Below are positions 1 through 64,000 of a DNA stretch of 64,000 nt, piece by piece; within the stretch, counting starts at the first letter, position 1; every line of letters starts with the position of its first letter. The notes beneath the pieces were generated by a model, which saw only the letters and a list, made by a program, of their open reading frames with translations, ran no database searches and was not told the origin of the DNA. This DNA is from Planctomycetales bacterium (lineage in GTDB: Bacteria > Planctomycetota > Planctomycetia > Planctomycetales > Planctomycetaceae), in assembly GCA_026400835.1 (NCBI GenBank), contig JAPLOA010000050.1, positions 1 to 64,000 on the forward strand, in the 5' to 3' direction. A program made the translations under genes and the position numbers.

Positions 1-7
1 GAATCTG

Positions 8-1666
8 AGGCCCGGAGAGGCCGTGAATTTTTGCAAACGTAGTTTTCAGTTCAGATTTTGGCCTGGTGGTGATGGTTTCGGTGCGCTATAAGGATTTTAT
101 GAGCACAAAGACAAAATCTCAGCAGCGTGGTCAGGCTCGGGTGCAGTTGCCGGAGCGACATCAGATGGAATTCCGGACGAAGTCGCTGGATCAGATGGTC
201 CCGAGGGATCATCTGGCTCGACAAGTCGTGAGCTTTGTTGATTCGCTTGATCTCAGCGAACTCTATGCTGACATCAGAGCCACGAAAGACAATGTCGGGC
301 GAGCTCCGATTGATCCACGAATTCTGTTCTGTCTGTGGCTGTATGCGACGCTCGAAGGAGAAACGAGTGGGCGACGAATTGCGATTCTGACGGAACGCGA
401 CGTGATTTATGAATATCTCTGCGGCGGCGTGTCAGTCAATTATCACACGATCTGTGATTTTCGTTCGCAGCATCGTGAACTGCTTAAACGTATCCTCACC
501 GATTCTGTGGCGATCCTGCATCATCATGGCCTCGTGCAGCTGGAGACGATCGCTCAGGATGGTATGCGAGTGAGAGCCTCCGCAGGCAGCAGCAGTTTTC
601 GTCGTCAGGAGACACTGGAAGAATCACGTGCCACAGCACAGGCGTATCTCGATCAGCTTGAGTCCGGCGACGATGATGAAGATTCGGATGAAAACAACAG
701 GGGGAATGATGCTCCGTCGCAGCGTCAGAAGTCTGCTCGTGAGCGGGCCGCACGAGAAAAAAGCCAGCGTCTGCAGGATGCGTGTGAGCAGATGAAAGAA
801 CTACAAAAAGCTTGGGATAAACGCAATTCCAGCAAGAGCGAAGAGCAGCAGCGAAGCACGCCGCGAGCGTCCACTACTGATCCTGATGCTCGCCGGATGA
901 AGATGGGAGATGGTGGATTCAGGCCAGCCTATAACGTGCAGTTCGGCAGCGACGCTGATGCTCTGGTGATCGTGGATGTCAACGTTGAAACTGTGGGCAG
1001 TGATGCAGGGCTTCTCGAACCAATGCACACTCGTGTGTGCGAGCAGTACAACACAACTCCCGAACAGTGGCTGGCGGATGGTGGATTCAGCAAAAAGGAT
1101 GGAGTCACATCGGTTGAACGTGCTGGCACAAAGTTCTTTGGCCCGGTCACCAGCGAAAAACCGATTCGCAGCAAAGGCGGAGATCCGCATGAACGACAGG
1201 CCAGCGACACGGACGAATATGCTGCCTTTCGCGCACGAATGAAATCAGAAGCCGCTCAGGAAACCTATGGCCGACGCGGTGCAGCGGCGGAATTCCCAAA
1301 CGCCTTCTGTCGCAATCATGGGCTGTCGCAGTTTCGCGTGCGGGGCCGACTGAAAGTTCTGGCCCAGTCCCTGTGGCATGCCTTGGCCTACAACTTTCAA
1401 CGCTTCCGCAATCTCTGCGTACCGGATACTCAGCAGTCGTATCTCGAATTCCTCAACAACCACTGAAAGCGACTCCAGAACCATGCAACATACCCGTACT
1501 CGCAATAAAACTCATACACAACGTTGGCGACAAACCTTGAATCATTCTGTTCAATCCAACAAAGCTACAGCTCGATTCGTCTGATTCCCCCCGTCTTGAA
1601 ATTCTTGACCGCTGAAACTCATTCAGATTGCCCCAGACGGTATTTCTTCACGGCCTCTCCGGGCCT
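8..1666 (+). mobile_element. IS1182-like insertion sequence with 20-bp perfect terminal inverted repeats
   Basis: Bases 8-27 and 1647-1666 are exact reverse complements (aggcccggagaggccgtgaa at the left) and flank a single transposase gene. That gives an element of about 1.66 kb, a normal size for the IS1182 family. About 180 bp of non-coding DNA separates the gene's stop from the right repeat. No target-site duplication can be judged because only seven bases of left flank are in the window, and the bases immediately outside the repeats do not match. The right end abuts a dispersed repeat that occurs elsewhere in the window (6.5 kb, 53.3 kb), so the element may have landed in a repeat. The outer boundaries are inferred from the inverted repeat only. 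Confidence 0.75.
99..1466 (+). CDS. IS1182-family DDE transposase
   Basis: Transposase that would cut and join the ends of the surrounding element. The N-terminal part (about residues 20-110) has the DUF772-type helical domain of IS5/IS1182 transposases. A DDE catalytic triad is suggested by D in IAQDGMRVRAS (about 154), D in LADGGF (about 327) and E in RRGAAAEFPN (about 398), followed by the family-typical RVRGRLKVLAQSLWHALAYN tail. A charged, Glu/Asp/Arg-rich linker lies between the first two catalytic residues, as is usual in this family. The ATG at 99 was chosen because AAGGA sits five bases upstream; in-frame GTG/ATG codons at 66 and 72 are alternatives. The frame is intact, so the element may still be active. 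The family call is from motif recognition and is secure; activity is inference. Confidence 0.85.
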   Translation: MSTKTKSQQRGQARVQLPERHQMEFRTKSLDQMVPRDHLARQVVSFVDSLDLSELYADIRATKDNVGRAPIDPRILFCLWLYATLEGETSGRRIAILTERDVIYEYLCGGVSVNYHTICDFRSQHRELLKRILTDSVAILHHHGLVQLETIAQDGMRVRASAGSSSFRRQETLEESRATAQAYLDQLESGDDDEDSDENNRGNDAPSQRQKSARERAAREKSQRLQDACEQMKELQKAWDKRNSSKSEEQQRSTPRASTTDPDARRMKMGDGGFRPAYNVQFGSDADALVIVDVNVETVGSDAGLLEPMHTRVCEQYNTTPEQWLADGGFSKKDGVTSVERAGTKFFGPVTSEKPIRSKGGDPHERQASDTDEYAAFRARMKSEAAQETYGRRGAAAEFPNAFCRNHGLSQFRVRGRLKVLAQSLWHALAYNFQRFRNLCVPDTQQSYLEFLNNH

Positions 1667-1765
1667 GAAAATGCGCAACTTCAAAACGCGTGCGCGAGGG
1701 ATTGCGATTTCTCGTTGCACCAATGTCTCCGTAGATCCCTCGCTGACGCGTCGGGTTTTGGTGTC
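1667..1765. repeat. Fragment of the R1 dispersed repeat (gcgtcagcgaggga family)
   Basis: Starts directly at the right end of the insertion sequence. It contains atgcgcaacttcaaaacgcg, then a gagggatt block, then ccctcgctgacgcgtcgggt. The same strings occur in the larger R1 copies at 6421-6841 and 53154-53484. The two gagggatt/ccctcgct blocks face each other, so the segment can fold into a hairpin. Neither terminal inverted repeat of the full-length family is visible here, so this is a partial copy. Confidence 0.7.
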
Positions 1766-2065
1766 TCTCCAGTACTTCCAGTGTTTTCACGCTGTTTGAA
1801 CCAACAATCGGGCCGCTTCAAAAGATTCAGCTCCGGCTGATTGTCGAGCGACGCGGGGCTGGTTGAGTGACAAAAAAACGGTTCAGCGCGAAATGAATTG
1901 CGTAGATCGAAATAATTGTTTAGTCGAAGTTACCGGCCGGTTCACACCGGCCGCTCGCCTGATTGGTAGGTTATTTGCCGGCCGCTGCCTCAAGTCCTCC
2001 CATGGAGATCCCTCGCTGTTTCATTGGCTTCGTCCTCGGTCGCGCACTTCATTTCGCGCAGAACC
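1766..2065. other. Gene-less stretch downstream of the insertion sequence
   Basis: No supported gene. A small GC-rich inverted motif (ccggccggttcacaccggcc) lies near 1934-1953. The long open frame on the plus strand from 1863 is an antisense shadow of the small secreted-protein gene and was not called. Confidence 0.5.
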
Positions 2066-2100
2066 AAAAAAACAAGGGCGATGGATTAGCTCCATCGCCC
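2066..2100 (-). terminator. Rho-independent terminator of the small secreted-protein gene
   Basis: A perfect 10-bp stem (2076-2085 with 2091-2100, gggcgatgga/tccatcgccc) and 5-nt loop is followed on the minus strand by a run of seven T and more T's (A-run at 2066-2072 on the plus strand). It lies 69 bp after the stop of the minus-strand gene ending at 2169. Confidence 0.85.
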
Positions 2101-2168
2101 TCGTCGCAGTTTCAGTAAGTCTTGTCAGACATGTCTGGCTGACTCACGCCAGCCAGTCTGCGTTGAGA

Positions 2169-2564
2169 CTAGTCCTGATAATCAACTTCGATGTGATCTC
2201 GCTTGATGCGGACGTCTACAGCGTACTTGCCGTAATCATAACGAATACGGTCACCGTTACGGCGGCAGCTGATCAGTTCGCAACCACAGGTTGGGACGCA
2301 GATCTGGATGTAAACGCACTTTGGTCCGCAACTGTTGCAAGGATCTTCGCAAGCACATGGGTCCTTAACAGCGATGATCTTTGGCTGTGCACATGGCGAC
2401 ATTTCGTCGCGGTCCTTGTAAACCACATTCGTGTAGAGCGGCACAGCATGTGACTCTACGAATGCTCCCGGTACTTCTGGAACCGGTGTCAATTCCTGTC
2501 GTGCTTCAACAGCACCTGTGGCGAGAATCGCACACAGTGTCATCATCATTGCAAAAATCTTCAT
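2169..2564 (-). CDS. Small secreted cysteine-rich protein, planctomycete hypothetical
   Basis: About 131 residues. It begins with a clear Sec signal peptide (MKIFAMMMTLCAILATGAVEA, cleavage expected near the alanine), so it is exported. The mature part has a cluster of Cys in CACEDPCNSCGPKC, followed by CVPTCGCELISC, which suggests disulfides or metal binding, and ends in a basic/acidic beta-rich tail. No enzymatic motif is visible and I do not recognise a named family. The start at 2564 is supported by GGGAAG a few bases upstream; an in-frame ATG 13 codons earlier would spoil the signal peptide. It is a single-gene unit with its own strong terminator, and has no functional neighbours. Secretion is well supported; role unknown. 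Confidence 0.8.
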   Translation of the reverse strand: MKIFAMMMTLCAILATGAVEARQELTPVPEVPGAFVESHAVPLYTNVVYKDRDEMSPCAQPKIIAVKDPCACEDPCNSCGPKCVYIQICVPTCGCELISCRRNGDRIRYDYGKYAVDVRIKRDHIEVDYQD

Positions 2565-3145
2565 GTCTTCCCTTTCAATTCCGGGTCTCGAAACCTGATT
2601 CAATCACATGCCACCTGTCCCCGCTCCCAGAAACCAGTGGCTTGGTCGCTGGTATTCATTTGCCATCCAAATGCCGGGCGGTCAAGTTTTGGTTTTTGAC
2701 AATTGGTAGCCGAGCTTCAAACCCACGGCCAATACAACAATCAGGGAACCTCTTCCGGCCGTATTGTCGCGGAGGTTTGGGCAATATCAATGGGATCTGG
2801 CGAGAATTTCCGGTTTCAGAAATAAGGCTGTCTGTGGGCTTTTGGCGGAGCAGACCCGGTCCCGATTCCTTCTCTCCGCCCCCACAACATCCGGTTTACC
2901 GGGCTGCAGGCCATACAATCAGCTTCGCGTAGGGCTACGAGGGTTTTCTGGTTCTCGGTGGAACTCGCTGTCCTGCTGAATTTTGAGGGCCGAAGTGATG
3001 GTTTTTGCTGGCCATACGCTCAGTTTTTAAATCGGCCAGTTGCCATTTGGCAACAAAACGCGTTCAATAGACATCTCATGCAGGTTGCTCGCCAGATGAA
3101 GCCTCGCACGAGTGCGGTGTCATCCGAGAAAGCTCAACGGTCGTT
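2565..3145. other. Gene-less stretch between divergent genes
   Basis: About 580 bp between the minus-strand secreted-protein gene and the plus-strand membrane-protein gene. It should contain both promoters. I see no convincing gene, RNA or repeat in it. Confidence 0.5.
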
Positions 3146-4876
3146 ATGGAAAAATCCTTTCTCTTTACCGATGTAACGAATCCAACGTGGCTGGTTTATG
3201 TCGCGTTTTTGGTGATCGCCGTTTTTTTTCGCTTCTCTCGCTTTCTGACAATCCGCAATCTTGACCTGACTTTGCTGCTCCTGCTTTCCACGGCGATCGT
3301 CGTTGCGGGTGTTTATCGCGACAAAGTTTGGGTCCCGCCGGTCGCCGAGGAGGATTCATCGTCTCTGTCGGAGCCTGGTGATGGTCCGCCGTCGGGTGCT
3401 ACTTCGGTGACAAGCACAGAGTTGGCCACTGAGAATAGTGAATCCGCAGGGCCGTTCGGCCAGACCTCTTCTGATGCCGCAACAGACACCGATGACACAA
3501 AAAAGCCCGACAAGCAAGCCTTGGCAGTAATTTCGGCTGATGCTTCCAGCGGCGATCTACCTTCCAGTGATTCGTCCGACGCGAATGCAAAATCAGTGGC
3601 AGTCAATGATCCACAACAGTTGCCATCGGTGGATTTAGGCAACGGGCCACGGTCGCACCCCATCTACACGTGGGCGTCAATCGCGCTGATGGGATTGACG
3701 ATCATGCTGATAGTTCGTTTGATCTTTGATGAGAGTCTCACTCGACGCCCCCGACTCGATCAAAACCTGAATCAGGCAGGAATCACGTTCCTGTGCATAC
3801 CGGCTTTTGCGATCCTGATGGTGAGCGTTCTGACTAACAACCCTGAGGACAGCACATTCAAGGCGGTTGAACATGGTCGAGCCCTTCTGGAACGACGCGA
3901 TGTGCAGGTCGATCCTCAAACCGGCGGCGATACGCAGCCCGCTCCGACAGAGACCCTGATCGCAGCCGGTGGTGCCGCTATGGCTCAGCTTTCCGGAAAC
4001 CTTCCCAAGTCTCCGGCAGGTGATTCCAGCGACACTGGCACGGTGGAGGCTCTGCTGGCCCGAATTCTTGTCGTCATCGCACATACTTTTGTGGTGCTTG
4101 GACTGTTGATGATCGGCCGTCAGCATTTTGCAAGTCTGCAACTCGGCATTTCCATGAGCTGTCTCTATCTGCTGCTGCCCTGCACGGCGGTCAATGTTCA
4201 TGAGCTTAATCATGTTCTGCCGGCGGCTTGCCTCGTATGGGCTATCGCCAGCTATCGCAACCCTGTCGTCGCCGGAGTTCTTTTGGGATTGGCGAGCGGA
4301 ACACTGTTTTTTGCGGCATTTCTGTTGCCGCTGTGGGCCGTTTTTTACGGGAAAAATGGCGGATTGAGGTTCGTGGTTTCCGTTCTGGGCATCGGTGCCG
4401 TTTTGATTACGTCACTGCTTCTGATCTCCGGCGATGCCAGCTCGTTTACAAACAAACTGGTAACTACGGCCAACTGGACGGCCTATCGATTGCTGGATGA
4501 TTCTCCAACCGACGGCGACGCAACTCTCAGTCAACTGTTTATTCGCATCCCCATGGCGGCAATTTTCTTTGTGATGCTGACGGCAATGACCGTGCTGCCG
4601 CGCCCACGGAATCTGGAGAATCTTCTCTCCAATTCGACATGCCTCGTTGTGGCCGCGCAGATGTGGTACCCGGACGATATCGGGACTTATGTTCTCTGGT
4701 ATCTGCCGCTGTTTTTGATCGTCATTTTCCGACCTCGACTGGACCGCTTCACGCCTCCGGAAGCCGTCGAGCGAGAATCCGTCAGTTTAAATGCGTCGCC
4801 ACCGACAACTCCTGCGGCCACCGTGGCAATGTCGGGCCTGAACTTTCTTCGAACTCGCTCACACCTCAACTCATAG
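3146..4876 (+). CDS. Multi-pass membrane protein of unknown function
   Basis: 576 residues. Two transmembrane helices lie at about 15-55, followed by a low-complexity acidic/Ser-rich segment (about 65-165) lacking hydrophobic stretches. Then come two more helices (about 175-235), a second polar loop (about 240-300) and at least six further helices to about residue 550. The alternation of long polar loops with membrane segments resembles lipid-linked-sugar (GT-C-like) membrane enzymes, but I see no diagnostic catalytic motif, so this is only a resemblance. A glycosyltransferase gene follows on the same strand about 390 bp later, which weakly suggests envelope polysaccharide work. The start lacks a clear ribosome-binding site; no better in-frame start keeps the first helix. 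Confidence 0.75.
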   Translation: MEKSFLFTDVTNPTWLVYVAFLVIAVFFRFSRFLTIRNLDLTLLLLLSTAIVVAGVYRDKVWVPPVAEEDSSSLSEPGDGPPSGATSVTSTELATENSESAGPFGQTSSDAATDTDDTKKPDKQALAVISADASSGDLPSSDSSDANAKSVAVNDPQQLPSVDLGNGPRSHPIYTWASIALMGLTIMLIVRLIFDESLTRRPRLDQNLNQAGITFLCIPAFAILMVSVLTNNPEDSTFKAVEHGRALLERRDVQVDPQTGGDTQPAPTETLIAAGGAAMAQLSGNLPKSPAGDSSDTGTVEALLARILVVIAHTFVVLGLLMIGRQHFASLQLGISMSCLYLLLPCTAVNVHELNHVLPAACLVWAIASYRNPVVAGVLLGLASGTLFFAAFLLPLWAVFYGKNGGLRFVVSVLGIGAVLITSLLLISGDASSFTNKLVTTANWTAYRLLDDSPTDGDATLSQLFIRIPMAAIFFVMLTAMTVLPRPRNLENLLSNSTCLVVAAQMWYPDDIGTYVLWYLPLFLIVIFRPRLDRFTPPEAVERESVSLNASPPTTPAATVAMSGLNFLRTRSHLNS

Positions 4877-5009
4877 CCATCGACGCGATCCCCATTCAAT
4901 ATCTCCATCTCCCATTGTTGCGCTCGTGAGTTTCCCCTTTTGCGATTCCTCCGCGGGTTGCTATTCTCCGCACGTTGTGAACGAAGCCGGGGTGCAGTCG
5001 CGGATTTCG

Positions 5010-5058
5010 GTAGGTCCTGCCTGCCGGGCAGGACTTCGCGGCTTACCGCGACCTGTGT
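5010..5058. repeat. Short palindromic repeat
   Basis: gtcctgcc and ggcaggac form an 8-bp stem around tgccg, with an outer cggtagg.../...cttaccg pair. It looks like a REP-type palindrome; no second copy was noticed in the window. Confidence 0.5.
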
Positions 5059-5156
5059 GCATGTCGAATAAAGTTCTCGGCCTGTATCCTGTGGCCTATG
5101 GCCTATGGCCCACGGGTTCGCCTTGCGGCGAAAGTCCGTTCCGGCAGAAAAGACCT

Positions 5157-5253
5157 CCATTAACAATCATCTGCGATTACACCCCTGAGGCCGGGTGTTC
5201 GCGGGATACATTCCAGAGTATCGCCTCTATCGTGGCCGCGCACAGAATATCTC
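5157..5253 (+). repeat. Composite dispersed repeat, modules 2 and 3 joined
   Basis: The first part (acaatcatctgcgattacac) matches the module following the hairpins at 25815-25886 and 63258-63330. The second part (gaggccgggtgttcgcggga to cgcacagaata) matches 35397-35470 and the reverse complement of 11343-11412. This copy shows that the two modules belong to one longer element. Confidence 0.7.
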
Positions 5254-5267
5254 CCGGTTGTACTCAC

Positions 5268-6356
5268 ATGCCATCCCCACCCAGTGCCAAATATGTGCTT
5301 ATTCAGACGACGATGGGTGACTATCGGCAGGCGTTTGTTAAGGCAATCATCGAGCACTTCAATGAATCGTTGACGATCCTCTGCGGGCAAACGTACTTTT
5401 ATGAAAGCTTGAAGACTGGTGTTGTTGGTTCGCGCGTCTTTGTGACAGCGCGGAACATTTTTTTTCTGAAGCGTCGAGTCCTTCTGCAGCTCGGTGTTCA
5501 ACGGACTGCAATTCAGGCCGAGTCTGCGGTACTGGAATACAATCCGCGTATCGTCAACACATGGACGGTGGCGTTCATCCGTCGCATCCTTGGACGTCGC
5601 ACAATCCTGTGGGGCCATGTTTATTCTCGTCGTGGTAACGACAACTGGCTGCGATATTTTCAGCGTTCCCTGGCGACAGGACTCATTGTTTACACAGAGC
5701 AGCAGAAGGAAATCCTGATCAACGAGTTGAGGTATCGTGGCGAAGCATTTGCCGCCCCCAACGCATTATACACGCATGCTGAAATGCAGCCTTTGGATGG
5801 CCCCGAGCGCACCGGATTTCTTTATGTTGGTCGCCTGGTGGCGGACAAGAAGCCCATGCAGATGCTGAACGCTTTTGTCATGGCGTTGCCTCAGCTTCCG
5901 GCAGACTCCAAACTCCTGATTGTGGGTGACGGTCCGGAGCGAGCAAACCTCGAACGCCGAATTCTGGAGCTGAATCTATCTGATCGAGTTAAGATGTTCG
6001 GCCACGTCGGAGATTATGCGAGACTGAAGGAGATTTATCGGCAGGCACTTGCTTCAATTTCTGCAGGAGCCGTCGGCCTTTCGATCACCCAGAGCCTTGG
6101 CTTCGGTGTTCCGATGCTCTATTCGCGTCATGATCCCCACGGGCCGGAAATTGTCGCCGCCAGGGAAGGCTGGAATTGCCTGTGCTTTGAGACCGATAGT
6201 GTCGAGGATCTTGCGGCCCATATGTTGCAATTGCAGAACGAACGGGCTGCATGGATCTCTCGCGCACCGGCGATCTCTTCAGAGTGCAGAGCCAGCTTCA
6301 GTGTCGAAAAGATGGCAGGGGAGTTTATAAAGGCGGTTCTTGGACCAGACAAATAA
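5268..6356 (+). CDS. GT4-family glycosyltransferase (GT-B fold)
   Basis: About 362 residues. It transfers a sugar from a nucleotide-sugar donor, presumably in envelope polysaccharide or glycolipid assembly in the cytoplasm. The C-terminal donor domain is typical: FLYVGRLVADKKP (about 181), LLIVGDGPERANLE (about 213), VKMFGHVGDYARLKEIYRQA, then SITQSLGFGVPM and the E of DPHGPEIVAAREGWNCL. The N-terminal acceptor domain is divergent. The start at 5268 was chosen because upstream in-frame sequence is translated repeat; conserved-looking sequence begins at KYVLIQTTMGDYRQ. The preceding gene encodes a multi-pass membrane protein, a possible partner. Specific donor and acceptor cannot be deduced. 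Confidence 0.85.
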   Translation: MPSPPSAKYVLIQTTMGDYRQAFVKAIIEHFNESLTILCGQTYFYESLKTGVVGSRVFVTARNIFFLKRRVLLQLGVQRTAIQAESAVLEYNPRIVNTWTVAFIRRILGRRTILWGHVYSRRGNDNWLRYFQRSLATGLIVYTEQQKEILINELRYRGEAFAAPNALYTHAEMQPLDGPERTGFLYVGRLVADKKPMQMLNAFVMALPQLPADSKLLIVGDGPERANLERRILELNLSDRVKMFGHVGDYARLKEIYRQALASISAGAVGLSITQSLGFGVPMLYSRHDPHGPEIVAAREGWNCLCFETDSVEDLAAHMLQLQNERAAWISRAPAISSECRASFSVEKMAGEFIKAVLGPDK

Positions 6357-6420
6357 TCTCAAATCCGCCTTTTGAAGTTGCGCTATTCACGACTGCCGGA
6401 GATCAACGGGACGAAAACAC

Positions 6421-6841
6421 CGGGAATTATCATCACCCGACGCGTCAGTTTTGAAGGTGCGCGTTTCGGCGATGAGGTTGTTCACTTGCGGAAAAACACT
6501 GGGGTTTATCATAACCCGACGCGTCAGCGAGGGATTTACGGAAACACTTGTAAAACGCTAAAACACAATCCCTCGCTCACGCAGCGGGTTGGGATACACG
6601 CAAATGCGCAACTTCAAAACGCGTCAGCGAGGGATTTACGGAAACACTTGTAAAACGCTAAAACACAATCCCTCGCTCACGCAGCGGGTTGGGATACACG
6701 CAAATGCGCAACTTCAAAACGCGTCAGTGAGGGATTTACGGAAACACTTGTAAAACGCGACAGCTCGATTCCTCACTGACGTTTCGGCTTGTGATTTCTC
6801 GCCGCAGCAAAAAAGCATGTTATGTCGGGACTGTTTCTAAG
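6421..6841. repeat. R1 element copy ending in a terminal inverted repeat
   Basis: The segment 6421-6640 is closely similar to 53196-53405 (shared cgcgtcagttttgaag, gttgttcacttgcgg, aaacactgg, gcgtcagcgagggatttacg). Its right end (6820-6841, ttatgtcgggactgtttcta) matches the right terminal repeat of the full copy at 53463-53484 in 18 of 22 positions. No left terminal repeat is evident. It lies immediately beyond the truncated end of a sulfatase reading frame. Confidence 0.75.
6519..6768. repeat. Tandem 100-bp direct repeat inside the R1 copy
   Basis: gcgtcagcgagggatttacg starts at 6521 and again at 6621, and recurs with one change at 6721: an exact 100-bp period. The first two units appear identical; the third diverges after about 40 bp. 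Confidence 0.9.
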
Positions 6842-6863
6842 CGAGCATAATCAGCATGGTTGG

Positions 6864-7481
6864 TTACTTCGGCAACTTTGCGAGGATCTGAAGCTGCAAA
6901 GTCGTGTTGCCAGCCGCAGGAATATCGATTGTGCTGTCCGGCGATCTCAGATCCGGATTTTGCAAGTGCGTGGGAAGCCTTTGGCGGTCATCAAAATAGC
7001 TCTGGAAACCTCGATTCAGGCCGAACCTGGCGGCCAGCATCGATGCCGCCGGGAATGCCGCCGTGGCATATCCTCGTGCCTGAAGCAGTTCCGCTGTCGT
7101 CGGAACGTTTCGGTCCGAAACCGTCAGCGCGTTCGTGTTGACGCCATGTTCCGGGGGCCAGAGTCCAGTCCTAATCGACGTATGAGAGGGAGACGTCATT
7201 GGAGCGGGTGCATAGGCACGTTTAAAGAGCACTCCGTTTTTCGCCAAAGCATCAAGCTCCGGTGATAGTGCCTGCGTGTAGCCATAACATCCCAGTCTGT
7301 CGGCTCGAGTTGTATCCAGTGTAATCAACAACAAATTGACCGGGGGCGGTGAACGAAAACAGACCAGAGTGCTCCCAAGCCCGACTGCGACCAGAACAAC
7401 GATCAGCGGCAGTCGCCATTCAGGAATTATCGCAGACCTCAAATCATTCATCCATGATCGTGGATCAAAACTCGCATTCAC
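6864..7481 (-). pseudogene. N-terminal fragment of a membrane-anchored sulfatase-like protein
   Basis: 205 residues remain of a family normally 450-650 long. A hydrophobic anchor (about 23-42) is followed by the metal-binding start LLLITLDTTRADRLGCYGY and the active-site block APMTSPSHTSIRTGLWPPEHG. At the position of the formylglycine Cys of true sulfatases there is Thr, so it belongs to a sulfatase-like branch of the alkaline phosphatase superfamily, not to the Cys-type sulfatases. The frame stops shortly after GLNRGFQSYFDD. The stop is about 20 bp from the terminal repeat of the R1 element, implying truncation linked to that element. The metal ligands of the C-terminal half are absent, so it should be inactive. 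Confidence 0.8.
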
Positions 7482-7847
7482 GGTTTCCCGTCAACCATCG
7501 CACTCGTTTTTCCACTCACAGTTGTCAAAGTGTCGGAGCGAAGCGATTATTCACAACTCGTCCCCGCAGATCTTCAACCATTCCTGTGATTGAGGACAAT
7601 ACGGCGAAATCAACCCACTGCGTCTCGGGCAGTTGCACGCTCTCAAAGTTGAACGCTTTCAAAATTGTCCGGAGCGAAATTCAGGGGTCGGCAGTGCATG
7701 TCACTGAGATGAATGGTCGAACTCGCGTTACACTGAGAATGACTGTGTGCTGCGATTTTTTCAGGCTCGGAGATTCGGATCAATGTTGATTCTTTTAGCG
7801 GCAAGCCTGTCGCGCCGAAAACTTCTGATCGCGATTTCTGCAGTGGT

Positions 7848-8090
7848 GTTGGTGGGCTAAAGACGGCCTTCGAGTACACCGGTGAGTTGGAAGCTACCAC
7901 CATCGTGATTGGAGGCGACCACGGGAATGTCTCGGCGATCACGGCGAGCGAGTTCACGGGATGACTCTGTATGAGTCCGTGTTGCGTGCCGTTGATTGTT
8001 GTCAGCCCCGGGCAAGCCAATCGCGGGCTTCGCGCTAAAGATTCCGATTTCAAATGTGTACGCAGCACAGTCGGAGTTGTAGCATCTGTC
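7848..8090 (+). pseudogene. Decayed C-terminal remnant of a sulfatase
   Basis: Reading from 7848, the translation runs VGGLKTAFEYTGELEATT then IVIGGDHGN, the metal-binding DHG segment of sulfatases. A one-base frame change near 7955 then gives HGMTLYESVLRAV, which is the usual continuation. A stretch resembling P-G-x-x-x-RGLR-x-KD follows after another change. No single open frame covers it. It is on the opposite strand from the N-terminal fragment 370 bp away, so one ancestral gene may have been split by inversion, or two different genes decayed. Identified by motif only. Confidence 0.5.
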
Positions 8091-8684
8091 GCAGGACGCT
8101 CGAGAAGTTCACAATTTTTGGGGTGAAGAATCTGCTCAGATCGAGCGAATGGAGAGTGACTCTCTCAATGGAAACTCACAATGCAGCAAAGTGTTGCCCG
8201 GAGGACACTGCTCATCGACCACGAAAGATTGGCTCAGAGCAGTCTCCAGTGCACGGAAATTGGGTAACCGGCGCGAATCCGCTTCAGTCGAATCCCGCCT
8301 GAAGCAAAGCGTCCTGCAATGACGGATAATCTCTTAGCCTGCCAAAAGACAAAACGAGAAATCCAAAACACTTCGCCAAACAAGAAGCAGTAATCTTACC
8401 ACCCAAATTTCTACAGCCCAATCTTAAATCCAAGCCACACCCGGCACAATGTTGGGCGCGTCAGCAATGTCCGTCGCAAGCTTGGGACAAAAGAATGTCC
8501 AAAACTTTTTAGGTCCGACAGAGCAGTAGCTAATTCATGCACTGCCCGCCTCGACACATCATTCCCAGCCATTTTCATTTAATGACATGTGCTGTGCTGC
8601 AGAATCAAGTGATGTTGAACCCGCAGTTGTTATTTTATGACCTTGGCGGATACTTGTCTCTACACCGGGCAGCGACCGTGAATG
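8091..8684. other. Gene-less stretch
   Basis: About 590 bp downstream of the sulfatase remnant and of the lipoprotein gene's stop. I see no gene, RNA or recognisable repeat. It may be further decayed coding sequence. Confidence 0.4.
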
Positions 8685-9164
8685 TTATTTCTTCAAGTCA
8701 AAATCAATCGGTGCACCTCCAGCCTTGACCTCAGCAATCTGGATCGAATTGGCAGGGTCGGAATACTTCAGAGGCAATTCTTCCCGAGCACCAAATGTTG
8801 CGGGACCAGCGGAACTAGTTGGATCTGGAACCCATACACTTCCATCTGGCTTCACCATTCGACTAAATGAGACCCTGTACTTTCCGGGAACGATCCCCGG
8901 AACGGTTTCACCCTTGACATTGCGGCTGGAGATTGTGTACTTGCCTGAATCATCAGTCTGCGCACTGCCTCCCTGCCCTTGAGTGCTCACGTCGGGAACG
9001 TACAGAACCATTGCCTGCCCGAGTGGTTTTCCACCCATCGTTACAGTTCCGGTACATGGCACGACGTCTGGCCAATTTGGCACAACCACGGATTCACCGC
9101 AGCCAGGGAGTGTATAACAAAAAAGGCAACCCACGAGCACCGTGCGAACTGACCAACTCACCAT
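8685..9164 (-). CDS. Small lipoprotein with a carboxypeptidase-regulatory-like beta-sandwich
   Basis: About 159 residues. A signal peptide ends in a lipobox (CYTLPGCGES), so the protein is lipidated and anchored to a membrane. The mature part starts with GTVTMGGKPLGQAMVLYVPD and continues with TDDSGKYTISS and PGKYRVSFSR, the strand pattern of the transthyretin/carboxypeptidase-regulatory fold. There is no catalytic motif. It follows a DUF1559 gene by 170 bp on the same strand, the standard planctomycete pairing, though a terminator hairpin lies between them. The start at 9164 gives a compact signal peptide; an in-frame codon 19 residues upstream is less likely. Role is probably structural or extracellular; exact function unknown. 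Confidence 0.8.
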   Translation of the reverse strand: MVSWSVRTVLVGCLFCYTLPGCGESVVVPNWPDVVPCTGTVTMGGKPLGQAMVLYVPDVSTQGQGGSAQTDDSGKYTISSRNVKGETVPGIVPGKYRVSFSRMVKPDGSVWVPDPTSSAGPATFGAREELPLKYSDPANSIQIAEVKAGGAPIDFDLKK

Positions 9165-9284
9165 TGTTCTCTTTCCCGCCTCGAATAATGATCTATCAAG
9201 AATAACGGCCCGAAAAATCACTCACCTTATCAAGGGCGTGTGTGGACCGGTCTGAATGAAGAAATCTGCGCTAAACAGTGAACG

Positions 9285-9315
9285 AAAAATGAGGCAGAGC
9301 TCTTGCGAGCTCTGC
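9285..9315 (-). terminator. Rho-independent terminator of the DUF1559 gene
   Basis: Perfect 9-bp stem (9294-9302 with 9307-9315, gcagagctc/gagctctgc) and 4-nt loop, followed on the minus strand by ctcattttt. It is 20 bp past the stop of the gene ending at 9335. Confidence 0.8.
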
Positions 9316-9334
9316 GCCATGGTCCGTGGCAACT

Positions 9335-10333
9335 CTAGAATTCTCCGAGCGTCTTTCCATCGGAAATTTTGGCCAGGTTATTCTGCGTTGTGCCGTCAAT
9401 GTTTTCACTGATAAATCGGACTGCACCGTCACCCAACACGGCCTGCACACCGCCCGTGTGAAGACTGCCTGCGGTCATCCATTGACCGAGACGGCCAGGA
9501 ATCAAAGGGACACCCGGGTTATAGTAATAATCCCAGCGATTGATCCCGTACCAGTCACGAGTGAAGTCGATTCCTCCATTCACGTGACAAGTGTAAGACC
9601 AGCCACCAATCTGACCGTTGTACTTCTCGCGAGTCTGCTCCACCATCAGCACGGAATTCGATAGACCATCGGTGAAGTCCTTGAAGTTGGTCTTTCGGTC
9701 CTCGCCGAAAGCCCGCTGTTCCTGAATCGAAATCGCGTTCCAGTAGTGGTTGTAGTAATAGGCTGCATAGTGGCTGCTGAACTGATAGCTTGGACGATAG
9801 CCACCTTCGTTCACGGTACTAATTGAATAGTACTGATCTTTTCCTGTGTAGAAGGGCTTTCCGTTATCGGAAGGACAAGTCAACGCGGCAAGTGGCGTCT
9901 TTGAGATCGCAGCATTGACATCTGCACTCCCCTGCATTGTTGCAGGGGAATAAAGCCCATAAACGTAAGATGCGCTTGCGGCGTTGTTGAAGTTCCATGC
10001 CGCGTACATTGTTGATTGTTCAATGTACGGCAACAGCAATACAAAACCACTGAGGTTCTGATAACGAGGTATTGATGCCGTCGCCGCACCACCGTTGAAA
10101 TAGTCGACGCCGCCCACACCCATCGCAATCGCACTTGGTGGCAGTGTTGTGAACGTGTCATGATAGTTGTGCAAAGCAATCCCGAGCTGCTTCAGGTTGT
10201 TTTTGCACTGTGTTCTTCTGGCAGCTTCTCGAGCTTGCTGTACGGCTGGCAACAACAGAGCGATCAGAATCGCGATGATCGCAATGACCACCAGCAACTC
10301 GATCAATGTAAAACCTCGACGACGAACCCTCAT
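9335..10333 (-). CDS. DUF1559 prepilin-like protein
   Basis: 332 residues. The N-terminus is a type IV prepilin/pseudopilin methylation signal: basic MRVRRR, then [23 protein letters not shown], which prepilin peptidase would cleave after the Gly. It is followed by [29 protein letters not shown], the hallmark of DUF1559. The C-terminal part contains the typical LTCPSD, SSHYA and [22 protein letters not shown] segments. Such proteins are highly multiplied in planctomycetes and are thought to form surface or pilus-like structures; the precise role is unproven. The start at 10333 has a good AGGAGAG site upstream. The gene has its own terminator, and a lipoprotein gene follows. Confidence 0.92.
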
Positions 10334-10866
10334 GACTCTCTCCTGAAAAAGAACGAGCAACAGACACAAAGAGGAACTGGCTGAGCTCTTGGCTGCCAGG
10401 TCACGCCGGATGAAAGAAGAACACAATCTCTTAAGTTCGGAATGGAGAGCAACGTGTCTCGCTATGCGATTACTGTGTCCATCACATTCCCTACCACCAC
10501 TCCCTCCTGATTGCAAAGCATGTGCCAGTAATAAAAACTGGTCGTTTGTTGTGAAATTTCCGAAAATCAAAAACAATTAGCAAGACGACTGATGCAGAGA
10601 CAGCAACCTGCCGAGTGCGTCTGCAAGAATTTTTCTCACTGCTGCCGACATTGAAGGCACTCAGTTTTCTGGGTTTTTGTTGAGCCGCAGAAAGCTGAAA
10701 AAGCTTGACGTGCGTAATCAACGAAATAATGTCTCATTGCAAAACATCGGTTCAAGTGTGTACATGTGATACCAACCAGCTGCAGGGATCAGCAATCTCA
10801 AGGCTGGGATTTTTGTTGACAAAATGGAGAAATCTTCCAGACGTTTTTGGTCTCCACTTGATTAGC
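10334..10866. other. Gene-less stretch upstream of the DUF1559 gene
   Basis: Expected to hold the DUF1559 promoter. No gene or clear repeat is seen. Confidence 0.4.
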
Positions 10867-11196
10867 TGGGGGCAAGCGGAAGCCAATCGCGAGATCTGAA
10901 AAGGTACCAGTCTCTGCAAGTCGTTGAAAATTCGGCAGACGGCCTTCAGACATCAAGCGACGAACTCAACCTGGATCAAGTCCGTCGAGTCCCACAATAA
11001 CCACGCGGCTGGCAACGGGTTTCAGTTTCAGGCGAACGAGTTTGATCAGCAGGATCAGGACGCGGATGGGCCACGTCAGAATCGAAAGGAGCAGCAGCCC
11101 CATCGCTGCAAACAGCCCCAGGAATGAACTCAGAAACGTGATTCCGGCACCCGGGCCGATGGAGGCCTGTAAAATGAGACTTTCAAGACTGAACAC
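10867..11196 (-). pseudogene. Frameshifted N-terminal remnant of a type I phosphodiesterase/alkaline-phosphatase-superfamily protein
   Basis: The first part (76 codons from a GTG at 11196) has two hydrophobic helices and then SRVVIVGLDGLDPG, the metal-binding start of membrane-linked phosphodiesterase/nucleotide pyrophosphatase-like proteins. A stop follows at once. About 18 bases later, in another frame, the expected continuation resumes: LMSEGRLPNFQRLAETGTF. After that the homology fades. One indel therefore broke the frame, and the remaining 400 or so residues are missing. The start is uncertain. This is the second decayed member of the same superfamily within 4 kb. Confidence 0.65.
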
Positions 11197-11342
11197 GGAA
11201 AGCCCCTGCCATCGAAAGATTCGATTTCGGCGATGAAGTCGGCGATGAAGAAAGATTGAACAGCAACCTTGCTGCCAAAGGTCTCTTTTTGCTCACCACC
11301 TTATCGTAGTCCACCTGGTGGCAACTCAAAAGCGTTTCCGGA

Positions 11343-11412
11343 ATTGTTATTCTGTGCACGGCCACGATTGAGATCATGATCTGAATGATAGATTCCGCGA
11401 ATTCCGGGCCTC
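11343..11412 (-). repeat. Composite repeat, module 3, reverse orientation
   Basis: Read on the minus strand it runs gaggcccggaattcgcggaa ... atcgtggccgtgcacagaat, matching 35397-35470 and 5190-5253 with scattered substitutions. Confidence 0.75.
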
Positions 11413-11726
11413 TGTTTGTGCCGCCAGAAGAATCGTGGGACTTTTCGCTCGGCAACTACGCTTGTGGGTACTTGCCTAACCGGACAGCGCGAAGTTCGGG
11501 GTTCAGTTTGTCCGCCCACATGGTGCGGAAACGCGAAAATATCGATTCTTTCAAGCAATGAACAACCTTTCTGGGGCCTTTGTGATTCATCCCTGTTCTC
11601 CGTGGTAAAACTGCGATGGTGTTTTTGACCACAGATAGCACAGATTTCACGGATAGAATCGCAGGCATAGCTACACATACAGTCTGAACAACCGTACCAA
11701 CATGGCGCTGTCCAGCGAGGCGTTTT

Positions 11727-11792
11727 CGTTTAACGGGAGCCGCAGACGGAGGCGAAATAGGGCAACGGAGCATGCGGCTTGCCGTTGAACGA
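11727..11792. repeat. R4-type palindromic repeat
   Basis: Ends in inverted arms (cgtttaacgggagccgc left, gcggcttgccgttgaacg right). The arms resemble those of the element at 34344-34500. Confidence 0.55.
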
Positions 11793-12270
11793 TTAAATCA
11801 GCACGCTAGTTGTATCGAGTGACTTTGGTTCCTGGACCGCGAACGCGCCAGTCAATGCGGCTGCCAGGGGCAGGGGCGTGGTAAACGCTCGGATGTTGAA
11901 CATGAACCTACCGCACTTTGAAGTAACCCCGCATTGTTCATCAGCAAATATCATCCCCTGGTTGCGACTCAGGCAGTGCAATAATACTATTTTATCTCAC
12001 TTGCAAGACTCCACTGCCGCTTTTCCCGGTCGGAGGCAACGTTGTGCCTGTCGTCGATTGGCTGGACCTGGCCAATGATGCCGTGCTGATACAGGCGACC
12101 GGTGTGTGGTGTTGTCGGAAGAGCCAGAATGCAGGCGACAGTTTCCGGGTAGCGGAAGGATCTCGCCGATTCCGTTGGAGTGAATCTTCCTCTGTTCTGT
12201 ACTGGTCGGAGTCATGGCCGGAATCCGTACCGCAGCGTGCCGCGGCCCAATCACCCGAAATGAGTGCCCA

Positions 12271-13023
12271 ATGATGTTTGAACTTGAGAAACAGCACTAC
12301 GATCAACATGGTTTCGTGATCGTCCGCCAGTTGTTGCCTGAGAGCGAGTTTACAGAGCTGAAGCAGAATCTGGATCGCTATATTCGAGATGTGGTGCCCG
12401 GTCTTCCCGACGGCGACGCTTTCTATCAGGATCGTTCTCGCCCCGAGACGCTGAAACAGATGCAGCGAATGGGAGGCGATGCGTATTTTCGAGACTACAT
12501 TCATCACCCGAAATGGAAAGCACTGGCCGAGGCGATGATTGGCGAACCCGCGACAGTTGACCAACCGGAATGGTTCAACAAGCCACCTGCGACACATCAT
12601 GTGACACCGCCGCATCAGGACAATTTTTACTTCTGCCTGAAGCCGGCGAATGTACTGACGATGTGGATGGCTCTCGATCCTGTAGATGCAGAGAACGGCT
12701 GCCTGCGCTACGTCGATGGTTCACATCTGCGTGGCTATCGCAAGCATGCCAAATCGCAGATCCTTGGGTTTTCGCAGGGGATCATGGATTTCACTACGGA
12801 TGATTTTAATCGCGAAGTTGCTGCCATCCTTCAACCGGGCGATGTCGTCGTGCATCACGGGATGGCGATTCACCGAGCCGATGCAAACCTGTCGCAGACT
12901 CGCCATCGTCGCTCATTTGCGATGGTGTTTACAGGTGTCTCCTGCCAACGTGACGAAGAAGCCTTCGCTCGATACTCTGAGTCGGCTCGTGCGCAGCATA
13001 GCGAGATGGGGCTGAAAACCTGA
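12271..13023 (+). CDS. Phytanoyl-CoA dioxygenase (PhyH) family Fe(II)/2-oxoglutarate oxygenase
   Basis: About 250 residues, the usual length. It should hydroxylate a small organic substrate using Fe(II), 2-oxoglutarate and oxygen. The metal triad is visible: H and D of TPPHQDNFYF (around residue 115) and the distal H of HHGMAIHRADANLS (around 200), with R of RHRRSFAMVFTG as the 2-oxoglutarate anchor. The N-terminus YDQHGFVIVRQLLPESEF is classic for the family. Two adjacent ATGs (12271, 12274) are equally possible; upstream in-frame sequence looks non-coding. It is first in a run of five plus-strand genes with a glycosidase-like propeller protein only 12 bp downstream, implying co-transcription. 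Substrate unknown. Confidence 0.85.
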   Translation: MMFELEKQHYDQHGFVIVRQLLPESEFTELKQNLDRYIRDVVPGLPDGDAFYQDRSRPETLKQMQRMGGDAYFRDYIHHPKWKALAEAMIGEPATVDQPEWFNKPPATHHVTPPHQDNFYFCLKPANVLTMWMALDPVDAENGCLRYVDGSHLRGYRKHAKSQILGFSQGIMDFTTDDFNREVAAILQPGDVVVHHGMAIHRADANLSQTRHRRSFAMVFTGVSCQRDEEAFARYSESARAQHSEMGLKT

Positions 13024-13035
13024 GGAGCGACAGCG

Positions 13036-14106
13036 ATGATCGACCTTTCGAAATGTTCGGCAGCTTCTCCGCTGGTTCATACCGTCGAAGCGGATCCCGG
13101 AGTGTTTTGGTCAAAGGAAATGCGCGTCGCGATCGACGCTCCGCCGGATTCCGACGCGAATCCTGATCCCGCTGCCACATGGCCCAGCCGGGAGCTTCGT
13201 ACCGGACTATGCGGTGTCGTGTCGCCGCGAGTTGTGTCACTGCCCGGCGGTGGATTCCGCATGTACTACTCCCAGATCCTTCCTCGCCCCGGCTTTCCGG
13301 CTGGAGCGAATGATTATGACAACGCGTCAACCCGCATCCTGAGCGCGTGGTCGCAGGATGGTCAGGCGTGGGTTCCCGAACCGGGTGTGAGACTCTCGCC
13401 ACAGGAAGGCGGCGCGGGCGAGTTCCGCGTGGTGTCTTCGGAAGTCGTTCCCATTGGTGATGGGCAGCGGTTGCGAATGTACTTTGAATGCTGTGAGGGT
13501 TCTCAGGCGGTGACAAATACCATTCGCAGCGCAACATCTTCGGATGGGCTGAAGTGGATCATGGATCCGGGAGTCCGCGTCGAGTCCGAAGGCCACAACT
13601 ACGCTTCTCCCCGGATTGTCTTTCTGGATGACGGACGTTGCCGGATGTATCTCTTCGATCGAGGGCTCGGAATCATCAGTCTTCTTTCGCATGACGGACT
13701 TGAATTCCATCAGGAACCCGGCCTGAGGATCGCGCAGGACGGACCGTATGATTCGCTCTGCGCATTCGCCCCGGAGATAGTCCGCGTGGCCGGTGCTGGT
13801 TATGTAATGTATTATGCTGGCTATAGTCAGGTGTTGGAAAGTTCTGCATCCCGCGCGGATATTCTGCGAGCGATCTCGGCCGATGGACTGACATGGAAGA
13901 AAGAGGCCGAGCCGGTCATCGCTCCGGGGCCCGGCGGCTGGGATGCGGCCAAGGCATCAGAGATGTGCCTGATCCGTCTGCCCGGCGCATCGAACGAATC
14001 TCGTGGTTACAGGATGTTTTATGAGGCATGCGATGGAATGGCTCCCAACGCGCGTGGCGTCTGGCGAATCGCGGCGGCCAGCAGTGTAAAAAATTCGCCG
14101 TCTTGA
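13036..14106 (+). CDS. Beta-propeller glycoside hydrolase-like protein (GH43/GH32/sialidase-type fold)
   Basis: 356 residues with no signal peptide, so apparently cytoplasmic. It contains repeated blade units of the form FRMYYS, RMYFECCEG, CRMYLFDRG and YVMYYAGYSQ, each followed by an S-x-DG-x-x-W or similar motif (SQDGQAWVPEPGVRL, SSDGLKWIMDPGVRV, SHDGLEFHQEPGLRI, SADGLTWKKEAEPVI). This is the signature of five-bladed propeller glycosidase-like proteins. I cannot pick the catalytic acids, so it may be a hydrolase, phosphorylase or a non-catalytic relative. The ATG follows the dioxygenase stop by 12 bp and a GAGGAGCGACAGCG site is in the gap, supporting an operon. Confidence 0.75.
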   Translation: MIDLSKCSAASPLVHTVEADPGVFWSKEMRVAIDAPPDSDANPDPAATWPSRELRTGLCGVVSPRVVSLPGGGFRMYYSQILPRPGFPAGANDYDNASTRILSAWSQDGQAWVPEPGVRLSPQEGGAGEFRVVSSEVVPIGDGQRLRMYFECCEGSQAVTNTIRSATSSDGLKWIMDPGVRVESEGHNYASPRIVFLDDGRCRMYLFDRGLGIISLLSHDGLEFHQEPGLRIAQDGPYDSLCAFAPEIVRVAGAGYVMYYAGYSQVLESSASRADILRAISADGLTWKKEAEPVIAPGPGGWDAAKASEMCLIRLPGASNESRGYRMFYEACDGMAPNARGVWRIAAASSVKNSPS

Positions 14107-14153
14107 AAATTCGCCCTCTTACAAAGTCACCTGCAGTCGGGGAACAGCAATTC

Positions 14154-14849
14154 ATGAAGACCTACCTGGAGACTTTCGACAATGGCCCCGGCGGTTGGTT
14201 CGGCTGGATCGACAATGCTCGTGGGCCAAAGCCGCTTGAGCGAGGCGAGAGCACCGTCGTCTCGCGCAGCCCGTGGTGGATCGATTACAACCACGCTCCG
14301 CCGGGAGCTGGCTACATGCACTTGCTGTTCATGCTGCTCACCAGTGGCTATCCCGGCGAAAACCAGCGCGAGGTCAGTGGTGAGAACCATTTCACAAAAG
14401 GTGGATTCGGCACTGACTTCACGAACGCGGAACTGACGCTGCGACTGAAGGGCGAACTGCGATCGCTCGATACTCAGCTTTATCTGCTGATTCAGGGTGT
14501 TCACAAGGGAGTCTGCACAGGCTGGATTCTGACTGGTCAGCCAATCAACGTGACTACGGAGTGGTCTGAGCAGCGAATTACCGCGGTAACGGATGAGTCG
14601 CAGTGGACTTGTCTCGGCAGTCGCCATGATCGCAGCGACTTTTACGGTCGCACGCCGCTGAAGACCGTACTGAGTGACGTCAACGCGAATATCCTGCTGG
14701 TTCTGTATCCGCTGGATATCGCACCGATGGGGCCGCTAAATGGTGATCCTCACGTACTTCGTCCCGAGAAAGATTACCCGGTTTGGCGCAGTCGTCTGCC
14801 TGAGGGATACGTGATGCTGGATCAAGTCAGCATTCGCTTTTTCAAATAG
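14154..14849 (+). CDS. Unrecognised protein, possible carbohydrate-binding beta-sandwich
   Basis: 231 residues without signal peptide or membrane segment. It starts MKTYLETFDNGPGGWFGWID, a pattern often seen at the beginning of concanavalin-like/laminin-G-like modules, and has alternating strands with aromatic residues (NAELTLRLKGELRSLDTQLYLLIQG). It ends PEGYVMLDQVSIRFF, a common closing strand for such folds. No catalytic motif is seen. It sits in the same run as the glycosidase-like and sialidase genes, so a glycan-related role is likely by context only. The start is supported by the first conserved-looking residues; the upstream frame overlaps the preceding gene. Confidence 0.65.
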   Translation: MKTYLETFDNGPGGWFGWIDNARGPKPLERGESTVVSRSPWWIDYNHAPPGAGYMHLLFMLLTSGYPGENQREVSGENHFTKGGFGTDFTNAELTLRLKGELRSLDTQLYLLIQGVHKGVCTGWILTGQPINVTTEWSEQRITAVTDESQWTCLGSRHDRSDFYGRTPLKTVLSDVNANILLVLYPLDIAPMGPLNGDPHVLRPEKDYPVWRSRLPEGYVMLDQVSIRFFK

Positions 14850-14957
14850 ATTTGTGCTGTTTTTCCGGGGTTTCCTGCTGAGATGCGGACAGAGTTGGAT
14901 AGCGTTGCAGAATGATCAGTGTGTGTATGTTGGTTTGAGAGAGCATGAGGAGACGAG

Positions 14958-16118
14958 ATGAAAAACTGGATTCTGTGGCTCAGTCTTTGGTCGGTCAGCG
15001 GGATCGCATTCTGTCTCCGGGATTGTAATTCGTCGGCGGGTGCCGATCAGGGAAAATCCTCCACGAAGACGATCATGACCCTTGCGGCCAGCACACCGGA
15101 GTTCACTCGCAAGGGAGAAGGTGATGTGATCGAACTGAAAGATGGCCGGCTGATGTTGGTCTATATGGAATTTAGTGGCACCGGAAGTGATGAAGCGAAG
15201 ACACGGTTCGTATCGCAGGAATCAGCCGACCGAGGAAAGACATGGTCGGGGCATCGCGTGATCGCCGAGACGGAGCCGGGCGACATGAACGTGTACTCGC
15301 CGAACCTCATCCGTTCCCTTGATGACGGTATCCTGCTGATCTTTATGAGACAACACGAAACGTCGCCACCGACCTCGACACATCATGCCTGGAAGTCCAC
15401 CGATGAGGGCCGGACGTTCAAACCATGGTCAGTGTTTGGCAAAGGGACCACTTACAACGTCTGCAACGCGGTCGTCAAACGGATGAAGTCCGGCCGGCTG
15501 CTTTTACCTGTCACATTTACGCACGAGACAGGATCGACCTACGGCGGCGTTGTTCTGCTGAGCGATGACGACGGACTGACATGGTCCGAAGCGAAGAACC
15601 GGATTTCGCTCCCGATGCGAGGTGTGATGGAGCCGCATGTTGAGCAGGCCAGTGATGGGCGAGTTCTGATGATTGTTCGAAGCCAACTCGGTTCGATCCA
15701 GATGTCGGAGTCATCAGATGATGGTCTGACATGGACACTGCCAAAGAGCACCGGACTGAAATCGCCGGAGTCGTGCCCCGAACTAACGCGTATTCCTTCG
15801 ACGGGTGACTTATTGGTCGTCTGGAACAACAGCTACGACCCGAAGTTCTTTTCTCACTTCGGCAAACGCAGTCCTCTCACAGCGGCCGTATCGCGCGATA
15901 ATGGAAAGACGTGGCAGCACTTGCGTGACATCGAGACTGATCCGAAAAGAGCCTTCTCCAATCCCGGCTGCCGCTTTTTGCGAGATGGTACAGCCATCCT
16001 GAATTACTGGACCTGCGAGTATCTGCCGAACTGGGCGATGCAGGATGTGATCGATATTCGCGTCGCGATCATCGACACGCCGTGGTTCTACGAATCGACC
16101 GCTGGCCCCAACGAGTAA
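14958..16118 (+). CDS. Exported sialidase/BNR-repeat family protein
   Basis: 386 residues. An N-terminal signal peptide (MKNWILWLSLWSVSGIAFCL) sends it across the inner membrane. At least five Asp-box repeats of six-bladed sialidase propellers are visible: SADRGKTWSG, STDEGRTFKPW, SDDDGLTWSEA, SSDDGLTWTL and SRDNGKTWQH. Family members release terminal sialic acids or related sugars; many planctomycete paralogues have unknown substrates, so sialidase activity itself is inference. The ATG at 14958 is preceded by gaggagacgag, a good ribosome-binding site. Downstream, 30 bp away, is the PQQ-propeller gene. It fits with the glycan-directed theme of this run. Confidence 0.85.
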   Translation: MKNWILWLSLWSVSGIAFCLRDCNSSAGADQGKSSTKTIMTLAASTPEFTRKGEGDVIELKDGRLMLVYMEFSGTGSDEAKTRFVSQESADRGKTWSGHRVIAETEPGDMNVYSPNLIRSLDDGILLIFMRQHETSPPTSTHHAWKSTDEGRTFKPWSVFGKGTTYNVCNAVVKRMKSGRLLLPVTFTHETGSTYGGVVLLSDDDGLTWSEAKNRISLPMRGVMEPHVEQASDGRVLMIVRSQLGSIQMSESSDDGLTWTLPKSTGLKSPESCPELTRIPSTGDLLVVWNNSYDPKFFSHFGKRSPLTAAVSRDNGKTWQHLRDIETDPKRAFSNPGCRFLRDGTAILNYWTCEYLPNWAMQDVIDIRVAIIDTPWFYESTAGPNE

Positions 16119-16148
16119 TCCTTGCCTTAACACAGGGAGACGTCCTTT

Positions 16149-17753
16149 ATGTTTCAGACTTCGAAATGTCGCCTTGCATTCGACTGGATTTCCCGCGCGG
16201 GCTTTGGTGCTCTGCTGGCGTCAGGGATGTGTCTTGCCGTGCAGCCGCTTGCGGCCGAGGACTGGCCGCAGTGGCGAGGTCTCAACTGCACCGGAGTCGC
16301 GACTTCGAAGAAGCCGCTGCCCGTCGAGTTTTCGCCGACAAAGAATGTGCGGTGGTCAGCAGAAGTGGGAGATGGAATCTGTTCTCCGACGATTGTCGCC
16401 GGACGTTTGTTTACGACTGCTATGCTGGGCGAAAAACCGGGCAACAAGTTTGTCGTCTTCTGTTTTGATGCCGCCACTGGCCAAAAGCAATGGGAGCGTG
16501 AGTTGCCGATCGAAGGCGACGCACTGGCGAAGATTCATGAATCCAACAGCTACGCGTCCGCGACACCGGCTGCGGATGAAGAGCGAGTCTATGTCTATCA
16601 TGCTCGTCTTGGCATGATGGCTTTTGATGCGAAGACCGGGGAGACAGCCTGGCAGCGAGAACTTCCTGAGCCCTACTTCGTTTTTGATTGGGGTCCGGGG
16701 ATGTCTCCGGTGATACATGGCGACCGATTGTTTTTCTGTCAGGACGACGATCTCGCGCCGGCGGCCTATTGCCTGGACAAAAAGACGGGCGAGATTCTGT
16801 GGAAAGATGATCGCGGTGACATGGCGTGCTCCTATTCGCACCCGGTCATCTGCGAAACGCCTCAGGGACCGGAAGTCATCATCGCCGGAACAGGCAAGAT
16901 GATTGGATACGACTATAAGACCGGCCACCGGAAGTGGGCCACGGAGGTCTTTTGTCGCAATATCAAGACGACTCCGGTGACTTTTGACGGCATTATTTAT
17001 GTGTCCGTAGAGAGCTTCGGTATCTCATATCAATGGCGTGTGACCGCAGACGCTGATGGCGATGGCAGGATTACCCGTGACGAAATCCTGAACAACAAGT
17101 ATCGCCTGAATACGGGCAAGTCGATTCCGGAGGCATTCTGGGCCAAGTTCGATCGTGGAGACGAAAACAAAGATGGCGTGCTTGAGGGAGAGGAAATCGA
17201 CAAGGCGTTTCTCGACCCTAAAAACCGCGGCGGTCTTCTGGCCAGTGAAGTTCAGGCGAGACTGGGCAATACGATTGACACCGACGCGGACAAACTCTCG
17301 GAAGAACTCAGTGAACTCCAGAAAGACGCGTCGATTCAAGCTGTTCGCGGCGGCGGCGAAGGAGATGTCTCGAAGACTCACGTGCTCTGGATGAAGAAGA
17401 CGAAGTCAGCCTCGCATATCGTTTCACCACTCGTGGCCGACGGCCGTATGTTTCTGATTAAGCAGGGCGGCATCACCGCATCGTTCCGGGCCGCAAGCGG
17501 AGAACCGGTCTGGGACCGTCGGCGAGTCGGTGCTGATGGATCGTATCTGGCGGCCCCCGTTTATGGAGACGGAAAGATTTATGTCACTTCAGAACCGGGA
17601 GTGATCAGCGTGATCGAAAGTGGCCCGGAACAAAAAGTGCTCGCCAGCAATGATTTCGCAGAGCCGATCGCAGCTACTCCCGCTCTTGTTGATGGACAGA
17701 TCTTCGTCCGCACTCGCACCCGGCTGTTTTGCATTTCCAACGAAGCAAATTGA
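16149..17753 (+). CDS. Exported PQQ-like beta-propeller protein with an inserted EF-hand pair
   Basis: 534 residues. Signal peptide at about 15-35. The mature protein opens with EDWPQWRGLNCTGVATSKK, typical of planctomycete outer-membrane/periplasmic PQQ-like propellers. Repeated blades such as KFVVFCFDAATGQKQWEREL, RLGMMAFDAKTGETAWQREL and AAYCLDKKTGEILWKDDRG follow. Around residues 298-345 two canonical calcium loops are inserted (DADGDGRITRDE and DENKDGVLEGEE). Without a dehydrogenase active site visible it is more likely a BamB-like scaffold than a quinoprotein enzyme. It is last in the 12,271-17,753 run; the hairpin at 17,824-17,850 follows. Confidence 0.85.
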   Translation: MFQTSKCRLAFDWISRAGFGALLASGMCLAVQPLAAEDWPQWRGLNCTGVATSKKPLPVEFSPTKNVRWSAEVGDGICSPTIVAGRLFTTAMLGEKPGNKFVVFCFDAATGQKQWERELPIEGDALAKIHESNSYASATPAADEERVYVYHARLGMMAFDAKTGETAWQRELPEPYFVFDWGPGMSPVIHGDRLFFCQDDDLAPAAYCLDKKTGEILWKDDRGDMACSYSHPVICETPQGPEVIIAGTGKMIGYDYKTGHRKWATEVFCRNIKTTPVTFDGIIYVSVESFGISYQWRVTADADGDGRITRDEILNNKYRLNTGKSIPEAFWAKFDRGDENKDGVLEGEEIDKAFLDPKNRGGLLASEVQARLGNTIDTDADKLSEELSELQKDASIQAVRGGGEGDVSKTHVLWMKKTKSASHIVSPLVADGRMFLIKQGGITASFRAASGEPVWDRRRVGADGSYLAAPVYGDGKIYVTSEPGVISVIESGPEQKVLASNDFAEPIAATPALVDGQIFVRTRTRLFCISNEAN

Positions 17754-17816
17754 AACGAATGGCAATCCGCTGGCGGAGTCAGCGTTGTCACGAAGCCTCT
17801 CGCCCAGCCAAGGGCA

Positions 17817-17850
17817 CATAAAAAATGCGGCTCGAAGATCGAGCCGCATT
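17817..17850 (-). terminator. Rho-independent terminator between convergent genes
   Basis: Perfect 11-bp stem (17824-17834 with 17840-17850, aatgcggctcg/cgagccgcatt) and 5-nt loop. On the minus strand it is followed by a run of T's, so it ends the minus-strand gene that stops at 17886. It may also slow transcription from the plus strand, but lacks a good T-run there. Confidence 0.8.
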
Positions 17851-17885
17851 CGCTTTGACAATGAAGTTCTGTTTTCCGAACCCCG

Positions 17886-19727
17886 TCATTTTCCCGCGGT
17901 TCGAGCTGACGGCTGATCAGCAGGAATCTCGCTCAGCAGTTTCATCAGATCCACTTTCACGTACGGCATTTCGGCACCCGGTTTTGTATGGCTGGCGTTG
18001 GCCACGTAGAGCACTCCGTCAGCCGGAACGAACAAAACATTGTGCAGATTGGATTCCATCGCCACAGGTCGACACATCAGCCACTGTCCGAGTTCAACAT
18101 TGAACTGCCCGTGCTTCTCATTCACTCGGCGACGAAGTTCTTCAAGGCGACCGCCGGCCGATAGAACCACGGTATCCTTGATTCCTTCACCAAGGCGTTC
18201 ATGGCCTTCTCCGGCTTTGATGAACTCAATCGATTCCGGTGTCGCTGCAACACCAACGGCGTCGTTGATTTCACCGTCGGCAAAGACATAGTAGTACTCA
18301 CAGGTGCGAGGACTGTTCGTCCAGAGTTCCTGAACTTCGGCCAGTGTGTCACATTCCTCCAGAGCACGTCGCATCAAAGTTGCCATCGGAGCGCCGTCCC
18401 ATTGGCCTTCGCCACGGCCTCCCATTTCGCCGAGAGAAATCTTTTCAGCATTCATTCCGCTGACGCTGCCGATAAATCCTGCATAGCCAACGTTGGCAAA
18501 TGGAATCTGTCCCTGAGCTTTCACGATGAAAGTCGTTGAGGCATCCTGCAGGCCAATCGTGGTCATGTAATCCAGAACTCGGCCGTGGTACAGCTTTCCA
18601 TCTTTTGTGGCCGAACCGAAAACTGCAAAGCCAGAGCAGTGGAAGAGTTCCGGAAAGACGTTAAGAACCTGGACGATCTCTGGTTCCATTCCCAGCGAAG
18701 CAGCCAGAGCCGACGTTTCCCGCTTGTGTCGATCCGGAATATGTGGAGACAGTCGCGCATAAGCATCTTCCAGATCATGTCGGAACCAGCGTCCCGTTCG
18801 CACGACGTTCGCAGTGCCGAAGCTGTACAGCACGGACTCGATGCAACGGCGAGATTCTTCTGGCAGCAGTTCTCCATGTGCCATCCCGATCTGTTCCGGA
18901 GTTCCCCACAGAACCGCCACTCGCTGACCATCGACCCATTTCAGTTCACCATGCTCTGTTGTACGAGGCTTCATCGACGGCTTTGTCAGAGAATCTCCGG
19001 GCTGCAGAATCTCGGTCGCTCTTCGGATGCCTCGCAGCAGAGTTCGCTCAAGCTCATGACGAGGAAGCTCGGTCACTTTCATGTCGGGCCATTCGGTTGC
19101 GGACGGAGCTGTGGCCACTTCCGTTTTGGTCACGAGCGACACTTGAACGTTGTCAATTTCGGCGTCGATGCTGTTATCGGCGGGGAAAGTGATCTTTGCA
19201 TTGCCGGTTGAGAAAGCCCCGGAAGCGTCATCATGCTTGACGTTCATATTGGCCAGCAGTCCACGCAGAGTTCCCTCGACGTCGCCTGCCGCAAGGACAT
19301 TCAGCCCGAATCGTAGCTGAGTGAGTTTAGAATGGTCAGAGATCAGACGTTCGGCGATCGCGTTGGGGCTCAGGTTGTCGTCGTCAGGAGCATCGCCGGT
19401 TCCGATGAACACAACACCATGCTTCGGCAAAGCCAATGCGGTCACGTCGCTGCGACGGCGGATTGAGACAGCATAGTCAGCATGTGTCAGTTGCAGGTCG
19501 AAGCTCTGGTCGTCGTAGCGAACCAGACTGACTTCGATCGGCTGAGGCTTTCCATCAATGGGCAGCTCAATTTTTCCCGAGAGGTCAAACCTAGCCTGCT
19601 TGCCTGCAAGGATTGTGGCCAGCGGCTTGAGCCCTGAGGCGAGGTCTGCTGGCTGCTCAGCAACAACCAACGGGGCGGTGCAAAGGGCAGTGAATCCGAG
19701 TAACAGTATCAATCGCAATTTGTTCAT
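17886..19727 (-). CDS. Exported C45-like Ntn hydrolase (acyl-transferase/amidohydrolase family)
   Basis: About 613 residues. Signal peptide (MNKLRLILLLGFTALCTAPLVVA). The first 240 residues after it form a beta-rich region with no recognised motif. The C-terminal 350 residues match the C45 / acyl-CoA:6-aminopenicillanic acid acyltransferase family: WGTPEQIGMAHGELL, then the likely N-terminal nucleophile Cys in ELFHCSGFAVFG (about 364), HGRVLDYM, and NVGYAGFIGSVSGMN. Ntn enzymes normally self-cleave before the Cys; whether this one does is not visible. Likely reaction: hydrolysis or transfer of an amide-linked acyl group in the periplasm. An ATG three codons upstream is an alternative start. 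Isolated gene with its own terminator. Confidence 0.8.
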   Translation of the reverse strand: MNKLRLILLLGFTALCTAPLVVAEQPADLASGLKPLATILAGKQARFDLSGKIELPIDGKPQPIEVSLVRYDDQSFDLQLTHADYAVSIRRRSDVTALALPKHGVVFIGTGDAPDDDNLSPNAIAERLISDHSKLTQLRFGLNVLAAGDVEGTLRGLLANMNVKHDDASGAFSTGNAKITFPADNSIDAEIDNVQVSLVTKTEVATAPSATEWPDMKVTELPRHELERTLLRGIRRATEILQPGDSLTKPSMKPRTTEHGELKWVDGQRVAVLWGTPEQIGMAHGELLPEESRRCIESVLYSFGTANVVRTGRWFRHDLEDAYARLSPHIPDRHKRETSALAASLGMEPEIVQVLNVFPELFHCSGFAVFGSATKDGKLYHGRVLDYMTTIGLQDASTTFIVKAQGQIPFANVGYAGFIGSVSGMNAEKISLGEMGGRGEGQWDGAPMATLMRRALEECDTLAEVQELWTNSPRTCEYYYVFADGEINDAVGVAATPESIEFIKAGEGHERLGEGIKDTVVLSAGGRLEELRRRVNEKHGQFNVELGQWLMCRPVAMESNLHNVLFVPADGVLYVANASHTKPGAEMPYVKVDLMKLLSEIPADQPSARTAGK

Positions 19728-20081
19728 GTCAGGCATCTTTCGGGGAGCTGGTGGTGACAGAAGATGTCTTTGCAGGTCGGCATCGCAAATGTCTATGAGA
19801 AGTGAATGAGCCGGTATTCGAAAAGCAGTTTAATGCTCGGCCGCTTTCTGTGCATCCACACGTTTCACGGATTTTTTGCGGTTCTTTCGGCCGAATTTCC
19901 TCATGATCAGCCGACAATTCCAGGAAAGGTGATTTCCTGCGTCCAGATTGCCGTCCGGATCGGGTATATAAGAAACACGAAGTTTGTGCGAAAATCGGGA
20001 CATTTGCTCCAGTGGTTCTGCGCGAAGCAGGCTTGGTCCCAGTACACCGGAAAGCGACCTCGGTCGAAATTGATTGATTTC

Positions 20082-21341
20082 ATGAAGCGAAAACGAAACG
20101 CATCACAGGACGATTTTGAAGACGATCTGGAACTCGACCTTGACGATGATGGCGATGACGATGGTCTGGAAGATCTGGAAGATCTGCAAGATTTGGACGA
20201 TGGCCTTGATGAATTCAATCTGGAGCACGACAGCCTTGACGAGTTCAAAGGCGAACGGAAGCTCAAGTCTCATTCCGATCGTCTGGTGGCCGACTACACG
20301 TCAGAACTCAAAGGCCCGGATGTTCTGGTCGTTCTGCTGCATGGGACAACTCTCGCCTCTGCGCTGAGAACAGCTCGACCGGATCTCAACTTCACATTCT
20401 GGACTCCGGAGCATTTCTTCTTCCGGACGCTGCAAAAGTATCACGGTGATGCTGTCTCTGTGCAGACACCAGGAGTTGGTAAAACGACACTGGCTTGTAC
20501 GGCGGATCTGCCTCAGGGGACTTTTGACGAAGCTCTGTATCCGACATATTTCGGCGATCCATCCGAGCAGGCTCAGGATCTGCTTCAGATGATTCATCAG
20601 CGTCTGCGATCCGGTGGACGCGTGATCGCGTCGACGAATAACTCCAAAGACAAATGGGTTCAGAGCCAACTGCGTTTGATCTTCCCGAGCGTCGTCGTCA
20701 ACAAACAAAAACACGGTGTGGCCTGCGTGGCGACGAAGACGTCAGAACTGAAAAGAGTGCGTGGCTTTCGCGCGAGGTCTGCGTTCCGACAGGGGGCAAA
20801 ACTGGTTTATGTCGAAAGTCGTCCGGGGATCTTCAGTCATCGTCGCATCGACGGCGGAGCACGAGCGTTGATCAAGTCGCTCGCACTGCTGAAGGGCGAA
20901 GCATCCGGCTCTGCGGAGTTCAATCCGTCGAAGATTATCGAAATGGGTTGCGGATGCGGGGCCGTCTCGCTGGCGGCTGCGGTTGAGTATCCCAATGCAA
21001 AAATTCTGGCCGTCGACAGTGATGCTCGGGCGATTGAATGTACTCAGATTTCAGCCAGACTGAACGAGATCACGTCGGTGGAGACGCTTTTGACTTCCGA
21101 TGGAGTCATCCCGGAACCCAAAACCTGGGATCTGCTGTTGGGCAATCCGCCTTATTACTCGGATTATCGTATCTCTGAGCTATTCCTGCAGGCGGCGAAG
21201 AATGGCCTGCGATCCGGCGGGCGAATTCATCTGGTCACCAAGCTGCTGGACTGGCACGGCGCCAGAATGAAGCAGTTGTTTGCTTCGGTCGAGGTGCATC
21301 CAATCGGCGAGTACGTCGTCTTCACTGCTCGGCAAAAATGA
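20082..21341 (+). CDS. RsmC/RlmG-like class I methyltransferase with an acidic N-terminal tract
   Basis: About 419 residues. The C-terminal half is a SAM-dependent N2-guanine-type methyltransferase: motif I IIEMGCGCGAVSLAAA, the acidic ILAVDSDARA, and catalytic NPPY in LLLGNPPYYSDYRISELFLQ. The preceding half (VLVVLLHGTTLASALR ... GGRVIASTNNSKDKW) resembles the degenerate methyltransferase domain of RsmC-type 16S/23S rRNA enzymes, which have two such domains. Probable role: methylation of a guanine in rRNA. Residues 8-50 are an unusual Asp/Glu-rich stretch (DDLELDLDDDGDDDGLEDLE) not typical of the family. The start at 20082 precedes that stretch. An ATP-grasp gene follows after 12 bp, suggesting an operon. 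Confidence 0.8.
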   Translation: MKRKRNASQDDFEDDLELDLDDDGDDDGLEDLEDLQDLDDGLDEFNLEHDSLDEFKGERKLKSHSDRLVADYTSELKGPDVLVVLLHGTTLASALRTARPDLNFTFWTPEHFFFRTLQKYHGDAVSVQTPGVGKTTLACTADLPQGTFDEALYPTYFGDPSEQAQDLLQMIHQRLRSGGRVIASTNNSKDKWVQSQLRLIFPSVVVNKQKHGVACVATKTSELKRVRGFRARSAFRQGAKLVYVESRPGIFSHRRIDGGARALIKSLALLKGEASGSAEFNPSKIIEMGCGCGAVSLAAAVEYPNAKILAVDSDARAIECTQISARLNEITSVETLLTSDGVIPEPKTWDLLLGNPPYYSDYRISELFLQAAKNGLRSGGRIHLVTKLLDWHGARMKQLFASVEVHPIGEYVVFTARQK

Positions 21342-21353
21342 TGAGGCGTTGAC

Positions 21354-22511
21354 GTGGCTGGGCGTCGCTCGATCCTGATCTTCGAATACCTGCTGGCGAG
21401 TCCGGGAGTATGGAAAGACGCCAGTGCCTCGATGCAGCGCGAAGCGGCGTCGATGCTGGCGGCTGTGGTCGATGATTTCGCCAGGCTTCCTGACGTAAGT
21501 CCCGTGGTCCTTGTCGCCTCCGACGCGCGGGAGATGGTCGAATTCAGAGTCCCTTTTTCCGCGTCTGCGGAGATGCTTTCGCTGACGGGAGATCCTGCCG
21601 ACTGGCTGGCTCATCCGGATCGAGATCCCCGCAAATTCGCCGCGACAATGGTGATTGCTCCGGAATGCGGCGGTACGTTGGTTTCGTTGTTGCAGCAGTT
21701 ACAGGCAGGACATTGGCAGTCCGTTCCAAACTTGAATGTCAGCTGGACGCTTGCAGAGATATTCACTGACAAGTTCAGAACATTTCAATGGTTGCAAAGA
21801 TACGGGGTACCGACTCCCGTGACAAAAGCGATCTCAGTCGCAGAGTACAACGAACTGCGGCACAGCAGGCGTTGTCAGCATCTGTTTACTGATGGCCAAT
21901 CCATGCCTGTGAACGAGGGACTGGGAATTCTTAAGCCGCGCGACGGTGTTGGCTGTGACGGCGTTTCATTTATTCAATTCGCAGACGATGAGTTCTCGAC
22001 GACGGCGGAGAAATCAACGGCTGAAACGATATCAGTCGACACGACAGTAATCGAACGTCCGTGGTTGATTCAGGAGTATGTGCCAGGCGTCCCCTGCTCG
22101 GTTGGCCTGATTGGTAGGCGCGGGGCTGGACCTGCGACGATCCTGCCACCGGCTATTCAGAACCTTCGATTGCAGAATGGGATTCCGATTTATTGCGGCG
22201 GCAGAATTCCCTGCGATTTGGATTTGCAGAAGGCCATTCTGCCGTTGGCAGAGAAGCTGGCTTCTGCGGTTGGGGAGTTCTCCGGTTATCTTGGAGTTGA
22301 TATCGTGGTTAGCCGAGCATCTTCAGGCAAATTGGCTGCCACGGTGATCGAACTGAATCCTCGACTTTGTACCAGTTATGTTGGGTATCGGAGAGCAACC
22401 GACAGCAACCTTGCTGGTTTGATCCTGCGAGAGCCAGTAGAAACCGAGATCCACTGGAGGGCCGCAGGAACCGCGTTTGAAGCCTGTGGTAAAGTAGATT
22501 TCTCGAATTGA
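21354..22511 (+). CDS. ATP-grasp domain protein, possible MfnD-like carboxylate-amine ligase
   Basis: 385 residues. ATP-grasp features are visible: GILKPRDGVGCDGVSFIQF (nucleotide-binding loop), WLIQEYVPGVPCSVGLIG, and the metal-binding end VVSRASSGKLAATVIELNPRLCTSYVGYR. The N-terminus (SILIFEYLLASPGVWKD) resembles tyramine-glutamate ligase-type enzymes of one-carbon cofactor biosynthesis, which planctomycetes can possess, but this assignment is tentative. Reaction expected: ATP-dependent joining of a carboxylate to an amine. Start is GTG with GAGG seven bases upstream and a 12-bp gap from the methyltransferase gene. No other cofactor genes are adjacent to support the pathway. Confidence 0.75.
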   Translation: MAGRRSILIFEYLLASPGVWKDASASMQREAASMLAAVVDDFARLPDVSPVVLVASDAREMVEFRVPFSASAEMLSLTGDPADWLAHPDRDPRKFAATMVIAPECGGTLVSLLQQLQAGHWQSVPNLNVSWTLAEIFTDKFRTFQWLQRYGVPTPVTKAISVAEYNELRHSRRCQHLFTDGQSMPVNEGLGILKPRDGVGCDGVSFIQFADDEFSTTAEKSTAETISVDTTVIERPWLIQEYVPGVPCSVGLIGRRGAGPATILPPAIQNLRLQNGIPIYCGGRIPCDLDLQKAILPLAEKLASAVGEFSGYLGVDIVVSRASSGKLAATVIELNPRLCTSYVGYRRATDSNLAGLILREPVETEIHWRAAGTAFEACGKVDFSN

Positions 22512-22794
22512 TTCCCGCTGATGGAATCGACATAAGCCATGATTTCCTTGCGGTTGATCTGTTGGAATTCGGCAGAAATTGCGTCTGAAGGCGACTTACC
22601 GGCAGACAGGGAATCGTGCAAACACGGAACTGTGAAAAGCATCCATGCGAAGGATGTTAAGTTTTTCCGGTCATGTAAGTCTTACCGAATATAACAGATA
22701 ACCGTTACCGCGCTGCGGACGGTCTGGAGAGACTCTGCACACACAGTGGGCGAATTCGGGGTTAGCCGATGGCTGACCAAAGGGGCATAAGACC

Positions 22795-25014
22795 ATGTGG
22801 AACTGGCGAGCCAAGAACGCACGAAAACGCACGATCAAGGCGACTGAATCAGAGCGAGTGATCGAGCATCTGGAGACTCGCGCGCTGCTGGCCGGAAATG
22901 TTGTCGCCAGTCTGAACGGCTCTCACCTGACAGTGACTGGTGATGCGGCCGATAACGCGATCGACATTACGATCCTGAACGGCCAGATTCAACTCCGTGG
23001 GTTGAGTTCCACAACGATTAATGGGGCCACAACCCCCTTTGTGATTGCGGCAGGGACCGACACGCTGTCCGGGAATGTCTTAATCCAGATGGCTGGCGGA
23101 AACGACGCGGTCTCGTTTACTCGCGGAATCAACTTTAATGGCGTCGTCGATGTTCATGGTCAGGCTGGCAACGACTCAATTGCCGCCAATGGAGTCACAT
23201 TCAAGTCGCAAGCATACTTCTGGGGCTATGAAGGCAATGACACGTTCAGTGTGCAGGACACAACGGTTGATGGATCTCTTGTTATCCACGGGAATCAGGA
23301 TAATGACCTGATCACACTGAAGACCGTTACTCTGAACGGTTCTACGGAAATCAAAGGTCAGGATGGCGATGATGGCGTTTCGCTGAATGATGTCACGAGC
23401 AACAGTGATCTGGCCATCAAGACGGGCTTTGGTGATGACGATGTCACGATTAATAACTCGAGAATCAACTCATCACTGCTGATCAAAACGAAGCAGGGGT
23501 CTGATGCTGTCATGCTGGACGACAATACGTTTGGCGGTCGGGCTCACATTAATCTGGGGCGTGACAACGACGGTGTGATGGTGCGAAACACCAATACCTT
23601 CAACGGTGCGTTTTCTGTGCAGGGCGGTGACAGTCGGCAGAATAGCGCGTCAGATTTCCCCAGTGGTGATGCCGTCAGCATTGACTCCGCGAACGTATTT
23701 AATCAGGGACGCCGCCTGCGCAAGACCGAGGCGACAACTGTCTCTACGGCTGCCAATGATCGATTCGACGCGGACAACACGGGTTTGATTGACCGGGCGA
23801 CGGCCGCAGATACGGCCGGCAAAAATCAGGGCGGCATCTCCATTTCAGCCACCGCAGCAGCGGCCGATGCCGCCAAAGCCCTGACGTCTGACGGCGTACT
23901 GATTACGAAAGACGGAAACCTGACAGTCACGGGAACGACGTTGGCCGGTGCGACAGTCACTGTTGACGCTGATAACGATGGTCAGTTCGATGATGGCACA
24001 GTCACAGCGGACGCTACCGGGGCCTATTCGGTTCCTGTCGTTGTGACCCGGAAAGACTTGTACACAGGAGATGCGACGGCCAATGATCAGTTGACCGGAT
24101 TGCAGGACATCAAAGTTCGCGCGACACTGAATACAGAAACGGCCGACAGTACCGTGAAGGTGGATTTGATTAAGGATTCAAACTCGCTTGTGAAATTTAC
24201 GTCACAGGTGAATGCGAATACGACACAAGAATATTTCATCGAAATGTTCAACGCCGAAGCGCCGATTACGGTGACTAACTTCCTTGCTTACATCAATGCC
24301 GGGCGGTACGAGAACTCTATTATTCACCGGTCTGTGGCGACCGGTAGCGGTGCGAACGCGACTCCGTTTGTAATTCAGGGGGGCGGTTTCACTGTCGAAG
24401 ATGGGCTTGTCAATGTTGTTCCTAAGTTCAACACCATCACCAGTGAGTTCAATGCGGCTCGAGGAAATCAGACCGGCACAATCTCGATGGCTCACCCGAG
24501 CAACACGAATCTGGGCTCAAGTGAGTGGTTCATTAACCTCAATAACAACACCGACCTTAATACCGACAGCGTTGACAAGCGTCACACCGTATTCGGACGC
24601 GTCGTTGGTAATGGAATGACTGTGGTTAATGCGATCCATGCTCTGACGGAAACAAACCTTGTCGATGAGACAGGTCTGACAGCGTTGACAGACGTGCCTT
24701 ATCGCAAGACATTCGTGGACTTTGAGCGAACTCTCTCGGGCACGATCCAGACGACTGCGAACAGCACTTCGGTAGTCGGCGTCGGGACGAAGTTTACTAC
24801 TGAACTCAAAGGTAATGTCGTCGCGGCCAATGGCCGTTCGCGAATCCAGATCAATGGTCAAACGTTCTTCGTGGCCAGCATCGACGACGATACGCATCTG
24901 ACGCTGACTCAGGCACCGACAACGGCCGGTACAGGTGTCACCGCAAAGACAGACTTCAATAACGATAATGACTTCGTCAGGTTCTCGACAATTGCCGAGG
25001 TCCTCGGGAACTAA
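22795..25014 (+). CDS. Surface/secreted protein with planctomycete export signal and C-terminal cyclophilin domain
   Basis: 739 residues. The N-terminus has the VIEHLETRALLAGNV motif that marks many exported planctomycete surface proteins. Residues about 40-290 form short repeats of parallel beta type (GGNDAVSFTRG, QAGNDSIAANG, YEGNDTFSVQD, NQDNDLITLKT, GQDGDDGVSLND, GFGDDDVTINN) with G-x-D-D/N-D loops reminiscent of calcium-binding repeats. An Ig-like segment follows (GTTLAGATVTVDADNDGQFDDG). Residues about 460-620 are a peptidyl-prolyl isomerase: VTNFLAYINAGRYENSIIHR, FVIQGGGF, GTISMAHP and SSEWFINL. A final small domain (TQTTANSTSVVGVGTKFTTELKG-like) ends the protein. Expected outside the cytoplasm. 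Signal and cyclophilin calls are secure; joint function is unknown. Confidence 0.82.
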   Translation: MWNWRAKNARKRTIKATESERVIEHLETRALLAGNVVASLNGSHLTVTGDAADNAIDITILNGQIQLRGLSSTTINGATTPFVIAAGTDTLSGNVLIQMAGGNDAVSFTRGINFNGVVDVHGQAGNDSIAANGVTFKSQAYFWGYEGNDTFSVQDTTVDGSLVIHGNQDNDLITLKTVTLNGSTEIKGQDGDDGVSLNDVTSNSDLAIKTGFGDDDVTINNSRINSSLLIKTKQGSDAVMLDDNTFGGRAHINLGRDNDGVMVRNTNTFNGAFSVQGGDSRQNSASDFPSGDAVSIDSANVFNQGRRLRKTEATTVSTAANDRFDADNTGLIDRATAADTAGKNQGGISISATAAAADAAKALTSDGVLITKDGNLTVTGTTLAGATVTVDADNDGQFDDGTVTADATGAYSVPVVVTRKDLYTGDATANDQLTGLQDIKVRATLNTETADSTVKVDLIKDSNSLVKFTSQVNANTTQEYFIEMFNAEAPITVTNFLAYINAGRYENSIIHRSVATGSGANATPFVIQGGGFTVEDGLVNVVPKFNTITSEFNAARGNQTGTISMAHPSNTNLGSSEWFINLNNNTDLNTDSVDKRHTVFGRVVGNGMTVVNAIHALTETNLVDETGLTALTDVPYRKTFVDFERTLSGTIQTTANSTSVVGVGTKFTTELKGNVVAANGRSRIQINGQTFFVASIDDDTHLTLTQAPTTAGTGVTAKTDFNNDNDFVRFSTIAEVLGN

Positions 25015-25091
25015 CCTGCAGACCACACGTCAACTGGAGCAAATGGCCCTGAGCTCACTCGGTCGGCCCGCCTCTTTGGAGCGAAGAAGAA

Positions 25092-25721
25092 ATGCAGGAT
25101 TTCCTGACTCATATTCGCCAACTGGCGACGGAGCATGGGGTGAAGCTGCTGACGGCCGCAGCGTTTACTCTGGTGGGCTGGTTGTTCGGTCGTTGGCGTG
25201 CCGCGAGAAGCTGGAAGAAGCGAGAATTCTTCAACCGGCTCAATGTGTCCCTCAGTTCCATCCACGATGGAAAACTGCTGATCAGGACGGTCCTTGAGAA
25301 GACCTGCGAAGAGATCCTGCTGAACTCTGTGGCCGTTGATCAGTTGATCAAGGCGGCTCAGGGGACAACGAAGGAGAACCCCCTCATTCCTCTCCCCAAA
25401 GAGGATCGTTGGTTCTATCTGAATGCCGTCCTTAATGAGTTGTCCGAAACTTTTGCATCGGGACTGTTTCGCCGGGAAGCCGGTGAATCCTGTCGAGCGG
25501 TTCGTTATCTGATCTGTCTGACGAACGAATGTGACGGAGAAATTCGGACTCGCAAGGTTCGAGCCATGGTGGTTCGAAAAGACCTGTTGACCAACCTGCC
25601 AGCTCAACCGCCGGTCTTCGAAAGTCCTCACCATTCCATTCGCTGGACGACATTGCAGCAGTTGCAGAAGGCCTACGCCTCCGACAAGTCAAACTTCATT
25701 GAGGCAGAACTTGTCACCTGA
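25092..25721 (+). CDS. Small membrane-anchored protein of unknown function
   Basis: 209 residues. One hydrophobic helix (about 17-34, VKLLTAAAFTLVGWLFGRW) near the N-terminus is followed by basic residues, which would place the rest in the cytoplasm. The remainder is soluble and helical with EDRWFYLNAVLNELSETFA and SCRAVRYLICLTNECDGEIRTRKVRAMVV. I do not recognise the family. The start is supported by TTGGAGCGAAGAAG directly upstream. It follows the surface-protein gene by 77 bp on the same strand but has no obvious functional link. Confidence 0.7.
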   Translation: MQDFLTHIRQLATEHGVKLLTAAAFTLVGWLFGRWRAARSWKKREFFNRLNVSLSSIHDGKLLIRTVLEKTCEEILLNSVAVDQLIKAAQGTTKENPLIPLPKEDRWFYLNAVLNELSETFASGLFRREAGESCRAVRYLICLTNECDGEIRTRKVRAMVVRKDLLTNLPAQPPVFESPHHSIRWTTLQQLQKAYASDKSNFIEAELVT

Positions 25722-25814
25722 AGGATTCTTTGGCGATTGTGATGTTCGCTTCACGTAAACATGTGGGTAGAGTCGCGGGCTTTGGCAGGTCACAAAAGCG
25801 TTGAAATGCGGGCG

Positions 25815-25886
25815 TTTTTCCGCAGTGCAGTGGCTCGGCAGGAGCCTCAACTTCCATGTCGACAATCATTAGCGACTGCACTCTGA
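25815..25886 (+). repeat. Composite repeat, right hairpin arm plus module 2
   Basis: cgcagtgcagtggctcggca and the following gacaatcatt-agcgactgca segment match 63258-63330 closely. The left hairpin arm present at 63230-63254 is missing here. Confidence 0.75.
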
Positions 25887-25968
25887 ACATGCTGTGAATG
25901 CCAGCATCAATAACCTCCGGACTCTGAGACATGCCGTCAGTTCACTTCCGCAAAACAGGAAAGTGACG

Positions 25969-27309
25969 CTATTCGTGACGGAGGGCTTCAATCGGATCCA
26001 GCCTCGCGGCCGAGCGCGCCGGGTACAGCCCGAAGATGATTCCAATCCCCACGGAAATCCCAAAAGCCAATGGCAAGCTTGAGGGCACGACCTGAGGATA
26101 CATATCGTTGAACATTGTACTGAACTCGGACGCTGCCTGACCGTCGAAGAAAAATTTAGCCGCGATCTTCTTCATGCCATCGAACGCCAGTGGCGTCAGC
26201 ATCCCAAGGACGACTCCAATCAGCCCGCCGCTGCCGGCGAGCACAATTGTCTCCGTCAGGAACTGCATCGTGATGTCCTGCTGCTTGGCTCCCAAAGCAC
26301 GGCGGATGCCGATCTCACGAGTTCGCTCGGTCACGGTTGCCAACATGATGTTCATAATGCCGATTCCACCGACGATCAGACTGATCGCGGCGATCGACCC
26401 CAGCACCACGTTGAAGATGACTCGAATTTGTTCGGCCTGCTTGAGCAGTTCCTGAGGCACAACGACAGAGTAATCATTCTCGGCTTTGTGAAACTGCTTC
26501 AATGTCTCACGGATCACGTCAGCCGTGGGCATGACCTGATCAGTACTGGAAATCTTTAGTGTGACCTGATTCAGTTCCCACTCTTCTGCACTAAACGAAC
26601 CCTGGCGACGATCCATATTCAAATCGCCCATGCGCACTCGCATGGTTTCCAGCGGGATGTAAATGTCGCTGTTGTATTCCTGCCCCGACATGCTGCCGCC
26701 GATGGCCGCGCTTGCATCCCGGGATTTCGTGACACCCACGACAGTGTAACGGCGGTCTGCGATTTTCACCGACTGTCCCAGCGGATCTTCGTACTGAAAC
26801 AAAACGTCTGCTGTGCCGGAAGCGATGACAGCCACATTGGATTTTTCGCGTCGGTCCTTATCTGAAATGAATCGCCCCTGAGCCAGCGACAGATAATTCA
26901 TGTCAACATACTCGGGCGTGCAGCCCACGATTCGACAATTCAGTTCGCGATGACGATAGCGACAAGCCTTCGTGAGTTCTCGAATGGGTACGGCCTGAAG
27001 CACCGTGGGAATTGTCTTTGACAGCAGATCAAAATCCGTCCGCTTCAGACCATACCGCAGTACGAACGCGTTGGAATTGGACTGACTGGCGTTCTCGCGA
27101 GGTGGCTTGACACTGCGAACGATAATGTTGGTCGCCCCCAGCTTCAGAACCTGCTGCTGAGCCTGCTGACTGGCCCCTTCGCCAATCGCCAGCATCGCGA
27201 TGACGGAGAAGACTCCGAACACAATTCCAAGCATCGTCAGCCCCGACCGCAATTTATGCAGCATCAGGCTTTTGAGTGCGAGTTGAACGGTTCGAAGCAA
27301 GTTTGGCAT
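25969..27309 (-). CDS. ABC transporter permease, MacB/FtsX family
   Basis: 446 residues. One N-terminal transmembrane helix (about 20-43, [26 protein letters not shown]) is followed by a large periplasmic MacB_PCD domain (about 45-290). A C-terminal FtsX domain has three helices and the signature [30 protein letters not shown]. Such permeases pair with a LolD/MacB-type ATPase to drive a tripartite pump or lipoprotein release from the periplasm without moving substrate through themselves. It is last in a four-gene minus-strand operon (TolC-like, HlyD-like, ATPase, permease), 59 bp after the ATPase gene. Substrate cannot be read from the sequence. Confidence 0.9.
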
Positions 27310-27360
27310 GGGGAGCAGAGTTCTTGGTGCTTAGTTCTTGGTTCTTGGTTCTTGGTTCGT
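27310..27360. repeat. Short tandem ttcttgg repeats between the ATPase and permease genes
   Basis: Several 7-bp units (ttcttgg, gttcttggttcttgg) fill most of the gap. They may be slippage-prone; no regulatory role is evident. Confidence 0.7.
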
Positions 27361-27368
27361 GGGGTCCT

Positions 27369-28067
27369 CTATCCGGGAAAGATTCCTTCGCCGGCGACGA
27401 CACCATCCTTCATAAAGATCTGCCGTTTCGCCAGTTTGGCCACACCCGGCTCATGAGTCACCATAATAATTGTGCGCCCTTCACGATTCAGACGCAGCAG
27501 CATCTCCATAATTTCATGCTCGGTGGCGGAGTCGAGATTACCGGTCGGCTCATCCGCCAGAATAATCTCCGGATTATTCACTAGCGCGCGAGCAATAGCG
27601 ACGCGTTGTTGTTGACCACCGGACAACTGAAAGGGCCGGTGATCCATGCGATCCTTCAATCCGACCATCTCAGCCAGTGTTTCAATCCACTGGCGTTCCT
27701 TTGCACCGATACGAGGATACCCGGTGCGATAGTGCAATGGCACCTCAATGTTCTCCAGAACCGTATACTGTGGAATCAGATTGTATGACTGAAAGATAAA
27801 GCCGATCAGCTCGTTCCGAATCGACGACAAATCATCGTCGGTCATTCCGGAGACGTCCTTGCCGCCGATAATGTATTGGCCACGAGTTGGTCGATCCAAT
27901 GCTCCCAGCAGGTTCAGCAGAGTACTCTTGCCGCTGCCCGAAGAGCCCATAATCGCCACAAAATCCCCTTTGGGAAATTGTACAGTGACCCCACGCAGGG
28001 CTCGGACCAGTACTGTACCCAGCAGGTAGTCTTTTTGGATGTCGATGACTTCTGCGGCGAGGTCCAT
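27369..28067 (-). CDS. ABC transporter ATP-binding protein, MacB/LolD family
   Basis: About 232 residues, the normal size. It hydrolyses ATP to power the neighbouring FtsX-type permease. Visible motifs: Walker [10 protein letters not shown] (about 41-49), Q-loop [13 protein letters not shown], signature LSGGQQQR (about 145) and Walker [14 protein letters not shown], followed by the H-switch ITMVTHEP-like segment ([13 protein letters not shown]). The ATG at 28067 was preferred to a TTG three codons upstream. It lies between the adaptor gene (105 bp gap) and the permease gene. Confidence 0.92.
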
Positions 28068-28172
28068 GGGAAGCAAGTCTTCAGTGTTCGGTGTTCAGTT
28101 TTCAGAGAATCGCATCGAGTCACTGCATCGGCGAACTGTCATGTCTGCCGGATCCAGTGTCCCCATTGCACA

Positions 28173-30308
28173 TCACTGGGGGCGTCCCTGACCTTGCTGC
28201 ATTCGCTCACGGAAGGATGCCTGCATTTCTTCCAGAGTCAGTTTGCCGTCACCATCTTTGTCTGATCGATCAAAGAACTCCGGACGAGGATGCTCCTCTT
28301 TCGTCACGATGCCATCCTTATTCTTGTCCATGCTCTCAAACATGACTTTCGGATCGGGTGGACCACCGCCACCTGGTCTGCCCGCACCCGGGCCACCTGA
28401 ACCCGGGCCGGCACCGCCAGCCGCAGCTCCGCCGCCCGGTGGACTACCTGCGGCGGCACCTCGTGGCCCTTCGCCTGCGGCAACTCCCGGTGACTTGCGA
28501 TCCGGGGTATCCAGTTTTTCCCGATTCTTTTCGGTCTTCGCGTTGATCTCCGCCTCAAGAGCACTCAGCTCTTTGGAGAAATGAGTTCGCGGGCTCATCA
28601 CAACAGCTTCGCCATCGGCCACCCCGTCCAGCATTTCCATAAACTCATCGTTGGCGTCACCAACTTTCAGTTCTCGCCGCTCCGGACCTTTTGGAGTAAT
28701 CACATAGGTAAAGTATTGTCCCGAGTACGAAACCACGGACTGCACAGGAATCTGCAGTACGTCCTGTTTGCGGTCTTCCACAATAATCCTGACCTGAGCC
28801 GTCATGCCTGGCTTAAGTTTTCGCACGCGAGACGGCTCATCAAGAATTTCGATGATCGCTTCGTACTCTTTGAGGTCAGTATTCGGCCAGCTTCCGGGAA
28901 CAGGCACTGACGAAATACTCTGCAGCTTGCCTCGATAGGGATCGCCCGGGATTGCATCCACCTCAATTTCAACAGGCTGACCAACAATGACGCGACTGAT
29001 TCGAGACTCATGAATGCGAGCATCGATCTTCATGTGTTCCAGATCCGGCAGATTGATAATCGCCTGACGTTCGCGTACGGAAGCCCCTTCTTCGATCACA
29101 ACAGGTTCACTACCGCGGCCACTGTTCTGAGCGGCATAGACAACTTCACCAGCCTGCGATGCGACCAGTCGACACGCGGCAATCTGACGCTGAAAGAGTT
29201 CCAGCTTTTCCTGTTCAATCGCCAGTGTCAGCTTCGCGGCATCGTAAGCCGCCTTCATCTGTGTCATCAGAGCTTCGCCTTCCAGGCGGGCTCGTGAGGT
29301 TTCACGCTTCGTGTCCTCAGCGGTCTGCATCAGCTCACTTTCCTTGCGGATTTTGGTGAACTTTTCAAGAACAGACAATTCGCCGGACTTCACCTTCAGC
29401 ACGATCTGAGACTGCGTCACTTTCAAACGAGCACTCTCGAGCTGGTTCACGTTAGCATAACCCAGTCGAGCCTGGTCGCGAATTCGTTCGTACTCTTCCT
29501 TGTTGATCGACAGCTCTTCTTCCGTCTTCTTGATATCACCCTTGATCGTTTCAAGAGCCTGCTGATACTCGCCGCCTTCTGACTTGTAGCTGATGTTATC
29601 CAGGTCCGCGAGCTGTTCGGCCAGTTTGGCCTTGGCGACATTACTCTCGTTCGTCGTCTCCTGAATCTCGATGTCCTTGCCGGCCTTTTCAAGATTTGCG
29701 GCAGCGGTCGTATTCTTGATCTGCTGCTCTTTCTCTTTCTCGACCAGTGCCGAGGAATCCAGTTCACAGCAAATGTCACCCGCGATGAAGTCGCCCTTGC
29801 GGAGCTTCTGACGATCTTTCACCAGCATCTTCGTGAATTCACCAAAGACAACTTCGTAGACTTTCTCCGTGCCGTCTTCTGCAACGACTTTGACAGACTT
29901 TGATGATTCAGAAGCACTGTCGACAAACTGGGCGATACCTTCAAACTCAGCCACAACCGGAGCGTTGACCTTGCTGCCTTCCGGGATCAGCGAAATGATT
30001 GTCGTTGACCCTTCCACTCGATTGCTGAGCGTTACGTTACGCAGGCTGTCGATCGTGCCGTTCTCCGTGATCATAATCCGGAACGGCGCTTTTTCGGCTT
30101 TGGCCGTGATGAAGCCTGAGCCGACGACTTCTTCCTCGCCTGTAACCAGTGTCATGACCTGCTGGCGAGTTGACGGCACAATCATGACGGCCGCCGCCGA
30201 TGCCAGCAACAATGCCAGAATCACCAACGGAATGGTTTTACCTGAACGTGGAACAAAACGTGAAGCAGTTACTGCCATATTTGCGCGGAGCATCCTCAGA
30301 GACCTCAT
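28173..30308 (-). CDS. HlyD/MacA-family periplasmic adaptor with C-terminal EF-hand pair
   Basis: 711 residues, far longer than usual adaptors (about 400). A membrane anchor (about 26-45) is followed by an N-terminal beta segment, a long coiled coil (about 170-370, e.g. KLAEQLADLDNISYKSEGGEYQQ), a lipoyl/barrel region (RQAIINLPDLEHMKIDARIHESRISRV) and a beta-barrel with VKPGMTAQVRI-like LKPGMTAQVRIIVED. After a Gly/Pro/Ala-rich linker (about 600-645) come two perfect calcium loops, DKNKDGIVTKEE and DKDGDGKLTLEE. The adaptor would bridge the inner-membrane ABC complex and the TolC-like protein encoded just upstream (5 bp gap). An ATG ten codons downstream is a possible alternative start. The EF-hand tail is unusual for this family. 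Confidence 0.88.
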   Translation of the reverse strand: MRSLRMLRANMAVTASRFVPRSGKTIPLVILALLLASAAAVMIVPSTRQQVMTLVTGEEEVVGSGFITAKAEKAPFRIMITENGTIDSLRNVTLSNRVEGSTTIISLIPEGSKVNAPVVAEFEGIAQFVDSASESSKSVKVVAEDGTEKVYEVVFGEFTKMLVKDRQKLRKGDFIAGDICCELDSSALVEKEKEQQIKNTTAAANLEKAGKDIEIQETTNESNVAKAKLAEQLADLDNISYKSEGGEYQQALETIKGDIKKTEEELSINKEEYERIRDQARLGYANVNQLESARLKVTQSQIVLKVKSGELSVLEKFTKIRKESELMQTAEDTKRETSRARLEGEALMTQMKAAYDAAKLTLAIEQEKLELFQRQIAACRLVASQAGEVVYAAQNSGRGSEPVVIEEGASVRERQAIINLPDLEHMKIDARIHESRISRVIVGQPVEIEVDAIPGDPYRGKLQSISSVPVPGSWPNTDLKEYEAIIEILDEPSRVRKLKPGMTAQVRIIVEDRKQDVLQIPVQSVVSYSGQYFTYVITPKGPERRELKVGDANDEFMEMLDGVADGEAVVMSPRTHFSKELSALEAEINAKTEKNREKLDTPDRKSPGVAAGEGPRGAAAGSPPGGGAAAGGAGPGSGGPGAGRPGGGGPPDPKVMFESMDKNKDGIVTKEEHPRPEFFDRSDKDGDGKLTLEEMQASFRERMQQGQGRPQ

Positions 30309-30313
30309 TCAAA

Positions 30314-33079
30314 TCAGTTCTGTGGTTCCGGAACGGGTAGGACGACATCGGGAGGGCTTGCAGGCGAGGAGACATTTCCGCCAACCGTCAGATTATCCAT
30401 CTGAAGGTAAAACGGATCGGTCCAGACTCCGCGAGGATCAATCTCCATGATACCCATATCACGGAAGATGTTAAGCCGATTTGTCTCGTAAGTGACCCAA
30501 TCGGCCACAAGAGAGTTTTGAGCCTGCAGTACCGAATCCAGAGCATTGACAAGGCTCAAGGCATTCGTTTGCTGGCCACCGGCCGCCTGTAAAGACGCAC
30601 TATCATATTGTAAAGCGGCGTTTCTCACGGTGGTTCGGTCGATTTCCAGACGGTACTCCTGAACCTGAATCTGCCGCCAGCTCGCGCGAATTGACTGCTT
30701 AATGCGGTCTTCCGATTCCATGTAGGTGCGTCGAGCACGCTGATAGTTCACGAGTGCCTGTCGGTAAACGTTTCTTTCCAGTACCTGGTCGAGCGGAGTG
30801 GTGAACTGTACCCCAGCGCTGTGAGCTGTGCGGTTCTGAGCATCGGGATTTAAACCTTGTTCACCACGAATGGTAATGTCCAGCCCGGCTTCCAGAGCGT
30901 TGGCTGCGATCTCAACACGACGACGAGCATCCATGACCTGGGCTCGCACATTCATCAGGTCATGTCGATTCTCCAAACCAATCGCAATCACTTTTTCGAT
31001 GTCCGGAACGTCCATCGTGCCATCCAAAGTAAACGGGACCACGGCGATCTGCTCAACTCTCAATGCCGCCTGAATCACCTCCAAACTCTGAGACATTCGC
31101 AGCAGATACTTATCGCGAAGATCACGAGCACCGCTGATGCTCTCCCAAAGCAGTTGTTCGACAGAGTAAGACTCAAGAGCCGCCTTGTTGCCGGTTCTCG
31201 GCAGTTCACTCCAGTTCTCAGGCAACTCCGTCAGTTCGATCAGACCATTGCCGCTCTTGTCGAGCTTCCTCAGGAGTGCGTCTTCCGATTCAGCATCCAG
31301 CATTTCCTGCAGCATGGTGAGCATGCCACTCCCAAACGCGAAATCGCGCTCCGCAAGTCGATACTGTCGCAGATCGTTTGTCATCCGTTCGAGAAGACGA
31401 GTTCTTTCTGCCTCGCTGCGGAAGTATCTCATGCCTGGCTCAGCGGCACGCCAGTCGTCTTTTGTCAGTTCAAGGATCTGCTGGATAGGAAGAAAGTCAT
31501 TCTTCACCTGCACAACCCCGACTTCGTAAAGCCGATCGCGCAACCGATTCAGTTCGCTGACGTACTTCTTCGTCGCAGACAATCTTGGAGGAAGCTCTTC
31601 CATTACGCCCTGGCCGACCACAGGCAGCAGTTCTTTTCCGAGATCCTTCTGCAAGGTCCGCAGCTCAGTTTCCAGGTTGATCAAGTCCCAGCTGATCAAC
31701 GAAAACGGCTGCAGCAGCGATTCTTCAACTTCCAGATTTACATTTGGCGGAAGGCCCACAAGTATCTTGAGATTATCCTGCTGATCGGCAAACCGCCGCT
31801 GACTGTCCGCTAGATTCGCCTGATTTCGATTCAGTCTGTCTCGCAACTGCAGGAACGAGAGTGATGTCACCTGCTGCTTCTTAAAGTCGATCAGTTCCTG
31901 AGCCTTCGATTGGTAATCAGCATCATCCGATATCGCCAGAAGCTGTTCGCCCTCGGCGTCAGACATGTCTCCCTGCCATTTCAGCCACTCCCCATCGTAC
32001 GAAAATTTTCCCTGCAGAGCTGGCGGTACCATCAGCCCCTTAAATCCTTCCAGTGAAGATGATACAACGCCCGGCACTCGAGTATCTTTGACCTGCTGCG
32101 CTTCAAGCTGTTCTTCCAGCTGACGGATATTGTTTTCCGTATTGATAATCCCCTGCCGCTGTTGAAGCAGGTTCAGATAACTCACGGTGACCTGAGTAAA
32201 CAGCGTCTGTCGGAACCGCGCGAGGACACGGGCCGCATAAAGGACATTGCGTTCCGTTTGAGTCAGGGCCTCCAGCACAATCTTGCGGCCAGCTCTGAAC
32301 AACAACGGCTGAGTAAAGCTGTAGCCAATACTTGGAGCCGATGACTGTGCTCCATTGCCCGCGAAGACCCACGTGACGGAGTTCGCAATGTCGACTGCGA
32401 TCTGTCCGCCGGTCGGCAGCAGTTGACTCACACCGAACGCTGCCCCCATCGTTGATGTTGCCTGGCCAGCCGAATTCGTGCGAGTGTTAAAGCCAACGCC
32501 TGGCTCTGTCCCGGAGACTCCCAGAAATCGCACACCCAGTCGGAATCGCTCGGCGGTGAGTGTTAACGCTGCCAGATACAGATCTTCAATGTTCGACTGG
32601 TACTCACGACTGTGAATCGAGGCCAGATCCATCGCCTGAGGAAGATTGATCTTCAGCAGTTGAACCTGCGCATGACCTTCAACCGGGTCCACTCCATTCA
32701 TCTGAACGCCGTAAGGTTGCAGCCACTGCGGATTCTCGATGGCAAAAGATGTTCCCAGCTTGTGCCAGCTCTTGTAACCTTTCTTCCCATTGACGCAGTG
32801 CATCAGCGAATGAGCCGCTGGATCGTCCGGGGGCAAGGGCTCCTTGTCCGGATCGTACGGATCAAAGAAGCGACTGCGTGGATCCGGTGTCAGTTCCATC
32901 CGCGGAACTTCCCAGTGCGGATTGTTCAGCTTCTCGGCGACCGCGTTATACGTATCCTTGTCCGCCTGCTTCCGCCAGAACTGGCGCGAGCATCCGGACA
33001 TTCCGGGAATGCTCATGGATCCAAGCACCAGCCAGGTTAAAAACCGGCGACTTCTTCGGCGCGAAATTCGGGTCAGCAT
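30314..33079 (-). CDS. TolC-family outer-membrane efflux lipoprotein with an EF-hand loop
   Basis: About 921 residues, roughly twice TolC. The N-terminus is a lipoprotein signal with lipobox (GSMSIPGMSGCSRQ), so it is lipidated. Paired coiled-coil regions carry TolC-like repeats, e.g. RFLGVSGTEPGVGFNTRTNS, FTQPLLFRAGRKIVLEALTQTERN, FTTPLDQVLERNVYRQALVNYQRARR and IRASWRQIQVQEYRLEIDRTTV. Around residue 600 a canonical calcium loop DKSGNGLIELTE is embedded between the two halves. The start at 33079 has GGAGAGCAGCAGG upstream. It is the first gene of the efflux operon, so its promoter should lie in 33,119-33,427. Confidence 0.88.
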   Translation of the reverse strand: MLTRISRRRSRRFLTWLVLGSMSIPGMSGCSRQFWRKQADKDTYNAVAEKLNNPHWEVPRMELTPDPRSRFFDPYDPDKEPLPPDDPAAHSLMHCVNGKKGYKSWHKLGTSFAIENPQWLQPYGVQMNGVDPVEGHAQVQLLKINLPQAMDLASIHSREYQSNIEDLYLAALTLTAERFRLGVRFLGVSGTEPGVGFNTRTNSAGQATSTMGAAFGVSQLLPTGGQIAVDIANSVTWVFAGNGAQSSAPSIGYSFTQPLLFRAGRKIVLEALTQTERNVLYAARVLARFRQTLFTQVTVSYLNLLQQRQGIINTENNIRQLEEQLEAQQVKDTRVPGVVSSSLEGFKGLMVPPALQGKFSYDGEWLKWQGDMSDAEGEQLLAISDDADYQSKAQELIDFKKQQVTSLSFLQLRDRLNRNQANLADSQRRFADQQDNLKILVGLPPNVNLEVEESLLQPFSLISWDLINLETELRTLQKDLGKELLPVVGQGVMEELPPRLSATKKYVSELNRLRDRLYEVGVVQVKNDFLPIQQILELTKDDWRAAEPGMRYFRSEAERTRLLERMTNDLRQYRLAERDFAFGSGMLTMLQEMLDAESEDALLRKLDKSGNGLIELTELPENWSELPRTGNKAALESYSVEQLLWESISGARDLRDKYLLRMSQSLEVIQAALRVEQIAVVPFTLDGTMDVPDIEKVIAIGLENRHDLMNVRAQVMDARRRVEIAANALEAGLDITIRGEQGLNPDAQNRTAHSAGVQFTTPLDQVLERNVYRQALVNYQRARRTYMESEDRIKQSIRASWRQIQVQEYRLEIDRTTVRNAALQYDSASLQAAGGQQTNALSLVNALDSVLQAQNSLVADWVTYETNRLNIFRDMGIMEIDPRGVWTDPFYLQMDNLTVGGNVSSPASPPDVVLPVPEPQN

Positions 33080-33427
33080 CCTGCTGCTCTCCAATGGAGA
33101 ACGCTCGTCCCTGAGCATTCTTCCGGAAAATGAGTCGTCGTGAGACCCAGCCCTGACGGTCCGTCTGGTCCTGAGTTTCTCGTTCGTCCCAGGGTTCCGC
33201 CTGGTACGGTTTTATCGATTTCGACTCACACAGCGACTGTGCTTCATTTGATTCGCCTACAGTCGACACAGCCGGAAGAATCGTTCCCCGTCGCGCGACG
33301 AGACCGCTACCACTGGTCCATCCCCAGCAACAGACACGACCGGCATAATCCATCCTGCCGGTACAATCGCACAGGTATTGCTACAACCGGCAGAATCAAT
33401 ATGACCGTTACAAATTAACAGCCACCG
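33080..33427. other. Upstream region of the efflux operon
   Basis: About 350 bp separating the efflux operon from the next minus-strand gene. It carries several tgccggta/accggca-like half-sites (33,340-33,400), possibly operator-like, but I could not define a consensus or promoter. Confidence 0.35.
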
Positions 33428-34252
33428 TTATTTTGCGGGGGTTTTGAGTCGGAGATACTGCAGTCGCCCCACATGCCACATGTAGTCGGGACCAAACCCC
33501 GCTTCGCGCGGCCATTCATTCTTAACGGCTTCGCGCAGAGCCTTCATCGCGGCCACCGGCTTGTCTTCCACAGCATCGTTCAGTCCCACATACAACTGCG
33601 CATAAAACAGCCGGGATTGTCGCGACGATTCAGGCAACTCCGGCGAAATTGACTGCAGCACCTGATCTCCTGTCAGTGTGCCTTCGAATAACTGATATAC
33701 CTCGCGAAACGGAGGCCGGTCGTCTTTCTCGTACTTCAGCAGCTGCTCGCGCGCTTTCTCTTTACCAAATGCAGCTCGATGCGACAGATAGCGCCAGATT
33801 CCATTTTCCCGGTCGACATTGTCGAACGAATGGTACTTATCAAACTGAGCTGCCGCATCTTCCGGATGTCCGGCCAGGTACATTGCAATGCCCAGTCGCC
33901 AGTGAGATGCATCAAGGTCCGGTTTGAGTTCTGACATTTTCTTATAGTCCGTCTCGGCTTCCGCAAACTTACCGAGAAACATCTGCAGATCACCTCGACG
34001 CGAATACTTCCCCACGGCATCAGCATCCGTGTCTACAATCGCCGGAAATGCTTTCAACTGGCCGTCCAGTTCTGCAGTCAGCTTTTTATTCATCGCCATG
34101 ATCTCTGCATCAACAGTTTCGGCGGCTTGTGTATCCTTCGCATCGACAGCGACCTCTTTACCGTCGTCGACCGCAGCATCAGTCGCGGCCGCAGTGGTCA
34201 TCAGAAACGGCAGAATGAGCAGATTAAGAACACGACCCGTGTTGATTCGCAT
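33428..34252 (-). CDS. Exported TPR-like protein
   Basis: 274 residues. Signal peptide (VLNLLILPFLMTTAAATDA). After an acidic low-complexity stretch come tetratricopeptide-like helix pairs: KYSRRGDLQMFLGKFAEAETDYKKM and ELKPDLDASHWRLGIAMYLAGHPEDAAAQFDKY. The C-terminal half (RLFYAQLYVGLNDAVEDKPVAAMKALREAV) resembles more TPR units. Proteins of this kind mediate protein-protein contacts in the periplasm; no catalytic residues are seen. It is followed downstream by the efflux operon in the same orientation, 349 bp away, and by no certain partner. Confidence 0.78.
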   Translation of the reverse strand: MRINTGRVLNLLILPFLMTTAAATDAAVDDGKEVAVDAKDTQAAETVDAEIMAMNKKLTAELDGQLKAFPAIVDTDADAVGKYSRRGDLQMFLGKFAEAETDYKKMSELKPDLDASHWRLGIAMYLAGHPEDAAAQFDKYHSFDNVDRENGIWRYLSHRAAFGKEKAREQLLKYEKDDRPPFREVYQLFEGTLTGDQVLQSISPELPESSRQSRLFYAQLYVGLNDAVEDKPVAAMKALREAVKNEWPREAGFGPDYMWHVGRLQYLRLKTPAK

Positions 34253-34343
34253 GGGGAAATACTTTCACTAAGTCTTACCTACAATGCACTACTGACTTCA
34301 TGGTAGCGAACACCCGGCGTCTCCAACACTCTGCGAGCATCAT

Positions 34344-34500
34344 CGTTTAACGGCAAGCCACAGGCGACAGTGTTTCTTATCCACCATACGGCCATTCGAA
34401 TCGCGTGTTCACCGTCGTAGCAGCCCTGCCAATCTCGCCCATCGGTAAACAATCTTCACTCGTTAGAATCGCACTGACGCCTGTGGCTTGCCGATAAACG
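34344..34500. repeat. R4 element with 23-bp inverted ends
   Basis: Left arm 34344-34366 (cgtttaacggcaagccacag...) and right arm 34478-34500 (...ctgtggcttgccgataaacg) are inverted copies with one mismatch, spaced to a 157-bp unit. The arms resemble those at 11727-11792. The right arm lies 14 bp beyond the stop of the deacetylase gene, so it may also act in its transcript end. Confidence 0.75.
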
Positions 34501-34514
34501 AGGTCTTCAGTGGC

Positions 34515-35348
34515 TCAGACTCGCGTCGCTCGACAACTCGGAAACAATTGCAGCAACAGTGCTGCATCAGGTCTGAGGGCGTATTCACTGATCTCAAAAG
34601 CTTCGATGAATTCCAACGCCTGCCCAGCATCGCCAAATGCTTTTGATACTTCATCGCTAAAATGAGAGACACGCGGCCTGATATAGTTTGTGTACCACGT
34701 TTTTAGCCACGCCACACGTCCCGTCTGATCCTCTGGCAGAGTTTCCAGAATGCCCTGCTCATACGCCAGCCACTCAAAGACCTGAGAAGCATGACAGGCT
34801 AACATCGATACGATTGTGTCGATATGCTCTGCGATGTTCAAAATCATCTCCGGCTGCATACGCTGGGGTTTGGTAAACAGGTCCGGCATGTACGCCACCA
34901 CCGGATCTTTCTTCAATGCGGGTACGTCGGGGACGATGAGAGGAACCTTGACAAGATACGACGCATCCTGCACGCACTGACCAACCGCCCGATGGTCGGG
35001 ATGATAGTCATTCGGTCGATGAGTCAGCACGAGGTCGGGCTTGAACTGCCGGATCTCACGAATGATACGATGACGAACTTCCAAAGACGCCTGTAAAGCT
35101 CCATCCGGAAAGTCCCAGGTCTCATACACAGCACCGATAACTCGCCCGGCCGCCGCCGCTTCCTCTCGTCGCAGACGAACAAGCTCTGTTGATTCGCGAG
35201 TATGATGGCCGGCACCCCCATCGGTCACCGACACCATTTTTACCTCGCGTCCCATCGCTCTGTAGATGGAAGCAATTCCACCGGCATGAAATTCCGCGTC
35301 GTCAGGATGTGCTCCCAGAATTAACAACCGCGGTGCATTCATTGTCAT
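34515..35348 (-). CDS. PIG-L family deacetylase (BshB-like)
   Basis: 277 residues. Zn-dependent deacetylase of N-acetylglucosaminyl-type substrates. The metal site is visible: LILGAHPDDAEFHAGG (H14, D16, D17) and HRPNDYHPDHRAVGQ (H116/H119). Similar proteins act in bacillithiol synthesis (GlcNAc-malate deacetylase) or in sugar catabolism. A distant BshC-like gene is 10 kb away (44,968-46,542), which mildly favours a thiol role, but no BshA is here. The second of two adjacent ATGs (35,348) has the better spacing from AAGGAG. Confidence 0.88.
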   Translation of the reverse strand: MTMNAPRLLILGAHPDDAEFHAGGIASIYRAMGREVKMVSVTDGGAGHHTRESTELVRLRREEAAAAGRVIGAVYETWDFPDGALQASLEVRHRIIREIRQFKPDLVLTHRPNDYHPDHRAVGQCVQDASYLVKVPLIVPDVPALKKDPVVAYMPDLFTKPQRMQPEMILNIAEHIDTIVSMLACHASQVFEWLAYEQGILETLPEDQTGRVAWLKTWYTNYIRPRVSHFSDEVSKAFGDAGQALEFIEAFEISEYALRPDAALLLQLFPSCRATRV

Positions 35349-35351
35349 CAT

Positions 35352-35802
35352 TGACTCCTTGAGAACAATCGTCTCATTATTCGTGAAGCTGCATAAAGTG
35401 AGGCCGGGTGTTCGCGGGATCTATGATTCATATTATTCCGCCAATCGTGGCCCCGCACAGAATAATTCGCCAAAGGTAGTGCAGAGACGGCCCTCGAACC
35501 AGCACGGCAAACCACTCTCTCAATATCACAATCATCAACTTCACGCCGGCAGCAGTCGAAGAAAACTCAAGTCGCATCCTTCAGTGATCTCCGCCTTACC
35601 TGAGGATGCGACGCCCGTACTTCGCTTCGCTCAATCACACCTTAACAATCCCATGCCCCGGCTGCCGAATCGACAAAGCCGCGTCGAAATGAGATCAAAG
35701 GTTCTCGACTTGTGTACACCGGCGGTTGCCCTAGAATCGGGGCGCGAAATATGAAGTTATCTTTCATCATTCTGGATTTCTGATCCAGCTCAGGTTCCTG
35801 TC
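35352..35802. other. Divergent intergenic region with repeats
   Basis: 450 bp between the deacetylase and phosphatase genes. It contains a module-3 composite repeat (35397-35470) and an imperfect hairpin (35571-35612, gtcgcatcct/aggatgcgac). Promoters for both genes should be here but are not identifiable by eye. Confidence 0.55.
35397..35470 (+). repeat. Composite repeat, module 3
   Basis: gaggccgggtgttcgcggga, then a tatgattca segment, then aatcgtggcc-ccgcacagaataa. It matches 5190-5253 and the reverse complement of 11343-11412. Confidence 0.8.
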
Positions 35803-36513
35803 ATGCCCGATGCTTCTGGTCGACTGATTGCGATTGGTGATGTGCACGGATGTGGACATGCCCTGCAAGTGCTAATAGAAGAGATCGCTCCCACTGCCAA
35901 CGACCAGATCGTGTTTCTGGGTGACCTCATCGATCAGGGACGTGACACCTGCGCGGTGCTGGAATTCATCATTGAACTTCGCAAACAGTGCAGCGTCTTT
36001 CTGATTCAGGGCAATCATGAAGAAATGATGTTGTCCGCTCAGGAAAACGAAGGCTCACTGCGGTATTGGGAAAACTGTGGAGGTGTTTCCACATTGAACT
36101 CCTACCGCTTCGGTGCCCTGCTGAAGGATATTCCTCCAGAACACTGGGAGCTGCTGGCGACTTGTCAGCCGTATTTTGAAACCGATCACTTCATCCTGAC
36201 TCATGCCAACTATCGTCCCTCCGTTCCGATAGACCAGCAGGAGTCATATCAATTGCGCTGGGCACTGTTTGAACCAGAAGAAATGCAGCCGCATTGCTCA
36301 GGAAAGACAGTCGTCGTCGGACATACCGAACAGAAGAACTCCGAAATTCTTGATCTGGGTTTCGCGATGTGTATCGATACCGCCTGCTGGCGTCATGGCT
36401 GGCTGACTGCCATTGATCTGCATTCCGGAAAAGTCTGGCAGGCCAGCCGCTGGGGAATCATGCGAGAAGAAGGCGAACAGTCTCATCGAGGCATGGTGCC
36501 CGTCCTGCGCTAA
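35803..36513 (+). CDS. Serine/threonine-type metallophosphatase (PPP family)
   Basis: 236 residues. Dinuclear-metal phosphatase with IGDVHGCGHAL (D13, H15), FLGDLIDQG (D41, D44) and IQGNHEEMM (N71, H72, E73), plus the C-terminal metal histidines in LTHANY and VVGHTEQ. This is the prokaryotic PPP/ApaH-like signature. Substrate could be a phosphoprotein or a small phosphate ester or dinucleotide; not deducible. It is monocistronic and faces a transglutaminase gene on the other strand. Confidence 0.88.
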   Translation: MPDASGRLIAIGDVHGCGHALQVLIEEIAPTANDQIVFLGDLIDQGRDTCAVLEFIIELRKQCSVFLIQGNHEEMMLSAQENEGSLRYWENCGGVSTLNSYRFGALLKDIPPEHWELLATCQPYFETDHFILTHANYRPSVPIDQQESYQLRWALFEPEEMQPHCSGKTVVVGHTEQKNSEILDLGFAMCIDTACWRHGWLTAIDLHSGKVWQASRWGIMREEGEQSHRGMVPVLR

Positions 36514-36555
36514 TTCTGTCGCCGATCTTTTGTTTGTTCGCCCCTTGCGCCCGGT

Positions 36556-36652
36556 ATCGCGGGCTTCAGCCCACATTGTCCACTTCGACCTGTCACGTCG
36601 GCTTCAGCCCACACCCGGTTCGAGCTTCTTTGTTGCGTGGGCATTAGCTCAC
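36556..36652 (+). repeat. Degenerate tandem of ggcttcagcccac units
   Basis: gggcttcagcccacattgtc at about 36560, cggcttcagcccacacccgg at about 36599, and gtgggcattagctcacac at about 36639 are variants of one palindromic unit. They may form alternative hairpins after the phosphatase gene. Confidence 0.6.
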
Positions 36653-36675
36653 ACGCCGTTCACTCTGTTGCATTG

Positions 36676-36706
36676 CCGATTTGAAATCTCAAATTTGAAA
36701 TTGCCG
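36676..36706. repeat. AT-rich repeat related to the coding palindrome at 61012-61041
   Basis: gatttgaaatctcaaatttg followed by aaattg shares the atctcaaattt/aaatttgaga building blocks with the perfect palindrome inside the giant gene. Confidence 0.6.
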
Positions 36707-36717
36707 ACCTCCAACAC

Positions 36718-37593
36718 CTACACAATCGGCAGCACATCCACATTCACAATCAGGCGATGCTGCCCACCGCCCATAAACACGCCCGTCAGTGGCGGCACGT
36801 CACCGTAATCGCGGCCCCAGGCGAGCGCTATATGGTCCGTCGAACACAGTGCGTCGTTTGTCGGATCCACATCCGTCCAATGGCCACTACCACAATAAAC
36901 CGACAGCCACGCATGTGACGCATCGGCTCCGACAAGTCGAGGCTGACCTTCGGGGGGAATTGTTCGCAGATAACCGCTCACATACCGCGCGGGAATTCCC
37001 AGAGATCTCAACATCGCGATTTGCAGATGCGCGAAATCCTGGCAGACCCCTCGTTTCAAACGGAACACTTCCGCGACAGGAGTATTCACCGTAGTCGCCC
37101 GACTGTCGTACACAAAATCGTGATGAATCCTGGCCGTCAGCTCGCGAACGGCCTCCATCATCGGCCGTGAAACGGTGAACGACTGCAGAGCATACGCCCG
37201 CATTTCCGAATTCCAATTGATCCTCGGCGACGCAAACGCAAACTCAATTGCATCGCGATCATCGTTCTGAACATGCTGTTTGATCGTCGCCGCAATGGAC
37301 TCCCATGCCGCGGAACAGCTTGCGGGAGCAGTGTCAGGCGGACGAACCGTGACCAATGTTGTCGCGGTCACATCCAGTCGCTGATAACCTTCATTGAAGG
37401 AAAACGCATGCACAGGATTGCGAAACGAATCGACTCGTCGAGTCTTCACGGACGGCTCGGGTGAGATCGTCAGCGAAAAGCTCTCGACAAACTGATGATC
37501 CACCGGCCGAAATTCCAGCCAGGCCTGATTGTGACCGATCGATACAGCTTCCTGGCCCGCATAACTTGTTTTATGGGTGACTCGATATTTCAT
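36718..37593 (-). CDS. Transglutaminase-like cysteine protein
   Basis: 291 residues, no signal peptide. The N-terminal beta region (MKYRVTHKTSYAGQEAVSIGHN) is the bacterial transglutaminase-like N domain. The catalytic triad of the transglutaminase core is visible: C184 in RGVCQDFAH, H227 in GADASHAWL, D243 in DVDPTND. Such proteins act as peptidases or amide-forming/hydrolysing enzymes on peptides. The start overlaps the stop of the upstream ATP-grasp/alpha-E gene by 4 bp (ATGA) with GGGAGG in front, so the two are translationally coupled. Role in the peptide-ligase cluster: probably processing or transfer of the peptide product. Confidence 0.9.
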   Translation of the reverse strand: MKYRVTHKTSYAGQEAVSIGHNQAWLEFRPVDHQFVESFSLTISPEPSVKTRRVDSFRNPVHAFSFNEGYQRLDVTATTLVTVRPPDTAPASCSAAWESIAATIKQHVQNDDRDAIEFAFASPRINWNSEMRAYALQSFTVSRPMMEAVRELTARIHHDFVYDSRATTVNTPVAEVFRLKRGVCQDFAHLQIAMLRSLGIPARYVSGYLRTIPPEGQPRLVGADASHAWLSVYCGSGHWTDVDPTNDALCSTDHIALAWGRDYGDVPPLTGVFMGGGQHRLIVNVDVLPIV

Positions 37594-40124
37594 TGCGAAC
37601 CTCCCGCAATGTCGGTGATCTGTCGAGGTGTCCCGGAGTGCACCAGATACTTTCGTGTTAACGTGTCAGACAGAACCGACATTGTTTCTTCAACCGTTTT
37701 GAGCGCACTTTGCACACTGCGCGGCGTCGGTGCCGATAGATCATCAGTCGTCAGCATTCGCACCGCATGAGCGGCATCCATGACCAATCGCATTTCTTCC
37801 GACCGTAACGGACGAGCTTCATAACCCGGAAGACGATCCACATGCTGCACCAGCCGTTCGATCTGATAGGCCAGTGATCGAGGATTCGTTTCATCTGTAA
37901 TCGCGAGATCCAGCACGGCGTTTCGCTGCAGATTATCCCGGTAGCGAAACCGATAGGTCATCCGTACATCCAACACTTCCACCAGCGTCTTCAACGTCCC
38001 TGGCGATGCTCCGCCACGTTTAATCTCCGCGGACAGCAACAACCGAGCTGTCGCACCGGCTCGTTCAATGCATCGGCCCAATTCCAAAAATCGCCACGAG
38101 GGCCCTCGATTCATTCCATCAGCAATCAATCCGCTGACAGAAGCAAGGTCGCCAACCAGAGAATTCGAGACGTTAACCACATCGGCCAGATCACGCCAGT
38201 CTTTCGTCTGCGCGGTGCGAAATGTTTCAGCAGAGACGTTGATTCGATGCCACGTGTCCGGACTAATCCAGTCACGGACCAGAGAGGCCAGTCGAGTCAA
38301 ATCGCGAACTGTTCTGGCCAGACCACCGTATTCCGTCGGATCGAACATTGCGATTGGCAACGCTTCCGCCAACGTCGGAAGCTGCGACTCCATACCATCC
38401 ACAACAAATCCCGGTTCCAGCTGCCCCTGCTCGCTCAGGGCTCGGGCCAGAAAACGAATCTCGGTCAGATCCACATTCCCTTCACCGACCAGCCGTTCCG
38501 AAAGCGCTCGGATCAGGCGGCCCAGAAAGTCACAGCGATCGATCGAACGCCCCAGCCAGAACAGGTTGTCTGCGACACGGCTTGGAAACAGAGCACTCGT
38601 CCGACGAAGTTCCGCTGGTTGGTCCGTTGGAGCCAGCAGCGACACCGGGTCGACCTTGCGTTCGGCGATCACCCAAAGATCTTTGCTGCCGTCACCGGCA
38701 GAGACCGACAACTGCATCGGCCCCGAATCCGGGGCGATACGAATCAGTCCGCCCGGCATCAGATGCCACTTCGCTTCATCTTCGACCAGAAACGCACGAA
38801 CCGCGGCGTGCCCGCAACGAATTCCATTCTGCGTCCACACCGGAACACCAGAACGTGAAATCTTCTCCTGCGCGACCCAGGCATGCGGAGCCGCCTCAAC
38901 ACGAGCCCGCACTTCCTTTTGTTTTTCAGACGTCAGATCGCTGATGATAAATTCTTCGTTACCGCTCTTCTGAAAAGCTGGCTTCAGGACCAGATCGTTG
39001 AAGCGCGAGGTCACAAGGCTGAAACTGTTTGCATCGCCGCACCACCATGTGGAGATGGACGGCATCTTCAGGCTTTCACCCAGCCATCGTTCACAGATCT
39101 GCGGCAGAAACGCCATAAACACCGGTGCCCCGACGATGCCGCAGCCCGGAGTATTCGCCACGGTCACGTTGCCCGATCGGATGGCATTCAATAATCCCGG
39201 AATGCCATGCGCGGCGTAGCCGCCAAGTTCCAGCGGATCCAGACCGGATTCCGCACATCGGCCCAGCACAATGTCGACCGGGACAAGTCCCGACAGAGTC
39301 TTCAGGTACACGGTGTCGTTGCGAACCGCCAGGTCTCCACCTTCCACCATTGTGTAACCAAGGTATCTGGCGAGATACACATCTTCGAAGTAATACGGAT
39401 GCGCGGGACCGCTCGACAATAAAACAATTCGGGGGCTCTCTATATTCCGGACCGCTCGACGCCGCAACGCGTTCTGCATATGCACGAAGAACGAAGCCAG
39501 TCGCTCCACCGGAATCTGCTTGAACGCCGATGGCATCGTTCGCGAACTGACGATCCGATTCTCCAGTGCGAACCCTGGACCGGCCGGTGCTTCAGAGCGA
39601 TCCGCCATGACCCACCATTGACCATTCGCTGATCGTGCGAGTTCTGCGGCATAAAGAAACATTGGACTGATATCAGGACGGCCCAGCCCGCAAAACGGTC
39701 GCAGATATTCCTGATTGGCAAACAGCACTTCGGGCGGTAACAGTCCCTCCTCCAGAAGTCGCTGAGGTCCGTAGATATCTGCGATGACCATATTGAGCAG
39801 CCGGGCTCGCTGACTCAGAGCCGCTTCAATGACCGACCAGTCGGCCGACAACATGAGCATCGGCAGCAGATCAAGCCGCCACGGCCGCGCGCCTTCGCCG
39901 CCTTCGGTGGCCGAATGATAATTGACCCCGTTCTCGCGCAGCATGCGATCGGCCTGTTCGTTTCGCCGAGCAAACTCGGGCTGCGGAACATTCCGATAAG
40001 CATTCAGAAACTTTTGCCATTGAGGTCGAGGCGTGCCGTCCGAGGCAAAGACCTCGTTGAAAACGAACGCCGGACATTCAAAAGTAAGTTCTGTCCGTGC
40101 GTTCGAAGTCAGTCCAGTTGCCAT
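37590..40124 (-). CDS. Circularly permuted ATP-grasp (type 2) fused to an alpha-E domain
   Basis: 844 residues. The first about 480 residues are a CP_ATPgrasp_2 (DUF404/407) domain: ENGVNYHSATEGG, NMVIADIYGPQRLLEEGLLP, YTMVEGGDLAVRND, VANTPGCGIVGAP, QEKISRSGVPVW. From about 500 an alpha-E (DUF403) helical domain starts with LFPSRVADNLFWLGRSIDRC and runs to about 815. Circularly permuted ATP-grasp enzymes are predicted to ligate amino acids into small peptides (amidoligase work of Iyer and Aravind). The ATP-grasp and alpha-E modules, usually separate genes, are fused here. The gene is coupled to the transglutaminase gene downstream. Confidence 0.9.
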   Translation of the reverse strand: MATGLTSNARTELTFECPAFVFNEVFASDGTPRPQWQKFLNAYRNVPQPEFARRNEQADRMLRENGVNYHSATEGGEGARPWRLDLLPMLMLSADWSVIEAALSQRARLLNMVIADIYGPQRLLEEGLLPPEVLFANQEYLRPFCGLGRPDISPMFLYAAELARSANGQWWVMADRSEAPAGPGFALENRIVSSRTMPSAFKQIPVERLASFFVHMQNALRRRAVRNIESPRIVLLSSGPAHPYYFEDVYLARYLGYTMVEGGDLAVRNDTVYLKTLSGLVPVDIVLGRCAESGLDPLELGGYAAHGIPGLLNAIRSGNVTVANTPGCGIVGAPVFMAFLPQICERWLGESLKMPSISTWWCGDANSFSLVTSRFNDLVLKPAFQKSGNEEFIISDLTSEKQKEVRARVEAAPHAWVAQEKISRSGVPVWTQNGIRCGHAAVRAFLVEDEAKWHLMPGGLIRIAPDSGPMQLSVSAGDGSKDLWVIAERKVDPVSLLAPTDQPAELRRTSALFPSRVADNLFWLGRSIDRCDFLGRLIRALSERLVGEGNVDLTEIRFLARALSEQGQLEPGFVVDGMESQLPTLAEALPIAMFDPTEYGGLARTVRDLTRLASLVRDWISPDTWHRINVSAETFRTAQTKDWRDLADVVNVSNSLVGDLASVSGLIADGMNRGPSWRFLELGRCIERAGATARLLLSAEIKRGGASPGTLKTLVEVLDVRMTYRFRYRDNLQRNAVLDLAITDETNPRSLAYQIERLVQHVDRLPGYEARPLRSEEMRLVMDAAHAVRMLTTDDLSAPTPRSVQSALKTVEETMSVLSDTLTRKYLVHSGTPRQITDIAGGSQ

Positions 40125-40216
40125 TCCCGCGTCTTCCGATAGGCGTCATCGAGTTGCGTGGGACTTCGATGCGCCATCATCAAATGAGTTGTTCCGTCAC
40201 CATTTCACAACGCATT

Positions 40217-43200
40217 TCAAAGGTTCACGCGTCGAAGGTCCAGCGTACACGGAAAATCAGGCGAGATGTCCGGGATTTGAGGGATCAAAACTCCCCCGGT
40301 ATGCCCCATCCTGAAGAATCGACCGGCTCTGCGACTTTCCGCTGCCAGAGCATTGACGGGAATTCCCTCCGGATTCAGCCCGCCCGGATGCTCAACGTGG
40401 TATTGGCAACCCCCGAGAGATCGTTTGTTCAAAACGTCAACCAAATCAATGACCAACGGCGTGTGAACAGCGATCATTGGATGCAGACAGCTTGGCGGCT
40501 GCCACGCTCGATATCGAACGCCGCCGACGTATTCTCCCTGAGTTCCCGTCGACTGCAGTGGCACTCTCACCCCGTTCACAGTGATACATTGACCCTGTGA
40601 GAACATGCCCGTCACGCGAACCTGCAGGCGTTCAAGAGACGAATCGACAAAGCGAGTCATCCCGCCGCCGCCGGGTTCTTCGCCCAGAACGTACCATGGT
40701 TCAAGAGCCTGACGAATTTCGACATGAACACCGTTGCTGTCAAACGTGCCCATCAGCGGACATCGGAACTCCAGATGCGTTCCAAACCAGTCGGCCTCAA
40801 AATCGAGCCCTGCTGATTTCAGAACGCCAACAACCGATTCGATATCTTTCCACAGATAGTACGGCAACATAAATCGATCATGAATCGCATTTCGCCAGTG
40901 GATCAGTGGTTCGCGATAAGGCTGTTGCCAAAAGCACGCGACCATGGCGCGAACCAGCAGTTGCTGAGTCAGACTCATGCGCGCATGCGGCGGCATTTCA
41001 AACCCGCGTAATTCGACAAGTCCCAGTCGTCCGGCGGCATGGTCGGGGGAATAAAGTTTGTCGATACAGATTTCTGCGCGATGAGTATTCCCGGTGAGAT
41101 CCACCAGCAGATTGCGGAAAACTCGATCCACAAGCCAGTTCGGAATCCAGCCACAGCCCGCTTCCGGAACCTGTCGGAACGCGATTTCCAGTTCGTACAT
41201 CGCATCGTCCCGACCTTCGTCGATGCGCGGCGACTGACTGGTAGGTCCGATGAACAATCCCGAAAACAGATACGACAACGACGGATGATTGTTCCAGAAT
41301 CCAATCAGGCTCTTTAACAAATCCGGCCGGCGCAAAAACGGACTGTCGCCCGGGGTCGCACCGCCAAGAACCAGATGGTTGCCGCCACCGGTGCCGGTAT
41401 GGCGACCATCGAGCTGAAACTTTTCTGTGCCCAGGCGGCACTGGCGAGCTTCCTCGTAAACAGTTTCCGTGATCTCTTTGAGATGCTCCCAGTTGTGAGC
41501 CGGATGAATGTTGACTTCGATCACTCCCGGATCCGGAGTCACCTTCAACAGTTCAATTCGCGGATCATGTGGCGGAAGATAGCCTTCGATGATGACCGGC
41601 GTGTTCAGAGACTCAGCGGTCTCTTCAATCATTGCCACCAGTTCCAGATAATCTTCCAGAGTGCCGGTTGGCGGCATGAAAACCCGCAACTGCCCGTCAC
41701 GAGGTTCCACGCACAAAGCCGTGCGGACAACGGGACCTGCACCGAGCGGCAAATTGGCGTAGTCATCGCTGGACTCTGATGGATCATCGATCAGCCCCAG
41801 TCGCTGCATCACCTGACGCTGCGGCGGTTTTTCCGTATCACGCGTCTGAGCTGCTAAACGCTCGGCTGCAGACTTGCGGATTTCTGCATAGCCCGGCAGC
41901 GGTGGCCTGTCAGCAAATGGATCTCGCACGTAGACCTGCGGCAGCCCGGAACCAGCGAGCGGCAATGATTCCAGAGGCAAGCGAAGGCCCATCGGAGAAT
42001 CACCAGGAATCAAAAACAGTCGGTGCGAGCGAAATGGCCAGAAGCCGCTGGTCCATTTTGCACTCGCCTGCCACCACGCGCGAGTCAACGGCAACACGAA
42101 TCCCACAGGCCGGCTGATGCCACGTTCGAGCGCTCTGCTGAGTCGACGACGGTCTTCGCTGTTGTCCGGATCAAATTTTTCCGGGTCAACATCGATGGGC
42201 AGTTTCTGTTCAACCTCAAGCATGTGATAGACATCTTCATACGCCGGACGGATCCAGCGATCTTCCACATGCAGTCGGTCTGAAAGCTCAATGATGAACT
42301 CGGCCGCGAGTTTCTCGTCGGCGACCGGCTTTTTATGGTCAGTCTTGCCTGCGGTGAGGCCAAGGTCAGCCAGCAATTCCTGATTCTTCCAGATCGGCTG
42401 GCCGTCTTTTCTCCACAGGCAGGTATAAGCCCAGCGAGGCAGTGATTCGCCCGGGTACCATTTCCCCTGGCCATAATGCAGCAGACCACCGGGACCAAAC
42501 TTTGCACGCAGTCGACGAATCAACTCATCGGACATTCGCTGTTTGTGAGGCCCCACGGCTGCCGTGTTCCATTCCGCACCTTCCATGTCGTCGATGGAAA
42601 CAAAGGTCGGCTCACCCCCCATCGTCAAACGCACATCGGCCGCATCAAGTCGTCGATCGACTTCTTTGCCCGTCGCGTCAATTCGCTGCCATGCCTCTTC
42701 CGTGTATGGTTTGGTGACACGAGGATCCTCATGAATCCGTGTCACCGTCATTTCGAAGCCGAACTCAACTTCTGATTTCTCTACACCGCCTGAAATTGGC
42801 GCAGCCGTCTGAGGCGACGGTGTGGCCGCCAGAGGAATATGGCCTTCGCCGGTCAGCAATCCGGACGTTGGATCAAGCCCCACCCAGCCCGCGCCGGGAA
42901 GAAATACTTCCGTCCAGGCATGCAGGTCGGTGAAGTCAGCCGTTGGGCCTTCAGGACCTTCCAGTGGTTTGAGATCCGCAGTCAGTTGAATCAAGTATCC
43001 CGAAACGAACCGCGCGGCAAGTCCGTAGCTGCGGAGCAGATGAACCAGCAACCACGCAGAATCACGACAGGAGCCGGAGCGAGATTTCAATGTCTCTTCC
43101 GGAGTCTGCACGCCGGGCTCCAGTCGAATCAGATAACTGATATCCTTCTGGAGTTTGGTATTCATGTCGATCAGGAACGAAATCGTGCGACGCTTTTTCG

Positions 43201-43606
43201 CATCGAACGTCGCTCGATAATCCCGAAACGCGGCCGTCTTTGAATAAGGCTGCAGGAACGGCTTGAGATCCGTCGCCAATTCTTCGCAATACTCAAACGG
43301 AAACTCACCTGCGTCATCGTCCAGGAAGAAATCGAACGGATTGACAACCGTCATGTCGGCGACAACATCGACCGACACTGAGAAGGTTCGGGTCTTCTCC
43401 GGAAAGACCAGACGCGCAAGATAGTTCCCGTGAGGATCCTGCTGCCAATTCAGAAAATGGTTCTCGGGCTCAATCTTCAGCGAATACGCATCGATCGGTG
43501 TTCGTGAATGCGGTGCAGGGCGCAGCCGAACCACCTGAGCACCGAGAGATACCAATCGGTCATACTGATAAACAGTTTTGTGGTGCAGGGCGACTTTGAT
43601 GGGCAT
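40217..43606 (-). CDS. Transglutaminase-like domain fused to DUF2126 (putative amidoligase)
   Basis: 1129 residues. The N-terminal part is a transglutaminase core with C180 in SRSGSCRDSAW, H229 in DLHAWTEVF and D245 in GLDPTSG. From about 310, DUF2126 begins: LTMGGEPTFVSIDDMEG, LLHYGQGKWYPGESLPRW, then a conserved TGTGGGNHLVLGGATP block and LVELRGFEMPPHARMS near the end. Pfam annotates DUF2126 as a putative amidoligase related to COOH-NH2 ligases. The ATG at 43606 was chosen because it begins the recognisable fold; an in-frame TTG 16 codons upstream is possible. It is between the stand-alone alpha-E gene and the ATP-grasp/alpha-E fusion. Confidence 0.9.
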   Translation of the reverse strand: MPIKVALHHKTVYQYDRLVSLGAQVVRLRPAPHSRTPIDAYSLKIEPENHFLNWQQDPHGNYLARLVFPEKTRTFSVSVDVVADMTVVNPFDFFLDDDAGEFPFEYCEELATDLKPFLQPYSKTAAFRDYRATFDAKKRRTISFLIDMNTKLQKDISYLIRLEPGVQTPEETLKSRSGSCRDSAWLLVHLLRSYGLAARFVSGYLIQLTADLKPLEGPEGPTADFTDLHAWTEVFLPGAGWVGLDPTSGLLTGEGHIPLAATPSPQTAAPISGGVEKSEVEFGFEMTVTRIHEDPRVTKPYTEEAWQRIDATGKEVDRRLDAADVRLTMGGEPTFVSIDDMEGAEWNTAAVGPHKQRMSDELIRRLRAKFGPGGLLHYGQGKWYPGESLPRWAYTCLWRKDGQPIWKNQELLADLGLTAGKTDHKKPVADEKLAAEFIIELSDRLHVEDRWIRPAYEDVYHMLEVEQKLPIDVDPEKFDPDNSEDRRRLSRALERGISRPVGFVLPLTRAWWQASAKWTSGFWPFRSHRLFLIPGDSPMGLRLPLESLPLAGSGLPQVYVRDPFADRPPLPGYAEIRKSAAERLAAQTRDTEKPPQRQVMQRLGLIDDPSESSDDYANLPLGAGPVVRTALCVEPRDGQLRVFMPPTGTLEDYLELVAMIEETAESLNTPVIIEGYLPPHDPRIELLKVTPDPGVIEVNIHPAHNWEHLKEITETVYEEARQCRLGTEKFQLDGRHTGTGGGNHLVLGGATPGDSPFLRRPDLLKSLIGFWNNHPSLSYLFSGLFIGPTSQSPRIDEGRDDAMYELEIAFRQVPEAGCGWIPNWLVDRVFRNLLVDLTGNTHRAEICIDKLYSPDHAAGRLGLVELRGFEMPPHARMSLTQQLLVRAMVACFWQQPYREPLIHWRNAIHDRFMLPYYLWKDIESVVGVLKSAGLDFEADWFGTHLEFRCPLMGTFDSNGVHVEIRQALEPWYVLGEEPGGGGMTRFVDSSLERLQVRVTGMFSQGQCITVNGVRVPLQSTGTQGEYVGGVRYRAWQPPSCLHPMIAVHTPLVIDLVDVLNKRSLGGCQYHVEHPGGLNPEGIPVNALAAESRRAGRFFRMGHTGGVLIPQIPDISPDFPCTLDLRRVNL

Positions 43607-43777
43607 ATTAGAAAGGTGTCGTCTCGTTAAAAGGTCTTTGGTCCGGTTGTCCAACCGATCGAACCAGGCTCAAGATCTCTGCCTGGGATAGGTTCGACAT
43701 ACTTGTCCGACTTGTCCGACTGCAATTCGACGGGCAAGAATGCCCATCCTACGGTTCATTCGAAGCCGTGCATCACA

Positions 43778-44770
43778 CTAATACATCGTCTGGATCTGAC
43801 TCATTGAGTTTTCTATGGTTGGGGTCGCAATCTGGAAGAATGTTTCGGAGATGGCCTGGCCAACAGAATTCAGGCGAGTCTGAAAGTCATCCACAAACTG
43901 ATGCAGGCCATTGCCGATGATCTCTGTCGCTCTGGCGTAGTTCAGTTGAGACGTCATCTGGCCCAGCAACTGCTCGGCCGGATTACTGAACGAGTGAGAC
44001 GGTGTTCCGGAGATCGCTCGCAGACAGCTTTCCGCCTCGCGAACACAGAATCGCAGTGAACGTGGAAACGAAGAATTCAGAATGAGAAAGTCGACCACGT
44101 TGGTCGGCTGAATTCGTCCGTAGGCCCGTCGATACGTTTGCAACGCACTTGTGGATTCCAGCAACGCGGCCCACTGGACAACATCCACCTGCGAACCCAC
44201 ATGTGATGTATTCGGCAGCAGAATAAAATACTTCACGTCCAGAATTCGCGATGTCTTATCGGCGCGTTCCAGAAGGCTGCCGATCATTGAAAAGTTCCAG
44301 CCTTCGCCTCGAGGAGAAGTTGCCACGGCAACACCGCTGGTCTGATGAGCCGATCGTTTGATCTGTTCGAGAAATCGATGAGGCTGCTGAACAACCTGAG
44401 CCTGTTCCTGCGAAGCTGCACGGACTCGCAGATAAAATCGGTTGATGGACTCCCAATATTCAGTCGTCAGGTTTTCCTTGATTGCTCTCGCGTTCTCGCG
44501 AGCTGCCGCGAGACAGCAGGAAACAGAGTTGAGATTACGGCGATCAAAAAGCAAATACTGAATAACGTTTTCGCGAGTCGTTTCTGTGTAATGCTCCTTG
44601 AAATTCTCGGCATCACCACCTGCGTGCAGGAGTGAAGACCAGAGAACATCTTCGCTGCCACGATATCCCAACGCGATATTCAGAGTCACATCGATGAATC
44701 GAGCTTGATTCTCAGCTCGTTCCAGATATCGACTCATCCAAAACAACGAATCCGCGACTCGGCACAACAT
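43778..44770 (-). CDS. Alpha-E domain protein (DUF403), stand-alone
   Basis: 330 residues, all helical. The start MLCRVADSLFWMSRYLERAENQARFID is the family hallmark; ENARAIKENLTTEYWESINRFYLRV and LLERADKTSRILDVKYFILLP follow. Alpha-E domains occur in gene clusters with circularly permuted ATP-grasp enzymes and transglutaminases; their own activity is unknown. This one duplicates the domain also present at the C-terminus of the 37,590-40,124 protein. It is followed on the same strand by the DUF2126 gene (171 bp gap). Confidence 0.9.
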   Translation of the reverse strand: MLCRVADSLFWMSRYLERAENQARFIDVTLNIALGYRGSEDVLWSSLLHAGGDAENFKEHYTETTRENVIQYLLFDRRNLNSVSCCLAAARENARAIKENLTTEYWESINRFYLRVRAASQEQAQVVQQPHRFLEQIKRSAHQTSGVAVATSPRGEGWNFSMIGSLLERADKTSRILDVKYFILLPNTSHVGSQVDVVQWAALLESTSALQTYRRAYGRIQPTNVVDFLILNSSFPRSLRFCVREAESCLRAISGTPSHSFSNPAEQLLGQMTSQLNYARATEIIGNGLHQFVDDFQTRLNSVGQAISETFFQIATPTIENSMSQIQTMY

Positions 44771-44967
44771 GGGGGTATGTCCGTTATGTTTTCAGATACT
44801 GCCTGGCCGTTCACAAGTGTAACCGTACACCACAGCGAACACACCGTTCAAGCGACCGTACAATGGCGCTTTCTCGACAGAACTGCTCAAAGTATTCCTG
44901 TTGTAACCTGCTGATTTCCAAGCAAAAAGATGTGTTTGCTGAAGAATCAGGCAGGGCAGCCAGTGGG

Positions 44968-46542
44968 TCAGGCGAAGTAGAACCACGGCCATGTTCTGCT
45001 GTTCACAGCGGCCATCGTTTCATTCGAAAGCGACTGAAGCTGGGTCAATTGCGCAGAGAACTCGGAGCTGACCGTCCATTTAATCAAATCGCCCAGTCGC
45101 TGAATCTTGCGCCCGATATCATCGGCTGGCAGTCCGGATTCCCGAGCAGTTCGCAAGGCCGTCACGGCCGATTCCTTCTCCGCCAGTGTTGTGCGAAGCG
45201 CGGTTTCTGTGTCTGATGAGAAGACGTCGGTTCCAAGATATCGTTGAGGATTGAATTGATAATCGCGGAGGTTGTCTGAGATCTTCTGCAGACGAGATAA
45301 CTGCTGACGTTCCTGATCGAACAGGTATCTTGACGCGCTGGCAACGGAAAACGGAGTCGGCTCCACGTTCCACCAGGCACGTATAAACTGATTTGTGAAA
45401 AAATCGTAGTGGCCACCACCGGTGCCGTGCACAAACAGATCGCTGAACAAGATCCGCAGTGTGGCAGTGATCAGGCCACCGCGAGGAATCAGTTGTTGTG
45501 CACCGACCAGCAACGTAAACAACGAAGCCGCTTCATTGCCCGGCAGTATCTCCGTGATATCTGTTCCATTGGCTTCCAGAAATCTTTCAAAGCCCTGTTT
45601 CCGGATCGACACAATCTTGCGCGTTCCTCTCACAGGATCGACCAACCAGAACGGCAGTTCGCAACAGGATTCTTCGATGCGGAGATTTGGAAACGGATTC
45701 GCGGCGTTACGAATCTTGTGCTCTGCTCGAAACGTCTCCAACGCGCTGTTATAGCAACGAGCAAACTCGAAGGGCCGTGCGAGCAATTCAGCGAAGAACT
45801 GCAACACTTCGGGAAACGAGCAGATGGTTGACAGCGGGATCTCCGGCATTCGCCCGGCAATGCCTGCGTTCCACCGCACGATCAGATTGGCCTCCATCAT
45901 CGAATCCGTCGCCAAAGCCGCGTATTGCTGCGCGATCTGCAGGAAACGCTCCGCTTCGAGGTGGCATCCACAATTCTGCAGTGCGGCTTGAGCACGTGCG
46001 ACTTCAGTCAGGATCAGGTCTGCAGGTTTGCGACGGCAGGCACCCAACAACGAGGACTCAACGCTGAAGGATCCTGTTAATGCTGACATCTGCGACGACG
46101 TTGTCAGCGACGAATTCGGCTGTGTTTTATTGTCCAACAACTGAAACGGCGCGTCGGAGTTCGGGAACGGGAATGCTCCGGCATCGCCTTCATCGGTATC
46201 AATCACAACGGCGACGGCGAGAGCATGGTGTTCGAGTGCGAATGTTTCCGTCGTCTGGTACTTGAATGTCAGACCCGAATGAAAAATAACCGGCTGATGT
46301 CCTGTCACGATCAAAGGCTGTGAACCGGGATCTCCTGAGATCGCTTGAACATCTTCAGCAAACAAACCGGCCGCACGACCAATCTCCACCAGATTCGCTC
46401 GATAACCGATCGCCGCCTGTACTAACCGTCGTCGCGCGCTGTCGCGCAGCGTCTGCAGTCGTTCGTTGTGCAGAACACAACGGACTGCAGGCCACTGTGA
46501 AAGCGGCGGCTCGAGCAATTGTTTTTCATATGCGGATGACAT
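44968..46542 (-). CDS. Distant BshC-like protein or planctomycete hypothetical
   Basis: 524 residues without signal peptide. The segment LIVTGHQPVIFHSGLTFKYQTTE followed by VAVVIDTDEGDA resembles, in position and pattern, the N-terminal block of the bacillithiol cysteine-adding enzyme BshC (GGQQAGLLTGP ... WVAGEDHD). The C-terminal part PRGGLITATLRILFSDLFVHGTGGGHYD corresponds to its second conserved block, but Gln-to-His and other changes make the assignment weak. A coiled-coil C-terminus (RTTLAEKESAVTALRTARE) also fits. The gene is 197 bp upstream of the alpha-E gene in the same direction. If BshC-like, it would add an amino acid to an aminosugar; that remains inference. Confidence 0.6.
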   Translation of the reverse strand: MSSAYEKQLLEPPLSQWPAVRCVLHNERLQTLRDSARRRLVQAAIGYRANLVEIGRAAGLFAEDVQAISGDPGSQPLIVTGHQPVIFHSGLTFKYQTTETFALEHHALAVAVVIDTDEGDAGAFPFPNSDAPFQLLDNKTQPNSSLTTSSQMSALTGSFSVESSLLGACRRKPADLILTEVARAQAALQNCGCHLEAERFLQIAQQYAALATDSMMEANLIVRWNAGIAGRMPEIPLSTICSFPEVLQFFAELLARPFEFARCYNSALETFRAEHKIRNAANPFPNLRIEESCCELPFWLVDPVRGTRKIVSIRKQGFERFLEANGTDITEILPGNEAASLFTLLVGAQQLIPRGGLITATLRILFSDLFVHGTGGGHYDFFTNQFIRAWWNVEPTPFSVASASRYLFDQERQQLSRLQKISDNLRDYQFNPQRYLGTDVFSSDTETALRTTLAEKESAVTALRTARESGLPADDIGRKIQRLGDLIKWTVSSEFSAQLTQLQSLSNETMAAVNSRTWPWFYFA

Positions 46543-46714
46543 GTTCGATAACTTCTGGTACTCAATAAAACTCCGCCACCGGGTTTACCCCAAAATGGCG
46601 TGGACTTGGGCTGTGTTTCGCAGCGTAGAGGCGAAATCAGAACGAAATTTGTCCCAGGAGTGGTGCAAAAGCCTCTGGACCACCTGGGCAGGCCCGGTGG
46701 CAATTTACTCTGCA

Positions 46715-48190
46715 TCAGGAATTCACAATCTCCCGAATCACATGACCATGCACATCGGTCAAGCGCCGAGCGATCCCGTTGTGGTAATAGGATAGTCGCT
46801 CATGATCCAGTCCCAGCAGATGCAAGGCGGTTGCGTGCAGGTCGTAAGAGTACGTTGGATTCTCCGCGGCCTTAAAGCCAAATTCATCGCTGGAACCATA
46901 ACTCGTCCCGCCTTTGATGCCACCGCCCGCCATCCAGGCCGTAAACACGCCAGGATTATGATCGCGGCCCTTTTGCTTTCCCTGCATAAACGGCTGACGA
47001 CCAAACTCGCTGGTACAAATGATCAAGGTTGACTCCAGCAGCCCTCGCGATTTCAGATCACTCAGCAACGCGTGCACGCCGGTGTCGAGAACTCGGCCCC
47101 AGTATCCATGATCACGAACGATGTCTTCGTGAGAATCCCAGTTTGGCCGTATCTTTTTGGCACCGGTGTTTTCTGCCCCGCAGAAAATCTGCACAAACCG
47201 AACACCTCGTTCCACCATCCGCCGAGCCAGCAAACACTGGCGTCCAAATGGCCCGATGTCTTCGTCTTTCAGAGCATAAAGTTCGTGAATCGACTGATGT
47301 TCCCTGGAAAGATCCACCGCCTCCGGCGCGCTCAGCTGCAGCTTCGCAGCCAGTTCATAGCTGGCGATGCGAGCTTCCAGCAGAGTATCCTCACTGCGTT
47401 CTTCCGCGTGGCGACGATTCAGCATCTGCAGGAATTCGCGTTCAGGCTGCTCGTCCGTTCGCTGGCCTCCGGGTGGAAATAAATTTGCAATTGGATCCTT
47501 GTGGGCCGCCGTTTCGATCACGGTCCCCTGATGCATTGCCGGCAGAAATCCGGCTCCCCAGTTGAGCACTCCTCCGGGCGGGAGACCGCGCATATCCGGT
47601 AACACAACGTACGAAGGCAGATTGTCCGTTTCGCAACCCAGCCCGTATGTCACCCACGAACCCATGCTGGGAAAACCAGGGCGAATGAAGCCACTGTTCA
47701 TCATGAACATCGCGGGGCCATGCAGAGCCGACTTGTTCTGCATCGAATAGATAAACGCCATGTCATCGACATGCTGGCCCATCAGTGGAAATAAGTCACT
47801 GAGCCAACGACCGGATTCGCCATGCTGACGAAATCGCCAGAAGCTCCGAGCATACTCGCCGGCCACTCCGGCAAACGTCTGTTTGCCGAGCTCTGCATCA
47901 AACGCGGTCCCGTGTGACTTCTCCAATTGCCGTCGATAATCCCAGGTATCCACATGGCTGAGACCGCCCGGGCAGAAAATCTGAATGACCGAAGTTGCTG
48001 TGGCCGGATGATGAGCATCAACTACTGATGTCCGTGCTTGTTCATCTGCAGCGACCGCAGATTTTCTCTGCAGCATGGCCGCGAGAGCCACGGCTCCGAA
48101 TCCATCGCCCGTCTTTTGCAGCAGATGTCTTCGAGATTGCTGCGATGCAAACGACCTGTCATTCGACAGCCGACCAGACTGTTGATTCAT
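46715..48190 (-). CDS. DUF1501 protein with twin-arginine signal
   Basis: 491 residues. The N-terminus SQQSRRHLLQKTGDGFGAVALAAML is a Tat-type signal, so the folded protein is exported. The body has DUF1501 hallmarks: QIFCPGGLSHVDTWDYR, MQNKSALHGPAMFMMNSGF, GSWVTYGLGCETDNLPSYVVLP, TSEFGRQPFM, GRDHNPGVFTAWMAGGGIKGG and DLHATALHLLGLDHERLSY. It belongs to the alkaline phosphatase/sulfatase fold class. Members usually pair with PSD1/PSCyt cytochrome proteins in planctomycetes; no such partner is adjacent here. Function unknown, possibly glycan-related. Confidence 0.88.
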   Translation of the reverse strand: MNQQSGRLSNDRSFASQQSRRHLLQKTGDGFGAVALAAMLQRKSAVAADEQARTSVVDAHHPATATSVIQIFCPGGLSHVDTWDYRRQLEKSHGTAFDAELGKQTFAGVAGEYARSFWRFRQHGESGRWLSDLFPLMGQHVDDMAFIYSMQNKSALHGPAMFMMNSGFIRPGFPSMGSWVTYGLGCETDNLPSYVVLPDMRGLPPGGVLNWGAGFLPAMHQGTVIETAAHKDPIANLFPPGGQRTDEQPEREFLQMLNRRHAEERSEDTLLEARIASYELAAKLQLSAPEAVDLSREHQSIHELYALKDEDIGPFGRQCLLARRMVERGVRFVQIFCGAENTGAKKIRPNWDSHEDIVRDHGYWGRVLDTGVHALLSDLKSRGLLESTLIICTSEFGRQPFMQGKQKGRDHNPGVFTAWMAGGGIKGGTSYGSSDEFGFKAAENPTYSYDLHATALHLLGLDHERLSYYHNGIARRLTDVHGHVIREIVNS

Positions 48191-48200
48191 TTGATTTGTC

Positions 48201-48240
48201 CCAAAGAAAACAGCCCTGAGGAATTCACCGCAGGGCTGTT
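48201..48240 (-). terminator. Rho-independent terminator of the GAPDH gene
   Basis: Perfect 10-bp stem (48209-48218 with 48231-48240, aacagccctg/cagggctgtt) and 12-nt loop; on the minus strand the downstream bases are ttttcttt. It begins 28 bp past the GAPDH stop and lies just before the DUF1501 start. Confidence 0.85.
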
Positions 48241-48268
48241 TGCATTCATGTCATCATGTTCCGAAAAA

Positions 48269-52824
<4,556 letters not shown>

Positions 52825-53153
52825 GGGCCAAACCGTCGCACTTTCCCAAATGATTTTACGTACCACTCATTCGGGACGCAGGTTTTCGAAGACCGGGCGG
52901 CCGAGGGATTTTGTCTGGTTATTGTCCGATTGCATCCCTCAAAATCAACTTCTGTTGCCGGAATTACCCTGGGTCCGACGACTGTTCACCGCCGGTTTCG
53001 GAAAAATCCGACCCTCACGGCTGCTATTTGGCGTTTTCGAATGTAACCACCACTACTAAAGCGGCACGGCGCGAGCCGTCCGGTGAGGACCTGAAAACTC
53101 TGATACACCGATTTTTCCGTTCAAACGCATCAAATCACGAAATCACTGAGTCT
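52825..53153. other. Upstream region of the secretin-domain gene
   Basis: Expected promoter region; no gene, motif or repeat recognised. Confidence 0.35.
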
Positions 53154-53484
53154 CTTAGGAACAGTCCCGAAATAACCTCTGGATTTTCCTGAGGCGAGAC
53201 ATCACAACCCGACGCGTCAGTTTTGAAGTTGCGAGTTTCGGCGCTGAGGTTGTTCACTTGCGGAGAAACACTGGGATTTATCACAACCCGAAGCGTCAGC
53301 GAGGGATTTACGGCAACCCTGCGTAAAACGCAAAAGCACAATCCCTCACTTACGTTTCGGGTTGGGATGACCACAAACGCGCAACTTCAAAACGCGTCAG
53401 CGAGGGATTTTTGGGCCAGACGTCGATCCCTCGCTGACGCGTCGGGTTGTGATATCGGGAACTTATTTCGGGACTGCTCCTGAG
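53154..53484. repeat. Full-length R1 element with 22-bp terminal inverted repeats
   Basis: Left end 53154-53175 (cttaggaacagtcccgaaat...) and right end 53463-53484 (...cgggactgctcctgag) are inverted copies with 20 of 22 matches. They bound a 331-bp unit that holds several gcgtcag/ctgacgc and gagggat/atccctc blocks able to fold into hairpins. No coding capacity. It behaves like a non-autonomous (MITE-like) element; other copies are at 6421-6841 and 1667-1765. Confidence 0.8.
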
Positions 53485-53633
53485 GGGCAAGACATCAATC
53501 GTCAGTGCGACCCAACGTTTTCTGACATTCACCGTGGGGCTCGCGCCCTTACGCTTTAAAAACTGCGGACAATCCGCATCATCCGGCACCATTGTCGCCC
53601 GACCACCGATTCTCACGTTGATATATTGTCAAA

Positions 53634-56321
53634 ATGACCGCGCCTTTGCCCATTGATGTTGTCCTTCCGAATCTTGTGGCGGCATTGCAGACTTCGAATT
53701 GCGTCGTTCTGCGAGCCCCCGCTGGAGCCGGTAAGACGACTCGAGTTCCCCCTGCGTTGCTGATGGCCGGACTGGCTGGCGACAAAACAGTTGGGAAAAG
53801 CAATGGTCAGATCGTGATGTTGGAACCTCGCCGCATCGCCGCGCGCACGGCAGCACGGCGAATGGCGTTTGAATGCGGCGAACGAGTTGGCCAGACGGTG
53901 GGTTATCGAGTTCGCTTTGAAGAATCGGTCAGCCGGGACACTCGCATTCTGGTGGTGACTGAAGGAGTCCTGTTGCGGCGATTGCAGGATGACCCGTTTC
54001 TGGAAGACATCGAGATTGTCGTCTTCGATGAATTCCACGAACGACGGCTCGACAGCGATCTTGCCCTGGCGATGGTGCGGCGAGTTCAGCAGACCGTGCG
54101 ACCGGAACTCCGAATCGTTGTGATGTCGGCGACTTTGGATCCGACAGCGATCGCAAAGTATCTCGGTGATTGTCCGATCGTCGAAAGCGAAGGCCGACTG
54201 CATCCGGTTCGCATCGACTATCTTCGTCCCGGAGATTTGCGTGCGGGCGAACGTCAGCAGATGACAGACCTGGCGACTCGCGGTGTCGAAACGGTGCTGC
54301 AGCAGACGACCGGCGATGTGCTTGTCTTCCTTCCCGGCGTCGGCGAAATCATGAAGACTCGCACCGAGCTGGAACCGCTCTCAAGTCGGCATAATCTGGA
54401 AGTGCTGCCGCTCTTTGGTGACATGACGCCCGAGGAACAGGATCGAGTTCTCTCGCCATGTGATCGTCGGAAGATCGTACTTTCGACGAACGTCGCAGAG
54501 ACATCCGTGACGATTGAAGGAGTCACCGCCGTCGTCGATACCGGTCTCGCGCGGCAGATGAACTTCGATGCCGACGTGGGTCTCGATCGACTTGAACTGA
54601 CACCGATTTCGAAAGCCTCCACCGATCAGCGGGCCGGACGAGCTGGTCGTACTCAGCCCGGCGTTTGCCTGCGATTGTGGGAAGAGTCGGCTCAACGCCG
54701 TCGCCCGGATTTTGATGCGGCCGAATTGCATCGAGTTGATCTTTCTTCAGCCGTGTTGCGGCTGTTCGCGTGGGGCGAAACGGATATCGCGGCGTTTCCA
54801 TGGTTCGAAGCTCCGCCTGCGGAATCCATCGACCATGCCGTAAAGCTGCTGCGTTTGCTTGGTGCGATCGACGAGTCGGGCATTACATCGCTGGGGCAGA
54901 TGATCGTCCAGCTTCCTGTCGCTCCTCGTATCGGCCGCTTGCTGGTCGAAGCGTTTCGATTGGGACTACCGGATCGAGCCGCTCTGATGGCGGCGATGTT
55001 GTCGGAACGCGATCCATTCCTGCGCAGCCCGTCAGCGGATAGAAATTCTCGCGGTGCTGGAAATCAGGGCGGTGGAATACGCACGACGAGCATTCATCGT
55101 TCACGATCCGATGTGCTCGATCGCTTGCACGCCGTCGAGGATTTTTTGAGTACCGGGCAGACGAATTCACCGTGCGGCGAGATTAACCGCAACGCCGTGC
55201 GCACGCTGACTCAAGTGGCGAAACAGATCTCCGAGGCCCTGCGGTCCAGGAAGCATAATTCAGAAGGTAGGCCGGATCGAGCGGAGCGAGTCCCGGCGTC
55301 CACTGCCAATGCCGGAACTCACGTTGTTCGTTCCGGCCTACGAATCACTGACGAACTGCTTTCGTCGGACGAAGTTCTGCTGCGAGCACTCGTTGCCGGA
55401 TTTCCGGACCGAGTTGCTCGACGGCGCGATGTCACGAGCGACAAAGGTCTGATGGTTGGTGGTCGCGGAGTTAAGCTGGGACAAAAGTCGGCAGTGCAGA
55501 AGTCTCCGTTGTTTCTCTGTGTCGATATTGACGGAGCGGGAATCGAAGCCACAGTCCGGCAGGCGTCCGAAGTGCAGCGCGAATGGTTGCCGCAGGATCA
55601 GGTTCGAAGTGGCGAAGAGTTATTCTTCCATCCATCGCAGAAGCAGGTGGTTGCTCGTCGGCGAGTTTCCTTTGCGGATTTGATCCTTGACGAATCTCCA
55701 ACGGCCATTACCGATCGCGAGGCAGCAGCCGAAGTCTTGTTTGACGCGGCGAAAGGACAACTGGAGTCCGTGATCCCGTCCGACGACGATGCGTTCTCAA
55801 ATTTCGTGGCTCGAGTTCGCTGCCTGAAGCAATGGATGCCAGATCTGCCGCTGCCGGCATTTGATGATTCCACGATGCTGGAAGTGCTGCACGAGTTATG
55901 TCACGGTCGCCGCTCGTTTGCTGATCTCAAGTCCGCGCCGTGGTTGTCGACGCTGCAGTCGAAAATGGATTATGCTCTGGTGCAGACGATTGAGCGAGAA
56001 GCCCCGGAGCGAATTACGGTTCCGACCGGCAGTCGCATGCGTCTGACTTACGAAGAAGGTCGTCCGCCAGTGTTGGCTGTGCGAATTCAGGAGATCTTCG
56101 GCATGAAGGCGACTCCTCGCATCGCGGGCGGTCGAGTTCCCGTGTTGCTGCATCTGCTCGCGCCAAACATGAGACCTCAACAAGTCACCGATGATCTCGC
56201 CAGCTTCTGGGCCAACACGTATGAAGATGTTCGCAGGGAACTGAAACGCCGCTATCCAAAACACTCCTGGCCCGAAGATCCGTTGACGGCTCCTCCGGTC
56301 AAGAAGGGGCCGAGTGCGTGA
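53634..56321 (+). CDS. hrpB: ATP-dependent RNA helicase HrpB
   Basis: 895 residues. DEAH-type helicase: Walker A APAGAGKTTRVP (31-36), motif Ia EPRRIAARTAA, DEFHERRLDSD (132-135), SATLDP (165-167), TNVAETSVTIEGV and QRAGRAGRTQPG. The C-terminal HrpB domain includes RLTYEEGRPPVLAVRIQEIFGM and KGPSA. HrpB is an uncharacterised bacterial helicase. Residues about 545-569 (GRPDRAERVPAS ... HVVRSGLR) are encoded by an inserted palindromic repeat of 25 codons at 55267-55341; it sits in a linker region between the helicase core and C-terminal domain. The start at 53634 precedes TAPLPIDVVLPNL, which aligns with family N-termini. Confidence 0.93.
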   Translation: MTAPLPIDVVLPNLVAALQTSNCVVLRAPAGAGKTTRVPPALLMAGLAGDKTVGKSNGQIVMLEPRRIAARTAARRMAFECGERVGQTVGYRVRFEESVSRDTRILVVTEGVLLRRLQDDPFLEDIEIVVFDEFHERRLDSDLALAMVRRVQQTVRPELRIVVMSATLDPTAIAKYLGDCPIVESEGRLHPVRIDYLRPGDLRAGERQQMTDLATRGVETVLQQTTGDVLVFLPGVGEIMKTRTELEPLSSRHNLEVLPLFGDMTPEEQDRVLSPCDRRKIVLSTNVAETSVTIEGVTAVVDTGLARQMNFDADVGLDRLELTPISKASTDQRAGRAGRTQPGVCLRLWEESAQRRRPDFDAAELHRVDLSSAVLRLFAWGETDIAAFPWFEAPPAESIDHAVKLLRLLGAIDESGITSLGQMIVQLPVAPRIGRLLVEAFRLGLPDRAALMAAMLSERDPFLRSPSADRNSRGAGNQGGGIRTTSIHRSRSDVLDRLHAVEDFLSTGQTNSPCGEINRNAVRTLTQVAKQISEALRSRKHNSEGRPDRAERVPASTANAGTHVVRSGLRITDELLSSDEVLLRALVAGFPDRVARRRDVTSDKGLMVGGRGVKLGQKSAVQKSPLFLCVDIDGAGIEATVRQASEVQREWLPQDQVRSGEELFFHPSQKQVVARRRVSFADLILDESPTAITDREAAAEVLFDAAKGQLESVIPSDDDAFSNFVARVRCLKQWMPDLPLPAFDDSTMLEVLHELCHGRRSFADLKSAPWLSTLQSKMDYALVQTIEREAPERITVPTGSRMRLTYEEGRPPVLAVRIQEIFGMKATPRIAGGRVPVLLHLLAPNMRPQQVTDDLASFWANTYEDVRRELKRRYPKHSWPEDPLTAPPVKKGPSA
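55267..55341. repeat. 75-bp palindromic element inserted in frame in hrpB
   Basis: Begins gtaggccgga and ends ttccggcctac; the ends are 10-11 bp inverted copies. Its length equals 25 codons, keeping the frame. The translation is low-complexity and Arg/Gly-rich, unlike the surrounding helicase. Confidence 0.75.
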
Positions 56322-56413
56322 ATCCTTCGCAGCGATTCGGTACACTTTTCAATCCACGGGCGTATTGCTCGTGTTGCTCTGTGTGCGTTTGCCCTTGATG
56401 GGAGTTTCAATCA

Positions 56414-59400
56414 ATGCTGCGACCGAGCCTTATACTCGTTTCTTGTCTGACTGCGATGACTCTTTGTGCGGCCGATGAGCTGACGCCCAACCGCTCGCCG
56501 GAGTATTCCGCCGTCCCGATCGGCGCGGCTGTTGTGGACATCACGCCCGATTATCCCGTGCGACTCACCGGCTATGGCAATCGCATGAAGGAATCGGACG
56601 GGGTGGCAGCGAAGATTCATGCGCGAGCGTTGGTGATTGGGGAACCCAAAGTAGCCGTCTCGCTCCGCCGAGACGAGCCTTTATCGGCGCCGCAAAGCTC
56701 AGGAACGCCGGCAGCCTCAGCGAGCGATTCGGCAACTGACAACGCGGTATTGGCGGATCATGCGAACACTGCAAGGCTTATCTCGACGGAGCGAGATGGC
56801 TACACTGTTCTGATCACCGTCGACAACTGCGGTGTTCCTCTCGAAATGACCGAAGCCGTCTACGAACGCGTCGCCGCGAAGTACAACATCCCGCGGCAGA
56901 ACTTTGCGATTTCGTCCACCCATTCTCATTCCGCGCCGTGGTTGCGAGGATTCGCGCCGAACATCTTTGCGGAGATTCCCGATGACCACGCGGCTCATCT
57001 GGCTCAGTATGAAAAAGAATTGACGGACAAGCTTGTCGATGTCGTCGAAAAAGCCATCGCCAGCCAGCGGCCGGGACATCTGTCTTACGGTTTCGGCGAA
57101 GCGGGCTTTGCGATGAATCGACGAGCCCTCGCGAATGGCAAATGGTCAGGTTTCGGTGAAGTGCCGGATGGGCCAACGGACAAACGAGTTCCCGTGCTGG
57201 CAGCCTATGATGTCGAAGGAAAGCTGATCGCGGTGCTGGCGAATTATGCGTGTCACTGCACCACGGAAACCGGCGAGTTCAATCAGATCAGCGGCGACTG
57301 GGCTGGCTTCGCCGCAGATATGCTCGAAGCTGATCACCCCGGAGCGGTGGCGTTAATTGCCATCGGTTGCGGAGCTGATGCGAATCCGTCACCGAGAGGA
57401 ACTCATGAGCAGGCGAAGTTGCATGGGAGCACGCTGGCGGATGAGGTCACGCGCATTCTGGCGAGCGGCAGGGCGTCAGCCCTCCGAGATCACGCGCCTG
57501 ATGCATCGAAAACAGAACAGGAACAGAACGCACTCGGAGGGCTGACGCCCAACCGCTCGCCAAACGCATTGTTACACCCCATCAACCCCGCCATTCTCTG
57601 CAACATGGCTCGCATCGACCTGCCACTCGGGCCGATCCCGTCGCGAGAAACCTGGGAACAGCAAGCCAAAGAACCCGGAGTCACCGGTTCGCGAGCTCGC
57701 TACTTTTTGCAAATGCTCGACGAAGGCAAACCGATCCCGACCACGATCCCCGACTATCCCGTGCAGACCTGGTGTTTCGGCGATGATCTGGCCATGGTCT
57801 TTCTGGGCGGCGAAGTGGTGGTGGATTATTCGATCCGGATGAACGACATGTTCGACAGCGATCGGCTATGGATAAACGCGTACTCGAATGATGTGCCTTG
57901 TTACATCGCCTCGGCGCGAATTCTTCGTGAAGGTGGTTACGAATGTGATTCGTCGATGCTGTTTTATCGACGGCCGACAAGATTGGCTCCGGAAGCGGAA
58001 GATGTTCTGTGCGATGCCGTGCAGAAGATCATGCCGCACAAGTTTTACTCGGAGAAACTGCAGCAGGACTTCCCGGCTCCCAGGAGTCCCGAGGAATCTC
58101 TGAAGACCATGACGACGAAGCCGGATCTGCGAGTAGTCCTTGCGGCCTCGGAGCCGCTGATTCGTGATCCTGTTGCGTTTGATTGGGATGAGCGAGGTCG
58201 GTTGTGGGTTGTGGAGATGGGTGATTATCCGAAAGGGGATCCCAAAGTAGCCGTCTCGCTCCGCCGAGACGAGCCTTCAACGACGCCGCAGGAAGCAGGA
58301 TCGCCCCCGGCCTCAGCGAATACTTCAGCAACTGACGATGCTGCATTGGCGGATGAAGCGAACACTGCAACGCTTATCTCGGCGGAGCGAGATGGCTACC
58401 GAGGTCGCGTGCAGATGCTCGAAGACACCGACAAGAACGGCGTCTACGACAAGGCTACGACGTTTCTCGACAACCTCGCCTTCCCCAACGGCATTCATTG
58501 CTGGCGAGGCGGCGTGATTATCACGATGGCTCCGGAGGTCTTCTACGCCGAGGATACGGACGGCGATGGGAAGGCCGATGTTCGCGAGACAATGTACCGA
58601 GGTTTCGTCGAAGGCAATCAGCAACATCGAGTTAATGGCTTGCGGTGGGGATTGGACGGTTGGTTGTATCTGGCGAATGGAGACAGCGGTGGTGAGATTG
58701 CAGGGACGGGATATGTGCCCGGAACATCGGCGAGCGGCAGGGCGTCAGCCCTCCGTATCGATGCGCCTGATGCATCGCAACAAAACAAACTCGGAGGGCT
58801 AACACCCTCCGCTCGCCAAAACAAGGACGCACACGGAGGGCTGACGCCCAACCGCTCGCCGGTGAGTTTGCGTGGCCGTGATCTTCGCATCAACCCGGAT
58901 ACGAACGAACTGGACACCGTCTCAGGGCAAACTCAGTTTGGTCGCGAACGCGATGACTTTGGAAACTGGTTTGGCAATAACAACTCCAACCCGATCTGGC
59001 AGTACGTGCTGGAAGATCGTTACGTCCGCCGGAATCCGTTTGCCGGGATTTCGCAGGTGACGGCGCCGGTTGCTGTGGCTCCTGGAGCAGCTCCGGTTTA
59101 TCCCACAAGTCGCACGCTGGCTCGGTTTAATGACTTTGCGTTTGCTAATCGATTCACGTCCGCCTGCAGCACGATGATCTATCGCGACAACTATCTTGGC
59201 GAACAATACTACGGCAACGCGTTCACATCCGAGCCGGTTCACAATTTGGTGTCGCGGCTTGTGATGACTCGCGATGGTTACGGTTTCAAAGGCGAACGAG
59301 CGGCCGATGAGCAGCAGTCGGAGTTTCTCGCGTCGTCCGACAATTGGTTTCGTCCGACAATGATCAGAACCGGCCCCGACGGAGCGATCTGGGTCGCCGA

Positions 59401-61897
59401 CATGTATCGTGCGGTGATTGAGCATCCAGAATGGATCCCGCCCGAATATCAGCGGAAGATGAATCTCTACGCTGGCAGCGACATGGGGAGAATTTATCGC
59501 ATTGTGCCAGCGAGCGAATGCTGTGGGGATTCGGCGAGCGGCAGGGCGTCAGCCCCCCGAGAAAACGGCACTGATGCTTCGCAACAACCAAACCCACTCG
59601 GAGGGCTGACACCCTCCGCTCGCCAGGACAATGATACACACGGAGAGCAGACGCCCAGCGGCTCGCCGGAGTTTAACGATGGCGAGCCTGCATTGGATGA
59701 CGAAGCGAACACTGCAAGGCTCATCTCGACGGAGCGAGATGGCTACTTTGACAAGCCGTGGAGCGAGATTCCTTTGGTCCAACTGCGGCAGCGGGTTCAA
59801 AGTTCCAATGGCTGGTGGCGTGATACCGCGCATCGGATATTGATGCACCGAATTCATGAACTGGACTCACGAGATATCACGGCGCTGGTCCAGTCGGCAA
59901 CGGGTGACGCGAATGAAGCGGTCTCAGTTCAGGCTGGTTCATTGTTGTCGTCTATCTGTGAGCACCTCGGTTCCGAACAGGCCATTGCAGCAAGAGCAGA
60001 AGCGATCCCCGCGTTGTTGACTGATGTACGGCCAGCAAGCCGCAGAATGGGTCTTCAGATGGTGGAATCATCCGAAAGTGAAAGACCTGCCAACGACCTT
60101 GTGATGTCGACGCTGGAGGGTATGACATCCGACGAGGATCGCTCTGTGCGACTGCAGTTGGCAATATCGTCAGGACAAATCAATCGTCAGAAAACATCGG
60201 TCATCATCGCAAAGCTTTTGCATCGAGACTTTAATGACAACGTCATTCGTAATGCTGCGATCTCATCGTTGACTGCCCGCAACATCGAAAACGTACTCAC
60301 CGAGACGCTTAAGATCGCGCCAGAAAATCCCAACGAACAACTTGTTGGTCTGCTCCTGGGACAGGCCGCCGCGATGGAGCAGCAGGACGCCGTCACGGGG
60401 CCACTGCTGGCACTGATTACATCCCTCAAACCGCATGCAACAGCTGCAGGAATTGATTCACTGGCCAGCACTGTCTCCAGCGTGCTGAATGGTGATATCG
60501 CGACCAGACTTCAAAGTAACAGGACATTCCTCGAAGCCATAAACGCTGCGGACGCGGTTGCGCAGGAGATCGCTCGAGATGAAACCGCGGAGGTTGATCG
60601 GCGAGCGGCTGCAATTCGATTTGCCGGCGTTTCGTCGATCATCACAGGCAGCAAGTCTCTCGACCTGATTCAGTTTCTGACACCTCAGACACCATTCGCT
60701 ATTCAACTGGCCGCGGTGCAATTGATGGGGCGAGATCTCGATCAGGAGGTGGTTAATCAAATCGTCAACAAATGGACAACTCTTGATCCGGCGGTGCGAG
60801 CAGAGGTCATGGCCAACATGCTGAAGCGAGAAAGCTCCATCGGATATCTGCTTGATCGCATTGAAGCAGGAAGTCTCTCTGCGGGAGATCTGGATGCCTC
60901 TCAACGTGATCGGTTAATCAATCATAGCTCCGGCTCCATTTCTGAAAGAGCTCGCAAGGTGCTGGGTGAAGAAATGCGTTCGGCACGATCGGCCGTCGTC
61001 GACAACTTCAAATCTCAAATTTCAAATTTGAAATTTGAGATCTCAAAAGACGAACAAGCGGCAGCAGGCAAGCTGGTCTTTGAAAAACGATGTGCGACGT
61101 GTCACCGATTGCAGGACATCGGCAAGGAAGTCGGAGCCGATCTGGCGGCGTTGAAGGATCGGTCGACGAATGCTTTATTGACTGCGATTCTGGATCCGAA
61201 CAAAGCGGTGGAGTCCAGGTTTTTGGTTTATACCGTCGTCACGAAAGATGGGCTGCAGCATTCGGGAATGCTGAAAGGCGAGACCGGCGGCAGTTTGACG
61301 TTGATCGGTAACGACGGCAAAGAGATAACCGTTGTGCGAGCGAACATCGAAGAACTTGTCGGTTCACAAAGATCGCTGATGCCGGAAGGATTGGAGAAGG
61401 ATCTTTCCGCAGTAGACATTGCGAATGTGATTGCGTTTGTGCAGTCAACGGGTACGCCATGGAAGCGGTTCGACGGGAATGCTCCGAAGTTTGTCGCGGT
61501 CAACGCTGATGGTTCGGTGACTCTGCCGGCATCTGCGGCGGAAATTTACGGACCGAGTCTCATCTTCGAAGAGAAATACGGCAACCTTGGTTATTGGACG
61601 TCTGCGGATGACTACGCCAGATGGACGTTTGAAGTGCCGAAGTCCGGACACTGGACGGTTGAGTTCGACTTTGCCTGCGACGACAGCAACGCGGGAAGTC
61701 TGATCAAGTTTTCCACTGGCAATCGCATGTTGACAGCTCGCGTGCCAGGCAGCGGGACGTGGGACAATTATCAAACCTGGCAAGCCGGCACTATCGATCT
61801 GCATCGAGGCCGCGGGCAGTTGATCATTACGGCTCCGGAGAAACCTCCGTTTGCGTTGATTGATTTGCGAGCGGTGAGATTGATACCGCCGAAGTAA
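56414..61897 (+). CDS. Giant exported ceramidase-like/membrane-bound dehydrogenase/HEAT/cytochrome c fusion
   Basis: 1827 residues. Signal peptide at about 1-22. Residues about 30-560 resemble neutral/alkaline ceramidase: VPIGAAVVDITPDYPVRLTGYG, LITVDNCGVPLEMTEAVYERV, STHSHSAPWLRGFAPN, IAVLANYACHCTTE. About 590-1100 is the planctomycete membrane-bound dehydrogenase propeller: PVAFDWDERGRLWVVEMGDYP, LAFPNGIHCWRGGVII, RWGLDGWLYLANGDSGG, RDDFGNWFGNNNSNPIWQY, DGAIWVADMYRAVIEHPEWI, GSDMGRIYRIVP. HEAT-type repeats follow to about 1530. A haem c site C1560-ATCH lies in KLVFEKRCATCHRLQDIG. The C-terminal beta-sandwich (SGHWTVEFDFACDDSNAG) may bind carbohydrate. The coding sequence is interrupted in frame by several palindromic elements listed separately. 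Acts outside the cytoplasm; substrate unknown. Confidence 0.88.
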   Translation: MLRPSLILVSCLTAMTLCAADELTPNRSPEYSAVPIGAAVVDITPDYPVRLTGYGNRMKESDGVAAKIHARALVIGEPKVAVSLRRDEPLSAPQSSGTPAASASDSATDNAVLADHANTARLISTERDGYTVLITVDNCGVPLEMTEAVYERVAAKYNIPRQNFAISSTHSHSAPWLRGFAPNIFAEIPDDHAAHLAQYEKELTDKLVDVVEKAIASQRPGHLSYGFGEAGFAMNRRALANGKWSGFGEVPDGPTDKRVPVLAAYDVEGKLIAVLANYACHCTTETGEFNQISGDWAGFAADMLEADHPGAVALIAIGCGADANPSPRGTHEQAKLHGSTLADEVTRILASGRASALRDHAPDASKTEQEQNALGGLTPNRSPNALLHPINPAILCNMARIDLPLGPIPSRETWEQQAKEPGVTGSRARYFLQMLDEGKPIPTTIPDYPVQTWCFGDDLAMVFLGGEVVVDYSIRMNDMFDSDRLWINAYSNDVPCYIASARILREGGYECDSSMLFYRRPTRLAPEAEDVLCDAVQKIMPHKFYSEKLQQDFPAPRSPEESLKTMTTKPDLRVVLAASEPLIRDPVAFDWDERGRLWVVEMGDYPKGDPKVAVSLRRDEPSTTPQEAGSPPASANTSATDDAALADEANTATLISAERDGYRGRVQMLEDTDKNGVYDKATTFLDNLAFPNGIHCWRGGVIITMAPEVFYAEDTDGDGKADVRETMYRGFVEGNQQHRVNGLRWGLDGWLYLANGDSGGEIAGTGYVPGTSASGRASALRIDAPDASQQNKLGGLTPSARQNKDAHGGLTPNRSPVSLRGRDLRINPDTNELDTVSGQTQFGRERDDFGNWFGNNNSNPIWQYVLEDRYVRRNPFAGISQVTAPVAVAPGAAPVYPTSRTLARFNDFAFANRFTSACSTMIYRDNYLGEQYYGNAFTSEPVHNLVSRLVMTRDGYGFKGERAADEQQSEFLASSDNWFRPTMIRTGPDGAIWVADMYRAVIEHPEWIPPEYQRKMNLYAGSDMGRIYRIVPASECCGDSASGRASAPRENGTDASQQPNPLGGLTPSARQDNDTHGEQTPSGSPEFNDGEPALDDEANTARLISTERDGYFDKPWSEIPLVQLRQRVQSSNGWWRDTAHRILMHRIHELDSRDITALVQSATGDANEAVSVQAGSLLSSICEHLGSEQAIAARAEAIPALLTDVRPASRRMGLQMVESSESERPANDLVMSTLEGMTSDEDRSVRLQLAISSGQINRQKTSVIIAKLLHRDFNDNVIRNAAISSLTARNIENVLTETLKIAPENPNEQLVGLLLGQAAAMEQQDAVTGPLLALITSLKPHATAAGIDSLASTVSSVLNGDIATRLQSNRTFLEAINAADAVAQEIARDETAEVDRRAAAIRFAGVSSIITGSKSLDLIQFLTPQTPFAIQLAAVQLMGRDLDQEVVNQIVNKWTTLDPAVRAEVMANMLKRESSIGYLLDRIEAGSLSAGDLDASQRDRLINHSSGSISERARKVLGEEMRSARSAVVDNFKSQISNLKFEISKDEQAAAGKLVFEKRCATCHRLQDIGKEVGADLAALKDRSTNALLTAILDPNKAVESRFLVYTVVTKDGLQHSGMLKGETGGSLTLIGNDGKEITVVRANIEELVGSQRSLMPEGLEKDLSAVDIANVIAFVQSTGTPWKRFDGNAPKFVAVNADGSVTLPASAAEIYGPSLIFEEKYGNLGYWTSADDYARWTFEVPKSGHWTVEFDFACDDSNAGSLIKFSTGNRMLTARVPGSGTWDNYQTWQAGTIDLHRGRGQLIITAPEKPPFALIDLRAVRLIPPK
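56477..56499. repeat. Partial T2 element at the mature N-terminus
   Basis: gctgacgcccaaccgctcgc (56479 onward) is identical to the right arm of the T2 copy at 57541-57561. It encodes LTPNRSP right after the signal peptide. The left arm is missing. Confidence 0.7.
56651..56803. repeat. T1 palindromic element, copy a, in frame
   Basis: 153 bp = 51 codons (residues 80-130). Left arm 56651-56680 (gtagccgtctcgctccgccg...) and right arm 56774-56803 (...cggagcgagatggctac) are inverted with a few mismatches over 30 bp. It inserts V-A-V-S-L-R-R-D-E-P...S-T-E-R-D-G-Y between ALVIG and TVLITVDNCG of the ceramidase-like domain. Confidence 0.9.
57460..57561. repeat. T2 palindromic element, copy a, in frame
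   Basis: 102 bp = 34 codons. Left arm 57460-57488 (ggcgagcggcagggcgtcag...) and right arm 57533-57561 (...gacgcccaaccgctcgcc) are inverted with two mismatches over 29 bp. It encodes SGRASAL...LGGLTPNRSP in a loop of the ceramidase-like domain. Confidence 0.9.
58247..58399. repeat. T1 palindromic element, copy b, in frame
   Basis: 153 bp = 51 codons (residues 612-662), same length and same reading phase as copy a. Both copies are preceded by cccaaa. It sits between WVVEMGDYP and GRVQMLEDTD of the dehydrogenase domain. Confidence 0.9.
58729..58860. repeat. T2 palindromic element, copy b, with duplicated right arm
   Basis: 132 bp = 44 codons. The left arm starts at 58729. There are two successive right arms, 58790-58817 (diverged) and 58834-58860, encoding LGGLTPSARQ then HGGLTPNRSP. 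Confidence 0.85.
59533..59667. repeat. T2 palindromic element, copy c, with duplicated right arm
   Basis: 135 bp = 45 codons. The left arm starts at 59533. The right arms are 59597-59624 and a diverged 59641-59667. It is followed at once by a partial T1 element. Confidence 0.85.
59674..59746. repeat. T1 element, truncated copy c
   Basis: Only the central portion and the right arm (59717-59746) remain; the left arm is missing. It shares the reading phase of the other copies (last codon ends at 59746, residue 1111). Confidence 0.75.
61012..61041. repeat. 30-bp perfect AT-rich palindrome inside coding sequence
   Basis: atctcaaatttcaaa followed by its exact reverse complement. Read in frame it encodes SQISNLKFEI between the HEAT region and the cytochrome domain. 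Related sequence occurs at 36676-36706. Confidence 0.85.
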
Positions 61898-61939
61898 AAG
61901 TGTCACTTGTCTGATCCGGCAGCCAAAAAGGAGAAGACA

Positions 61940-62287
61940 TTGAAGAGTGGTGACGATCTCTATGACGTGTCTCAGGTCCGTATTGATCATGAGCACGCAG
62001 AGGCAGAGCAGAATCTCTATGCGCCACCGATGACCATGGATACTCGTGAGACTCCGGCGAATCGTGAAACTCACAACGAGTTTGCCAGAGGCAGCGCAAA
62101 GATCCGTGTCGTTCCGATGCTGGCGTTTGTCGTTGTTGGGCTGTTACTCGGGCAGTACTTTATTTCGCCGCAGATATTTCCTCGTTCAGTTCATGTTCTG
62201 CAGCAGTTTCGAGGAGCAGCGATTGGTGCTTTGCTGGGCGTGCTGATGTATGCGATGACCGAATACTTTTATCCTCAGGAAAGCTGA
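61940..62287 (+). CDS. Small two-helix membrane protein
   Basis: 115 residues. A TTG start at 61940 is chosen because AAGGAG lies seven bases upstream; a further in-frame TTG at 61907 lacks such a site. The first 60 residues are polar (KSGDDLYDVSQVRIDHEHAEAEQN). Two hydrophobic helices follow (about 61-77, VVPMLAFVVVGLLLGQYF; about 92-110, GAAIGALLGVLMYAMTEYF). No known family recognised. It follows the giant gene by 42 bp in the same direction, so it may be co-transcribed. Confidence 0.7.
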   Translation: MKSGDDLYDVSQVRIDHEHAEAEQNLYAPPMTMDTRETPANRETHNEFARGSAKIRVVPMLAFVVVGLLLGQYFISPQIFPRSVHVLQQFRGAAIGALLGVLMYAMTEYFYPQES

Positions 62288-62297
62288 TCGATGGCTG

Positions 62298-63053
62298 TCA
62301 GGAATCGGCAAGCAGTTTGAGGGCTTCATTCGAGGCTCTTGAAATGTTCCTGTTCAGCACAGCAATTCGCTTCTGAATTGTGGAATCATGGCTGGCTTCG
62401 TCAATCAAAGTCTTCATACGAAGCGACGCGTTTGAAATGTTACGAAAGGTTTGTTTGACACTGCAGTGCTGTTCATCATGCGGCAGGGATCGTTCAAGCG
62501 GATCTCCGTCTGTCAAATGGGCTTCTTCTCGAGGCGGTTTAAGCCTTGATGCGATAAAATCGGCGAGTGATTCAGCGAAGTGTTGTTCTTCTGAACTCCA
62601 GTCACGTACAGGGCCGACATGCTCGTGGCAGACGACACCCGTGAGACGCCCCTCATGAAAAATACCTGCATCAAGAATAGACGTAATTCCGAGAGGTTCG
62701 CAGTCGCCAGCATGGAGTTCCACGGTCCATGGCAGTGCTTCCACGATTTCAGCGTGCAACGATCGTCGACGCTGTAGTGACTCCACGTAGGAAGAGATCT
62801 TGCTCACGTCGAAAGCGATACCAGCCGAGTGCGTCCCCTTGGACATCTGATAAACATTGACACACTTCAGCACAGTGTCGTTGTCGTCAAAGAACCAGAT
62901 TCCGATACGCTCCACTTTCAGGACAGCAGCAGCAAGCTGACAGACAAATGGATAGATTGAATCCAATGATGTCACTGCGGGCCGATGTGCCAGCGTCATC
63001 CTGGCAATTTCCGTTGGCAGACTCGGAAGAGGTACCAGTCTTCCCACAGCCAT
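62298..63053 (-). CDS. GAF-domain protein
   Basis: 251 residues, cytoplasmic. A GAF domain spans about 30-170: VERIGIWFFDDNDTVLKCVN, LDAGIFHEGRLTGVVCHEHV and DWSSEEQHFAESLADFIA. GAF domains sense small ligands or are regulatory modules of signalling proteins; here there is no kinase, cyclase or output domain. The last 60 residues form a predicted helical/coiled tail (SVKQTFRNISNASLRMKTLID). It converges with the small membrane-protein gene (10-bp gap). Ligand unknown. Confidence 0.82.
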   Translation of the reverse strand: MAVGRLVPLPSLPTEIARMTLAHRPAVTSLDSIYPFVCQLAAAVLKVERIGIWFFDDNDTVLKCVNVYQMSKGTHSAGIAFDVSKISSYVESLQRRRSLHAEIVEALPWTVELHAGDCEPLGITSILDAGIFHEGRLTGVVCHEHVGPVRDWSSEEQHFAESLADFIASRLKPPREEAHLTDGDPLERSLPHDEQHCSVKQTFRNISNASLRMKTLIDEASHDSTIQKRIAVLNRNISRASNEALKLLADS

Positions 63054-63616
63054 AGATGCAACTCCGGATCATTATGTAGGACGACTTGCCTGTGTTGGCA
63101 GTTGGCACGCACATGCGAACTCAGGAATGCTGATGATGGGGCTTCATCCACTACGCGTCAGGCGTTATGAAACTCATGTGTCGTCCGTTTTTGCTGCAAG
63201 CATAGCGATACGCAACGTAGTGCAATTCCGGGAGGGCAAGGCTCCTGCCGAGCCGTGCGTTTCCGCAGTGCAGTGGCTCGGCAGGAGCCTCGCCCTCCCA
63301 AGTTGACAATCATCCGCGACTACACCCTGTCGTCCGTTTTGCTGCAAGCGTTGCGTTACGCAGCATCGCCTCAGAATGATCGGCCGCTGCGAGTTTGATG
63401 CAGGCCCTGTTTCAGTGGTTAACTTCAATAGCCTCACAACGGCATTGCGTTGGGGGCAAACTTGTTCTGGAATCGGGATCGAATAAACTTCCGGCAAGGG
63501 ACGCATGCGGCCGATCTTTATGGCAGAGACTTTGGTCACTGCCGCCTCATTCTGCAACCTTGTGAGACGCACTCTCGGCGACTCCTGGGCACTGCCTGTT
63601 TTTCGTGAGAACACTT
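63054..63616. other. Intergenic stretch with repeats
   Basis: About 560 bp between the divergent GAF and globin genes. It contains a direct repeat (63178-63213 and 63329-63362, sharing tcgtccgttt-tgctgcaag), a strong hairpin (63230-63299) and module 2 of the composite repeat. No gene was recognised; the long minus-strand open frame here translates repeat sequence. Confidence 0.6.
63230..63299. repeat. Composite repeat module 1: 25-bp stem hairpin
   Basis: Left arm 63230-63254 (gggagggcaaggctcctgcc...) and right arm 63275-63299 (...gcaggagcctcgccctccc) pair with one G-U type mismatch, leaving a 20-nt loop. Module 2 (gacaatcatccgcgactaca) follows directly at 63305. A left-armless copy is at 25815. 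Confidence 0.85.
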
Positions 63617-64000
63617 GTGACCGACCAACCCTCAACCGACAGCAACGCATTGACGGAAAACGAGATACACAACGCGATTGGTTCTGAGGGCATTGCACGC
63701 CTGGTTCGAGCGTTTTATCAGCAGGTGCCTCAGGACGATGTTCTGGGGCCGATGTATCCGGTCGAAGATCTTCAAGGGGCAGAGGATCGCCTGCGGATGT
63801 TCCTGACATTTCGATTCGGTGGTCCGCAGGATTATCTGCAGCATCGAGGTCACCCGAAGCTCAGGCTTCGACATGCACCGTTTTCGATAGATCAAAGAGC
63901 TCGCGATCGCTGGGTTAGTTTGATGAACACGGCTCTTGAGGAATGCCGTTTTCCTCTGCACGTCACGCGAGTCATTCGAGACTTCCTGGGGCATGTCGCG
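63617..64000 (+). CDS. Group II truncated haemoglobin (TrHbO), 3' end outside the window
   Basis: 128 codons are present and the frame is open at the last base, so the gene runs past the window. It begins with a GTG at 63617 (another in-frame GTG at 63605). Family marks: GSEGIARLVRAFYQQV, DDVLGPMYP, RMFLTFRFGGPQDYLQHRGHPKLRLRHAPF with the proximal haem His at about 86, then IDQRARDRWVSLMNTAL with the Trp typical of TrHbO (about 99). It binds haem and probably oxygen or nitric oxide in the cytoplasm. No clear ribosome-binding site. Confidence 0.88.
   Translation, partial: MTDQPSTDSNALTENEIHNAIGSEGIARLVRAFYQQVPQDDVLGPMYPVEDLQGAEDRLRMFLTFRFGGPQDYLQHRGHPKLRLRHAPFSIDQRARDRWVSLMNTALEECRFPLHVTRVIRDFLGHVA

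Follow-up and report, generated by a model that had tools for sequence, protein, structure and literature searches.

How can a single bacterial gene come to carry palindromes of one kind, in frame, at several separate sites? We addressed this question in a 64,000-nucleotide stretch of a Planctomycetales genome (contig JAPLOA010000050.1, positions 1 to 64,000), hereafter called the window. The genome that bears it, G000, comprises 7.58 Mb in 112 contigs; other G numbers denote its relatives, C numbers contigs and L numbers loci. A preliminary description of the window had reported two intact palindromes (T1) of equal length, 51 codons each, in the same phase of one gene encoding ceramidase-like and dehydrogenase-like domains, and it had noted 30-bp inverted arms in both. 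These statements were borne out (Table 1). Copies A and B are both 153 bp long, stand in frame 0 of the gene at 56414-61897 in the same orientation, and pair at 26/30 terminal bases within each copy. They share 128/153 bases, with left arms identical at 30/30 positions and right arms at 28/30. RNA folding of the two copies gave z = -6.84 and -6.25, with 0/200 shuffles folding as well in each case. In addition, the gene holds features that went beyond the earlier description, namely a half T1 copy, palindromes of a further family (T2), an AT-rich palindrome (T5), and six loops whose palindromes differ across species.

Table 1. Positions of the host gene and its palindromic elements in the window, and of related doublets in two verrucomicrobial orthologues.
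Feature	Position	Strand	Description
Host gene	56414-61897	+	1827 aa, ATG start, 0 internal stops
T2 half element, loop 0	56473-56499	-	near N-terminus; 5 mismatches
T1 copy A, loop A	56651-56803	+	51-codon inverted doublet of GTAG REPs; flanked on either side by a beta-strand of the ceramidase domain
REP unit, A left arm	56651-56673	+	0 mismatches
REP unit, A right arm	56781-56803	-	0 mismatches
T2 inverted doublet, loop 3	57460-57561	+	102 bp, 34 codons; same junction in G001
T1 copy B, loop B	58247-58399	+	GTAG-REP inverted doublet, 51 codons; within DUF7133
REP unit, B left arm	58247-58269	+	0 mismatches
REP unit, B right arm	58377-58399	-	0 mismatches
T2 compound, loop 5	58729-58860	+	132 bp, 44 codons; extra inverted unit 58797-58817
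T2 compound, loop 6	59533-59667	+	135 bp, 45 codons; extra inverted unit 59604-59624
T1 copy C, loop 6	59692-59746	+	right half only
REP unit, C right arm	59724-59746	-	0 mismatches
T5, 30-bp AT-rich palindrome	61012-61041	.	within KSQISNLKFEI, ahead of the cytochrome c-type domain; palindrome judged by eye
GTAG doublet, loop 5	L190:7924-8015		verrucomicrobial orthologue
GTAG doublet, loop 5	L194:7849-7920		verrucomicrobial orthologue

The predicted host protein consists, in order, of a neutral-ceramidase domain, a DUF7133/PVC heme-binding domain, HEAT-like repeats and a cytochrome c-type domain, which agrees with the domain names given earlier. The ceramidase part matches the PF04734 profile, and its fold is backed by PDB matches such as 2zws (E 1.7e-23); the HEAT match, which sits between the DUF7133 part and the cytochrome c-type domain, scores below the Pfam cut-off. 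Records titled Planctomycetes and Verrucomicrobia match the fusion over most of its length. Outside the inserts, the gene shows a dN/dS of 0.12-0.15 at a synonymous divergence of 1.2-1.8. An AlphaFold model of a 581-aa stretch reached a mean pLDDT of 83.9, and in this model low-confidence loops take up the bulk of insert A and the central part of the loop-3 insert, while the rest of the domain is confident. Insert A corresponds to model residues 60-110, is flanked by strands 50-56 and 112-117, and has a pLDDT below 50 at residues 72-106. The model of a 1037-aa stretch was poor (mean pLDDT 49).

A search of the whole genome showed that T1 also exists outside the host gene. Its first 23 bases constitute a REP unit with the pattern GTAG-CC-GTCTCG-CTCCGC-CGAGAC, which occurs in G000 as 25+26 units with at most 3 mismatches, compared to 1+0 for the reversed pattern. 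By its share of the genome length the host gene would be expected to hold 0.04 of these 51 units; it holds 5, which are not independent insertions. The REP has a 6-bp stem and a 6-nt loop, each of the 6 pairs being Watson-Crick in 85-95 of 109 units, with stem covariation at pairs 7:24 (GC 52, AT 32 of 109) and 10:21 (TA 76, AT 10 of 109), and its unpaired tag beside a short stem-loop is that of GTAG REPs. Inverted doublets account for 32/51 units, two of these doublets lying in the host gene and 14 elsewhere in G000 (13 of 145-169 bp and one of 271 bp). Like REPINs and BIMEs, T1 thus combines dispersed copies with head-head doublets that have conserved ends and a variable spacer. We then located the units in a 1.247-Mb sample of 61 stretches, of which 20 were picked around T1 units and 40 came from long contigs, the remaining one being the window. 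Of 46 units, 5 were in the host gene and 6 in other ORFs, and the remaining 35 stood clear of any ORF of at least 200 aa. ORFs are here plain open reading frames, and those other than the host gene that hold T1 units, among them the 205-codon ORF around the doublet on C9, are putative. T1 is an inverted doublet of GTAG-tagged REPs of the REPIN/BIME type and is mostly extragenic. One T1 unit, at position 9801 of L032, supplies from its GTAG the TAG stop of a 614-aa ORF (L032:7960-9804, on G000:C60).

Three other readings of T1 were discarded. Assignment to the CGTC-tagged REPs fails because these have a CGTC tag and a stem of 8-9 bp, unlike the GTAG tag and 6-bp stem of T1. A known RNA family was rejected because no Rfam model reached its gathering score anywhere in the window. 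The idea that T1 was pre-adapted to in-frame reading was dropped, as the outside doublets are not regularly open: their open frames differ, and 4/14 have none.

On contig C73 of G000, a RAYT-like ORF (68981-69709) is flanked by T1 doublets at 68824-68976 and 69654-69805; its 5' end overlaps the latter. This ORF matches PF01797 with 30.2 bits (cut-off 23), and scores 55.8 bits against the NCBIfam profile REP_Tyr_transpos, below the cut-off of 80. Matches to it were found in 10/18 genomes of the genus, the best being at 92% in G004, 73% in G014 and 61% in G001. T1 units stand on both sides of the homologue in G014, which has one internal stop, and in G004. Homologues at 52-53% are also present in G005 and G017, both without T1 units at up to 2 mismatches, and this weakens a strict link between T1 and RAYT. 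The position of the C73 gene nevertheless suggests that it is the cognate of T1, and a RAYT-like protein probably mobilised the family.

The segment is missing from the orthologous gene in relatives that do not have the repeat, and alignment of the orthologues shows short loops at the T1 sites of relatives without T1. Insert-free orthologues were found in 10 genomes (G002, G003, G006, G007, G008, G009, G010, G013, G016 and G020), a status that holds for the loops covered by each piece and, in G009, for loop 6 only. None of these 10 genomes yielded a T1 unit at up to 2 mismatches. The orthologues in G012 and G017 are C-terminal fragments missing the loops, and that in G004 covers residues 1-128 only. 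As far as draft assemblies allow, the insert-free orthologues rule out that T1 is a conserved domain.

Inverted repeats are numerous in the orthologues of four species, G000 (5), G014 (7), G005 (5) and G001 (3+3, on two contigs), compared to 0.05-0.55 per orthologue row in codon-shuffled controls; the 13 insert-free rows contain 2 in total, and their shuffled means sum to 3.45. Across 1870 core columns, 22/23 inverted repeats of the four insert-bearing species fall in six loops, labelled 0, A, 3, B, 5 and 6, with site identity good to a few residues only and inserts placed in gaps by the aligner; the one exception is weak. They occupy 21/24 loop-by-species cells, a G005 repeat that spans loops 0 and A being counted at A. 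Of the other three cells, two belong to loop 0, with a half T2 in G000 and one T3 arm in G005, and the third is loop 3 of G014, where a worn T1 stands. The same loops are occupied by differing sequences in different species. At loop B, G000 and G014 have T1, G005 has T3 (of GAAAGCGGAGAGCGG type) and G001 has T4 (of GGATTC type), and loop 0 has a T2 doublet in G001 and a T2-like one in G014 at the place of the G000 half element. The six residues at the T5 site are absent from the insert-free relatives and from G014.

In a tree of 1580 columns, with one aligner setting each for alignments and trees, the insert-bearing species and the G004 fragment split from the insert-free ones with a support of 0.88. 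G000, G017, G014, G001 and G012 group at 0.99, with G014 and G001 as sisters at 0.95, and the order of G005 and G004 is without support. Loop 3 carries T2 at the same junction in G000 and G001, and T1 in G014. Moreover, the T1 right junction at loop 6 is common to G000 (right half), G014 (complete T1) and G001 (right half). Given the loop-3 pattern on the tree and this common junction, the loops appear to have been occupied for long, with one palindrome replacing another. In G004 (C148, L146), the gene ends within a T1 right arm that is followed by another REP and other sequence; the break may reflect a REP-mediated deletion or an assembly misjoin, as the genomes are drafts in which repeats can misjoin.

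We also asked whether the kinds of palindrome are dispersed, using samples of G000, G001 and G005 and thus the kinds outside G014. T2, T5-type, T6-type and T7 have copies outside the host gene, T5-type also outside ORFs in G001, and T3 has two such copies in 269 kb of G005. No T4 copy was found outside the host gene in a 407-kb sample of G001. Since not all kinds were seen to be dispersed, some palindromes may have arisen in place. T2 occurs at 7+20 places in G000 with at most 2 mismatches, compared to 1+0 in the control, and T2-like units surround a PF01797 (IS200/RAYT-like) gene at L307:16255-16809 (G000:C27), which by its surroundings is a likely partner of the T2 family. Within the window, a T5-type AT-rich sequence is also present at 36685-36702. 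Another repeat family (AGCGTCAGCGAGGGATTTACGG...) lies at 6429-6818, 53201-53391 and 1688-1760, with direct 100-bp tandem copies at 6519-6818 and an inverted arrangement near 1688; its sequence is perhaps that of CGTC-tagged REPs. A palindrome GGGAGGGCAAGGCTCCTGCCGAGCC at 63230-63299 resembles others near ORF starts in L049 and L312 and one inside a WD40 gene of G001 (L349:4937-5028).

The T1 doublets within the gene form a set of their own. Five complete ones are known, 2 in G000 and 3 in G014, all of 153 bp and with one orientation and one frame. Their interiors are mutually alike, as only 0-5/1000 codon shuffles reach the observed identity, and this identity is 70/93 within G000, 51, 54 and 55/93 within G014, and 42-51/93 between the species, with 45/93 at the shared loop B. 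In searches with the interiors, matches elsewhere reached no further than about 44 bases in from the start or 40 from the end, and an all-against-all BLAST of doublets linked the in-gene T1 to no outside doublet over 60 bases or more. Against four outside elements of 153 to 156 bp, a shuffle z of at least 3 was reached in 4/40 comparisons, with a maximum of 3.5; on this weak likeness, descent of the coding interior from such elements is neither shown nor excluded. Disorder-promoting residues make up 142/155 positions in the in-gene interiors, compared to 1551/2478 in 13 outside doublets over all frames, suggesting that the interiors would encode disordered linkers.

In contrast to these interiors, which differ at 24-38 of about 100 bases, the T1 arms differ at 1-6/50 bases, a contrast that is equally strong in most of the diverged doublet pairs outside the gene. 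To read arm conservation against the gene itself, we compared arms with overlapping 10-codon windows of the same gene, the resulting fractions being descriptive. The loop-6 right arm shows 0/30 differences between G000 and G001, where 6/552 comparable windows differ by at most 1, and 1/30 between G000 and G014, where 10/648 windows do so; the 1/30 between G014 and G001 is not unusual (99/777 windows). The loop-B arms differ at 2 and 3 of 30 bases between G000 and G014. At loop 6 the left partner arm has been lost in both G000 and G001, and for this reason it seems to be the single REP, not the doublet, that is kept there.

Palindromes are not confined to the host gene, as other ORFs also hold inverted repeats. 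In the G000 sample, 19 were detected in 682 ORFs, 4 in the host gene and 15 elsewhere (several of them weak or near the N-terminus), compared to 0, 2, 0, 4 and 2 in codon-shuffled controls. As raw counts, the G005 sample gave 6 in 151 ORFs, 3 of them in the host orthologue, and the G001 sample 9 in 218 ORFs, 5 of them in the host orthologue. The clearest other case is a WD40-repeat protein of G001 (L349:1588-6804, on C12), which has two different in-frame palindromes ahead of its propellers. Other carriers exist, but none in the samples is as heavily loaded as the host gene. Paralogues of the same architecture (G000:C35, G001:C83, G005:C102) and the shorter G000:C65 showed no palindromes in these loops; a single weak inverted repeat lies elsewhere in G005:C102, and loop B of G001:C83 contains a short stub resembling T3.

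Beyond the genus, 6 of 28 related loci scanned contain an inverted repeat with arms of at least 18; one of the six, L168, bears the contig number of the G014 contig. Two loci, L190 (its record titled Limisphaerales) and L194 (a metagenome bin under the title Akkermansia muciniphila), have GTAG doublets at loop 5 that stand in the T1 frame, the right GTAG tag of L194 being worn, and no insert of this kind was present in the other loci among the 16 aligned. At a domain junction (reference 549-552), the scan found palindromes in L185 and L190, and L192 and L194 have a similar peptide insert with the left arm of L190.

Taken together, our results are best explained by REP doublets landing, through a RAYT-linked process, in loops that tolerate them and being read through as linkers, a reading to which as a whole we assign a probability of roughly 0.58. 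The ancestor of a small planctomycete clade would have come to tolerate insertions at several surface loops of the ceramidase-dehydrogenase fusion, and several kinds of palindrome would have landed there in frame, replacing or stacking on one another over time. It seems that T1 gave rise to a coding lineage found in the host gene alone; its members are mutually similar, and a spread from loop to loop would account for this. An open frame and purifying selection around the inserts point to read-through into protein. The inserts would then serve as unstructured linkers, with interiors drifting under a demand for disorder-type residues and arms held at the nucleotide level by whatever keeps REPs alike throughout the genome, be it transposase recognition or copy conversion, rather than by the protein. 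The insert peptides may be mostly harmless passengers. We infer mobilisation, translation, function and the landing places alike from such patterns.

Alternatively, the loops may need a palindrome, in that an mRNA hairpin (or DNA cruciform) is useful there, for instance by pacing translation between folding units or protecting a long message, so that any palindrome serves and turnover swaps one hairpin for another. Such a need would fit the filling of 21/24 cells despite differing sequences, the strong fold energies of the T1 copies, the near constancy of T1 and T2 arms over a synonymous divergence of 1.2-1.8, and the recurrence of GTAG doublets in the same loop of two verrucomicrobial orthologues. 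It also gains from the T4 result, since a palindrome present only in the host gene of the G001 sample looks as if it arose in place, and this finding weakens the landing-place explanation to the same end. Moreover, tolerance alone leaves the heavy load of the gene unexplained, because paralogues of the same architecture have no palindromes in the same loops. We nevertheless consider a need for hairpins unlikely: arms outlast interiors just as clearly in doublets outside the gene, the loop-6 right arm is conserved in G000 and G001 though its partner, and with it the doublet hairpin, is gone, and insert-free sister species do without. A stronger form, in which the loops are standing docks with a hairpin useful at each, and any in-frame palindrome is kept and successively replaced, is more doubtful still. 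If it were true, mobile palindromes would be interchangeable coding parts in one planctomycete clade or more, and Verrucomicrobia would have come to such use independently.

Landing with the help of a RAYT-like protein could also have contributed little or nothing after the first insertion, with spread and turnover due mainly to recombination and gene conversion between palindromes within the gene and across the genome. In-gene interiors tend to be more alike within species than between them, also at loop B, composite elements stand at loops 5 and 6, and the G004 gene runs from a T1 right arm into another REP arm, all of which conversion would explain. Yet the filling of an empty loop requires insertion, and the G004 junction may be a misjoin; we therefore hold this account to be possible, if rather improbable. 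That the T1 segment is ordinary conserved protein sequence, or a product of chance or assembly, hardly deserves credence: the contigs are drafts and the peptide is of low complexity, but insert-free orthologues lack the segment, the REP count of 51 stands against 1 in the control, the excess of inverted repeats over shuffled rows is large, and the same kind of structure recurs in the separate genome bins G014, G001 and G005.

It has long been asked whether REPs stay conserved because they are selfishly mobile or because they are of use to the host, and REPs outside genes have no neutral yardstick beside them. The synonymous sites of the host gene provide one: between G000 and two relatives, the code around the loop-6 arm has changed widely and the arm itself at 0-1/30 bases. 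The gene has also received differing palindromes repeatedly at fixed loops and so touches on the question how mobile DNA turns into protein, and related species with different palindromes at the same spots allow a natural test of why such repeats are kept in bacteria.

The preliminary description had compared the segments to Rickettsia palindromic elements, which, according to the relevant parts of PMC10969869, are palindromes of about 150 bp read in frame in unrelated proteins of many genes. The likeness stands insofar as T1 is a dispersed family with a palindrome of about 150 bp in frame in a host ORF, with predicted translation. T1 is nevertheless set apart by description, as its arms are GTAG REPs and most of its copies are found away from long ORFs, and a GTAG-REP doublet with a RAYT-like gene is the better classification. 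In the mitochondrial genes of Nematomorpha, coding palindromes likewise are inverted repeats inside genes with expressed proteins, but according to PMC6649704 both arms encode conserved protein regions there, whereas T1 is extra loop sequence absent from relatives.

T1 is closest to the REPINs and BIMEs (REPINs as outlined in parts of PMC8049555), with the GTAG tag outside, a 6-bp stem and 6-nt loop, head-head doublets with a variable spacer that are mostly outside long ORFs, and copies flanking a PF01797 gene of the kind for which classes, Planctomycetes included, are given in excerpts of PMC6006769. It differs in that part of the family stands in frame at several loops of one gene with mutually similar interiors. 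The portions of Di Nocera et al. 2013 (PMC3733652) on GTAG REPs give stems of 5-13 bp and loops of 2-20 nt, and report dimers and in-frame cases in many species as well as an occurrence in R. baltica; the earlier statement that no such elements were established in planctomycetes was hence too strong. What holds of it is that titles and abstract openings of open-licence papers yielded no account of a planctomycete gene with REPs in frame, nor of a single gene in which several kinds of palindrome share the same loops; the supplementary list of intragenic REPs in PMC3733652 may include a planctomycete case. In the same portions, two in-frame dimers in one gene are described for uvrA of O. terrae and for one Thioalkalivibrio gene, and recB of X. 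campestris and X. oryzae has different REPs at about the same site. Compared to these cases, which share REP dimers in frame within genes, the host gene has six loops with at least 6 palindrome kinds over four species, nearly all filled, and adds a T1 set with a common interior. In-frame REPs are thus already known; what appears new is that fixed loops of a single gene are filled again and again by differing palindromes.
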